Origin: Diploscapter coronatus
Lineage: Eukaryota > Nematoda > Chromadorea > Rhabditida > Rhabditidae
Direction of reading: 5' to 3'
NCBI GenBank assembly: GCA_964036155.1
Contig: OZ038423.1
Location: 35,293,249 to 35,357,248 of the forward strand
DNA: 64,000 nt
In this document: positions 1 to 64,000 of the stretch, piece by piece
How positions within the stretch are numbered: position 1 is the first letter of the stretch
Layout of the letters: each line of letters opens with the position of its first letter
The notes under the pieces: model-generated
Database searches by the model: none
The model's input: the letters and a program-made list of their open reading frames with translations, nothing else
Told to the model about the DNA's origin: nothing
Position numbers and translations under genes: made by a program

Positions 1-1902
1 TGCACGGGGCGAACGGTCTGTCATCGGGCAATCGAGCAGCTGCAGCCCTGGGCGGCTCTGCCCACTCCACTCTCTCCATCAACTACGCCAATGCTGACAC
101 CATCACTGTCAATCTCAATTCTGATTCCAAAGAGTAGGCCAGCCACATTTGCATTTTTCCATTCAGGTTTTGTGTCCTTCGAAGATTCATACACGAGTAA
201 TCATTTTGAAAATATTGTTTCTATCGCGATTTACCAAATTTCACGAGAAAAAGTTGACGAAAAATCATTAAATGAAATCTGACAAAACATGCTTCTTCCA
301 TTTTAGTCTGCTTTATTATCTATATGAGAAGGATAATGACATTGATTTCAGACAGCAGAGTGAGTCAGCAAAAGAAGTGCCTCTGTGGATGCAGGACAAT
401 GCGCATAATATAAGTGAGTCTTTTATGAATTTTATGAAGGCGAATAATTTGAAATGTATTGATCAAGGGAATACAGGATGCGTCAGAGATTTGTATAGTT
501 TCTGAACATACACTTTCAATAAAGATAATAATTCTGAGTCAAAGAGTTGTTTTATGACAAGATCGTGCTTCTTGGATGAACGAATTTCATAAAACATCTC
601 AAATCTTTGTTCACATGCTCAGATTAGATAGAGAATATCTTGAATCTATGAGATTATCCAAACTTTTGGCTTATTCTTTTAAATGAATAAAATAAGTTTT
701 TTTTTCTATAGATTAAGTCCGAAAAATTAGTTTTATGTCTTTCATTTCTAGGCAACGATATGGGCGAACACGACAAGGCAGTGGCTTCCCTCACCTCAAA
801 TGAGATAGCTGCGACGTTAGTCAAGAGCATAAAGGTATTCGGATGAATGATGGTTTGAATTGCAGAACTCCGAAGGAGGAATCGGCAGGTCTGAAGCGAG
901 TCGGGCAGTCGCTACACTTGCTCGCGCAACTCGAGGGGGAGCAGGCCGACAATCCACCCGCTAAAATCGCTAAGGTAAATGAAAAATTTCTGAAACTTAA
1001 ATTTCTTGAAACATCCACAAGCTTTTCTTGTAAATACATTGACACATTAAAATTAAAAATGCGTTATTTTAGTGTGCTACATTCGTTCACATTTACCTAA
1101 ACTTGAAGAATTATTCTTATCTGAGTTTGTTCTAGCGCTACAAATTTTAATCACATAGATTCAGCATAAATGGATGAATGAAACACTAAAAATCATGCAC
1201 TATTTCAAATTTTATTCACGTCTGTATCTCTACACAGAGTTTCGAAGAAAAACAAGACTATCTGCAAATATTGATTTCTTTGCTTTAGATTCAAGACTAT
1301 CAAACGTTTGAAAATTGAAAAAATATTCATAATCTTCTTATTATGAAAATATTAAAGGCTTATTTCAGACTGACGAGACAGAAGAGAAGAAAAAGCAGGC
1401 AGCCGAATCAGAGAGCGACGAAGAGGAAGACGTGATGATCCAAGTCGCTGGAAAGATGGTATGTTGTTATGCTGTTATTCCAGTCTTTAAGAATTTTACA
1501 ACCTTCTAGAAAGTTCGTAATGAACTGTTCCTGATAAGAATAGGCCTATAAGGAACACTATATAAGAACAAAAACTCTAATCATCTTTTTCAATTTTTCT
1601 AAGTTTCTTTCAAGCACATTCATTCATTCTTGGGCAAATTATAGAAAATGACCGTCTATCCTCCAACCCTGTAATTCCTTTGATTGTTCCCTTTCCTCCC
1701 TAGTTTAAATTATGAGTTCTTACATCTCTTGATTTTGATTCTCCCGTTTTTGCCATTGAATATTTTCCCTTTCACTTTCAATCATTCAATTGAATGACTT
1801 TAGATTCCATGGGGCGAAGTGACAGAGGAGATGGTAATGGAGATGACCGAGGAGGAGCGAGAGAACTATCAACGAATCGTGGCTGAGCACATCGATTTCT
1901 GA
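1..1902 (+). CDS. GTF2E1: TFIIE alpha subunit, 3' part (start lies left of the window)
   Basis: General transcription factor that joins RNA polymerase II and recruits and regulates TFIIH at promoters in the nucleus. Only the C-terminal part is present. Exons read: about 3-138 (ending near NADTITVNLNSDSKE), 356-414 (EVPLWMQDNAH, like the KE.PIW segment of animal TFIIE alpha), 753-831, about 870-974, 1371-1459 and 1804-1902. The last two carry the diagnostic end: an acidic run (ESESDEEED), then IQVAGKMIPWGEV and EMTEEERENYQ. These match the conserved VMVAG...Y.EV...MTPEEKE.Y tail of metazoan TFIIE alpha. The stop is TGA at 1900-1902. The exon starting near 865 only joins in frame if an unusual acceptor is used, so that junction is unsure. 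The family assignment is firm from the C-terminal tail; the zinc-ribbon and winged-helix parts are outside the window. Confidence 0.85.
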
Positions 1903-2737
1903 CTTCCCACTTCCAACATAATCACTAACACATTGATCAACGCCTAATATCTGGCAAGTTTACTTTTCGGCAAATTCAGCATTTGAAATGAATCTCACTT
2001 TGTTAGCTTGAGTGTAATAACATGCCAATCAATATTTCATTATTTTGAATTTTCCGAGAAATCGATTGGAGTTTAACATCTATCTGTAAGTTATCACTTC
2101 ATGTTAATTTTATTATAATATTTATGGAAGTCCGGAAAAGTAGATGTATGTAGCGATTTAAGGAAATAAAAAATTGAAAAATGAGATTTTCTCTACCCTG
2201 AACTACGTCATATTCCAAATCGTTATTTACTTCGTTACTTTTTCAGATAACCGACGTCATTAGTCTTCTACTATTCTTGATCGATTTTATAAATCTTGCA
2301 AAATGATCCAGAACCTTCACTACTTTATTCACAAAAAATAATTCGGTTGAAAAGTAAATTTATCGAAAAGAATGAGAATGACCTATAAAACGAGTGATAC
2401 AAGTAATAAAAATGAACATGGGAATGGAAATGATGAATGAGAAGAGGAAAGCGAGTCCTGTCGTGTCATTTGAGATGAAGTTAAAGTTCGGAGAAATACG
2501 GAGATGATAAATAAGCACTGCAATTCAATGATTCTGGTCATGATCATCGTTTCAATTTGGCGAAATTTGAAATAGTCAGTTAAGTGCACGAAATTGAAAG
2601 GCTGATAAAAGCATGGATTAAATAGTTGAAATTGAGTGTAGAAAGAAATTGTACAGAAAATGGATTTGCCTGTAAATGAGGGAGGGAATGAATGATGTGA
2701 ATAGCTGCAGCAAGTCGCCTGGGCCTGTGTGACTGCT
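1903..2737. other. Convergent intergenic region
   Basis: AT-rich sequence between the 3' ends of TFIIE alpha (+) and the CENP-A-like gene (-). It should hold both 3' UTRs. I see no coding signal; the short open frames here have no recognisable content. Confidence 0.6.
2165..2170 (+). terminator. Poly(A) signal AATAAA for TFIIE alpha
   Basis: A canonical AATAAA lies about 260 bases after the TFIIE alpha stop, in AT-rich non-coding sequence and before the convergent CENP-A-like gene. It is the first perfect hexamer I see after the stop. Its use is inferred. Confidence 0.4.
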
Positions 2738-5626
2738 TCACTCGTTGCGAATTCGGCGGACGAGCTGAATGTCGGAGGGAAAGAGCGTGGCTCGCTTTGC
2801 GTGACTCATCGCGTGGCAGCCCATCTCGAACAACTCAACCATCTTCGCTTCGCAGCCCTGCAGAAAATATGCATTTTCGAAAAGGGTTAAATTTTTGGAA
2901 TAATATTGTCAATCGCGTTTATATTTTCTTTCACTGGATGGAGAATCTGCTCCAAATCTAAAATCGAAAACAAGCTATTACTTGTATTCTATTTTAGCTC
3001 GGAAGCAGATTCACTATCCGGTGAAAATATAAATGCGATTGACGATAATCGTTGCAGCATCAGTTCTTATGGAATTTCAGCATGTCAAAGTACTTAATTT
3101 TTCATGTAAATAATTCAGGAATTTCGAATCAGATCTTAACATATTACAATAAAAAACACTCACTTCTTGCAGTGCCTCGATGGCCAGAGCTTGAATTCTG
3201 TAGTCTTCTTTACCCAGTTCCTGCATAACTTGCCTGACGACTCGAGCAAATGGAACCTGCAAATTCAAATTCATCGTCCCTTTTATTCCTCAACAATACC
3301 AACCTTAGGAACGAGCAGTTTGGTGGATTTTTGCAGATCTCTGATTTCCTTGAGAGCCTTTGCCCCTGGTGCGTATCTCTTCGGCTGTTTGAGTACGCGA
3401 CGATTCGTCTTCTGCAGCTTACCGCTCTTTTGCTTATGCTTGGGCGGTGGAATCACTGAAATTTTTAAAACTTTTTCTTTCCAAACCACAAAAAGAATAG
3501 CATTTTAAAAGAAATACTCAACCCTTGGAGTACTACATCTGAACAAATTTCTCATTCGTAGGAGAAAATTCATAAATGAGAGGAAGGAATTTGAATTGTT
3601 AATTGCACAGATCAGCAGAAATAGTGCACAAAAAGTGCAAACTATTTATCTATCTTGCATTCTCTAAAATGTCAAAGATCGTAGGTGTTCGGAATTTCGA
3701 TTCCGGAATCACGATAAATTTCAATTTCGACTCCGATTCCGAATTTTTCAAAATTCAAATTCCGAACAACTCTGTGTATCAAAGACTCACCAGTGCGCTG
3801 CTTTGTGCTTCCTCCCCTAGTGTAGTTGTGAGCCGAAGTGGACGTGGAGGACAGGTTGCCTTGTCTACTGTACTGATGATTGTGTTGCGGGATGTCGTCG
3901 TCATCGCTGTCGTTCCCATTCTCTTCCCCTTCTTCCTCTCCTTCACTCGATTCATCCGACTCGCTTCTTTCGTCGTCACTCGACTCCACTTCCTCTAATT
4001 CAACCATTCTGCAATCAAATTTCTATCAAAGTAATTATGACAATAGCACATTGAGACAAAGCCATATGCATGAATGAGTTCATAAAAAAACAATCATAAC
4101 TCTCTATGATTAGTTGTCGAATAAGCATTTGGAGGAGAAATAATGTAAATTCTGTGATTATGGATATCATAATCAAAAACTGATAAAAGCAGAAAGTTAA
4201 ACAAAAAAAATTAGATAAGTTTCCTTCATTAACTGTAAACATGATCGAATGAATTTACCTAGGCTGTGTTCCCTGCTGATCGTCTTGTTGTTGACGGCGA
4301 GTCGGGAAGACATCAGATGCAGGGTTGTACATGCGCGATGAACTAAAACTAACACTAGTTGTATTGAATATTCTCTTCAAATTCATGCTCCATTGTACAG
4401 TTTTATGTTCTCATTCCTTTCACGATCAAAGTTTGTAAATTTTGTCGAAATTTGTCAATATTTTAAATGTCGCAAACACGCACAAGATGTAGCAATAAGA
4501 AATTCAAGTGGTCAATTCAAAGAACTTCTAAATCTGATTGTAACAAACAGACCTAGCAGGAATTCTGTCGAAATCATGAATAGCAGAGCTGCTGTCGACT
4601 GCAACTGCATTCGTCCTAGCGCGCTGCTTCTCTGCCTCCAGCATCAGAGTATAGTCGTCTGTTGTCAGTGCAGAACTTCTGGAATAGAAAATATGAAATG
4701 TCGAAAACTGATCCAGACTTCTCAAAACTCGACCCGCAAAAAATAGCGTGCTATATCGAGAGAGAAAAAGATCGTGTTTTCTTTATCCCTCTCGAAAAGG
4801 TACGCTATTATTTTGCAGGTCGAGTTTTGAGAAGCCTGAGCTAATCTAGTCCATTTAACCTTTTTCCTTATCGCCACTTATTATCACTTATTCTTGTATA
4901 ATACATTCGTGCCTAATGTTATAATCTCCAGGGCAAAGAAAATGAAAATGCAAAGTAAAATAAGCCAAATGAATGAATTATTTCTTACGAGACGGAATGG
5001 GAGAATCGATTGGAATCACCCCATCTGGAGGACGGCCCGACATTTGACTGCAGGTTGGCGAGAGGCTGCCTGTTTGGACGAGCGAAATTGGTTCTCAAAT
5101 TCAAACATCTCAGCGTTTTTTAATGAAAATTTTCTAATTTTGAACATTAGAAGTAAGTTGAATGAATGTTTGACGTAGAAACTCTTCGCCAAACTAACTG
5201 ATCCTGCCATGAGTGCCAGAACACAAGAAGCATTCTGGTTCTCAGAAAAACAGAAAGTAAGATGTTCAAAATTACGTTGATGTTATTTCTCACCCATTGA
5301 CATGCACTTCTCTGGTTCTGGTAGTGTGAGTTGTGGTCTCCTTCAGAACGTATCCATTTCCTCTGGTCTGCTGAAGAATCGACGAGGCAGACAGATTTTG
5401 GTCTGAACAGGCAGAATATTGGCATTTCCGAAAGCGCAGAAAATTGGCAAAATGAGTGAATTGATTTCTCGAGAATCATATTTCATTTTCACAGGAACTT
5501 TCTAGTCGAAGATCTAGCTAATATTACTCAAGAAAAAAACTGAGTTAAAATAAAGCTTGATTTTGTCTGAATACCTGGCAGCACTAGAGTAGAAGATCTG
5601 CTACTCTGACGAGGAATCTCGTCCAT
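2738..5626 (-). CDS. CENPA: Centromeric histone H3 (CENP-A) homologue with long N-terminal tail
   Basis: Replaces H3 in centromeric nucleosomes and founds the kinetochore. Exons on the minus strand (5' to 3'): tentative 5578-5626 (MDEIPRQSS), 5294-5402 and 4989-5047, then 4553-4678, 4259-4342, 3791-4008, 3304-3455, 3164-3256 and 2738-2857. The last three encode a histone fold starting RYAPGAKALKEIRDLQKST (alpha-N helix), then PFARVVRQVMQEL, KEDYRIQALAIEALQE and HAKRATLFPSDIQLVRRIR. CENP-A rather than canonical H3 is supported by LFP where H3 has IMP, an extra residue in loop 1, strong overall divergence, and introns inside the fold. Exon 3791-4008 encodes a very acidic tail segment (ESSDDERSESDESSEGEEEG), unlike the basic H3 tail. 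All junctions from 4678 downstream are in phase. The frames of the three 5'-most exons do not join cleanly, so the true start is unsure; the tail is at least about 190 residues. Confidence 0.85.
2907..3045. mobile_element. Palindromic foldback (MITE-like) element in CENP-A intron
   Basis: The ends GTCAATCGCGTTTATATTTT and AAAATATAAATGCGATTGAC are near-perfect inverted repeats, and most of the 140 bases can fold on itself (CTGGATGGAGAATCTGCTCC pairs imperfectly with the GAAGCAGATTCACTATCCGG arm). There is no coding content. It lies within the intron between the last two CENP-A exons. Confidence 0.75.
3687..3767. repeat. Short inverted-repeat element, GTTCGGAATTT family, copy 1
   Basis: Bounded by GTTCGGAATTT and AAATTCCGAAC in inverted orientation, with internal TTCCG/CGGAA motifs. 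A shorter relative with the same ends lies at 39481-39526, and a looser TTCCGG-rich relative at about 45960-46090. It sits in a CENP-A intron, just downstream (on the minus strand) of the donor at 3791. Confidence 0.6.
4718..4834. mobile_element. Palindromic foldback element in CENP-A intron
   Basis: CTTCTCAAAACTCGACC at the left end is exactly complementary to GGTCGAGTTTTGAGAAG at the right. The pairing continues inward (ATAGCGT with ACGCTAT, and CGAGAG with CTCTCG), so the 117 bases form one long hairpin. Non-coding. Confidence 0.75.
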
Positions 5627-6171
5627 CCGACCACTTTAGAATATCTCAGACAGTTTGGAATAGCTGAAAATTCAAGTTAATCGAGGAAATAAGAAGAACG
5701 ACCAAAATCAACGAAAATACGCGAAATAACAATTCAAATTGAAGTCGGAAGTAGGGCGAGATGAAGACCTGCGAATTGAGATTTGAAACATGCACAGAGT
5801 CATGTGGAAAGCGTGATTTTTAAATTTAGAAAATATATTTAAAAAAAAAAACAACAACAACATTCAACAGGATGAATTTCGAAAATTTCCGAAGAGAGGA
5901 GCAGATCAAAAGAGACAAAATCAACAGAAACAGAAGAAGCAGCAGCAGAATGTTTGTGTAAGCATGAACAGAACGCAATTTGGAGAAAATTATCTCCGAA
6001 AATAAAAAATGATAAAAAAAACAATATTTCCCTCCGGGTCAAATCGATAACTAAACAAACAGTCGGAAACAAATTCAAATAGATGGTTTGGCGGCATTGC
6101 AGAGACGCAGAGATGCACGCAGTAATGCACTAATATATAAAGACTAGAGTCGATGTGCGTTGGTGAAAAAA
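5627..6171. other. Upstream region of the CENP-A-like gene
   Basis: AT-rich sequence with short A-runs and an AACAACAACA tract. It should contain the promoter of the minus-strand CENP-A-like gene. I see no convincing coding exon. Confidence 0.4.
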
Positions 6172-6589
6172 TTGAGAGGGCAGAGAAAGTGCAGTTCGAC
6201 CTTTCCAAAGATTCTGAAGCTGACGCTGATGCATCCCGCAGCACAGAAATAAAGTTTCGAAAGAAATATGCGCTTCTCGCAAGGAGTTGGTGCGCATCAG
6301 CAAGTTGCTGAAGAATTCGAGAGAAAAGGCCAAGACATTCAGTGAATATTGTTGCGCTGGAACAAGAACTGGACCAAATCAAGTATCTGCACAAAGAGTT
6401 TGCCAAAAACTTATCAGGCAAAGGGGATTGGCAACGTTTATAATTCGGAATGTGATTCAATGTGTCATGCAGCTCCCAGAATTGAACGTTGTCGATCGTG
6501 CCATAGGTACTGCTATGTTGGTCGTTCTCAGGATGATCGGCATCGAAATTACTTGTGTTCCGTGCAGGATATACGAACCCGGACATTAA
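6172..6589 (+). pseudogene. Frame-broken coiled-coil coding remnant (unidentified)
   Basis: Three successive plus-strand stretches look protein-like but lie in different frames: STEIKFRKKYALL (from about 6240), then RKELVRISKLLKNSREKAKT (about 6280-6340), then NIVALEQELDQIKYLHKEF (about 6346-6405). All are charged, heptad-like and helical, as if one helical protein had suffered two small indels; the shifts occur without any room for introns. I do not recognise the family. A degenerate copy or local assembly indels could explain it. A 198-codon minus-strand open frame (5990-6586) covers the same bases and looks like its antisense shadow. Confidence 0.25.
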
Positions 6590-6600
6590 TTAATGTCCGG
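6579..6600. repeat. Perfect 22-bp palindrome
   Basis: CCGGACATTAATTAATGTCC followed by GG reads the same on both strands. It directly follows the frame-broken remnant. It could be a binding site for a dimeric protein or a cruciform; the function is unknown. Confidence 0.6.
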
Positions 6601-7514
6601 TCTCAATTTTTACAGACCGCGTGCATCCCTGAAAAGATCTAAAGAACGTTAATCAGTGGAAGAAGCACGCTGTTCCGCTCTTTCCAATCCTCATCCCACG
6701 CTTGAAAGAGAGGGAATCCACTTTTTACGTCCCGATTTTTACTTTTCCTTCTCCCTCCGTTGCTTTTCCTAGCGGTGAGACAGAGGGGATAAATAGTATG
6801 GGAGGAGGAGAGACGAAAAGGGAAGAGCACGTAAAATTGTGCGCGAGAACGAGAACTCCCTCTGTTTCAAGCGTGAAATGAATTGGAAAGAGAGGAACAG
6901 CGTGAGAAGAAAGATAATTATAAGGAAAAAATCAGTGTCTAAAATAAATGAGTTCCGAGGATAAGATAAGATAGTGATGCCGTCGTTAATAGAATACATG
7001 TAGATAAAAAAAAAAAGATTGAAATCTGTGATGCGGAAGAAATTGTAAACACACTTTACTTCACTTCTAAATAGTTTTCATATCACTCTTCTTACAAAAT
7101 TAACTAAACAACGAGGTGCTCAAACAAGGTGATAAAAGTTTATTCACATCTTGTATCTCCAAAATGCACTTGAAATGTAAGTCTACTTGGTTCGATTAAA
7201 ATGGTGAACGACAATAAAAATTAAATAATGAACGAGGATAACGAATAAGAAAAAATAACTGAAGAAAAACAGACAGACACCCACTCCCGCCGATATTTAT
7301 TCGATCTGAATTTGGTTGAAGACGAAGTTAGATTCGTTTGACTGCACTATACAAACAGATTGTTTTTGAGTGATTGGATCGAAGTCAAATTGAATTGTTC
7401 ATCCAAATCTGACAAAGGCTGACTTCCTCTTTTCCATTTGCAGTTCACTCTGAATTATTTAATCTCATTTTTCAGTGTCATTTCTCGATTTTTTCAGAGG
7501 TGTGACTAGAAAAA
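6601..7514. other. Intergenic region with purine-rich tract
   Basis: 6640-6930 is strongly biased to G and A on the plus strand (repeated GAGGAG, GAGAACGAGAAC). The rest is AT-rich and probably includes the 3' UTR of the FLP gene; TTTATT at 7296-7301 is an AATAAA on the minus strand, 214 bases past its stop. No coding signal seen. Confidence 0.5.
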
Positions 7515-9117
7515 TCATACTGTAGCATCATCGAACTCGTTAGCTGATCGTTTGCCAAATCGAACATAGGTCGATTTCCTTTTCACCTGAATATTATTTC
7601 ATCTTCATCACATTTTCGGAATGAATTGCTATCGAACTGAGATAATCCTCAAGGTTTCATACTCAAGAGCAAATATTTAATGTTTTAAATTTGTACCGGT
7701 GCATCTTCCAACAGATCACTCGCTGAACGCTTTCCAAACCTAACATAGGTTGACTTTCTCTTTTCTGGTTGGCCTGCCAGATCTGGTGATGAAGTAGTTC
7801 CACTCATTTCGGCCGCTAAAAACCACTGATTAAATTCCTTGTAGCTCAACTATTATCTACGAGACTTTAGAAGAGTCAATGTGAAAGTGCATAATAACAG
7901 ATTTCTGCATGATACTCATTTCAATTATGAACCACAACATTTTCTTTCAATTCTTAATTGAAGAAAATCATCATTGTTTCAACCCTTTCGCAAATTTTAT
8001 TCAAGTTTTATATCATCGAAATTGCAAAATTTCTATCTTACTCATGAAGATCGCCTTGCCTTGTTTTTGCCTTGTATAGCAGAAGAATCGAAAATCTCAT
8101 GTTTTTGCTTTGCGTTCCTTTCAATTATTATTATTATAGAATTCCGAATTTAGGTACTGCAATATGCTCACTATGTTTTTCATACGTCTTTTGAGAGAAA
8201 AACTTTGTAGAATTGTGATAAAATATCTTTCTCAATTTCCGATTCCCAACCTCCAAACGGAAATTTTGCCACAATGCTCACTGCATAGCGAAATGTGCTT
8301 TGATAAGTTAGTCATGAGTTATAAATATTAGGAAGATCAAAAATCTATGCTTTTCAAAATGAAGATCAAAACTTTGATGATAACATAGGCGTTTTTCAGA
8401 TAAAACTTTCCATAAGTGTTGAACCGTGTTTCAATAGCAAATTCAATATTGCATATCTTTTGCAAACATAAAACAGTTTCTAACGATGATGCAAAAGGTA
8501 AGAAACGACATGTATCACATCATGGAGGAAGTGCTCAAAGCTGATTGTGACAACTTGACTCACACTGCACGTCATTGGTGGCGTCCTGCAGAAGATACTG
8601 CAATTCTCCCAACGATCCTTCGAGTTCTGTGCGCAGTCTGCACATGTGCAGTGTGGGGAATTTGCCGCAAAATTGATCTGCTACAAGTCGATCCTGTAAT
8701 GACGATTAAGATTGAAGAAGCCAATATTCAATACTTGAAAAAGACATGACACAGTGACTCGCAAAAGTTTGAAAACACTTCCATTTTTATGTGACAGATT
8801 GATCAGCATTATGTAATCAGATTGGATTGAAATTTGAAATAGTCTCTCCTTCATATCCTTCACTTGTCAGTATGTCAGAATATCGTGTACTTCTGGTTTC
8901 CTAATTATTTCCTTTTCTTCTCTCCCAAAACTATTCCCTCGTCAGTTTACGACAATTTTCAGGCTATTTCGTCTTTTCTCAATGTATGATATACTTGACG
9001 GTGAGGTGGTGATGCCGATGTGTTTACTACAGTATGAATTCAACATACATGAATAGCTGAGCAGCCGAGGCCGAATAGGGCAAAGAGAGGCAGAATCGAG
9101 TGCCAGATCTGAGCCAT
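7515..9117 (-). CDS. flp: FMRFamide-like peptide precursor (two KSTYVRF-amide copies)
   Basis: Secreted neuropeptide precursor of 129 residues. The four exons join exactly in phase: 9049-9117, 8564-8693, 7697-7815 and 7515-7586. Exon 1 is a complete signal peptide (MAQIWHSILPLFALFGLGCS). Exon 2 is a spacer with two cysteines (CGKFPTLHMC) and RTELEGSLGELQYLLQD. Exons 3 and 4 each carry one peptide flanked by dibasic sites: KRKSTYVRFGKRSAS and KRKSTYVRFGKRSAN. The glycine would be used for C-terminal amidation after KR cleavage. The peptide most resembles the nematode FLP-6 type (KSAYMRF-amide), but with only two copies where C. elegans flp-6 has more. The intron between exons 2 and 3 is about 750 bases, so a skipped exon with another copy cannot be excluded. 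The product likely acts on neuronal or muscle GPCRs. Confidence 0.9.
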
Positions 9118-11456
9118 CGGTCTGCGGTCTGCAAGGGGGACCTGCAAATGATAGTCATTCAACAAAGAAGGTTCACGAAGATTAGAGGAAGAAGAAAACA
9201 CACGAGCAAAGTAATGGATAAGATTATTATGATTTGTTAAAAACGGAAGTAATATTATTTGAATCAAGCATAGGCTTATTAGCATTACTTTCCTTTGAAA
9301 AATCATCTCATCTAGGTAAAAAATCACCCCACATCTCAGATAAATGCATTCTCATAATTGATCCTACACACTGGAAGCGACACCGAAAAGAGTTGCTTTG
9401 ATCTTTTTTTATTTCAAGAAAACTAATTGGAGTATTTTACTAAAAAGAAAGAATTTACAAAGTTACCCATTTGAGAGGTTGAAGCGAAGAAGCTAAATGC
9501 ATAAGGACTAATGGATGGATACTGTAACTGACGAGATGAACAGATTATTATGGGAGTAAACCAGGTAAACTGATGAAGCAAGTCTTGCGAGACAAATCTG
9601 AGGGGCGCATCATGATTCGACTGAATTTCACATTTCACAACCGTCAATGCTTCACTGAGCACGACGCGATTTCGAGAAATGAGCCAGCGAATCTGCTGGA
9701 AAAATGAGAATGATACAAACGGGAGAGGAGGTGAGATTGGGAGCGAAAAGAAAGCATATGAGTAGGAGGGGAAGAACAACGGAAATTAAAATTGATGAAC
9801 TATCCCAAACGTAACAAGGCATGTATAATATTGAAATGTCGAGAAATGAATATCACAGATTGTAACAAGTAAGAGAAGGCATGACGAAGCATTTACACAT
9901 TGAAAAACACATGAATATAGATTGCTTTAATTGCGCATTTCTCTCAGGAAACTCAACTCAACTATTACGACATGCTGTTTTACAATATGATTTCATGGTT
10001 TCAAAGCATGAAAACGAGGAAAATTCTTCATCTTTCTAAAATCATGGCATCATATTCTGGAAATATATAATGTCGTATTTTTCAAAATCTCATCCAAAAG
10101 TATCAATTCTAAGCATAAATTTCTCTTTTATCATTGCACTTTTTGCTCGAACGATGTTTCCGATAATAAATATTCTTGGAGCTTACTGTAATACTACTAC
10201 CCTCCTTTCTGAGAAATAGTATGGAGAAGAGGAAAAAAGAGTGCTGACTACAAGGAGGCCTAAGTTTGGCATGAGATTTCCCTTTATGCAATACAACAAG
10301 AATGTGTGCATCTTGATGCAGTCTGACAATGCTTCTAGAATTCTTTCCCAATATAATGAATAGTCAAAAATCTAAGGCTCAATAATAATAATGATAATGT
10401 GCTGAAGTCCAAATAATGCCCGACTAAAATTTGACAACTCCGATTTGAGCGACCCAAAGTATAGAGAATTGCTACAACTGACTTGCAGTACATAAACAAG
10501 TTTCCATCGACAAACAATTTCTGGAGATTCGTAACGAGATTTGAGCTGAGATCATTCTCGACAGGGAAGTGTAAAATGGGGAAGACTTCAGAATGAGATG
10601 AGACTTTTTGCAGCCAGACCTGTCACAACATCCTGATGATTTGTGAAGTGAATCGGATCATGAAAACGGTGATTATCATTATTATAGAAATAGAACTCGA
10701 GCGGAAACGCGAAAGACGCATTGCGCATTGAGGGAAGAGTTACTTCTCTACTAGCTGAATCTCAAATTACAACAACTCGCTACTTGAAATTGCCCACAAA
10801 TGATCACGCGAGAATTCAAACAGACGAACAGATGACTAATTTTGGCATTTAGATTTCCACGTTTCAATTCGAAGTAACGAACACCCTCGAAGATGGATGA
10901 GTAGAGAGCTCTAGATGTGTATTTCCGGCAAGCTAGTCAACAATTTCATATATTCAAAATAGAGGAGGGAGTTCTTTGGCTGAGGTATGAAAAGATCAAA
11001 ATAAGCCATTGTTTGAGTTGACAGATTGAATGGAGTGCTGTGGATATTTATGACGAATTCGAATTGAAAGTTGAGGAGAAAAAATGCCAGTCGAAAGTAT
11101 GAAACAGGGAAACGATAGAGATAGAAATAGACTATCAACTGAATAGGTTGATGAAGTCTAGATGGAGGGATAGGAAGATTAACGAGTATTTGAGAGGCCT
11201 GAGAAATGCAAAAAGACAGGACAGGAAGCTTACGAATTCATGGAGTTGAAATTCACAGACGTCGAGTCGAAATTGAAGACGACAAACTTCCTCGTGAGAG
11301 AAGATTTATTTCTCACACTCCCATAAAAACGTGGAATGTTGAAATGGTGGCGTGAAACGAGTCAATTCTAACAAAGTGAGAAGTGAAACACGGACAAATA
11401 TGCTGCTTTTTGTGGAAATGAAACGAGATTAACATAGATTGCAGTTTTTCAGCCAA
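9118..11456. other. Long intergenic region between divergent genes
   Basis: 2.3 kb upstream of both the FLP gene (-) and the small membrane protein gene (+). It is mixed AT-rich sequence with purine-biased stretches, e.g. 9690-9780. Several short open frames occur, but none has recognisable content or good splice context. It probably holds the neuronal regulatory region of the FLP gene. Confidence 0.45.
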
Positions 11457-12408
11457 ATGTCTTCATTCATTCCCTCTAGCTGCATGATCGGTTCTATCAT
11501 CTGCCTCGTCTTCTCCTTCTCGATCGTCATTCTGCTAGTCATCAATCACGTGATGTATTGGCGTATTCGTAAAACCGAGTGGGTTACTGTATCTTTATAT
11601 CTTTATATCACTGTACAATAATCCTCAATTAGAGACAATTCAGTGGCGAGCTGGAACGACTGCAGCAGGCCAACAACAGAAGGAACTACAGGGAAACGGA
11701 AATCGAGTTGGTGAGTAGGAATGGAATAAATTAAAAGAAGCAAATGAAGATCCATCTCCTTTTCTCTACAAAGGATTAATTCTGGTGATATCTATAACTT
11801 AATATAATGAAGATCAAACACTTAGAAACAAAGACGATATTTTGCATTCATGTTTCAAGTACTTTCTTCCTTCTTATTCGCCTGAAATTAGCACACTAGT
11901 TAAAGACAAATAGTCATTCAACTAGACCAATTTCAGATGAATTGAATAGTCATTATTAGGTGTACAAAGGGTAATTCAAATCATCAGCATTTCCAAACGC
12001 TGGCTCGCCACTGTATGCAAAAAACTGAATATGACCTTAACTTGACTATATTTGACGTAGAAATAAATTCTTTTGAAGTTAAATGATGTTATTAGCAACT
12101 TTTTTTGGTGTTATCAGAAGTTGACTTTTGAAATTTCACAAGTTTTAGATTGTGACTTGAAAATTCTTTAGTTCATTCAAGTTCTCTAAAATTCGACTTG
12201 CTGTATTTTTGATCGGGATCGAATGGAATATGCTCGATGTCATGGCTGATCTTCATGTTTTTCGTCAAATTTCTACAAATGATCGCTGAATTTTGTAGAG
12301 CACGATAGCCACTCAATTCAACACGACCGCGAGCCTTGCCTGAGAATGGCTATTGGGAATGAATTTGCGGACGAGAGCAGAATCGATTTGAACAACATTC
12401 CGGTCTAA
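11457..12408 (+). CDS. Small single-pass membrane protein, unknown
   Basis: Exons 11457-11578, 11644-11710 and 12301-12408 give about 98 residues. The first exon has a hydrophobic segment (IGSIICLVFSFSIVILLVIN) followed by basic residues (YWRIRK). This suggests a type III or signal-anchor protein with a cytosolic tail: an ELERLQQANNRRNYRE helix, then a C-terminus ending ESRIDLNNIPV. The exon 1/2 junction is in phase. For exon 3 the canonical acceptor (GTAG at 12295-12298) gives an early stop near 12343, while using TAGAG (exon from 12301) gives the longer end, so the C-terminus is ambiguous. I do not recognise the family. It is convergent with RPS16, about 200 bp away. Confidence 0.55.
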
Positions 12409-12506
12409 TCTATGCTTACATTCTTCACTTGACGCTTTAAATTTTTATCTAAACAGTACACCAGATTTTTTGCATTTGAAAAGTTGATGAAGATGAGTTT
12501 TCAACT

Positions 12507-12512
12507 TTTATT
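12507..12512 (-). terminator. Poly(A) signal for RPS16
   Basis: TTTATT on the plus strand is AATAAA on the minus strand, about 100 bases after the RPS16 stop. That is a normal distance for a short ribosomal-protein 3' UTR. Confidence 0.5.
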
Positions 12513-12607
12513 GTAACAAAAACATTTGGATTTAATAGAAAACAACAAAAATGGATAATGCAACCCAAGGGTTTGGGCCGAAAGAAGAGTGAAGGGGGAG
12601 GGAGGAG

Positions 12608-13462
12608 TTAACGGTAAGACTTCTGGTAGCGAGCACGGGCTCCAGGTCCTCCGAACTTCTTGGCTTCGCATCTGCGTGGGTCGGCTACCAGCAGGGACTT
12701 GTCATAGGCAATGAATTGTTCCTTCAGCTCCTTCTTGCTCTGCTCGTCCACGTACTTGTGGTAGAATGCAACCTGCAATTAGTTTATTTTATGCGTGATT
12801 CTTTTCTGCTATCCTAAACTTTTCGATACTAGACAATTTTAAAGGAGAAGAAATCGTGCATTTCGCGAAGGCTAGAAAGTTGAAGTCGTGAGGAAATTAT
12901 CGTATTTTGAACGCTGCAATTGTACAGAATGAAGCTTCGTCCTATTTTGAGAAGTAAAATTCAAGCAGTCAGCTGAGTTGAGAATGAGTGATAAAAATAA
13001 CGCGGTTTATTTCATTTATACAAGTAATTGAAATAGACATTGACATGTTTTTCTACTAGTTCATTTCCTTTTCTACTAAATCCTTCCCTCCAAACAGCAG
13101 CTCTCAGTGGGGAATTTAATATTTTAGATGTAAAGTAAACGGAGCATCCTACAGATAGTGGAAAATTCAAAACTGAACTAAGCAGCAAATTTCTAGGAAA
13201 GATTTTTCACTCCTTTTTCGTTCCACATTCCTTTCTGAAATATTGCAACAGCATACAGAAAACGAGAAATACATGGCGTGGAAAGACATAAATTTTCCTT
13301 CGGAATATTCCGCACAGCATCTGATTCAAAGGATACTGCACGTTCTGCTATTCAAGTGCGATTTGGTTTTAGACTTACCAAAGCCTTGGCGATGGCCTGT
13401 CGGGCAGCGTAGATCTGGGCGACATGTCCTCCGCCACTCACGCGGACTCGGATGTCCACTCC
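12608..13462 (-). CDS. RPS16: Ribosomal protein S16 (uS9), C-terminal part; 5' end lost in the gap
   Basis: Component of the 40S subunit; its C-terminal tail reaches the P-site tRNA. Two exons are present: 13379-13462 ([20 protein letters not shown]) and 12608-12773 ([10 protein letters not shown], then [16 protein letters not shown] and the end [10 protein letters not shown]). The universal uS9 C-terminus ending in R is intact, and the phase-0 intron joins exactly where eukaryotic S16 sequences continue. The first 60 or so residues (the MPSKGPLQSVQVFGRKK region in other animals) are absent. No candidate exon lies between 13463 and the N-run, so they must be in or beyond the assembly gap. High GC and strong codon bias relative to the flanks fit a highly expressed gene. 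Confidence 0.95.
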
Positions 13463-13604
13463 CTGGAATTCCAATTCAGTTATTCAGTCATTTAGTCCTC
13501 CTTTACCCTTTCCAAACTCTCGTTTATTAACAGCCAAAACAGCGCAATAAATCTCATTTCTCCTCAGAAAAAGAAAAAAGAAAACATTTCTCCCCTTTAT
13601 CATT

Positions 13605-13804
13605 NNNNNNNNNNNNNNNNNNNNNNNNNNNNNNNNNNNNNNNNNNNNNNNNNNNNNNNNNNNNNNNNNNNNNNNNNNNNNNNNNNNNNNNNNNNNNNNN
13701 NNNNNNNNNNNNNNNNNNNNNNNNNNNNNNNNNNNNNNNNNNNNNNNNNNNNNNNNNNNNNNNNNNNNNNNNNNNNNNNNNNNNNNNNNNNNNNNNNNNN
13801 NNNN
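13605..13804. other. Assembly gap (200 N)
   Basis: Exactly 200 unknown bases, probably a placeholder of fixed length. The 5' exons of RPS16 and the 3' exons of chitin synthase are both missing at this point, so the true missing sequence must be several kilobases, or the two flanks are wrongly joined. Confidence 0.99.
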
Positions 13805-13959
13805 GTTTTGGTGGATATTTACGAAGTCAGTTTTAAAATTATAGAAAAAGATCAAATGTGAGAGAAAAATTGAGATCTCTACGCCCTTTTTTCTAGAAGA
13901 AACTCACTTTGATTTCAATTAATCATCAGCTTTTAACAATTCAACAGAATATGCCTTAC

Positions 13960-16900
13960 TTGAGAATGCTGCTGAGCATCTGACTCATCTCCTCTTCAGT
14001 CTCGTGCCACATCGTCGCACAGACATACATCGTCAGTGTTCTGTCCACTTCTGCATTCCGGATGCGCAACTCGTCGTCCATTTCCGCTATGTACTCCTCT
14101 TTGCTCACAAAACAGTTCTGGAAAAGGAAGAACAAATATTGCAGAAGTCATTAAAACAATCGAATTACTAAATCTCGGATTTTTACAGCCTTTTATGTTT
14201 AGTTAATGCAGGAAAAAATGAAATCCAAATGATCATCAAAGTATTTGGACTGCCACGAAGTAAAACATCTTCCATTTTCAAAACTCGTCGAACTTTCCAA
14301 GAAACCCCCAAAATGAAATGCATCAGCTAACCTGCTTGGTGACAGCTGTTTGGAAGACAGCCAGCGACTGCTCAATGGCGAATCCGTTCGAGTGGGCGGG
14401 CATCGAGGAAATTCTGTAATCGTTGAAATTACTGCATTAAAATGAATTTAAAATGGAATTTGAAAATTGAAGAAACGAGAAGTAATGGTTTAGAGATAGC
14501 GAGTGGAATTATTAGAACCTATATGTGTTGCAAATCTTCAGTTATCGCTTACGAAAACTTACATTTCTTCGTGGATGTTGAAGTAGCGCTGCTTGACATA
14601 GCAGAAGCCGCGATACGAGCCGACAGCCAGCCAGACGAGGCCGATGTAGAACTCGAAGGGCGAAGGGGGGACTGGCCACTGACTGCACACCAGTTGCAGG
14701 GAGAAACGCGACAGAATCTGGAATGGATTGAGGATTGAGGGAAGATCAGTCAACAATACTCTGATGCAACTTCTGAATGTTTCAGAGAGAAAATGTCACT
14801 TGGTATTTTTTTATATTCAATCTGCCTAAAGTTATGCAAAATAAAATCTTGTTTCTCATTTTCTTGATTTTTAGCAAGTTTAAAATTTCAGTTTTCATAA
14901 AACAATTTTTCGAGGACATCCAACTTGTAACGAAAAACTTCATATATCTAACACCAGAACGGTTCACAAGTGGGATTCCTGTTAGCTGTGTATAGAGCCC
15001 ATTTTCACCAGTTTAATTTTTGTTGATTTCACAAATGACAAACCTTAGCAAGGAAACAGTGCGGAGTGGAGCAGATGAAGGACACAACTGCATAGGAAAG
15101 AAGGGAAGAAGTGACGATTGGGTGGAAGAAGGACAGGGGGCGCATATCGATGGCTGCCAGGAAGTGAGCACAGCGACGCAGCAGCAGATGCACAATGCAC
15201 AGACACACGCACAGTAACAACACACGGCTGAAAAGGGGAAGGAATTGCTGAATTGATCATCAGGTTTAGAAATAGCACTGTCGAACGAATCATCTTTCAA
15301 AGCTTGCTTCCATCATTATTTTGTGAAAATTTCATTTCGATTTAGAAAATTGATTAAAAATCATCTCGATTAAGAATTTTGTCATTTCCATAAATTGCAA
15401 AAGGAAACATTTTTCGAGTTTTCTAATAACCAAAATCACTAAAAAGAAATGAGAAATGACTAACCCAGAATAGTGTTTCTTGAGGTTGAAATCGACGAGG
15501 ACGGTGAAGAAGTGGGTGAGTTTGAGTCCCTTGTGCTTGTGCTCGATGACAGCGACGACGAGGATGGAAAGGCAGATGACTACTCGGCACAGGGCCACCA
15601 GCCAGCGGGTCGAGCTGGACACTTTGCGCACTGCGTACTTCAACTGAAAATCGAATTTAAATACAAAATATCCTGTGTTAAAATGTCAAGTCTTTCCATT
15701 TGCACTCTCACAGAATTGTTTGAGCAATCAAATGAAAGCAGAAATCATTTCACTATTTAACAACGTAAGAAAGATTGTTGTCTTCTGAAAATGCAGTGAA
15801 GTTTCGGGACTGTATTAAAAATATTCGGATATATAACTTTGTGTGAAATGGGATGTGCACAGATCTGATTTCAGACCGAAATTGACAGGCCGATATTCAA
15901 AATATGTGATTGATTGAATCAATTGTCATCGTGAGTGTTTCTCTGTTGACCACTCATTCAACCAGACATTGCTAATGAATGCTTTGCAAGTGATGGCAAA
16001 CTGACCCTGTACAGATTGTCGAATGCGGTGCCCGTGTGCTGCACTCCAATCCACGATTCCCAGAAGCCGACCGACACTGAGAACAGGGCAATCGGCATCA
16101 GGACCCAGTGCTGAAAAGAGACATTCGAATTGGGAGAAAGAAGTTCGATTCTTGCATTTTCAAAATTCAATAGTCTTGCCACTGCTCACTAAATTCATTC
16201 GCTTCTCAATCCATTCAGTCATCATTTTACTTGCAAATCATCAAAATACAAGCCAGACTGACTTTGAGTGGAGTGTTGAGAACAGCCCAGAGATAGGTAG
16301 AAGAGAGCACAACCAGCATGAGCAGGATGTACGGACTGAGCATGATCGAACGACCTGAATATACTCTTTATTAGGGGATATTTAGAGCGGGGCAGTGGAT
16401 AATTTTTGATTTCAATGTAATTTTTTCATTTCTGGTGTTCTTGATGATGACAGGAATGTTAGCCGTTTTTCAGTATGAAAATTGAGAAATTTCTGCTGTG
16501 AATAATCATTTACAAGATGTGAAAAGTCTTACCGAATCTGGCACAGAAGGGAAGGGAGGGATTGAGAGTGGCTGCGAGAGAGGCAAAGCAGTTCTGGATG
16601 AGGACGACCATGGGGAAGCAGGCAAAGAGGAGGATGCAGCGATGGACGTCCAGCTGGGGGAAGACGAGGAACACCAGCAGACACAGACCGAAACTGCGCA
16701 CTGATTCGAGCACTACCAACTGAAAATGGTAATTCAATGGAAAGGCATAAACTGAATTTTGATTTAGATCGATTGTAAGAAGAAAATCAATTTCAAATAA
16801 GGGGCTTTTCGTCACAAGGCTAAATATTTCGATGGAATTTGAAGATCAACTGGAATCTTGATACAATTATCTTTCTGTGAGTTGTTGAAGTATAAACATT

Positions 16901-17932
16901 TTTTTACATTTCATAAAACTCGAAAATTCTTTCCTTTCCAAACTGTTAGTTTCATTTTGCACTCACCGAGGGAATGACCCTGCCGCCCTGTCGCCTGAAG
17001 AATGTGGCTGCATTGCAGAAGATGTGCAGCAGGTCGGGCAGGCATTGAATCAGAAACAGGCCGACATACAGAGCTGCCACCAGTTTGGGGGTACGGTGCA
17101 CTGCAAAAGACGATACTCATTCATTAGTTTGAGGGCATACGGCAGAAAGTGATAACGAGGAAAAGATGACAGCAAATGTCGGTTGCACACAGATTTAGAA
17201 GTTTCAACTGATTGCATATGTAAACCAATCTTCACCACTTCAGAGACTAGCGGATTCCATCTTCATTTTCCCCGTTCAAAGAAGTCAGCTTACTTGCGAA
17301 ACGAGAGCATTTCCTGGTGAAGATGTCTGTGGAATCGTCATTCCCCGTGATGTTCGTGGAGATAATGAGGATGACGAGACGCGAGAAGACGGCGCCCAGC
17401 ACGAGGAACGCGTTGATTAGCAGGAACAGGCCTAGCTGAAACAAGACTTTAGGACTATTGCAAGGAAACAATCGAACGATTCCTGGAATTGCTCTCAACA
17501 ATTACTCTTCTTTGCTCCTCAAAAAGAACTTTGCAGAGGGAGGAGGAAGGGATACGCGCCAGTTAATCATTATGCTCTTCGCAGATGTCCTTCCTACCCC
17601 ATCCTTGTAAAGCCTTTAAAAAGTGGAGAATAAAGCGTAATTATTATTTGCTTCAATTTATCAGCTCCTAAAAATTTCAGGGTTTTCTGGATTTTAAATA
17701 AAAAAAAAAGGTGGAGCGACAAGATAACGGTGAATTTATGCAAATGTCAATGTATCCGGATGAATGTTACACTAGTTGGGAACGTCCGTCTGTCTATAAA
17801 ATTATGTTCTTCACCCCTCCTTACCTTAGTGCTCTGCAGTGCAGTGATCATCCAAGGAGACAGCGCGACCGATTCATTCTGCCTTCTCTTGTGCGATCGA
17901 AACGAATCCCAGTGACGCTCCTCGTCAGTCAT
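13960..17932 (-). CDS. chs: Chitin synthase, N-terminal half; catalytic core missing at the gap
   Basis: Family-2 membrane glycosyltransferase that polymerises UDP-GlcNAc into chitin (eggshell and pharynx in nematodes). Minus-strand exons lie at about 17826-17932 (start MTDEERHWDSFRSHKRRQN), 17294-17435, 16968-17099, 16533-16721, 16259-16355, 16006-16110, 15467-15642, 15046-15228, 14563-14718, 14333-14415 and 13960-14119. The first exons encode many membrane segments (LGLFLLINAFLVLGAVFSRL, LVAALYVGLFLIQCLPDLL, ILLMLVVLSSTYLWAVL), as in animal chitin synthases. The last exon has YVCATMWHETEEEMSQMLSS, the conserved start of the catalytic domain. The reading frame then runs into a donor at 13959. 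The downstream core (the EDR and QRRRW region) is not in the window; the sequence goes into the N-run and then RPS16. Truncation is by assembly rather than demonstrable mutation. Confidence 0.88.
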
Positions 17933-18350
17933 TCCACCTGAAAATCAACACTCTCCGAGGGATTTCGAATGACTTCACGAATATTCAAGATCACGAGCCA
18001 TTCTAGAACGATTTCAGAATTCTTTCGAAATCTGTCTGGCAGGACTAATTCGGAAAAGAAGGTTTACAAAAATCAATTACGTTGAATCACAGAAAATTGG
18101 ATGGTCGTCCAGAAAGTTTCATATTCAAGATATTCCGGAACGTTTTCAAGCAGAGAAAAAAATATAGCAAATTCAACGAAAATTAGGCCGAAAAAGAAAG
18201 AAAGACAGTGCTTCTGGAAGCGACCACTTTGCGAAATGAATGCGCGCCGTTTCATTTCCGATCGACACTTTGCTCTGCTCGCTGTTTTCGTTCTAAAATT
18301 CCGTTGAATTTTCGATTTTCTCGTTTTCACTTGTTTGTTTCAGCACCCAA
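17933..18350. promoter_or_regulatory. Shared upstream region of divergent genes
   Basis: 418 bases separate the start of chitin synthase (-) from the start of the coiled-coil gene (+). AG acceptor-like sites lie just before both start codons (TTTTCAG GTGGA ATG on the minus strand, GTTTCAG CACCCAA ATG on the plus strand), suggesting 5' UTR introns or trans-splice acceptors. No distinct motif is recognised. Confidence 0.4.
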
Positions 18351-19795
18351 ATGAACAGTTTCGACCTGCTGTTCCAGCAGCAGAAAGTGGAAGAGGATGG
18401 GTTGAAGATGCTGAAGCACAGAATGCTCCTCGTGAGTTTGCAGAAAAGGCGTTAATGCTTTTGTCGAAATCGACTGATTTTTGTAAATGACGAAAAACGA
18501 CTATGCCTCTCACATCCAAATCCACGCTTAACTTTGCCATCAAAGATAAAAATCGATTTCGAATATTTCAGTTTCTTTAAAGTAAGAGTTTTGAGGGTAA
18601 CGTATTAGAATGGAGAAAATATTCCGAACTTTCCAATGACCTGTCTCCAAACTGACCTAATTTTCCAATAAGCGCTTGGCTTCTCTTGCTCAGACATTGT
18701 TTGAAACTCAGAAGGAAATGGAGTCGATGGAGAGAGAGGCAGCCCTGCTGGAAGGCGTTCTGAACGAAAAGAAGGAAGTGCTGCAGAAGCAGGTCCTGCA
18801 GAGGAGAGAGCAGAAGGCGAAGGCGCAGAGGAACGCGGCTCTGGCAGAGGAACTGACTGTACACAGCAGACAGCTTGCACAGGACATCGAGGCACAGAAC
18901 ATCACCAAACAGACTGGTAAATGAAATGGGATTTGTGGAAAATGCATTGTATTGATTCATCATTGTGAAATCTTCATTGATGAACATTTTGAAAGAGGAA
19001 TAGATTAGTTCTGGAAGAAGCTAGATATATTTCCGTTTTCTACTAGAGCAGACTGGATGTTCTGAAAACTGGTCATTGTATATCTAGACGATGTTATTCA
19101 TTCTGAAGGATCTGCATTCCCTACATTTTCGTTGATTGAAAATTCAATAAATGATCTAATGAATTTGCAGTTCTGTCGATGATGGAATCGACGAAGACTC
19201 GGCTGTGCAGTCAGATGAAGGCCTTGGCAGAGATGAAGGGGCTGATGGAGGCAGAGCAGAGACGCAGAGAGACAAGTAGACTGCAGATGCAGGCTCTCAG
19301 ACAAGGTAGGACGAAATTCTAATTTCAAGTATTAATCAAGAAGAAATTTTCTTTGGTTTTGTAAAATGTTCATCATCAAACAAAGAAATCGAAATTTCAT
19401 TCACCTCTAGTTTTGGAATCTGTTATTTGGAATATTCCAACGTTTATCATTATTCTTTATCAACGTTTCTTCTCGTCATAACTTACAGCTTTCCAAAAAT
19501 TCTGTTTGAAGAGTATGACGAGGTTAGAAGAATTGAAGTAATGAATGAATTGCAGATCTGCAGGCGGCTCGCAATACTTTCCGGGTCAAAATCAGGAATG
19601 AGTTGGCTGCATTCGACCCTCAGGTTCTTTTCTCTAGTCATCCTTCAATCAGTCGTTTGGTTCCAGGCTCTTCGCGCCCAGCTGCAGTTTCTGATGGCAA
19701 AGCGGCAGGAAGGCAAACAGCTCGAAGGGAAGAAACTGCAGCTTCAGAAAGAAAATGAGCAGATCAGGGGTGAATTGGGTGAGAAGAATAAATGA
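18351..19795 (+). CDS. Coiled-coil protein, 211 residues, unknown
   Basis: Five exons (18351-18431, 18694-18916, 19171-19305, 19556-19623, 19667-19795) join in phase to 636 coding bases. The start is MNSFDLLFQQQKVEEDGLKM. Almost the whole protein is predicted helix rich in E, K, Q, R and L with heptad spacing (EMESMEREAALLEGVLNEKK, MALAEM-type repeats, AKRQEGKQLEGKKLQLQKEN) and ends GELGEKNK. There is no signal peptide or membrane segment. The size and all-coil form fit a small cytoskeletal, kinetochore or centriolar structural subunit, but I cannot assign a family. Codon use and GC are gene-like, unlike the introns. Confidence 0.7.
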
Positions 19796-20695
19796 AAAGG
19801 ATTGAATCAACTCTTGTTTCGAGTTCGGCAAGTTTGCTGACCGACTTTGCCTTCGATGTTTTAATTGGTCGATGATTCAACCTCAAACGAAGTATTTTTT
19901 GAGTTTTCTCTAAATTTATCTTTTATTCGAAATACTTTTCATCCACAGGAAATCCAATAACTGACTAATTTGTGAATTGCATTTCCGTCCTCAATTCCTT
20001 CAAGTTGCGGGAAGATTATCTTTAGAAATTAGGAAATCCCATGATATTTTATAGGAATAAAAAAATGATTTTTAACTTTAATTTTTTCCTTGTTTTACGT
20101 TTCTGCACCTGTATAAACGATATTTAGAACATAAAATATCAGCTCATATAATATTCTGTTAAAAACTGCTTTTTCATAAATAATAAATAACTTGTCTGTA
20201 AATCTAAACACAGAACACAATAAAAATGATAGACTTCTCTTTAGTGAATATTTCAAATGGCTACCAAATAACTGCGTATTAATTGAAAATCAGATCGTAT
20301 CTTTCACTCATTACAATTTTTATTAATAAAGGGTAAAATTATTGTTATCTTCAGTTTTTTTTCTGAAAACTTATTATCAAGTAACATATATTTGACGATG
20401 ACAATATTAGATTGAAAGTCTAGTGAGTACTCATTTCTGGAAAACATTCGCTTTTCCATATAGTAAAGAGCAGGAGTTAGGAAACACAACATTTTCAATA
20501 CATATTAATGAAATTTTCAAGTCGATGATATTTTATTCGTATCAAGAGGAAAAGAATGGAATAAACTGATTGTTTGTTAATGTTGTTCTAATTCACCTGC
20601 CGATTGAAGTATTCTAGAATGTATCAGACAAAGCGCGATAAATTTCGATTCTATTGGTACTTATAAAATTATCTAATTTTTCAATAATTTTACCT
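19796..20695. other. Very AT-rich intergenic region
   Basis: No coding signal. 20170-20275 is related to 24138-24235 (shared AATAACTTGTCT/AATAATTTGTCT, TCTAAACACAGAACA/TTTAAGCACAAAACA and the following bases) and marks the upstream edge of the receptor duplication. Confidence 0.5.
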
Positions 20696-23600
20696 ATGGA
20701 AATGGAAGAACATAATAATAGCAGTAAGATTTATTAATTTAAGGAATAAAAATCTCTCCATAATAATATCGCTATATGAAAAATTTTGTAGGGTCTTAAC
20801 TAAAAGATGATTTTCAGCGTTAGATGGTATTGAATTCATTAAACAAGTTGGAAATATGTCCTTGACGTTAATTATTTTCTTTATTACACTTATTCCAATT
20901 ATTATACCTAATCTACTGTTAAGAATTTCCGACAGCGAGTTATTGGAATTAAAGGATGTAATTTGACTTATTTGATAGATATTATAAAATTATTGATTAT
21001 AGGTGCTTTATTACCCAATATATATTCAAATGAGAAGACTCGCAAACTTCTTTCCGGCTGCGTTCGCTGCACTATTTCTAACAACATTTGTCTTATATTT
21101 TATAGATGCATTAAATTCATATTTGGAAGGTAATTCGCATTCGTTAAAATTTCTATACAATGGCAGTCGAAAGTTTTGAAAAATTATCATTACGAATGCA
21201 GACTAGCATGTTTCATAATTGGCGGATCAATTAGAATGAAATTTTGCACGCATATTCTTCTCTGTTCTAATACTTTTTCGTTCGCTGGGGTATAGAAATA
21301 CCTTGACTCTCGAACATTGTATTAATTCTTCTAGTATAATTGAGATTTTAGAGATTAGGAGATAGAGTCCATGTTCAACACTCAACATAGAGAGTATGCG
21401 AGTCCAATAGTATAGTGAGAGGGGGAACAGGAGAAAACAAGCTTGCAGTTAGGTGTCGTTCAGAGAGGAAATAGAAGAGATGGTGCAATTTACTCTCATG
21501 CAAGTGCTGGGATTGACTTATGACTTTTAACATATGGAAAATGAAGCAGTAATTTGTATTTTCTACTTTTATTTATTCATGGCTGACCGATTAGATAATT
21601 AGATAAAACGGAAATGAGGTGGAATACAGTAGGGTGGACAGAGCCTGAGTTCTGCCTAGGGGTGGACTGGAGGAATCCTCTAGGTAAGACTGGGAGGGAA
21701 CTGTCATGACAAGGGGAGGAGCATGCAAAGTTAGAGATGAGAGAGTTTAGGGATAGAGACAGTGATCGTACTGACAGTTCAATCCCGTTACACTGTGTTG
21801 AGAATTCTTGCCAATTTCCACTCAAATTGATCCACAATTATTGGTCCTACCAGGCTACATTCATAATCACAATTGTTCCAAACTTTTGAACGCCGCTATA
21901 TACTAATTTTTAGAAAAGTAATTTAGACTTACTTAAGAACAATCCTAGTGATATAACTATTATTTTGGTAAGAAGTTGGCAAATGATGAAATGAGCTCTT
22001 GAATTGGAAACGTTTGAAATTCGATTATCGCCTACACTATTTCATAAATACTCTCGACTTAAAACGCCATACTATCATTTTCTCATTTCATCGTATTGTC
22101 ATATATACAAAAGGCCATTTCGTCATTCCATCAATTACAGGTTAGGATATTTCTAAGTTTATATTCTTCGATGCAAGCTAGAATATGGATTTGTTATGTC
22201 TTAATTTGTTTCCTCTTCTTGTTTCCGATAATGAGTTCAGCCGTAGCATTGCTTAGCATCTGCCTTATTATCCAACGACTCGTGCTCATATATGAACCAC
22301 CACGACTAACAAATCTGCTTACCAAGTAAGTGAAAACCAGTTGCACTATTAATATAGTGAAAATTGCAGGGATAATTCGAAAAGGATCATTCGTTGCATT
22401 ATGTCTTTTGCGATAATTCTAAATTTAGCGTATTTTATTATTATGATCATATCTATGTATTACTATGAAAAATTCGAATATGGACCAACTCTACTTGTAA
22501 GTTGAAGACATCATGTTTTCAATACTTTAACCATGCGTAAAGTGTTATGATTAGAGAGGTCAAGTCTACTTCTTTCAAGTGAGAGAAAGAACGCATGATT
22601 TTTTGACATTTCAATTACCGTTAATTAGTTGATAATTTCATGAAACCACAACACCAATTAGGGTAACAAATGACGCCCGAAATGATGGCGTCGTTGATTT
22701 TTCGAAAAAAAAAAACACTTGGCCTCTCTAGTTATGATACAATAGGAGACAAAAGTTTCGAGTCACCTATCCTCTGTCCCTGTGTCAATGTTTAGAAAAG
22801 TCGCTTGCACTTCTTCAGATTTGGCTGAAATTTAGCATAATTTCATGTTTTCCAAGTGCATATATGTTTTCAAAAATTCAGCTAAATTCGATCAGTGCAG
22901 AATACAGATTTTGGAATTTTTGATGTCGACACAGAATGAGGATTATCCAATATTTTGTTCGACACTGATAGCCCTTTCTTACGTTACTTTATTCTATTTT
23001 ATTTTTTACTTTTGATGCACTAGAAATCGCATAATAATTCAATATATTTAGTTAATATTATGCTCATCTTTGGATATTCTGGCTCTTTTTTCATCGCTTT
23101 TCTACTTTGCTCTATATTTCAAATTTCGTAATTTGGCAAGATTATCGTCAAGTTTAAAATATAAATCTGATAATCAAAGAATATTATATATGATGGTACC
23201 TTTATTGGTGCAGCATGTAAGCAAATTAAACACAGTTGATTTATTTGACCTCTTTGGCTTTTAAACTCGAACATCACAGGGACAGGATGCAAAACCTGAT
23301 CCGAAATACCCTTTAAGGCTTAATTTTTTAGCTGGGCTTTTTACAAATACCAATTCAACTCTAATTTATCGTGTTTATAACATTTTCGAAGAAATGATAA
23401 TGAGATTGAGATCAGTGAGAAAAGGATTTAAGGGACACTTTAATCCGAAGATGATAAACGGGGAATGGTCACTGCGCATCAAAATCTTTGGTGCGCAGTG
23501 ACATACACCCATTTTGTGGATAGGGGTTACTGCCAGTACAACTAAATTCATTTTTCTATTGAGTGATTGGATTTACGATATTTGAAAATTATATAATTAT

Positions 23601-24057
23601 TTTGTATACAAAATAGCTAAAAATTAATTTAGATATCAACAATCAACTTTTCAGTATTATACTACTTATATCATGGTAATAATTTAAAGTGTGTTCAAAA
23701 TAAGACAAATCTTGAAGTGTCAAACGTGAATGATATTTTAAGCCTAGGTCCTACAAATTCTTTCCTATTTTCACGACCATTTGACACATGCTTATCGTGC
23801 ATAACTATGCCACTTTCGTTTATAGTTGCCAGTCCGAAACGACGCCAAGCCATTAGACGATATTTCTCGAAAATGTATGAAGTTACAATATTAAAAATGG
23901 CAAATTTCTAGATGTTAATTGCGTAATTCTTAATTCAGCTGACATGAATTTCAGAAGGAACAATAGACTGAGACCTTTGACGTCTATGATCAGCCGCAAT
24001 AATCGTAATAATCAGATTCATTCATCATCGAATCAAAATATAGCTGCAATTGCATGA
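20696..24057 (+). CDS. Multi-pass (serpentine-like) receptor, family unassigned
   Basis: Likely plasma-membrane G-protein-coupled receptor. Exons: 20696-20723, 20818-20957, 21003-21129, 22141-22325, 22370-22496, 23052-23216, 23280-23414, 23655-23675, 23705-23874 and 23955-24057. Membrane segments in order include LTLIIFFITLIPIIIPNLLL, FFPAAFAALFLTTFVLYFID, CYVLICFLFLFPIMSSAVAL, IMSFAIILNLAYFIIMIISM and LDILALFSSLFYFALYF. The N-terminus has an NNST glycosylation site. The end of the last membrane segment, SFIVASPKRRQAIRRYFSKI, is typical of nematode chemoreceptor tails, followed by an Asn-rich cytosolic tail (RNNRNNQIHSSSNQ). All junctions are in phase except 21129 to 22141; there an exon is probably missing from my model. 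The gene is far more AT-rich than its neighbours, as are many fast-evolving nematode receptor genes. A family (for example sr-type) cannot be assigned by eye. Confidence 0.7.
22542..22740. mobile_element. Inverted-repeat (MITE-like) element in receptor intron
   Basis: The ends TTAGAGAGGTCAAGT (22551-22565) and ACTTGGCCTCTCTAG (22717-22731) are inverted repeats, with flanking similarity extending to about 24 bases on each side. The 150-base interior has no coding content. It lies in the intron between 22496 and 23052. Confidence 0.6.
23466..23502. repeat. GC-rich hairpin in receptor intron
   Basis: GTCACTGCGC (23468-23477) pairs perfectly with GCGCAGTGAC (23493-23502), and the pairing continues inward with one mismatch (ATCAAA/TTTGGT). 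It stands out in very AT-rich surroundings. If the intron after 23414 is retained, translation passes into this hairpin and stops at the TGA at 23499-23501. Confidence 0.6.
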
Positions 24058-24089
24058 TAAATGTCAAATTTCTAATCTCAATAAATGAT

Positions 24090-25345
24090 CTTTAAAAAAT
24101 ATTATTTCATAAAATACGCTTATGATAAGTCTAGTTCGTAAATAAATAATTTGTCTAAATTTAAGCACAAAACAAAAAAAATGCCAGCCTTCTTTCTAGT
24201 CAATATGCGAAATTGCTACATATGATTTTATAATCAGTTTTTATAGTTTATTTTGAGTAAGTGGATACTGCATACATTTTGCAACTTCGCTTGCTCAGGC
24301 TCCGCCCACTTTTTCCTGCCCTGCGAATTGCGTCATTCCCCCCATTTTCAAACGAGTTTCGCATTTTTCTCGAGATTTTCTCGAAAAATCTTTATAATTA
24401 TATCCTGATTATCTCTCTAATTGACCAATTAACTCTGTAGAACGATGTTTCATCGATTTTTGATCGTTTTGAGGCATTTTATCGTCAGAAATAATGTTTT
24501 TAAGTTTGAAAACGAAAAGAAGTTAGTTCATTGTCTCCAACTAACTGAATATTACGCTTAATTAACCAGATAATTGACCAATTAACTCTCTTTAATGCTT
24601 GCTGTTCATTTTGTCGTTTTTTCTAGCGATTTTTTCTCTCAGCTTGGGGCCCATTTTCATCGAGTTAATTGTCGGCTCCTCCAAGATGCAGATGTTGTCG
24701 TCGTCATCAGAGCATTAGAATTGCAAGTTGATGGACAAACAGGCAGTCGCTTATCGGATGTTTTCATGAAAATGTCAAATTTGCACGAAAAATACGAAAT
24801 TTCGATCGAAAAATGAACAGCAAACACTAAAGAGAGTTAATTGGTCAATTAGAGAGATAATCAGGATATAATTATAAAGATTTTTCGAGAAAATCTCGAG
24901 AAAAATGCGAAACTCGTTTGAAAATGGGGGGAATGACGCAATTCGCAGGGCAGGAAAAAGTGGGCGGAGCCTGAGCAAGCGAAGTTGCAAAATGTATGCA
25001 GTATCCACTTACTCAAAATAAACTATATATAATGGTGTGAAAACTCACTTTTCAATTTTAACTTCATTGCATCAAATCATAAAAAGATAACCACTCTCAT
25101 AGACTATTCAGTGATTTTATCTGAACACATTAATGGTAATTATTCCAATTTTCATGCATCTGATTAAATTATGCATACTGATACTTAGGTTTCGATTTTG
25201 TCGATTTTATAAGATTATTTGAAATAGTTGCATTTGCCAGTGCGATTATTTTTATTATCGAAATTTTTCTTCCGAAAATTCCCAATATCCTCTTGGCAAT
25301 TTCAGACGATAAGCTAAAGGAATTCAAAGATGTGACTTGGAATTT
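24090..25345 (+). pseudogene. Truncated second copy of the receptor gene
   Basis: 24138-24235 matches the region upstream of the intact receptor. Exon-like sequence at about 25193-25345 then encodes GFDFVDFIRLFEIVAFASAI, IEIFLPKIPNILLAISDDKL and KEFKD, colinear with the intact copy's LDGIEFIKQ, IPIIIPNLLLRISDSELLEL and KD. After the donor-like GATGTGAC at 25344 no further receptor exon is found before ATG3. The copy is interrupted by the 780-bp foldback element at 24243-25026. It has therefore lost most membrane segments and is a non-functional remnant of a tandem duplication. Confidence 0.6.
24243..25026. mobile_element. 780-bp foldback transposable element with about 190-bp terminal inverted repeats
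   Basis: The left arm (from TAGTTTATTTTGAGTAAGTG at 24244) and right arm (CACTTACTCAAAATAAACTA, ending at 25025) are nearly identical inverted repeats about 190 bases long. They include GGCTCCGCCCACTTTTTCC with its complement and TTTTTCTCGAGATTTTCTCG with its complement. The element is flanked by TA, consistent with a TA target-site duplication. A second, nested copy of the inner arm sequence (ATTGACCAATTAACTCTCTT at about 24575) lies inside the left half. There is no transposase, so it is a non-autonomous element. It sits in the truncated receptor copy. Confidence 0.85.
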
Positions 25346-25835
25346 TTAGTTTCGACATGAAAAGTGGGCTTATTGAATTGTTGAGATTCAAGAATGTCAG
25401 TAAGGACCAGTCGGTATAAACAGACCCCTGTAAATCGAGTTGATCTTCGCACCATATAGTTTTTTGTGCTGATTCTCATAGTGTGATCCGTTTTACATAA
25501 AAGTGCAAGTGGGCGGAGTTATGCTAATTTGGAGTGTTTTAAGATCTCCAGTCAGAAAAATTCGTCCTTTCGGTATGTTGTGTAGAGGGACATGGTGAGC
25601 AACTTTCGTTCCAAAACTTATTCTAGAATGTGCATACACAGGGGATATGAATTTTTGAAAATTTTCATTAAAAAAGCATAACGATGAATTTGGCTTCGTG
25701 CTCCATTTGTTTTCAACTGCATTTCACTTCATTTTCGTGTAAACGCATAGACTGACTTTATCACATGAATTTTGCATGTTTTCTCTAAAATTCATAATTT
25801 TTTCAGATTGTTAGCTAGGATTAATTTATTTCAAA
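25346..25835. other. Intergenic region upstream of ATG3
   Basis: AT-rich and non-coding as far as I can see. The last 40 bases contain TTTTTCAG (25799-25806), a possible trans-splice or 5' UTR acceptor 30 bases before the ATG3 start. Confidence 0.45.
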
Positions 25836-28800
25836 ATGGACCTTCAAAATATCGTGAACAACGTGAAGAGTGTGGGGCTGAGTATGGCAGAGAAGTTGAC
25901 GCCCATTCTCAAGGAGAGCAAATTCAGGTGAGCGATGAGACAAAGTGAGAATTATTACGTAAATCATCTTATTTTTTCTTGTATCCTATTTTTATTCTAA
26001 ATTTTTCTCCTGTATTTGCCATCTGCTGATTATCAGAATCAGTTGTAGTGTTATCAGTTCTTGTTCTTTTACCTGAACTCCTTATCTCTAAATCCAATGA
26101 AAAGTACAGCCGATGACGTCGACAAATACAGGAGGTCTTTTAAAATGATTGATGCTATCTGAGTTTTCAATAATTCCGAAGAACTGACTAATTTCAGAGA
26201 AACCGGAGTTTTGACCCCAGAAGAATTCATTGCAGCAGGAGACCACCTCGTCCATCACTGCCCCACTTGGCAATGGAGCCGAGCTGCCGATCCTTCCAAG
26301 TACTTTATCATTTATTTGCTGAAGAGCATATTCTCATTTTTAACAGCAAAAATTAAAAGAATTCCTTTATTCACTGGTGCACAAAAATTTTCATGATTCC
26401 TGATTTTTATAACATGCTGACACGTTAACAATTCATTCTTTTTTGATCACCTGAACTATCCCTATTTTGATTTATTTCACATCTATCTAGACTTTCAAAA
26501 TTTCTCCACGCGCTAATTCGAATCATTACACTAAACTTGGCTGAGTTATCAATTTCATCTGCTGATTGTTAACGGTTTTTTTTTTATCTTCATTCATCTA
26601 CCAATCATGATTCATGAAAATTCAGTTAGACTGTTTCTGAACCAAGAATTGAATTTCAGAATTTTACAAAATTATTTATGATGATTAATCTTATTTCTCA
26701 ATTGCAGAGTTCGTGACTTCTTTCCTGAGAACAAGCAGTACCTAATAACGAGGAATGTGCCTTGTCACAAGCGCTGCAAACAGATGGAGTACGATCCATC
26801 GCAGGAAAAGGTGAGCATTTTGGGCTAAGCGGTAACAAATAATAAATGGCCTGAGGATGTGAAAATGTTACTTATCTTTCTTCATACTATTCATTCTTGC
26901 CCCTACTCTCTTCTCTATCCCACCTTATCATGTTGGTTAACGAAAGAAAGAAGAGGTGCGAAGATGCTCTGTAAAATGACAAAATTATGGACGAAAGAAC
27001 TGAAATGCACCGAATGACTGATATTCGAAAACGAATCCGAAATTTGCCGAGAAATCGATACGGTAGAATCATGTCTCTCCTACTTCGCATATTTCGTGCG
27101 TTGTCTTTGTACTGTATTTGCTTCTTTTTCATTAATGGCCATGATACTGTGTTTCCTTGATCATAAATTCTGTTATCGCGTCTCATTCCACAAATCGATC
27201 ATTTTTAGAGTTATTCATTTTTTAATAAAGATGAATTCAGATTCTGTCTTCATCAGAAATGGGAGCTGAGGAGGGCTTTGCAGGGGACGAGGACAGTGGC
27301 TGGGTGGACACTCATCACTACGCTCAGCCTGGCGACAATCCCGCGCCACAAACTATGGAGTTGGGCAATCAGGTCGGCACTCTTTCGCGTTCTATGCAAA
27401 TTGAATTTTCCCTATTTTAACCAAGGCAGATTTCATACAAACTACAGGAGCTAAAATAAAATGCTTTTTTTCCTGAAATGACCAGCATAACGTCATATTC
27501 TTATCATTCTAGATAACTCAGACTTGTCTAAATGATTTTTTTTAAATATCGAATTGAAGTGCTTGAAAAACAGTAATAGAAATCAAGAGTGGAATGAAAT
27601 GACAATTTGAAAAATCACTATTGAAATGGTTGTTCAAAAATTTTGGATTGAAGTGGAATTAACTAAAAATGTTAGAATCCAAATTAGATCGTTTTTCTAG
27701 AAAGATTTTTAAAAATTTCTCACAAATTGCTTGGAAGTAGTATTCAATAGTCTATAGATAGTCAAATATGAATATTTAAGCCGAGCACAGAAGCAGGCGG
27801 AGAGGAGGAGGAAGCGATGGACTTGGACGATTTCGTCGAGTCGGGGGGTCTCGAGGAGGTCGACCCTTATCGGTCGTTTTGTTATTCAGATGGTGTTTTT
27901 AATTTTTGATATTTCAGCTTTGTGGCTCAATCAACCAAACCAAAAGCAGAAATGGAAAGGCCGAGGACGTACGATCTGCACATTGTCTATGACAAATACT
28001 ACCAGGCATATTTTTCTTTGATAGAAAACTGGTAGAATCTAATTTTTCGATTTTATCTTCGCTAAAAATTCTTTGATGTAATTTTTATCTCACTTTTTTC
28101 GAAACATACATTCTTCATGACACAACACATTGAAATTTTGTGCTGATTTAGATCACAAGCCAGCGTAAAAGCATAAATTAATTTTATTGAAAAGCTAAAA
28201 GATGGAAAAGGTCCAATTTATGCATTTTTCCTTTACATCTCTTTCAACACATTCTGGAACTCAACTAGCTGAATAATGGGCCATATCACTTTTTAGATTA
28301 GATAAATGCGATAGTGAATTTTCTTGCAGGTGCCTCGTCTCTTTCTGCAGGGATACGATGAGAACAGACAACCCCTGAGTGTCGAGCAGACCTATGAGGA
28401 CTTCTCTGCTGTGAGTCCAGTTATTTATTATTGATGCGAAATAAACAGGTCATCGAAGATAAAAAAAAAACAACTAGAAGAAAAGATTAAAAACGCTAAT
28501 ACTCTACATCATATATTATTTATTTCGGTGGATGGGTGAAAGAAATTTTCATTTGCAAGCATCTCTCTTTGTTTGAATGATCTTTTTCCTCGTTGACACT
28601 AATATTCTTTTCAACTTTGTTGTCTGATTATTGTATTGCAGGACCACGCGAACAAGACAATAACCGTGGAGAAGCATCCCTGTGTCGACTGCGACATGCC
28701 CACTGTTCATCCCTGCAGACATGCCGAGGTTTGTCAACATCGTTCATTTTTAGCAAATTTTTACTGTTCTTTATTCTTGTGCAGGGATGAATATTTCAAA

Positions 28801-29417
28801 GGAAATCTTCTTTGAACGCCTATAATTTTTCTCGCTCTAGGTTCCTATTTTGTCGACTTTGATGTTACCATTGTGATCCCCATCATCGAAAACCTCTATT
28901 GTGATATTTTTATCAAGATCTATAAGTTCCTATCTGCGTACTTCCCTTGTGAGGGTAAAAAATCAGGTGTACCCGTAATTTACCGCATTGTATTCTTACA
29001 ATTTAGTATAGTTGAAAACATTCTACCAAATAGCACACTTTTTACTTACTTCCTAATTTGTGATGATTGCAGATGATGAAGCGACTTCTGGACCAATATG
29101 CAGAGAGCGGCAAGAATCTGGGTGTCCACGAATATTTGCTGCTCTTCCTCAAATTTGTGCAGGTACTTATAGTAGTTTATCATATAATGGAAGTCAAAAG
29201 TCTGAAACATATAAGCAGTTTCAACTGAATGAGCCAATTAGATGAATAAAATTTCGAGAAAATTGATTTACACTATATTAAATAGCGCACGAGACTGCGT
29301 CCATAGTACCAATTTTTCTAAACTGCTAGTCCACACATTACGCGTCTTTTCAAATAATTGATTCAGGCTGTGATTCCCACTATCGAGTACGACTACACTC
29401 GATCCATCAAAATCTGA
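25836..29417 (+). CDS. ATG3: ATG3, E2-like enzyme for ATG8 lipidation
   Basis: Autophagy E2-like enzyme that takes ATG8/LC3 from ATG7 and transfers it to phosphatidylethanolamine. Exons: 25836-25927 (N-terminal amphipathic helix, [20 protein letters not shown]), 26198-26299 ([20 protein letters not shown]), 26708-26811 ([19 protein letters not shown]), then exons at about 27257-27374, 27781-27869, 27918-28004, 28330-28410, 28642-28729, 29073-29162 and 29367-29417. The flexible acidic region ([13 protein letters not shown]) precedes the core. [19 protein letters not shown] and the catalytic HPC motif ([17 protein letters not shown]; Cys is the thioester residue) are intact, and the C-terminus [20 protein letters not shown] matches animal ATG3 almost exactly. 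The start has the expected membrane-sensing helix. There is no sign of damage. Confidence 0.96.
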
Positions 29418-30384
29418 TTCGAATTGCTTTCCCATGTTCATCTCAAATGCAATTCGCAAGGTGATCAATCTTTCCTTCTAACTACATTTCTTTTCAATTT
29501 TATTTTCAACTTGTTTAATTCTGATAAACCTTTTATCCTGGAAGAAAGTCAATTGAGTTGAAGCGAAATATTTATTTATGTTTTGTCCGTCGACTTTGGA
29601 CTATGATTTGATGAAATTGGCTCGAACTTTAATAGTCGCAGTGTATTGCTCTGTGGCAAATGGTTGTTTTTGAACGAGTGAAGGAGAATTGAAAAAGGGA
29701 GAAGAGAAGGGGAGAGAGTTGATTTGCCCTAATTGGATGTCTGCTGCTGCTTCTCGCTGTTGTTGCCTGCGCACTACATCATCACATAGTGCACAACAAA
29801 CACTGGAGTAATTCTTGAAGAGACACACAGATAGGGAGGGGCTTCCTGTATTAGACACCGGATTTTAGGGTGTGTGAGTGTAGGTAAAAGAGAAATAAGA
29901 AAAAGAGCCGGTGTTTAATCCAGCAGATCATAGGAAAGGGGAGAATGAACCAGAAAAGACGAACAGACTGTAGAGAATGAATAGAATAATGAAATGAAGG
30001 GAATGCGGCATGCACCGCCGAATGCAGAATGAGAAATGAGCACTGCATTCGAAAAAAAAATATGCTAATTTTAGTTTCCTTCTAGATTGTTCTTATTGTT
30101 CACTCAATCAGTAATTCTTGAAGATTGAAAATAGAAAAGAAAAATTATTTATTTTTACATCAAGTAATGCCAATTTTATACGGGACTCTCTGAGTTAAGA
30201 GTTAGCTTTAGAAGAAGAAAATAGTAAAACAGCAACCCATATGCAATAATTTAGCAAAATTCTCATATCACAATGCTTTCGCAGTTTCAAATAAATAAAG
30301 TTGCTCTGTGTCTTATTCATAGAATTTTTCTAGTAAATTATGATGAGTCGGATGAAAGAAATAAACGAATTGCCTGTTCCTTGA
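29418..30384. other. Convergent intergenic region, purine-rich
   Basis: Holds the 3' UTRs of ATG3 (+) and COG2 (-). 29650-30010 is rich in G and A on the plus strand (GGGAGAAGAGAAGGGGAGAG). TTTATT near 30148 is a possible minus-strand poly(A) signal for COG2. No coding signal. Confidence 0.5.
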
Positions 30385-33300
30385 TCACTCTTCTGTCTTC
30401 TTCTCCTGCCCATTGCATCTGTCTCTCTGCTCTGACAGTCCATCCATATTCACATTTATCTGCTGCGCTTGCGTCTCTTCCAGCACGCGGTTCACATCCA
30501 GCCAAACCTGCAAACATTCTCCAATAAAGTCATAGCTTGAGTTACTAAATTTCCAAGAGTGCAAATTTGTGTGGATTTCGCATGTTCATTTTACTGAACT
30601 AGAATCTTCTCGGAGTTTTGTAAATTTGAAGACGAGAGAAAATAATAAACTTTCAAATTTGTCCATGTAAAACGATTTGATAAATCACGTCAAATACTTG
30701 TGTATTGCTTCAAAACTTTAAAGCTCCTATTCTTCCTACCTGTGCCCGTATTTTATCATCATCTGTGCTGCCGTCCTCTGCAGTTTTCCTCTTGAATCGA
30801 GACAAGCTTGAACCCGTCGCTTCTACAGAATCCAGCAGCTGAAACTCAGAAAATTAATTTGATTTTATAAAGAACGATTTTTTTCAGAATCGTGCATTAT
30901 TTTAATCAGGAATGAATCGAAATGCAAGTTTTTTAAAATTTTTGAAAAAGATAGTAAAAAATACCTGTCTGACAATGGGAACCCACTCGTCGATGGCCAT
31001 CTGCACGAGTCTGGTTTGCAGTGCTTCTGCTTTCGCATGTCCACACTCAGTCAGGCCCTTCCTCAGCAGCTGCATTCTGTCCAGAGCCACATTCACGTAG
31101 GCAGAGCAGCTCGTTGGCAGCAGCTTCTTCGTCCACCTGTACTGCTTCGGAATCTCGCTCACTCCATTCAGATCCTGGAATCAGAACATCTCATAAATTA
31201 GTTTGATGTGAATTCTCTGGCAAACGGTGAGAAAGTTAAGAAAAAAAACAATTGGTTTTGATCGATAGATCATTTTAATGAGGTAATGAAATTCCTAATC
31301 ATAGGAAACAACTGCTCGAGAAAATAATCAGATTTTTATGCTAGGTTTTCATAATTTCAGAAGTAAATCGAGAAAAAAATCATACCGCAATGACGAGTTT
31401 GAATGCAGTGGAGAGGAGTGTTTGTTCGAGGGAATTTGCCTGTGCTGCCGCGAGACTACTGTACTGAGTCAGACACTGGCCGAATAAGTTGCATTCCAGA
31501 TCGAGATCGCTGGAATTGATATTAAAACAAATTAATTGAAAAAAAACTTTGAAGAAATAATAGGATATTTTAACGAAGAATAAGGTCATTGGTTGAAAAC
31601 GAATATCGCTTCCACAAATGAGAAATAAAGGATGAAAATCGAATATTTCAAATTCTAAAGAAGTAATACTGCCAACCAAAATAGCTAACTTTCGTGCAAA
31701 TTTTAAAATGCAACTACCGTATGATAGTCCAAATTCGTTCGAGTGCAAAGTCGAATACGATGGAGTGGAACGTGTTGCAGTCGTACAGAATGCAGCACAG
31801 CGAAAAGATGTCTTCCTCTGACAATTCGGGCTTCGATGCAAAATGCCTGAAAATGAAAATGTGTAAAAAAGGAAAAGTCTGTAAAAGTAAAAGTGTAATG
31901 GTATCGTAACTAATGTATAAAATAGCATTAGAAAGGAATCCTTCTAGCAGATTCTTCTCTTCTTTATGGTACAATATATTATCGTGAATAAACTTTTTAA
32001 AACTTCTAACAATTTACTATTGAATCCTTTTCCCTCCTAATATTATTTTGTTCAAAATTATATTATCTTAATTACATACTACTTCGCCATTTTCTTATTA
32101 CCTGGCAAATTCATGGTGAGAGAAATAACAAAATGGCTAAAATACCGAATAAAATAAAGATTCCTACTCGTTCATTGCTTTGATCCAATTGACGTGTTTG
32201 GCGAGTAGTCGCAGAGTCAAATCCCACATTTTGTCTGCAAGCGGCGGCAGAAAGGTCTGCTCGTTCCAGACGTGGCGAATCGTGTCGATCACGTTCTGAG
32301 AGGTCGAGCATTTCAAGGGCATTTCCTCTCCGTCTGCATCTGCCTGCAACATTCCTCCATAAAATCTCTAGTAAAAATTCACCAACTTACAGTATCCTTA
32401 ACCATTGCAAATGACTCAGGCTTCATGCTTTCATCCACCTTCTTCACTTGCTTATGGGTCTCCAATTTGAAATAGACAATCAAGTTGAATTTCTCACGAA
32501 TCGCCTTCAGAAGTTGTCTAAAAGTGCAAATGTATTAGTTTACGACTCTTCAAATCAAACCTATTCTTGTGCCCATTAGGATATTGGTTGATGAAGTTCT
32601 GCGTGGCCAGGAAGCAGGTGTGAAAAAGACGAGTGTTGCTCGGCACGATCACTATGCTCATGCACTGGTAAAATAAGGTTTATTGCCTTCCGCATGATTT
32701 ATCAAGGCAATTTAGCAAGAAAAACTGGCAATTGTTGATTTTATGAATACTCATACTGGAAATCATTATAAAAAAAATTTCAATATGAAATAATAATAAA
32801 CGTTAAATTTGCATTTTTAGCATCTGAATAGTTTACCTTGTCAAAGAAAGTGAGGACGAAAGTGAGTAGAGTGCTGTCGAGGAAGGACTGGATGCTGCCG
32901 CTGAAACGAGGACCGAGGGAATTGCTCCAGCCACTTCGCATCTCAAAAAATTCATTCAAAGGATACATTACAAGAAATGGCAATTTGGAAAAGTGGTTAC
33001 ATCGTTGCATACGAAGTATAGTAGTTTATTAGAGAAAGAACTCTTTTCCCTATTATTTCGTATGCAACTACTTTTCCAGGTTGCTCGTATATAAATAACC
33101 TGCAAAACTCGATCGAACACGCTGCACAGCAATGTGTGCAGATCTGCATTCTCACGGACCAGTTTCGGATAGATCACATCCGACACGATTCGGGCTGTCA
33201 GAGTGTCCGTGCTCTGAAGCTTCACTTTTTCTGATTTTATAAGAGCAATAAGAAAATAAAACTTCGATTTCTATTCACACTTGCTTAAAAAACGCAAATA

Positions 33301-34949
33301 TTTGAAATATTACCTGTGTGAGCGAGAGAATAGAGAGAATGCTGGGCAGAGTGGCGCAGTCCGAGGAGACACTCTTCACTCCTTCTGCACAAAGCAGCTC
33401 TTCCAATTGGGTTATTGCCTGAAAATGAAGCAGGATAAAAAAAAATAGCGAATGACGAATAAATTTTCCTACCTTCTGATAGAGCTGAATGCACTCGCTG
33501 TGCGATTCCATGTATCTCTTGCAGGTCTCTAGTTCAACGATGCACGAGGCAACTTTCTCCAACCTAAAGAGAAGAGAATAAGTTTTCAAAGACTTTTGGT
33601 TATTTCACCAAAGCAGACTGTTTGCGGAGGAAGTGGAAGCCAGAAGAGAAGTGAGTTCGTGCAGACCGGAGACGAACAGAATTTTGCCGCGGAGTTTGGC
33701 CTAAACTAGGAATCATTTTCGAATGAAACATTGTTTTACAACAATGGTGGACGAGAAGCCGGATTCAACTTCGTCCCACTGCTGTTTTACATGTAGAAAT
33801 TGGTTAATAATTCTACTCCTTTTTTCGAGCTGGTAAATGAAAAACGATTTTTTTTTTAAATTATGATCTCAAAAAAGAGCAGAAATAGGCTTGCCTGTGC
33901 AAGTCTGTTTGAAGTGAGTTGCTGACACTTCTCCTCGATCGCCTCCGCAACTCCGATTGAGTCCTTCGTCGTGTCCTCGAATTCTTTCCAATTCGACTGA
34001 AAAATGCAAAATTTGTTGGGAGAGAATATCAATCTGGATAAAAGTGGTTATATTTATTATCAATGACTTCGATAGAATTCAAATGGAGTTATTTCTAAAC
34101 TAGGAAATTCCATTTTCGTCTCTAACGTACACAGCGACCAATAATTCGAATGTCCATCTTCGAAAAGAAGTAAAAAGTCCTTACTTTGAGATCCTTTTCA
34201 ATTTTGCCAACGGAATCCTCGAGTCCAACGAGTCTGGAAGAGAGGTGAACGAAATCTGCATAGTCGTCATTGATGAGTTCGATCATAGAATTCTGGATAG
34301 ACTTGAGGAAGGTGCGCAGGTCAGATTGGATCTGACGCAGACCGGCTCGTCTGCAATGAGGAAAAGTGCATTTAGAAACAATCCATTTCATAAATGATTC
34401 AGGCTTGACGTTGACATTGCTCGATAAATTTAAGTAAGACCGGTATCGGCCTTGCAAAATACCCTGAGGCAAATTTTTACGACTGATCCCGACCTTGGTG
34501 AAATTTTTGATAGGTGATCTGATCCGCGTGAAAATGTATTTTCTTTCAACTTTTAGTCATCTTTGTTCCGGTTTGATGCCTCCGCAATCTTCAGACATTT
34601 CTGGCTATATGCTCGCTTTTCGAATTTGGAAACTTTGACTTAAAAATGATTACAGCAAATGAATGTCATCGATATTGAAAGTGGTTATAAGAAGTTTCCT
34701 GCTTAACGATAAAACATACCTTCGAGTGAGATTGAGGAATCTTTGAACACTGAAATCTGCCCGCGTGAAGTGAGCCTTATTGAAGCAGAGTTGCACGTCA
34801 TCGATGCCCGAAATCGGATTCGCACTCTGAGTGCCACTCGAATGCCCACCCGTTCCTCCTTCACCCTTCCCTGTCCCTGTTCCGTTCACAACTGCAGCAG
34901 CCACTGCAGGCTTCCTCGCTGCACCCGGCTCTTCCGCTGCATTCACCAT
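30385..34949 (-). CDS. COG2: Conserved oligomeric Golgi complex subunit 2
   Basis: Subunit of the COG tethering complex, which captures retrograde vesicles at the Golgi. The start ATG is at 34949 in a Gly/Ala-rich N-terminal extension, followed by QLCFNKAHFTRADFSVQRFL. The next exon has the conserved COG2 helix (LRTFLKSIQNSMIELINDDY, ADFVHLSSRLVGLEDSV). Later exons include NWKEFEDTTKDSIGVAEAIE, KLRGKILFVSGLHELTSLLA, ARIVSDVIYPKLVRENADLH, LFHTCFLATQNFINQYPNGH, VNWIKAMNE and YRWTKKLLPTSCSAYVNVAL. The C-terminal exons (30743-30841 and 30385-30510) end VWLDVNRVLEETQAQ, then a charged tail. The stop is TGA at 30385-30387. About 16 small exons run in order with no obvious break. The gene is divergent from the PRMT9-like gene. 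Confidence 0.88.
32987..33079. mobile_element. Short foldback element (GTTGCATACGAA family), copy 1
   Basis: GGAAAAGTGGTTACATCGTT...GCATACGAA on the left is inversely repeated by TTCGTATGCAACTACTTTTCC on the right, around a 30-base loop region. It lies in a COG2 intron. A second member of the family lies at 62059-62183. Confidence 0.65.
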
Positions 34950-35181
34950 CCGATGATGACCTGAAACATCATTTTTCGGCAGACAATCGAGGAAACCACG
35001 AAAAATGCGAAAGGTCGAGAGAACTTCGAGCCACGTTTGACAAAAAATCGAAGATGCATTGCAGACGAATACCATTCACTGCAATTTAGCTCAATGGCAA
35101 AAACGCGTTTTTCAAATTTGTCGTCCGCGTTTTCGTGATTTTTTCGTAATTTTTCATTTTATCGTGACTTCCAGTGTCTGC
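34950..35181. promoter_or_regulatory. Bidirectional upstream region of COG2 and PRMT9-like
   Basis: The two start codons face away from each other across 232 bases. TGTTTCAG lies before the COG2 start (minus) and GACTTCCAG before the PRMT9 start (plus), suggesting 5' UTR or trans-splice acceptors. The core (35060-35160) is rich in CG-containing words (TCGTCCGCG, ACGCG) relative to the AT-rich flanks. Confidence 0.45.
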
Positions 35182-38100
35182 ATGAACGGCAATGGTATCC
35201 CCGTGACTCGACGACAGTTTTCGCTGGAATCGGCCCGTCAGGCCGCTTATTCCGGTCAATTTTCGAATGCTGTGCAGAGTTATCTAATCGTTCTGCCCAG
35301 TCTTTCTCCGGGTATGATTTATTTCGGGGGGCGTAAAGATAATCTAGAACTTGTGGAACTTGAATTCAAACTGCTAGTCTTCTAGAACATTTCGGGGTAA
35401 TATGAATTTCGTGGGGAGAAATGACCAAGCTTCTAAAGTTAAGCGCAAGCATCAATCTTCGAAGTTTTAAGCGAGAAATTTAGCACTAAATTTCCTAATG
35501 TAAGCTTCAATATACTCATTCATGCGAAGTTGAGGTCTTGAGAGCCGCTGAATGCATCGATCCTTCAGAATTTCCGTTCCTGACCGACATAAAGTTGTTC
35601 CATTTCTGATTCTCAACTGTTTCAAACAGGAATGAGTTAATTTCTATCAAAGAAATTCCTTCATTAGTCCACAGAATCATGAATACGTTCAAAATGATCA
35701 TTTTTCAGAGCAGCGACAATCGTGTTTGGCAGAATTCCTCGAAGCAATCCGACTCTGGGTTCTGCAGGACGAGTCCCACGTGCTCGTGCTCAGTCAACTC
35801 GTCTCCAACATTCTGCAGCTCTTCCCCTCGAATGAAGACGTCTACTTCGCGCTACTGCATTTCCTGTCCAAATCAGGTCTGTTCAGCTTGGTTGAATAAG
35901 TTTTTTTTCTCATCTTTTATTTACACGCACAATCAAGCTATCAATGAAGATGCAGATATTTTGTGACCTCCACCTACTTGTAATCCTTATACCGGTTTGC
36001 ACCAAATTTTCTGAGTTGTAATCGAGTCAGTGGAAATTAGAAGAGAGTAAAATATACGGATTTTAGAAAATATATAATTCATCAGTTGTTAAAACACTGA
36101 GATTTCATTTTAGCAGACAAGTCAGTTCTGTCCTCAGCTCTGTCGTTGTGCGACTCGGCCCTGTGCCACTTCCCTCCCTCCTCCACTTCCCGTTGCGTGT
36201 TCCGCATTTGTCGCGAAAATCTGCGCTACTCTGCATTCGATCAGTGGCACATTCGAATGATCAACGATGAGGTTCGCTTATTCTTTTTAATCAAAAATTA
36301 TGAGCAAATTAATATTTTTAGAAGATAGGTTCAAATTCTTTCCAACATCTAGCTGTAAATATTCTACGTTTTTTGAAAAGTTTGTTCAAGCATTATCCAA
36401 TTGAAAAGTCTGAAGTATCTAAAACCCGATCTTTTCAGGTTCGCAACAAGTATTTCGAAGAGGCGATGAAGCGAGTGATACGACCAGACGACGTCGTGAT
36501 GGACATTGGAGCTGGAACGGGATTGCTGAGTGTCATCGCTGCAAGGTTGGGATTTTTATACTAATTGAAACCTCGGAAATAAATGAAGTTTTGTATTCAA
36601 TTCAAGATCTATTGAACTAATAGGTGAGAGTTAGGATTTTAACGATGGGAAAGAGGAATGATATGAAAAAAGAAATGAATCAAATCTTGTAATATTTGGG
36701 AATTCGATTTCTTCAAATCCCCCGATAGTTTTACCTTTTATCATTTCTGAAGGTACGCGAGCCGAGTGATTTCGGTAGAAGAGAATGCAGTGTTGTGCAG
36801 GATCTGTGAAGAAGTGACAAGAAAAAATGGAGTCGAGGGGAAAATAGAAGTCGTCTGTCAGAACTCCAAAGATATCGATGTTAGCAAGTATCCTAAAGTA
36901 AGAGATAAATTATCAATCACTTTGATCATTTATCATTTTGCAGGCGACCGTAATCGTGGCAGAACTGCTGGATTGTTGCGTGTTTGGAGAAGACACTGTG
37001 GGAACTCTTTTGGACGCTCATAGCAGGCTCACTGAAGAGAAGGCTCAATTCATTCCTCAGGCTGTAAGTTTTTTCACAATATTCTGTTTGATTATCAATA
37101 CATCTAACATTTGTAAAGCTTTGTAAACGCTACCACTTCTAATGAGTGGATCTCTGTAAATTATGAGCTTTATGAAGAAGAACAAGTGAAATTAATGCGA
37201 GAAGGAATATATTAAATCCCGTAGCATTGAGAATCTTTTTTTGGAAACATATCGGGTTGAATATGCCAGAGGGATAGACGTATAAGTATAGAGGAAGAAT
37301 ACCGAAAAGTTAGGTCTGCCCCTCTGGCATATTTAAACCTATTACATATCTTAAAAGCCAAAAATTTCAAAATTTTTGTCAAAGACATTCAGCGAATTCA
37401 GGCAGAAGTGTGTGTGCAGCTGCTCGAATCGGCAGAGATCTACTCCTTCCACTCACTCGAATGCGATGGGCATTTCATGTCGCAGTGTGCCTCCACATCT
37501 GAAGGTAATATTTGTTTCCTTCGAGCGATCAAATTTCTCATTTTCGAATATGTTTTAGGTGAGTCAGAATAAGATACAAATATATTTTGACTAGCTTTGA
37601 ATAGAACAAAATCTATTTTTATTTGCGATAGGAAAAGGAAGGCGAATAGTGGAAAGAGATGCATTTTGAAATGGAATTTCATTTTTCATTCTGTCAGTCC
37701 ATTTAAAGTTCTAAAAGTTGTTCTATTATCAAGAATTCATCATTTTTCTCTCACAGCTATGCAATCCTTACAAACTCCCGCCATCAATCGGATTAGATAA
37801 ATTGATTCCTCATTCTTCAGATTCCACCGACCCATACAGCTGTGTCGATTTGGCTGATCATCGCAACTACCGTTTCCTGTCTCCCTCGCACTCAATCACA
37901 AGCATCGATTTCTCCTCTCGTGACGATCTGAATCGATTTAAGTCGAACCGAGTTAACGGGGAACTGAGCATTACTGCAGACAAATCAGGCACTTTGCATG
38001 CATTTTCTGTTCATTTTCGGTTAGTTTTAGCGTTATTTATTCCTTGTTTATGATAATTTCGCGAATTTCAGAGCTCGAATGTGTGACGAGTTGGTGATGG

Positions 38101-40208
38101 ATTCGAGTGAAGGTACTGTGTGGGACAGGGGAATATTCCCTCTGCAGAGACCGATGCAGATGGAAGAGGGACAAACAGTCCGAGTGCAGTGGAAAGTCAG
38201 AGACAACAAATTGAGACTGCAAATGGTTGGTTGGACTTTGGATGTTGTATTTTTTCAAAGAAATGATTCTGCTAGACATAAAATTTGAAATAGCAAGTCA
38301 CAACAAAGTGTTTTTTTCTCTAGTCGTGTTATGATACAAACTTTGAAGTACAATTATTGGACTGTTTTTGTAGAAAATTGTAAAGAGAACGATAAAAATA
38401 GCTATTTTGTCAGGAAGAAAGAAATATTTAAAATACCTCTTCAAATCAAACGATATTGCTCTTTATTCGCAAGATTCAAATAGTTGATCTATTTACAGAT
38501 TTCTTCCATGATTAACCCGGATTCTCGTTTCATCTCCTCGGACGTGCTCGATCTCAACACGAATCGTCCTCTCCTCGACTCCCTTCTGTCAGAAATTCCC
38601 GAGGATTCGTCCTTCTACAACATGTCCAATTTCATTCTCCCACTTGTCAGAAGGTACATAATTTAGTTTTGTTCTTTGGAAATAGTTCCTTGATTACAGA
38701 TTCAAAGAAGCGACGATTTCCTCTGAGTCGAGTCAACCTATCAGTAATCTGCTATGTAAGAACGTTATTCATTTAGAAGAAAAAAAATCAAGAAATGAGG
38801 ACTATTTTGTCATTAGTTTTTTATTTCGTAAATTAGTTTCTTAGAATTTTGGAGGTTGCATATTTCCACTTTTATAATTCTTTCTTTCAGTGTGCCCCAT
38901 TCGTGCAGACGGTTCATTGGACAGTGACTCGTTCAGACATCTGCAGTCTCTGTTGCCTCATCTTCAACCTCGTCCACTCATTTCTCCTTGTAAGTCATTT
39001 GAGACTACCTGAAATTGCGAGAAAATGACATAATTTATGAAGAGCAACATATTCTCAATTTTTCACCTTTTTTAGTTTGTTTTGTATTTCAAATTTCGAT
39101 CTATCGAAAATTCTACAAAGTTGACCTGAATGAGAATGACCAGAAATGTTAGCTCAACACTGCAAATTCAAGAAAAGAGATGAACAATATTCGAAATTAT
39201 GCAAGATTAATCGATTTTTCTAACTTATGAATCAGCAACAATACTTTTTGGTAATTTGTTCCAACGTATTATGCCTTCTTTTTCAGCTCTAATAGTTCTA
39301 CGCGGCGTTCTGTTCAGCTCAGTCCGACTTTCCCTCCTCTGCCGTCCCCATCCACCCGCCCACTGCAATGTCGATCTCTCTCCGGTGTTTCCCTTCTCTC
39401 TACCCGAATACACACATATTCATCCAGGTAATTCTTTTTTCTGATAAAAATCTAAATTGTTGAGACGTAGAAATCCGGCTGTTCGGAATTTCAATTTGCC
39501 ATAAACACAGAATCGGAATTTCGAACATCTTTGGTAGAAATCACACATAAAAATATATTTATAGAAGATGAAATGTTTATTTCAGACACCTCTGATGTGA
39601 TTCCGATGTCGAATGAATTCGATTTTCTACGAGTTTCCCTCAACAATGAGTCAGAATTGTCTTCGCTTTTCACTTCGTCGATCAAACAAATGCAGGTACT
39701 AATTTTTACTTCATTTTCTTAAATGCTTTTAATAATGTAAAATTTGTTCATTTTATTTCGAAAATGAAATTCATCTTATCAAAATTCGTGTTTGGAAAGA
39801 TCGTTTTGAAATAATATCTTTTCGTTTCTTTTTTTAAATTAAATATCACAAATATTCAATTTCTCTGTTTCATAGAAATAAATGCCCTAGGACATTCGCA
39901 TAATTTCCATGACCAAAAGTGCGGGAAATAGTGTATAATTTCAAATTCAATAACTTATTTCTTATCTTTTATTTTCAGGTAGAATGCACAGAAACGGGTC
40001 AAGTGGACGGCGTGATTTATTGGCTGCAAACTGCTTCTGCGTCCACACAAAAACACGTGCTGTCATCATTTATGGCTCCGCGATCAATTTCAGTGCACAA
40101 AGGACAACAGGTTGGCAATTTTTCTAAAATATGAAAGATCGAAAAATCGTTCAGATCGCGTTGTCAGTGTATCTGAGCGATGCAAACCTAATGGTGTATT
40201 TCGACTAG
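35182..40208 (+). CDS. PRMT9: PRMT9-like protein arginine methyltransferase
   Basis: Transfers methyl groups from S-adenosylmethionine to arginines; PRMT9 acts on the splicing factor SF3B2. The N-terminal exons look TPR-like (SLESARQAAYSGQFSNAVQS; LAEFLEAIRLWVLQDESHVL), a feature of PRMT9. The SAM-binding core follows: WHIRMINDE, then VVMDIGAGTGLLSVIAAR (motif I), VISVEENAVLCRICEEVTRK (post-I) and VIVAELLDCCVFGEDTVGTL, the PRMT9 equivalent of the double-E loop. A second, degenerate methyltransferase half follows (SITADKSGTLHAFSVHF; WDRGIFPLQRPMQMEEGQTV; VECTETGQVDGVIYWLQ) and ends IALSVYLSDANLMVYFD. The stop is TAG at 40206-40208. PRMT7 also has two halves, but the TPR-like N-terminus and the AELLDCCVFGE loop favour PRMT9. 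Exon joins were made by eye. Confidence 0.75.
37254..37339. mobile_element. Short foldback element in PRMT9 intron
   Basis: GGTTGAATATGCCAGAGGGA (left) is inversely repeated by CCCTCTGGCATATTTAAACC (right), with GATAGAC/GTCTGCC continuing the stem. The loop is about 35 bases. Non-coding. Confidence 0.65.
39481..39526. repeat. GTTCGGAATTT-family inverted-repeat element, copy 2
   Basis: Starts GTTCGGAATTTCAATTTGCC and ends AATCGGAATTTCGAAC; related to 3687-3767. It lies in a PRMT9 intron. Confidence 0.5.
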
Positions 40209-40550
40209 GTGCTGAATTTCCTACATTGACAGGTCAAAGAAATAGAATAGCAAGAATAAATTATTTATTTTCAATAAAAAAGAAATAGGAATGTTTGCAA
40301 CGGAAATTCTTGAAGGAATTTGATTGTGAAATATTCACTCTTCCCCTTTCTTTGCTTATTATCTTTTGCTGAAAATTCATAGATTTCGGTTACGAACATT
40401 CTTCGTAATAAGTAATCGGCCCGTTCATATAAAGTTCATTTGCAAGACTACCCGTTTTGAGATGTCATGAGCTTTCCTTTGTTTGCTATATGCCTATCCA
40501 TTTAATCAGTTAGGTATGCTGCTTCTAATTTCCATTATCAAGTTTCCTTA
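40209..40550. other. Convergent intergenic region
   Basis: 342 bases between the PRMT9 stop and the stop of the secreted protein gene. AT-rich and non-coding; AATAAA occurs at 40255-40260 and 40274-40279 on the plus strand, suitable for PRMT9. Confidence 0.5.
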
Positions 40551-43500
40551 TCAGAGGAAGTAACAAGTGCCCCCGCTCGTGGAAATGTTGTCCATTGCGA
40601 GGATCTTGCCCTGTGCAGATGGATTGTAGAATATGATGAAAATCCTGTGTGCAGTCTGCACTCGAATGCGAGCTGTCAGTCTGTTCCACGCTCGCTCGCT
40701 CACTCTATGCGATTGACACCTAAATGAGAACGTTATTCCATTCAGTAGATACTTCTTATAGAGGTGCGATGGTATTTGTGACTTGAAATGAAGATTGAGT
40801 TGTAAAATTATCAATTTATTTTCTTCATATACTCGTGAACGGCCACGAATTATCATATCTGCTTCCTGAATTGAAACAACTTGTTACCTGTGAAGTGAAT
40901 GGACGCAAATGCGCACTTGCACAGCAGCGGAGGGGAATAAGTCGATGCTCATTCGAATCGGCCCGTCCACTCGACTTCGTCGCACTAGACCTGCATACCC
41001 GAATGGGGGTAGGCGAATGAGACCATAGCGATTTTCTAGATCAAATTTGGCTTGAATTCTTAATGTTTCATCAAATTCTCTTACCTTTCTTTTCTGCTAC
41101 AGTCACATTGTTAAAACTGCTCGATAGTAGTCGCATATCAGCCCATCTAATTGTAAGGAAATTATTGAAGTAACGATAAGACATTTTGATAATTTACCCG
41201 CATTCTCTCCCTCTTTCAAAGTCGCACAACGAATTTGTGCAGATCGTTGGCACGCAGCTACATTTCCCATTCGAGCATTGTCTAAAAGTTTTCATACTGA
41301 AATTATGAAAACTTCGTTTGCATAAAAAATATATGACTATTTGTGAAATTGTGAAACAAGAAACTTAATTAATCGTGGAGCATTTGAATTTAAAAACTGA
41401 TGAAGAATTACGCCTATCTCTATTTTGTCAATATGATACAAAATATAATTGATGAATTTTTGCCTAATTGTTCTATCATAAATTTCAAGGGGGTTTTTAT
41501 GCTGAAAAATTGCTAAATTTGTACGACTTACAACAGGCATTCCTTGTCTTTTTTTGTTTGCATAGTTGTTGTTGTTACATCTTCGTATTCGTTCTTGTAA
41601 ACCATAGGTGCTGAAGGCATTTTTCTTCTCAACTGACAGACGCATATTTTTTGTTGGATATTTCGACGAATACAGCGAGCTCCTGATCTACAAATAATCA
41701 AATACATTATTCAGTCTTTTTTCCTGCCTACCCATTATCCTGCTGATCCGAGCATTTTCTTCTGCAAGCCTGCAGTCCTTCTCTTCCTTCACACATACGA
41801 ACTCTTTTCGGGGGGCAATCGTCTAAAATAGTAAATAGACAAATTGAGTACCCCTATCTGTGTTATTTGCTGATCTTCGTCACCGAATTTTCAATTATGC
41901 TACGTAAGGGAACAGTAGGTTACAAAGCGGCCACATATACAGGGGTTCAACACATGTTCAATAAAATAATCAACCTCCAACACACTGATGTCTGAATCTC
42001 TGCTTGCTCTGTCCAACAACGCCGACTTCATGTCGATTGTCCTCTTGTCTGCAGGATGAGAATGATACAGACAGATCATCTACAAGAATTGCACTGCCTG
42101 CGCTCACATTCGAGAATTTGAACACAATCTGAGGTTTTCTTGTTATTTCGATAACAAAACGGATATATATATATATTTTTTTTTTAATCTTGGATTGAAC
42201 AGGAACTTGAAAAAAAACTATAATTTGACATTTCTGACATAAAATACCTGAAAATGTCGGGAACCAGGCAGGCCTTCATTAAGAAGATGTCCATTGCTAG
42301 TTTTTATAGGAGCACAAATAGTTTCTTGGTCTTCTCTAAATAGGTTTTTTTTTTTTGTAATTCTATGAGATAAGTATAAAATGTACCTGAAACAAAGCTG
42401 CACATTGACCCCTTCAGAGCGCCAAACTCGTGCAGAAACATTGACAGAACTAGTGCTGCAGAGAGAGCATGTGCTTAGCAGGATGGCTGATGAGGGCACT
42501 GAACTGTGCGGAGTGCTCACAAGGTAGTCACCGTCTGAAATTCCTCCCTGTGCGATGTTCTATTTCGATCGGTTTGATACGAATAGTATGCTATCCATAA
42601 TGGAAAATCAACTCATTACAACATTATAAATTTATCGTTCTCTGCACTTTCATGTTTCTTTCATGTTTACTCGAGCAGAATATTCTATCAAAATGAGTTC
42701 GCTACCATTTTCATCTTATCTTTTCCGAATTTATGATCTGAAAATTTTGCTGCGTTCAATAATGATTTTCTTACTATTAGAGGTACTTTCAAAGGAGATC
42801 TAATATGTAGCATACTTGGTGATTCAAATGGAGTAATGCCGAATGGGCTGGCTGCAAACCACGCGGATGATGAAGACCTGAGCCATCCGCATGTGGAGTA
42901 GTGGATTGAGGAACATTGTAATGAGGCGTAGGACTAAAAATTTCGCATTTATTCTATGAAAACATGTCATCGGAATTGTACGACATTATCCTAATTCATT
43001 AAGATACATTTTGTACTTGAAGATAATGAACTGTTTCAAAGGGAAACAATCATGATGTCAGAGTTTATATCTTTTTAGCCAATATAGACTTCGGAATCGG
43101 TCAAAAGTCTTCTTTCTATCCTCTGAACTACGCTAATGGTCAATTACGCAAGTTCAGCAACATACCGTCGGACACAATGGGGAAGGTGGAAGTGGTTGAA
43201 GTGAAGAATGTAGCCGAAGGGAGTCAAAGGCAAACGGATCCACGATTAAACCTGATTGACACAAGGAGTCAGGTAGAAAACAACGGCAGATGAAGGAGCG
43301 GATGCCGAAGAAGGACAACAATGTACCTGACATAATGAAGATTACAGGTTGGGGGACCAAACTTTACGACAATTGAGATCACAAAGGTAGTCAAAGTCGA
43401 TGTTTAACGAATTTTGGTATCATTTCTTGAGTTTCATTTAGCAATCTTTATGATAATCAAGTCATGATGCTAGGATCAGTATTTTGAGAATTATGAACCA

Positions 43501-44429
43501 AAATTCAATCTCTATGAACTAATTATTCTGCAGAGGGTACTAAAATGAAGAGAAAAGCTTTAGAAACGCATAATAGTTTCTGTACGTCATATTTTTCTAG
43601 TTATAGTGATTCGATCCAGCTGAAACTTGGCTGGATTTCATAGTTCGATTCAATGAATATGTGTGACAAATCTCATCAAAATCCGATCTTGATAAATATG
43701 TAGACTTTGTAGGTATTCAAAACTGTATTTCCAAACTTGCTCGCAACTGTATATTAAGAATGCAAAAGCAACTGACTTGAATCCCTCAGCTGGCAGAGAC
43801 TCCTCGATGCGATGCTGTAGATCTTCTCGCATTTCGCCTGACATTCCATGTCGAAACCCTCTCTTTGTGGACACACATCGTCTGCCAAATCTAAATCATT
43901 GGATTTATTAGATGAGTAAGATTAGAAATTGGTTGTTTTCAATGAATTATTGACCGTAAACAAGAAATTTTACGATATTCCAGAAGAAAAATATTGGAAA
44001 TAAGCTATAATTCATTTCGAATGGGATACAAAATTTGGGTAAATGCGTGATGATTGAAATGGTTCGCATGCCGCTTTTTATCGAATCTATTTGGATGAAG
44101 CCTGCAAAAAATTCCATTTTTATTTTGCTTTCCAAGCGCGCAAAAATCTTCTAAGAGGATTGATCCAAATGCAAGTTGACGGGCAAAAATATAAAATGTC
44201 GTGCATCGTTCTAATTTGTTATGCACCAGTATTTATGTAGAAACGTTCAATTTCTAACACATTCACGAAAAAATATCTGAACGATGCAATTAATGCAGGA
44301 AATCTGTTGACTATATTGAGCGAGGATCAAACCTTTGATACAGCTATTCTGCTGTGGCTGGGAAGAGCCGTTGAGAAGGATGCCGCACAGAAGCAGAACA
44401 TGCAGCAGCACGTCTGCTGGCCGATGCAT
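40551..44429 (-). CDS. Secreted modular protein: CxxxC...CxC cysteine modules and MAM-like segments
   Basis: Predicted extracellular protein. Exon 1 (44332-44429) is a signal peptide (MHRPADVLLHVLLLCGILLN, cleavage near SSQ). The next two exons (43779-43892, 43168-43338) join in phase and contain a six-cysteine module: CPQ..., CQAKC, SLC, FICRC. Later exons (42389-42530, 42008-42081, 41740-41818, 41590-41671, 41218-41283, 40887-41003, 40551-40719) contain a second module: RMCEGREGLQACRRKC, GARC and KICVC. Both modules show C-x(7-9)-CxxxC-x(11)-C-x(n)-CxC, the spacing class of CS-alpha-beta (defensin-like) folds. MAM-like pieces are C...YSTCGW and SVNVSARVWRSEGVNVQLCF after module 1, and LCDFERGRECG, RIRVQTAHRIFIIFYNP and AQGKILAMDNISTSGGTC after module 2. 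Two junctions (near 42820-42540 and 41218-41003) do not join in phase as modelled. Exon edges are approximate. No family name is claimed for the whole protein. Confidence 0.6.
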
Positions 44430-45230
44430 CGATAACCACGCAGATTGATGAATTGATAGCACGAGAAAAAAGGGGATAGTCAGAGATGAAGAAGGAGAAT
44501 GGGGAAAGGGAAAAGGATAAAGGGATTTGAGAAAAGAAGGAAGGAAGGGGAAGAAATTGCCTGAGGGAGTGGAAGACGGAAGAGTGACCCCGATACAGTC
44601 TACATTCTACATTTAGCTGGAGAGGGAGGCTTGAATTGTTGAATGCTGAATGCTGAATAAAGAATGCAGAGCGTCGAATGTGTTTGTTAAGGAGAGGAAT
44701 GCCTGAATGTGTGAATGAAGGGATGAAGTGCTTGCTTGAAACATCCGATTTGGGTGCGTGAACATTCAAATAGAAAGGAATAAATAAACGATTGAGCCGC
44801 AATTTTTATTTATTGCAAGGCTGCGGTATGATTCTGAAGGATAGGGTTGGATACTTTTTATTGTATTCTTTTAGTTGGGGGAGCTCGTAGTTGACGGAAT
44901 GACGAAAGGCGATGGAAGCTGATCGGAATTGTGCAGATAAAGGAAGCGTTTTGTAATCTTGCGTCGCCATTCCATCATTTATAAACTCTGTCTCTAGGTA
45001 CGACCGCGATGAATTCGGGATTCTAGTCGAGCTAAACTTTAATTATCTTTTATTATGACATAAAATATGTAAATATGTAACAACTATGGCAGCGAAAGTG
45101 GATATTCCTGACAGTCGAAAGGCAAAGGCACTGTGTGAGATGAGAGATGTGAAAAGAAATGCGTAACTATGCAATGAGATGAGCCGATTCTCCGTAATTT
45201 TCCATTTGCTATTACTCCAGTTGTTTGTCA
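44430..45230. other. Upstream region of the secreted protein gene and 3' side of the innexin
   Basis: 44470-44590 is a long G/A tract on the plus strand (pyrimidine-rich in the gene's own direction). A short direct repeat TGAATGCTGAATGCTGAATA occurs at 44640-44659. TTTATT near 45050 is a possible poly(A) signal for the innexin. No coding signal. Confidence 0.45.
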
Positions 45231-48200
45231 TCAAGCGACGAGTTTTTTCTTCTCCTCGATGTCGTCGTCGTTGTCGCTGCCCTCGTCCCAATTCGCTGCG
45301 ATGTTTCGCATCGAAATCGCCAAATAACTGAATTGACAGAATTATCTTGATTCAATATCAGTTAATTTTTTAAAAAAATCTAATTAAAATCATATTCATT
45401 CAATGAAGTGACTGACAAATTTGAATGTTCATTGTTGCATTCCATAATATTAAAGTTGACGTCAAATAGTTTGCTGATGATGAGCTATTTTCATAAATTT
45501 GTACCATTTTTTAATTCAATGGAAGAAAAGATGAAAAAAGGCTTAATTTTTGCGCTCATGAAGATACTAATTATCATTTTCACTTTTTCGAAAACGTGTC
45601 CTCCGCAAACTGATTCCAGATAGAAATGCAAGTGACATTTGGATTAAACCGCTTTGGAAGAGACGTTCTCGTTTCCGAAAGAACGACGACAATTGAAACC
45701 GAAACCAGAAAGTAGACAAGTCGGGCAAAGGAAGAAAGTGAGAAGAAGAGGAGGGGAGCGGGAGGAGGGAGATGACAGGCAGACGCTGAGATATGCGGGA
45801 TAAAGCAGATTTACCGCTACATTTATCGCTATCCTATCAAAACAAGGCGAGAAAAAATTACAAGAACTTGGAAGAAAGGCAATTTTGACCTATAAAATTA
45901 GAAAAGGAAAATGAAAACGCAAATTCCTATAGATGATATTATTTGGTCTGCGCAAACAGTGACCGATCGGAAGTTCCGGTCTGTTTTCGAAAGTACCGGA
46001 ATTCAAGCGACTTTCGCCGGATTCCAGGCCAGCGGGAAATTGAAATTCCGATTCCGGTTCAGGGTTTTTCAAAAATCAATTCCGGCCGGTTCTTGCACGC
46101 AAATTCTGTTGCTTCAGAAGTCACATTAAATGTTGAAATGTCCCAATAGCGAATGCATGCTAATTTTACGCTAACTTTCTTATCTATGCATCTGATCGCA
46201 TAATTTCAGCATGATAAATTCAGTCTATATCCGTCGAAAAATCAGGAATGTAGCATTGAAAGACTTTACCAACCCACTAATATCCGCCTTTCATAAAATT
46301 CTAATCTTTGCTAAAAAGTGCCAGTTTGTGAAAACTTGTAATCTCGACTTCTAACATTAGGCAAGCATAGTCGAATATAAATTTTAAAAAGAAATGAAGT
46401 TTGTCTAACCTGGCAGGAATGTCGCCCAGATTGAGTGAAATCTGTTCGATTACAAAGAGACCGTCTCTGTCTAGAATTCGCAGGAATTTTTCGTTCGAAA
46501 TTGGGGAAGGCATTTGGGCTGTCGAGAGGTAATTCATCACCAAAGTGCGAGTCTTAAGGATGCAATGGAAATTCAGGATAAAATTATAAAGAATAAAGAA
46601 TACCCTTCTAGTTGAGCAGAGACTGGCCAGCCATTTGCAAGTATTCAACAAAGACATTACTGCTACAAACAACAACCAGAACCATAGGAAAATGAATATT
46701 TTCTCGTAGATCAAGTTCAATGTCAGCACACATAAAACTGTGTCCATCTAAATGTTTACGTTCATTCATTTTGCGTCAAAATTTTATACAAATCATGCAT
46801 GTAATAAAAGTGTACCGACGATTTTGGCAAGAATTAAATGAGCAAAGGTATTGCAAACCTGGACACTTGCAGGTCGTCTTCTATTGAAATCACAATGAAC
46901 TATTCGAGGGAAGTGACCTGTTTGCTGAAAATTTGCATAAAATTATCAGATTGTTCAAATACTTTAGTACCTGCCAATCATCTCCTGCAATGAGATCAGA
47001 AAGTAATGAAGGTCCCCAGAATGTGTAGAGAGGAGACCCGAGCAGTGTATTTAGCACGAAAAACTGAGAATTGACGAAAATTAATTTTAAAATTTCTCGA
47101 ACAACTAACCTGTACAAATGCATTGACAGTCTGAATGATACTGGCAATTGCGTAGTAGAGGACCATTTCCCTGCTTCGCTTCTTCCTAGCCAGTCGAAGA
47201 CCGTCCCAAATGTACACCGAAGGCCTGCCTTCGAAGGCTGCTACTCGGGCTAGAAGAGAATTATTGTCCATTGATATTTTGGCGATTATCTTGTATTCAT
47301 AATTACTTTTTTTAAAATTAACTAAGAGTTACAAAATGCTAGTAGTATTTTCAATAGGAATGTCGTAATAACCAGACTAAGAAATTGAGATAAAATATAA
47401 ATGTTACAATTGAACGACAGAATTAGCAACTAATTTTACGATATTTCTTCTTGATTTTGCAGCTATTATTGCACATATTCAATTTTGCGTCATGTATTTT
47501 GACAATCTTATGATAAGAGATGAAATCGACTTCCTTCTGTCAAGGAAGTGGTTACTAAAACTTTCTTTAATTATAACGATGTATACCTTTGAAAGAGGCG
47601 TCACTGACTTTGACAGAGGTCCAGAACATGTCGACATATTTGATGGCTTCTGACAGATCGTAACCGCTGTAGGCGATCAATGATCTCCAGATAAATCGAG
47701 GCATATAGAACAGAAAGGCTTGCAGTGCAAAAATATAGGGCACCTTAAAAGGGAAAAATAAGATATATTAAATTAAAAACTGCTTATCATTGGTAATAGT
47801 AGATAGGAACTTTTCTCCGTTCTTCCTCCTCGAAAGATAATTGCTCATCTAATGGCACAAAATACGTCCCTGGAAAAGAGTTTCATAATCACAGAGCCTA
47901 AGATCATCAGGGATGGGTTAGAGGTTTTACTTCTGTTCGAATTTGGAACTTCAAACCTATAATGATATCGTTAAAAATTACCGTGAACATAACAGTACTG
48001 ATTCACAAAATCCGACCTGAAATATTATCATTCATTTAGGAAAGCGAAATTCAGTTTTCCTCTCATCTACAGAGTGAATGTTGCAAAAGGCTAATTTTAG
48101 AGAAACTTGTAAAATTCATCGTCGAGATGACACGCACCCTCATACGATTGAATTAGGCGTCACACAATCGTTTGAAAAGTTCGAACTCATACATTAAGTT

Positions 48201-49415
48201 TAGTGGACTTGATTGACTGACATGATTGAAATTTAGTCAGACAAAAAATATAAAGAGGGACAGGTCGTAAGAACGAAATCAGTTATGATTCATTTTCATT
48301 AGAAATGTCATCAAACAATACTTATGTGTGCACCCGCGAAATAATCATTTGTTCAGACGTTCAAATGCGATATTTTTTTATTTTCATCAAGTAGTTGGAC
48401 GGACACGATATTTTAAATTTTAACTGTAGATTATTCCTTTAATCGAGAAATATCCAAATGCACAAACCATTGTTTCGTGAATTGTGCTGGCGTCCAACAT
48501 GTTATCGGATCTCCCATGAAATGAATTGACAATAACAATACAGAGCTCAGTGCCAGCAAGCATACTGTGATTCGGGAGTTCAATCGATCTGCCTAAATTT
48601 GTCGCCTTTATTAGATTTAAACTTTTCTTTATCTTTTCGAATTTATTTTTATCCTATGTTTCGTCTCTGAACTTTTTGCAACCCATTCACAAACTGCTTT
48701 GCAGCTCTCTTGAGATGGCACAAGCCATTGAATAGTTTGTTGGATTTGGATTGTCATAGGTAGTTCGCAGAAAGAAGAGATTTCTGTGTGGTGTTTGGCT
48801 GTTGAATGTTGAAAGCAGTATGAAGTGGTTCTGCATATTTTGCCGATGGGGATGTCATTTTGGAGAGTTGCGATGATACAGTGAGAAGAGAAGAAGAGAA
48901 AGAGAGGAGAAATAAGTTGAGTTGAGTTGACAAGACATAGACAATATGTGCATACACTCCTTGTCTCCCTTCTCTCTTCCCTCTGCCTCTCGAGAGGCGA
49001 GAACAAGTGAAAAGCTGCACGGAAGAATCGACGAATCGAAAAAGCCCCTTCCTCTTACACTCACACAAATACAGCCATTCATTCATTAATCAAAGCCACA
49101 CTAGTCATATACAATTCGGCCTACGGTAAAATGGACAAACACAATGTTTGATGACCATTTTGACTCTGACTTTCGTAAAACAACAAAAAAACTTCGAAAT
49201 AATACAAGTTGGACTTTTTCTCGCATAAAATTTCGCAAGATAATGCAATTTTGGTGAGATTCAGGGTTAAGAACTTTTGATACATTATTGACAAATGAGA
49301 ATTTGACGAAATTAACCAAATAGACGAGACAACTCACCAAATCGCCCTTTGGTTGTTGGAAGACCTTGCCAATCAAGGCGTTAACCCCTGCAATAGCCCC
49401 AACGTGAGAGGACAT
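45231..49415 (-). CDS. inx: Innexin (invertebrate gap-junction protein)
   Basis: Four-pass membrane protein forming gap junctions or hemichannels. The start ATG at 49415 gives the family N-terminus (GVNALIGKVFQQPKGDL). Next is ADRLNSRITVCLLALSSVLL with HFMGDPITCWTPAQFTKQW (TM1 and first loop cysteine), then FVNQYCYVHG (second loop cysteine), TYFVPLDEQLSFEEEERRK, IYYYQ and VPYIFALQAFLFYMPRFIWR (TM2). RPSVYIWDGLRLARKKRSRE and MVLYYAIASIIQTVNAFVQ (TM3) follow. The second extracellular loop, QTGHFPRIVHCDFNRRRP, precedes TVLCVLTLNLIYEKIFIFLW (TM4). The C-terminus (SPISNEKFLRILDRDGLFVI, then ANWDEGSDNDDDIEEKKKL) is cytosolic. Loop cysteines and membrane segments are intact. The hallmark YYQW motif is split by an intron with an abnormal donor (see findings). 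Which paralogue it is cannot be decided. Confidence 0.92.
45960..46090. repeat. TTCCGG-rich dispersed repeat
   Basis: Contains many TTCCGG/CCGGAA words (GAAATTCCGATTCCGG, AATTCCGGCCGG). It resembles 3687-3767 over TTTCAATTTCGACTCCGATT and the following TTTTTCAAAA. It lies in the last innexin intron. Confidence 0.4.
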
Positions 49416-51887
49416 TCTGTAAAAAATATTACATAATTTACAAGACACGACATTTAATAGTCAACGCCACATTAAAAAAAACGACATGAAGCATAAATGT
49501 ACAAATATCGTTACAACATGAAGTTTCTAACGAAAATTAAAAAATATATATAATTCGAATATTTGTAAAATAATATTCACTTATAGTGATAAATTTTAGA
49601 AGAATGGAATCTCAATGTGCCTATAATTTCTACGGCATCATATTGTGGAAGACCGATAATTTAAGACAAAATAAAGAGCGTGAACATTTTATTCGTTAAA
49701 ATTAGGGTCCCTTGTAGGTATCGCTCACTTTCTGGAAAATAGCAAGGCGGAACGAGCAAAAGCGGGTGGTAATAATTATAAGAAGGTAGTGACTACAGTG
49801 AGCCAAAATTAGCGCGTTATTTCGTCTAACTTAATGACATTTTTACTATTCAAAAAATAAATCCTACATCAATTTTATGCTACTCGTTGCATATCCTCAA
49901 TTTTCAAAATGTGCATAATTTATTATATTTCAGTTATCGGCGATTGACAATACAAATTTCCTCAGGTATGCAGACAGATGAGCGGAATTCAACTGGCATA
50001 AAATCAGAAAATCAATGAAAGTGATCAATATTCAATTTCAATCTATCGAATTACATACAAGAAATATCAAATGGCTAATGCAAAAATATAATTCGATTTG
50101 TCAACAAAGAAAACATGCTTTAGCTTAGGGTAAGTTCACAGTAAAATGAGAAAGGTGAGCAGAAAAAAAGGAAGGTAAGGAGAGCGGAAAGACGGTACAG
50201 AGAGAAAGAAGAGAAGGGAAGAGAGGAAAAGCCAAACAGTGAAACTGGAGAGCCAACGAGAAATAAAGAAAAAAAGATACAAGCAGACAAACTGAATGAT
50301 ACAAATGATGCACGGTACGAAGTGATACAGGGCAATTAACTGTGAACAATTACTGACCACGATATTCAACCTACGTTGCCATCCTCAACTTTTTCCCTCT
50401 GTTGACTACTGATTTTAGAAATCTAGATTATTAGTTCTATTTCGAAATATGAAAAGTAAAAGTGTAATAAATTTAGAAATACATACATGACGAATGTCCG
50501 TAACATCATTCAAAAATGCAAAACATTTGCCAAGACGTTCCTTACAGGAAAAATTTGCCCATATGTCGAAGGCAGAAGAAAAACTTTCGCACCTTCTTAC
50601 AATCACATTCTGACGTATTGAGTCACTCTTGTGTTGTCTCTGTCGCACTTCTGCTATCATTTGCTATTAGAGTCATGCCATTTTTAGAGCTCTTGCAGAG
50701 CAAAGAGATGAGGGAAAAGCTTGAGGTTGTGAGGAACAGGAAAAGAGTAAGGAGGGAGGGAGGGAATATTTGGAAAATGGATTTGGAGTGATGTGAGTCG
50801 ACATAAGAGGAAGAAAAATAGGACAGAAATGACATAATAGTAAATCGATTGATAGAATGGTTCTTGTGGTTGCCCGGTATCAATGTTATGTTGCTGTGCA
50901 GTTCCCGAGTAGTCTTTCATCTATCGTTTCTTATCTTCTCGAACACTGCTTCTGCTTCTGTTCTTGTGTGTGTTCCGCATTAGATTGCAGCTTGCAGAAC
51001 AGCAGACCGTTTGTCTTCTTCCCTTCTTTCCAAACATGTCTCCTCCGAAGGAGACATAGTCTATCCTCTAATCGACTCGTCTAATCAGATATCGATACAC
51101 GCAAACAAACAAGTTGGTGATACAATAATATAATTCTAGGGCATTGTTAAAGGACGATAACTCAAAACAGAATAAATGGTGCACAAATTCAATATATACA
51201 TTGCAGAATTTCAAATAGTCGTAAAAATAATTTCTTGAATCATTGAAATGTCTATTCATTTGCAAACAACATGCTAGTTTCCATGCATAAAATTTCAATA
51301 TTTTATTTCTTCTCATATCGTCGGCCATCAATAGTGCCTTTTAGGTCGTTGGACTAAATTATTAAATAATTCAAATCAGCCTGCAGATACCGCAAGTTTA
51401 TTAAAAGTATTAGGTTTAGCCCCGACAGAAACGGGTAAATTTGAAACAGTAGAATAAAAATAATTTAAACATTTTTTCTATAAATTTTTCAGACAAAAAT
51501 ATCCAAGCTGATAAATTTGATAATAGGCCAGAGAAAATACAATCGAAGGCAAAACTATTAGACGTTCAATGAAATTATGGTAAAGGAAAAAATCGAACAA
51601 CCTCTAAAGAGAATAGAAATAATTTTGAAGAATAAAAAATCTAGCAAAGGGTAGATACATGATAATTTTTTTGATTTTCAAGTGAAATTGTTTGCGAGAA
51701 AATACCCGTATTCACAGGATGAATAGAAATTGAAATTCCGCGCCTAGAAACCAATTGTTTTCTAAAAAAATCAGGTTTTTAGAAAATAATTTATTGAAAA
51801 AAAAAAAGTTTAAAAATGTAACAAATTCACAAGGCCCCCTGTATAAGTCGCCACACTTCACCATGTCCATCCTTCATAAAATAAGCA

Positions 51888-51966
51888 CCTTGTAGTTCCC
51901 ACCTTTTTTCTTTCCCATGCTATTTTCCAAAAAGAGGATGAGAACTATTGTGGGCCGTAAAATGCA
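51888..51966. repeat. Dispersed repeat, copy 1 (related to 63742-63815)
   Basis: Shares CACCTTGTAGTTCCCACCTT / CACTTTGTAATTCCCAGCCT, then TTTTTCTT..CCAT..ATTTT.CA.AAA.AGA and a following GAACTA with the other copy. TTTTACGGC occurs at one edge of each copy but on opposite sides, consistent with inverted termini. Confidence 0.5.
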
Positions 51967-52139
51967 CCAGTTATTCATTTTTCCTATCATTCTCTAACTC
52001 CAAAGTCGGGTGAATTTTAAAAATGGTGGCCATGATGATCTGGTGAATTATACAGGTAGCCGAATTTTTGAGATGCGACCAAACTTGCCTTTTGCAACAG
52101 AAAATGCTAGAAATATCTTCTCTGGGGGAAAAATGGTGT

Positions 52140-52225
52140 GCGTCAGCCCAGGATTGATCTGGGGACAGAGACGTTCTTCCTGCGCTTCTGGCAACGACCC
52201 GTCATAGCCATTAGACCACTGATGC
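52140..52225 (-). tRNA. tRNA-like sequence (pseudogene or tRNA-derived SINE)
   Basis: On the minus strand GCATCAG (5') and CTGACGC (3') form an acceptor-like stem with one mismatch. GTC/GAC flanks a D-loop with AATGGCTAT, and CCCAG-ATCAATC-CTGGG is a perfect 5-bp T-stem with a 7-base loop. The total is 86 bases. The middle has no clean 5-bp anticodon stem (GACG/CGTC is possible around a long loop), and the T-loop deviates from TTCGA. A decayed tRNA or SINE head is more likely than a working tRNA. Confidence 0.35.
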
Positions 52226-53417
52226 CTGCTCTTTTACCCTTGATTCGACGTCATCCTTACCATTTCGTCCCAATTTGATGCAATGTAGCTGATTGTTCAA
52301 AATAAAGAAAAATCGTCAAATATAACAAAAATGTGAGAGAAGCCAAGATACAGAACAACCAAGGATTATTCGCAGGAAAATTCGAGCAAAAACACAACAA
52401 AATTAGCATAGGCATTTTCAGCGTTAGCAACGCATCCCATTTCATTCAACCAGAAAAGGTCTAATTTACAAGATAATAATTTGTTTATACTGATAAAATT
52501 TACACCGATAAAACCGACATTTTTCTTATCTTAAAGTCGTTCGATTTACAAAAAAAATCATATAAAGACACACACCGCGTAAAATAAATAGAGACAATTT
52601 AAAAATAACTATTCTTAAAATTCAGATTCGAAGATGAATAGTGTTTTTCAAACCGCCTAAAGTAGCTATTTTCTTTAAATTTAGTGGAAATTTTGAAAAA
52701 TTTTGACGACTTTAATTTTAAAAAATTGGGGCCAGAATTTTTCAAAATTCCGAATTATGCTCGCCGGTAAAGAAATTGTTTGAAGGCATCCGTTTTATAT
52801 TGTAAAATGCTTTCTAATGAGCGAAGGAAAATCAAATTTTTAGATTTCGCCAAATTCCAAGTCTAATTTTTCTGAAAAAGAATCTAACTTTGAAATTTGG
52901 CAAAATTGTTCAAATAGATTACTAAAACAAGAAAAAACGGGAATGTATCTCCTAAAAATTCACCATCATTGCTCTAGCTCTTACCAAGTCAAAAATCACC
53001 AAAATTAGAATAAATAAATAGGTTTTAAGTCTTAGAACCACACAAAATTTAATATATACCTTTTGAAATTATCAAGAAATACACTAGTCCGGGAAATTAT
53101 AAAAAATTCTACAAGTTTCAGAAATTTAGCTTTCATAATCCCGTCCTGTCAAGATCTTTCCACAAAAGATTGCATTCTGATTGGGATCATTTTAGATTTT
53201 CAATTTCAGAAGAAAAAAATCATAGAAATTTTATAAAAATTTAGAAAAAAGAAAAAAAATAAGCGCATAAAGATTGGATCATAAATAAATTAAGGGATAC
53301 TAGAATCAAAAAGAATTTTAGTAGGGAGAAGTCCCTAAAATTTGAATTGATGGTACGATGGAAGGTCCTATATGGTAGAAATGAGCGGCACGGGTTCAAC
53401 CCCTAGGTGGATTGGAA

Positions 53418-56400
53418 TTAGTCACCGAGTCCAGCCAGACGGGATCGGATCTTGTCCATGGTGCTCTTGTCCATCGTCCTCCGTTTGTTCTTCTGGGCGT
53501 TTCTGGCCTGCTCCTCTTCTGGGGATCGACTAGCGGCCTCCATGAGATGGGGTGGGATCGGTAGGTCACTGGAAAATTTGAATTTTTGGATTTTACTTTT
53601 TCGAATATGTTTCAAATGATGAGAAATTTGGAAGATTCCTAGTAGAAGCACGACATTGAAAATTGAAAAATAGAGCCTTTCCTGAACTTGAACTTTTGAG
53701 TAGGTTGTAGGCATTTTTCAAATTGATTCATTTTAGGATAAAATAATAATTCGCATATTTCAGACGGAATCTTAAAATTCAAAGGTGACGTTGACAAAAT
53801 TTGATTCATTCAAAATAAGTTTCAAAAATTGGTTAAATTTTGCTCATTTCCCCAATGTGCTTTATCTTTTGGTTGACTGGGTTTTCAACAATACTGATTT
53901 TTTTTAAAAATTTCCCCACCTGCTCATGCTCTCCGAATTGATGTCCCTAGCCTGTAGCACCTGCCCGTCCATCATCGAGGCGGTCATCGGGCCGTCTGGA
54001 AAAAGTTGAAATCAGACTTCTTTCAAAATATGGCTCAAAATACTGTTATCTAAATATTTTAGCCCAAATTTAACATTTACCTTGGGTTCAAAATGTGTTT
54101 TATGCACCCCTCATTGTCAGCATTATAATTGGTTAAAATTCTAATGATATTTCCTTTTACTTTTAGCCCTCATAGTTAAGATATAGTCCCAGATTAAAAA
54201 TAAAAAAGGGTATTGGATGATCAAGTTTTGGCTTTGTGATAAGTTTACTTCTAGGGTTAATTTTGTTTTTTGTTGTTTTAATTGGTACCTGTCGATCCGT
54301 TGCGTATCGCATTCAGACGAGACTTCCAGGTGAACATCCGCTGGGCGGTGTCGATTATGTTCTGAAAAAGAACTTTTTTTAAAAAATAAATTGATGTAAG
54401 ATTATGTTCTGGAGAATGAAATTTGTAATTTTCATTTTTAAAATTTATTTTTAAGTTTACCTGCTGAGAAATTGACTGAAGCGGGCCGACCTGTCTCATC
54501 TTCACCCACTGTTTGATCAGATTACCCATGGGGAGCTGAAAAAAATTTGATTTTTTTAAAATTTATTTTTCAATTTTCAAAATATTCACTTCTTCCGCGT
54601 ATCGTGTGTATTCGCCGACCATTTCCGGGTTCTTCGACAGGTACTCCGTCAGCCGCTGCACGTGATTATTCGCCTAAAACATCATCTTTTCATTTTTCCT
54701 TTAAACCTTTCTGTAGCCTTCGTTTTCTAAAAAAATCTAGATTATTTTTGCTTGATTTTTCCTTCGAAAATATTATTCTAGGGAAAAAATATTAAAAATC
54801 ATCCTATTTATTTCAAATTTTCATATTATTTGTCCGGAGATTTTTTCAAAAAATGTGGCATTTTCAAAATGTCCAAATCTCCTACCCCATTGAGATCCCT
54901 GACGGCGTTGTCCATGAGCACCTTCAACTCGGGTCGGATGCTGACGCTTTCCTGCTTGGCGCCTCCAGACGCGGCGATTCGCGCCATGGCTAATGCCTCG
55001 CTCGGGTGCACCGCCTCCGCTTGCTCGTCCACCTGACATATTTATCTTTTGAAGAAAAATCGATATTCTAATTGTTGTCCTTTTTCAAACAAACAATTAG
55101 AATTTTAGTGAACTTTCTAGAGAGATTTAAAATCATTTTATAAAAGATCGATATTTTCGATTTTCCCAGCCTTCTTTAGACAATTTGTTGTAATTGGAGG
55201 CTTTTCGCACTATTTGAAGGTGGTGAGTTATCAAAGAAAAAAACTTTCTCAGATTTTAAAAAGTAAATTTCTTGAAAATCAAGTTTTTGTTTTAGTTCGA
55301 AAGTTCTGCAATTTTCTAAAAGTTTCTAGTTTCTAATCCTCACCCCTCCCGGGAACTGAGGCTTCCAAGTGGGGTTCTGTTTGCGCAGTGCCTGTAGCGT
55401 GCGATTGACGTACTCAACCAAATGCGGATCTGGGTTGGGCACGCGGCGAATGGCGTCCAGAACCTGAAAATTCGCAGAAATTATCGATGTTTTTCTATTT
55501 ATTTTACTGATTTTGTAGTTTATTTTATTTTTCATTTTATGTCTTTTTGTTTAGATAGGAAATCAAATGAGATTAGTTTCAATTCCGAAACATTTCTATT
55601 TCTCAGTTTTTAAAACCTATCCACATTCTTTAACTTTCTCGATTTTTGCAAAAATTCCTAAAAATCAGAAAGCCTACTCCGTCGCCATGCAGCTCGATGA
55701 CTTTCTGCCAGCAGATCTCGACCGTCTTCAGGAACTCCTCGTGCTCGGCGCGGAACTCGTCATCGGCCTAAAACTTTTCGAAAATAGAATTTTTTTCCCA
55801 AAATTTCAGGACCAATTAAATTTCGTAAGAAAGCATTCTAATATTAAGATTAGTCTTTTCAAAGACAAAAAAAACTTTTCAATACTGAAAGTCCAAAGTA
55901 TTTCTTTAGAAAAATCTCACCCCATAGAAGAAATTGTAGAATTCGTTGGCGCCCTTGGTGTAGGCGATCAGGCGGAGCTTCTCCTTCTTTTGCGGCACGA
56001 GGGTGCCCCACTTATTTAGGCACTGCAATTTTTTCATAATTTTCAGAAGATACTAGATCTCCTATATTCCAAGAAATCTTTATTTGACCTTAAAATAAAC
56101 GTTTTTGCCTTCAAGTTTTTCTTTAATGAAAAAATTCTAGCCTTATGGAAAAGTTCGATTTTATAGTCACTGGGTGGCTGTTCGAGCAAGGCCCTCTTAA
56201 TGCACTGCAGCGTGGACAGGAAGTAGTCGGTCAGGTCCAAGCGGTTGCACAAACGCACCGCGCAGATGTTGTAGAGACGAGCGAACTGAAATTCGACATT
56301 TCTTTTATTTCAATTTTATTGTTTGAATTCATCCAATTCAGATTTCTAAATTCTTATATTTCGAGGAAAATGGCGTATAGAAAGCTAAACATGTTCAAAA

Positions 56401-59400
56401 TTTCATATCTCTTAGAGATTTTTCAAAACTTATGATCATTTTTGAATCATTACTTTATACTGTCTTTTCCGATTTAAACTTTTCAAATTCCCGTGAAAAT
56501 TTTCTCGAAAATCTATAGAAACTACAAATTTGGTAAAAATCGAAATTGTTTAAAACTAATTTTTTAAAATTCCATTCTTTAAATTATTTTCCTTACCTCA
56601 GCGCCCTCCTTGCTGGCCTCGATGAGAGGGTTGAGATGGTCAATAGTGGTGACAATCTCCCATAACAAAGACTGCACCAGGTCAGGAGGCAGAACCAGCA
56701 GCTTGTACTTGTCCGGCGAGTGCAGCAACTGAGAAATTTTGAAGTCAACTCAAACAACTCTCAAAAACTTCACAACCTAGATGTTTCATCACTTTTCAAT
56801 CACCAACTCCGAATACCATTCTATTAGAATTGTAGTAATCGAAAATGGATTTTTTGAAACTTATACAAATCAAGAATGCCATTTTTATGTCGATATTTTT
56901 GAATTTGTGTTGGCATCAATTAAAAGTAGGCTTCATTTTTCATGTTCTGATTGAGTTTCGAAGCTATAAAGAAAATATCACTTCGAAAGCTGAACCTTTC
57001 ACAAAATTAATGTCTTTAAATGTGATCATTTCCCGAAACGTACCGGATTAATGAGGTTGATGATTTTGCCGAGCAATTCGAGGGTGTTCCTCTCATTTTG
57101 TTCATGGAGCTGCCAGATGATATGTAGCTGGGCGGCAACCGCGCGCAACACCAACTCGAGTCGTTCCAGCAGCATTGCGGCCTGAGTTTTTTAACATATT
57201 TTTCTTCATAGAAAATCATAAAGATACGATAATTTCTTTAAAACGGAGAAAATCTATTAGCAAAAATATTTTAAATTCTCAATATTTAAAATCTTACCTG
57301 TTCATCAACATTCAGCAAGTACTGGACTTGTTCTAGAGCGTCTCGGGCCACATCGAAAATGCCGCTGCTGGAATTATTCCAATTTTTCTAATAAAGAAAG
57401 ATGCCTAGACATTTTAAAACAAGGTTAAAAACGAAAAATACGGCTTCAAAAAGATGAGAAAAAAAAACCTGATATTCTGAATGGCCCTGTCCAACTGGTT
57501 CATCGTGTCCAAGGAAGAAATCGATGAAGAGGAGCCGGTTCTTCTGAAAATTCTATTTTTAATAGTTTTCTTAATTTTTTATGTAAAAATAGCTTTATTT
57601 TCTTTCCTGATTACCGTACCTGAGACTGGAATTAGGGATCTGATCCATGGACGGGATTTCGGCGTGAGTTCGCGAGCGACGCGGGGCGCGAAACGTCACG
57701 TTCGCATCAGTGATCTGACGGCCGTTGATCGCCTCAACGTACTGGAAAAATACGTTAATAAAGTGTTCTTGGAAAATTCAATTAAAATTTTTTCAAATGA
57801 CCCTTTCGATTAAAAATTAAGGAAATTTAAATATTAAAACCTCTTCGTCGAGGCTGTATCTGCCAGTCCTCATGCCATCGTCGTCCTCGACTCCATGGCT
57901 TCTGTTCGAGCGCATCGGGCTTCGGCTCATCGATCGATCCTGCTCGTCGGGGTTGCGACTGCGCGAGCGATGCACCGGCGGACCGGCTGAAATATAATTC
58001 TTAAATTTGTATCTTATTTTTATCCGCATTTGTAACAGTGATGTTGCTGAATTATCTGTTCCCATTTTTGTCCTTGAAAAAATGAATTCATATCCATTGA
58101 AACATATGAACACTCATTTTCTTCGCATGTTTAAATTTAGTTTGATAACAACTTTCCATCAAGGAATATTGGAACTTTAGTTCATACTCAAAACCTGATT
58201 TTTTTTCTGAAACCCACTTATTTTTTTTTGAAAGGATTGAAATTTGCTCACATTTCTCCGGGACGACGATTCTGGCGCCGCTAGTCCTCTTGTTCGCCGA
58301 AGTGGGGACGCGCTGATGACCCTGTCCAGGCACAGCGCCGCTGCGTTTGATTCGCTCCTCGACCAGCGCGCGATCCTTGTCCGGCATCTTGCCCGCCGAT
58401 TTCCAGATCTGAAAAGTTGAGAAGATTTACTTTTAGCCGAACTTTGATGCTTCAAAATGTAAAGAATAGGAAGAAGTATTCCGAGATTTTGAAATTTAAA
58501 AAATAATCTATTCAGAAAGTGTAAGAAATAAAGAGCATTGCTTTGAAAAATGGGCTTAATTTGAGTTTTTGAAATCTTTGTCTCAAAATTTAGGAAAACT
58601 ACGATGCTTCAGAAAATCTAAAAAAAAAAAAAACGATTAAATGGATTCCAAAATGGAAGCTTCAAAAACATAACAATATGACTCCTAAAAATTTGAAAAA
58701 TATTTCAGTCAGGCTTGCCTTTCTATGCTTCAAAATAGATGAAGACAGGGATTTTAGCTGAGTTCCTTTTTCAGCGCAATGTGCAGCCGAGTCAATTTTC
58801 TGGTTCGTTTCTTGTTTACTTTTTCAATTGAATGACTCAATGACCTTCGTTCTATGTCATTTTCATTTCTCTTTCACTCACCAATTCACTCGCTCTTTTT
58901 CTAAGGATTAAGAAAGGAACAAAAATTCGAAGAACCTTGAATTTTTCAAATTGTTTTTATTCAATTTCGCTTCTCAAATTTTAGAAACCAAATCATTCTT
59001 TCCAAAACTTTTCAAAGCCAACTTTACAATTTTCTTCATTATCTAGTAGGAGCCTATCTCGAAAGCCATTAGTCTTCTTTTCCAAAATTTTCTTACGAAT
59101 TAGAAAAAAAAACCCGTCATTTCATCCTATGCCTCATCATTGGAGCCTAACTTCTAAAAAAACAAATTCTAAAAATCTCACATTATCGCCCTCTTCCTTG
59201 TAGCATGAGACCAGGGCGTTAATGGCCGCGTTCCTCACGTTAGCGTCTCTGTCCGAAATCTGGCCGGCGATGATCTTCTGGATTTGCTGAAAATTTGAAA
59301 GTTTATCTTTATTTTAGATTTTCTTATTTTTATTTTTTCTAAATTAAAAGTTTCTATTTTCGAATGCAAGTATTTTCTCTCATAAGTACACTTTTGTCTC

Positions 59401-62400
59401 TTACGCTTTTTGTCCATCCTATCGATCTGGTGCAAAAGTACTCACAGCCACTTTTTCATTTCAAGAAATCGTCTTACCAATGTTTTGAGCTGCGTGAGGC
59501 CGGTCTTCTGCACGTAGTCGTCCAAAATCATCAGCAACTCGGCGCGTTGGCGCGAGTTCTTTGTCTTCAGGGCGTCTGAAAATGCTTTTCATTTCTTTTC
59601 AAGATCTACATTTGTTGGTCAAATTAAAAATATGAAAAAGCTTGTTCAAATAAGAATTGTTTGAAACATTTCTAATCTAAAGTTTTAAAAACTAAAAAAA
59701 TAACTCGCCAAGAATGCAAGGAGTCAACTTGAACGGCCCGCAAAGGTCTGACATTTCATCGACGATTTCCCTGAAAAGAAGTTCAACTTGTTTCAAATTT
59801 CAATTAACTCTCAAGTTAAATCAACCCCAAGGAAACGCAAATTCAGTCTTAGAAGTCGGGTTTTAACTTCAAGAGAAGTTATTTTACTCGGGATTTAAAT
59901 AAACTTCAAAGAATGCGTAAATTTAGAGCCATGTCGTTTAACTAACTTCAAGAAAAGTTCGTTTGACTCAAGGGGTATTTTTGAATTTCATTTTTCAGGT
60001 ACAGAAAGGCAAGTACTACTGAAAATGATGGAGTGCAATGGTTAAAGATAGACGAGAGAATGAAATTTGGAGAAATAGTGTGGAAAAGACACTTCGTCAT
60101 TTAGTAATTCCCGTAGAAAAACTCTAACCTAGCAGCCTGTCGCATGGCGTCCTTGGGCTCGCCCAGCTTCTGGAGCAGGTAGGGCAGAAAGGCGTTGATC
60201 TCCTCGCCGCTCATCGACTCGTTCGTGTCCTGCATCCTCTGGATCACTAGCTTCGACATTTCCAAAACCTGAAAAAATCAAATTTTTCCTATTTTGCTTC
60301 TTTTCGCAAATTTGATAAGTTCCAAAAATGGAATATCGTTTTTCATATAAAGATGCAATTCGATGAATTCGAATTATAAGAAATTTGAAATTTCGGAAAA
60401 TCTCTCATGTGTTTCAAGGAGAAAATAAGCTAATTTAGCCAGTACCCTAGAAATATTTTTATTCGACCATGAAAACAGATCTTGGGACGTTCTCCACCGC
60501 AAATATCCCTTATGTGGCCAATCATTATCCCAGTCAGTTTCGCATTAGTATCCTTAATAATGGACGAAAGATGATTATGACCGAATGTTTGCGATGGAAA
60601 ACGTCTCAAGTCTGCATGAAAATGCGTAAATGCGTACTTTGATGAGAACCGTCGGATTGGTTTCCAGGAACCTCAGAGTGGCCCATTTCAGCAGGAGGTC
60701 GCTGTTTTTGGCAACCGATTCAGGGAATTCCTCTCCAGCCTAAAATGTTTTTTTTCAAACTTATTAGAAATTTTTATTTTTCAATCAAAATATTTCATAT
60801 AGGTTTCAAAAAACATTAAAAATAACCATTTTTGAGAAATTTGATAAATGAAATCGTATTTTTTCATTCAAATTTTAAATTATTCTTCGATCAAAATAGT
60901 TCATGTAAGTTTCAAAAAAATTCTAAATATAATGATTTTCGTCGTTTTATATTTCTAGAAAAAAGACTACCTTAATGACTTCTTCGACGCCTTTGAGCTG
61001 CATTTTGAAGTCCTTGTTGAAGAGCTGGCTGAAATTTCAGAAATTCGAGAATTTCCTCACTTTTTTCTCGAAAAATGAACATTTTGCTATAGAAATTTTA
61101 TTAATTATATTAGCGTCTTTTTGGAACATAAGCTTCTTGCTCCAAAAAATTCCCTAATCACGATTTTTCCCCAACCTGATTAAAGCTCCTTTAGCGTTTG
61201 CGCTGAGCGCCGCCTGTAGCTGGCTGATGTGCTCATCGGTGGGCGTGACGAAATTCCACTTGAGAATCTGAAATTGCTTCGTTTCAAAACAATCCCGATC
61301 AAAGATATATTTTCCGATATGTCAATTTTCCTTTCTCCTGACCTTCAAAATTCGCTTTTTTTATTTCAACAAATTTTTATTAAAACATTTCCTTTCGAAA
61401 TTTTAACTTCTAATTTTCTTTCAGCTCTTTTCCTGACCTTGAAATTCTTCTCTTCCTTGAGTCTGGTGGCCTTCTCCTCATTGACCATGAGAAGCATCTC
61501 CTTTTGGGGTTGGGCGGCTGGCTCCTCGTCCCGCGCTGCTGCCTGTTGAGTCGAAGCCTTTGCCGCCGGCGGTTTCCTTTCCTCAGCCGATTCCTTTTCA
61601 GCAGCCTGAAAATTTCGATTTCCAGAAACTATTTTCTCCAAGTTTAACGAGTCAATTTCATTTTTAAAAAATGTTATTGATTGGAGAGAACGCGTCGATA
61701 TTCAACAAATTACACGCCATTCGTCTAGTTTCTCTTCTACGTGACTCACTATTTCGCTCTTTCAAAGTCGATTTCTAATTGCTGCTGCATGAATATCGAC
61801 TCTCTCCAATCAACAATACAATGAACTTTCAATTGGCCGAGAATGAATAATTTCGATAAGCTTCAAATATACTTTTATCAAAAATATTTTTCATATGTTC
61901 TAACTTTCCTAAAAATAGAATGGCACTTTTACAGCCTCGATAGCGACGTAATTCAGTTTAATTTATCAACAAAACTTTTAAAAACGAATCACAAAGTTAC
62001 CGTACTACATCGAATTCGAATTTTTCAATGGGAATCCTGCCTCAATTCAAAATGACAACTTTGAAAGTAGTTTCATCGCAGCGCATAGTTACATACGGAA
62101 TAGTAAAGGATTTGTTTCGACTAAGATTCTTTTCTCTATACTATTTCGTATGCAGAGGCAACTAACTATTTCAAAACTACTTTTGCAGGTTTGTCTTCAA
62201 AATTCAAATAGGGCGAAATTTCCACTGCTCGTTTTTCTCCCAAACCTTGTTTTCCGCCGAGGGACTCGGAGCCCTGGACGAGGATCTGGATCCGGTTTTG
62301 GCGGGCGGTTTGTCCTGTTTGGCCGGAGTGGCTGGTTTCGACTCGGGCACCTAGGGACACATCACGATACTCAAAACAGACGTTGGGACGTTTTCAACCG

Positions 62401-64000
62401 CAGAAATTCAGTCATAATCATCTCTCGTCCATTATTAAGGATACTAATGCAGAGCTGAGTGAGATAATTCACCGCATAATGAATATTTACGGCGGCGGAA
62501 AACAACCCAACATCTGATTCAAAGCAAAACAAGCTACTACTTCACAGAAGTAGAATCAGCTATTTGAAGTGATTTTCCTGTGTTAAAGTTGATCAAATAA
62601 AATTCAAAATTTGTTCTAAACAAATAGCCATCTTTATCGCGTTTTGAAATGATTCCTAATAGGCTTCAAAAATTTAATAAATAAAATTTAACACTTTCTA
62701 AAGCGCTTTTTTCAAAACTATCAGAAAATGTATGCAATCTTTCCAATTTTACAACAAATTTACTATCACAAAATCACGATTTTACAAATCCTATTTTTTA
62801 ATAAAAAACTTAAAACCAACCGCAGGCTGAGTAGACGCTTCTGGACCCGCTTCATCGATGGCCTTCTGGCAATACTCTTTGATCTGAAATTTATTCTTTA
62901 AATTTTAAAACATATATTTTACGAACACTTTTTCGGACTAAATTTTTGCTGGATAATTTTTTTCCAGAAATAATTTTTCCAAAAATACCTTGGTCATTTT
63001 GAGTTTGTCCTCGACAATGTCTGCAATCAGCGAATTCATCGGCTTTTCCCCGATCACTCTCATCGCCGAACCCAAAGCCGCGTAGCAGGCATCTCTGACC
63101 TCAGGGTCCGATTCCATCGAGTGCTGAACAAATTTTGTTAATTATTTATTTTTTTACGAATGTTGAATTGAAGTTTTATATTGTATTTTTGAAAATAATT
63201 AATCATTCTTCGATTTTTAAGGATTAAAGAAACATTTTTAATCGAATATGTTTCCTAATGAAGTCGGAACTTTGAGCGGATATATTTCCTTGGAAACATG
63301 AAATATGCTTCGAGACGTTTATTTAGATTATCACTTTCGCTATATCGTATAGATATATAATAAAAATAATCAGGGTCGAGCACTTGTGAACAAGATTAGG
63401 ATATTTGAATTATTTTTAAACCCACCTTGACCAGCAGAGGCGCAATTGCCTTCAGCGTTTTCTTGGGCATCGTCTGGGCGTTCAGCTTCAGGAAAGTTCT
63501 GTAGAGGAACAGATCCGTCTGCACCTTGATGGAGGGGTTTGGCTTTTCCAGAGCCGCCAGAACGTCATCCTGCATCGACTCCAGGGAGACCTGAAAAAAA
63601 TCATTTTCAAAAATCAGTAAAATTGGAATCTCGAAAATACAATCACTAGATCTGGACATTTTAGTCTTCACCCTCTTTTTCATTCTCATTTTTTAAATAG
63701 TGGAAACTACGCGTCACCTATTTTTTGTGGAAATAAAATTTTACGGCACTTTGTAATTCCCAGCCTTTTTCTTGTTCCATACCATTTTACAGAAAAGAGA
63801 TTAGGAACTAGTGAATCAATTTTCTAGTTTTTTTAAAAGCAATATAAATTCCTAACCGTAGCTGCGACCGCATCGATGCACTCGACTAGAGGGTCTTTCA
63901 AGACGGGTTTCTTCTCTTTGAATTTCTCGAAAATCGTCGGCACGACGGTCGGCGCGTGTGGGGCGAACTTCTTCCGGAGTCCCTCAGCGATGCATTTCAG
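53418..64000 (-). CDS. CKAP5: XMAP215/CKAP5/ZYG-9 microtubule polymerase (5' end outside the window)
   Basis: Binds tubulin with TOG domains and promotes microtubule growth at plus ends and centrosomes. About 30 exons run from 64000 to the TAA at 53418-53420. The first (63857-64000; AEGLRKKFAPHAPTVVPTIF, EKFKEKKP) with 63426-63590 and 62990-63123 (DPEVRDACYAALGSAMRVIG) is a TOG2-type domain. After a low-complexity linker (62246-62350, SRSSSRAPSPSAENK), ILKWNFVTPTDEHISQLQ (61176-61267) opens a TOG5-type domain continuing through LLLKWATLRFLETNPTVL, FLPYLLQKLGEPKDAMRQAA, KNSRQRAELLMILDDYVQKT and SDRDANVRNAAINALVSCYK to DKDRALVEERIKRSG (58252-58408). The C-terminal part is helical (LGKIINLINPLLHSPDKYK; NEFYNFFYG) and ends MDKIRSRLAGLGD. 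TOG3/4-like segments are absent, as in nematode ZYG-9. Phases of the many small C-terminal exons were not all verified. Confidence 0.9.
60481..60610. mobile_element. 130-bp foldback element, copy a
   Basis: Inverted ends CTTGGGACGTTCTCCACCGC and GCGATGGAAAACGTCTCAAG. The interior (CATTAGTATCCTTAATAATG) is the reverse complement of copy b at 62382-62511. It lies in an XMAP215 intron. Confidence 0.8.
61674..61818. mobile_element. 145-bp inverted-repeat element
   Basis: TTATTGATTGGAGAGA...CGTCGATATTCA at the left and TGAATATCGACTCTCTCCAA followed by TCAACAATA at the right are inverted repeats of about 28 bases. The interior is non-coding. It lies in an XMAP215 intron. Confidence 0.75.
62059..62183. 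mobile_element. Foldback element (GTTGCATACGAA family), copy 2
   Basis: GTTACATACGGAATAGT on the left is inversely repeated by ACTATTTCGTATGCAG on the right, with outer GAAAGTAGTTT/AAACTACTTT also inverted. It is related to 32987-33079 in COG2. It lies in an XMAP215 intron. Confidence 0.65.
62382..62511. mobile_element. 130-bp foldback element, copy b
   Basis: Ends GTTGGGACGTTTTCAACCGC and GGCGGAAAACAACCCAAC are inverted. The interior CATTATTAAGGATACTAATG matches copy a in reverse orientation, and the length is the same. It lies in an XMAP215 intron. Confidence 0.8.
63742..63815. repeat. Dispersed repeat, copy 2 (related to 51888-51966)
   Basis: About 75 bases similar to the copy at 51888 (TTGTAATTCCCAGCCTTTTT; CCATACCATTTTACAGAAAA), here in the intron after the first visible XMAP215 exon. 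Confidence 0.5.

What the first reader, a model, noticed from the sequence alone, without database searches (positions are those of the whole stretch)
40551..44429. Secreted protein pairing two six-cysteine CS-alpha-beta-like modules with MAM-like segments
Two separate exon groups reproduce C-x(7-9)-CxxxC-x(11)-C-x(n)-CxC: CQAKC...SLC...FICRC and CRRKC...GARC...KICVC. The C3-C4 spacing is 11 in both. Each is followed by sequence with MAM hallmarks (YSTCGW; LCDFERGRECG; KILAMDNISTSGGTC). A repeated [defensin-like]-[MAM-like] layout behind a signal peptide is not an architecture I know. It could be an immune effector, an adhesion protein or a cuticle/eggshell protein; any function is inference.
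Basis: partly seen in the sequence, partly recalled or inferred. Interest (0 to 1): 0.75.

Follow-up and report, generated by a model that had tools for sequence, protein, structure and literature searches.

The report
Nematode secreted protein with defensin-like modules
A roundworm gene encodes a conserved secreted protein that alternates small defensin-like knots with larger MAM domains of a kind known from adhesion proteins; its function is unknown and I found no description of the combination.

The parts
40551..44429 (-). Whole coding region, 13 exons: 44429-44333, 43890-43777, 43326-43166, 42933-42816, 42534-42387, 42335-42248, 42128-41975, 41822-41732, 41687-41532, 41281-41198, 41146-41085, 41035-40888, 40719-40551 (stop included); 529 aa
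   Evidence: GT and AG of 12 of 12 introns kept in the second gene copy
44364..44429 (-). Signal peptide, about aa 1-22 (extent inferred; no signal-peptide program was run)
   Evidence: the eight most hydrophobic 11-mers of the protein start at aa 5-12
43259..44342 (-). Module 1 (CS-alpha-beta-like, 8 Cys, aa 30-93; spans introns 1 and 2)
   Evidence: order of elements in orthologue models
42051..42915 (-). MAM domain 1 (aa 131-268; spans introns 4-6)
41636..41793 (-). Module 2 (cationic, CS-alpha-beta-like, aa 304-341; spans intron 8); RR lies shortly after it
   Evidence: order of elements in the model
41239..41539 (-). Collapsed remnant of module 3 (aa 374-390; spans intron 9): CxxxC and CxC kept, only 4 residues between them
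40563..41226 (-). MAM domain 2 (aa 395-526; spans introns 10-12)
42816..43326 (-). Exons 3 and 4 (with intron 3), omitted in deposited P0001 and P0002; they carry half of module 1 and the start of MAM1
   Evidence: 6 synonymous and 0 nonsynonymous differences between the two gene copies

Best explanation
A conserved secreted extracellular protein of rhabditine nematodes built from a [CS-alpha-beta]-[MAM] unit, probably duplicated, with an extra central CS-alpha-beta module. Shown by computation: gene structure, purifying selection, conserved Cys frameworks, predicted folds. Inferred: the MAM sandwiches mediate self- or partner association outside cells; the disulfide-rich modules are rigid binding heads, with the near-invariant hydrophobic loop LLSFFGIRSF between strands 2 and 3 of module 1 as main contact. 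It would act as a matrix/adhesion or ligand-presenting protein and not as a microbe-killing peptide.
Against: No expression, localisation or phenotype data. M1 and M2 profiles have no PDB hit. Models rest on 19-21 aligned rows; pLDDT of the modules in P0014 is mostly 60-85. Module-to-module hhalign scores do not clearly beat shuffled controls. The window's own MAM score stays below Pfam's cut-off and isolated MAM1 has no hit. Module 2 is cationic (+4 to +7), as antimicrobial peptides often are. The conserved loop may simply pack against MAM1.
Confidence: 0.55

Rival explanations
1. Secreted ligand or channel/receptor modulator: the CS-alpha-beta heads bind a membrane receptor or ion channel, and the MAM domains only dimerise or anchor them.
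For: PDB matches of M3 include scorpion neurotoxins, which bind channels (recalled; names); the invariant loop of module 1 suggests a fixed partner.
Against: No partner known; the M1 profile has no PDB hit.
Confidence: 0.2
2. Innate immune effector: cationic CS-alpha-beta modules kill or bind microbes and MAM domains target or multimerise them.
For: Module 2 is cationic in 18 of 18 sequences where it was found; one of 6 M3 rows matches the Pfam nematode antimicrobial family at E 0.015.
Against: Only two collinear places in the assembly, slow evolution with dN/dS about 0.14, M1 charge 0 to +4, M3 charge -6 to 0.
Confidence: 0.12
3. Precursor: convertases cut at basic sites flanking the central segment and release an 8-Cys cationic CS-alpha-beta peptide.
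For: RR lies two residues after module 2 in 17 of 18 sequences; two or more K/R directly precede its upstream Cys pair in 8 of 18 (counted by eye).
Against: The N-side dibasic is absent in Diploscapter and in the C. nigoni, japonica, brenneri and remanei proteins; RR is followed by SP or AP in 15 of 17, which I would expect to be a poor site.
Confidence: 0.1
4. The Cys modules are another fold, for example PAN/Apple, and resemble CS-alpha-beta by convergence.
For: A UniRef auto-name for P0001 reads Apple domain-containing.
Against: PAN is not among the 8 Pfam families listed for 21 members up to E 10; P0002, 344 of 351 identical to P0001, is auto-named ZP instead; the models show the short CS-alpha-beta order.
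Confidence: 0.08

Closest known systems
CS-alpha-beta superfamily (nematode ABF/MND defensins, plant defensins, scorpion toxin fold)
   Same: Cys framework C...CX3C...C...CXC (as stated in the abstract of PMC5234102) and predicted helix-strand-strand; M3 profile matches ASABF, Antibacterial factor-related peptide 2, plant defensins and scorpion toxins
   Different: Here it is a module, in up to three copies, inside a protein of about 530-680 aa, not a stand-alone peptide; module 1 has an 18-residue conserved hydrophobic loop
MAM domain (PF00629: meprins, RPTP-mu, neuropilin)
   Same: Predicted fold and profile match; orthologue P0014 above Pfam cut-off
   Different: Divergent (the window's own score is below cut-off); no protease, phosphatase or transmembrane part in the chain
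Deposited nematode 'MAM domain-containing' proteins (e.g. P0003-P0005)
   Same: These are the homologues, probably orthologues
   Different: No name as printed mentions the Cys modules; the D. pachys model lacks 93 aa
Nematode antimicrobial peptides surveyed in PMC10506718 (sections 6 and 17 read; passages)
   Same: It reports CS-alpha-beta genes in nematodes, including putative drosomycins in two Diploscapter species; whether any of them is this gene I could not see
   Different: The word MAM does not occur in its main text; its CS-alpha-beta members are treated as peptides; its supplements were not seen

Membership tests
CS-alpha-beta superfamily | C...CX3C...C...CX1C framework | tested here: met
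   M1 found in 18 of 22, M2 in 18 of 22 (P0004 lacks C1), M3 in 6 of 22 sequences; shuffles
CS-alpha-beta superfamily | Helix carrying CxxxC followed by a two-strand hairpin carrying CxC | tested here: met
   Predicted models of orthologues only: M1 H42-51, E57-62, E77-83 in P0019; M2 H379-394, E399-404, E412-417 and M3 H509-518, E522-529, E532-539 in P0014
CS-alpha-beta superfamily | Sequence-profile similarity to solved members | tested here: inconclusive
   M3: yes, best E 0.0021, one shuffled control 0 hits. M1 and M2: 0 hits; the window's M2 matches plant SLR1-BP at E 0.011, 16.5 bits, cut-off 22.7
CS-alpha-beta superfamily | Disulfides C1-C4, C2-C5, C3-C6 | not testable with these tools
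MAM (PF00629) | Profile score above curated cut-off | tested here: met
   Met in the orthologue P0014 (28.9, cut-off 26.4, two stretches); 14 of 21 members match at E up to 10. Not met by the window's own protein: 21.5 bits, E 0.00023, two stretches
MAM (PF00629) | MAM-type beta sandwich | tested here: met
Nematode ABF/MND antimicrobial peptides | Small stand-alone secreted peptide | tested here: not met
   529-aa multidomain protein
PAN/Apple | Pfam PAN profile match | tested here: not met
   Not among the 8 families listed for 21 members up to E 10, nor for the window's protein

The most novel reading that the evidence does not exclude
The defensin fold has been domesticated in rhabditine nematodes as a constant, non-immune binding module: an ancestral CS-alpha-beta-MAM unit was duplicated with a third CS-alpha-beta module, giving a conserved extracellular scaffold whose module 1 loop recognises a fixed partner.
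Probability: 0.4. Interest if true: 0.65.

Novelty: new variant of a known kind. Interest (0 to 1): 0.5.

Why it matters
CS-alpha-beta folds are known (recalled) mostly as stand-alone defensins and toxins. A conserved multidomain protein that uses them as fixed modules would show a route from immune peptide to structural or signalling domain. Homologues in Caenorhabditis species make it testable in laboratory worms. The deposited D. pachys annotation hides half of module 1.

Tried and rejected
First gene models had wrong ends for exons 4, 5, 7 and 10; homologues corrected them. The first homologue search and first Pfam scan used the uncorrected 572-aa model; the Pfam scan was repeated with the corrected one. 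Module homology by hhalign, 40 shuffled controls each: M1-M2 score 9.5 (control mean 11.3, max 20.3), M2-M3 14.1 (max 18.2), M1-M3 15.9 (max 15.7); MAM1-MAM2 probability 0.96%, E 0.056, no control: no proof of common origin by sequence. Intron test for duplication of the unit: one phase-1 intron (aa 164 and 425) falls in the same column in 6 of 6 MAFFT alignments; phase-1 introns lie three residues after C30 and C291 but not in the same column; the phase-2 introns at aa 213 and 474 lie 2 and 6 residues after the Cys that align. Duplication is likely, not proven. A combined M2+M3 profile gave 6 weak hits, two of them lysozymes. Fold searches: the VIA rows cover mainly the MAM regions, so the Cys modules were not tested by fold search; Foldseek lists are mostly sandwich proteins, also bacterial Cry proteins and carbohydrate-binding modules. 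No C. elegans protein is among the 22 returned; that does not show absence. Rfam at gathering threshold and ARAGORN (bacterial code) found nothing in the window. Papers: nine searches bore on MAM, defensin or nematode, of which 27, 29 and 33 returned no paper; a tenth was on Diploscapter. The listings shown hold no CS-alpha-beta plus MAM protein by title or abstract start; subscription papers are not covered. PMC9083331: passages only, MAM there in neuropilins.

Full report
Identity. The window's protein is identical in 436 of 436 aligned residues to D. pachys WR25_01463 (P0001). The window lies on contig 2 of a 3-contig, 169.7 Mb assembly, and a second collinear copy lies on contig 1, most simply the homologous chromosome (inference). 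D. pachys is in Rhabditina.

Gene. The minus strand 44429..40551 carries 13 exons with an open frame of 529 codons. GT and AG ends of 12 of 12 introns are kept in the second copy; its exons join into an open frame of 531 codons. Exons are 95.5-99.1% identical between the copies, introns 90.3-96.1%. There are 30 synonymous and 15 nonsynonymous differences (dS 0.087, dN 0.012); module 1 has 4 and 0, exons 3+4 have 6 and 0. With about 75% of sites nonsynonymous there, 0 of 6 has a chance of about 0.0002 without selection (my arithmetic). These two exons are absent from P0001 and P0002, but the loop they encode is in 19 of 22 returned proteins, the third exception being a C-terminal fragment, P0018. 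The deposited model is probably wrong there, although alternative splicing is not excluded.

Modules. M1 is spaced 9-3-11-18-1-6 in 16 of the 18 sequences where it was found, of 22 examined (P0011 has 17 for 18, P0020 has 10 for 9). M2 is 8-3-11-11-1 in 15 of 18 (the window and P0001 have 9 for 11; P0004 lacks the first Cys). M3, 7/8-3-10-(5 to 8)-1, is found in 6 of 22, several of the others being partial models. M3 precedes MAM2 closely, as M1 precedes MAM1. In Diploscapter only C-x3-C-x4-C-x-C is left, and in the C. nigoni, brenneri, remanei, japonica and angaria proteins it is missing. The two-unit layout of the window is therefore probably a reduced three-module layout (inference).

Distribution. 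Searches returned 22 proteins; 21 carry a species name, all nematodes of 11 genera: Diploscapter, Caenorhabditis, Auanema, Mesorhabditis, Pristionchus, Heterorhabditis, Nippostrongylus, Dictyocaulus, Angiostrongylus, Necator, Ancylostoma. The search relies on shared exact words, so more distant relatives may exist. That all these genera are rhabditine is recalled, except Diploscapter and Auanema.

Function. Slow evolution, one place per contig, and a near-invariant loop in module 1 (aa 73-75, 77-79 and 81 are 18 of 18) speak for a fixed partner. MAM appears adhesive and contributes to meprin dimerisation (PMC9848320, passages). I therefore prefer an extracellular adhesion, matrix or ligand protein. 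Module 2 is cationic, +4 to +7 in 18 of 18, with RR after it in 17 of 18, so a processed or antimicrobial role stays as a rival. No stretch suggests a membrane anchor: the highest 19-mer hydropathy mean beyond residue 40 is 1.23, at the module 1 loop.

Novelty. Both folds are known; neither the listings of nine paper searches nor the database names as printed described the combination. This is weak evidence of novelty, because subscription papers and WormBase were not seen.

Noticed in passing
window 42816-43326: Deposited D. pachys proteins P0001 and P0002 both omit exons 3 and 4, which show only synonymous differences between the two gene copies; likely an annotation error.
   Followed up: yes
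window 46304-46747, minus strand: Innexin (gap-junction) exon, Pfam E 3.3e-18.
   Followed up: no
window 30905-31180, minus strand: Exon with part of the C-terminal domain of COG complex subunit 2, Pfam E 4.4e-10.
   Followed up: no
G000:C1:10944222-10944686 and G000:C2:10494799-10495260: The only two MAM matches listed for this assembly with the Pfam profile, one per contig; the present gene, split into exons and divergent, is not listed by that search.
   Followed up: no
about window 13560-13830: A run of N (gap or withheld stretch), seen as X in the frames.
   Followed up: no
deposited names of P0001 and P0002: UniRef names Apple domain-containing and ZP domain-containing for two proteins that match in 344 of 351 aligned residues; neither domain is among the Pfam families listed for them and their homologues.
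   Followed up: partly
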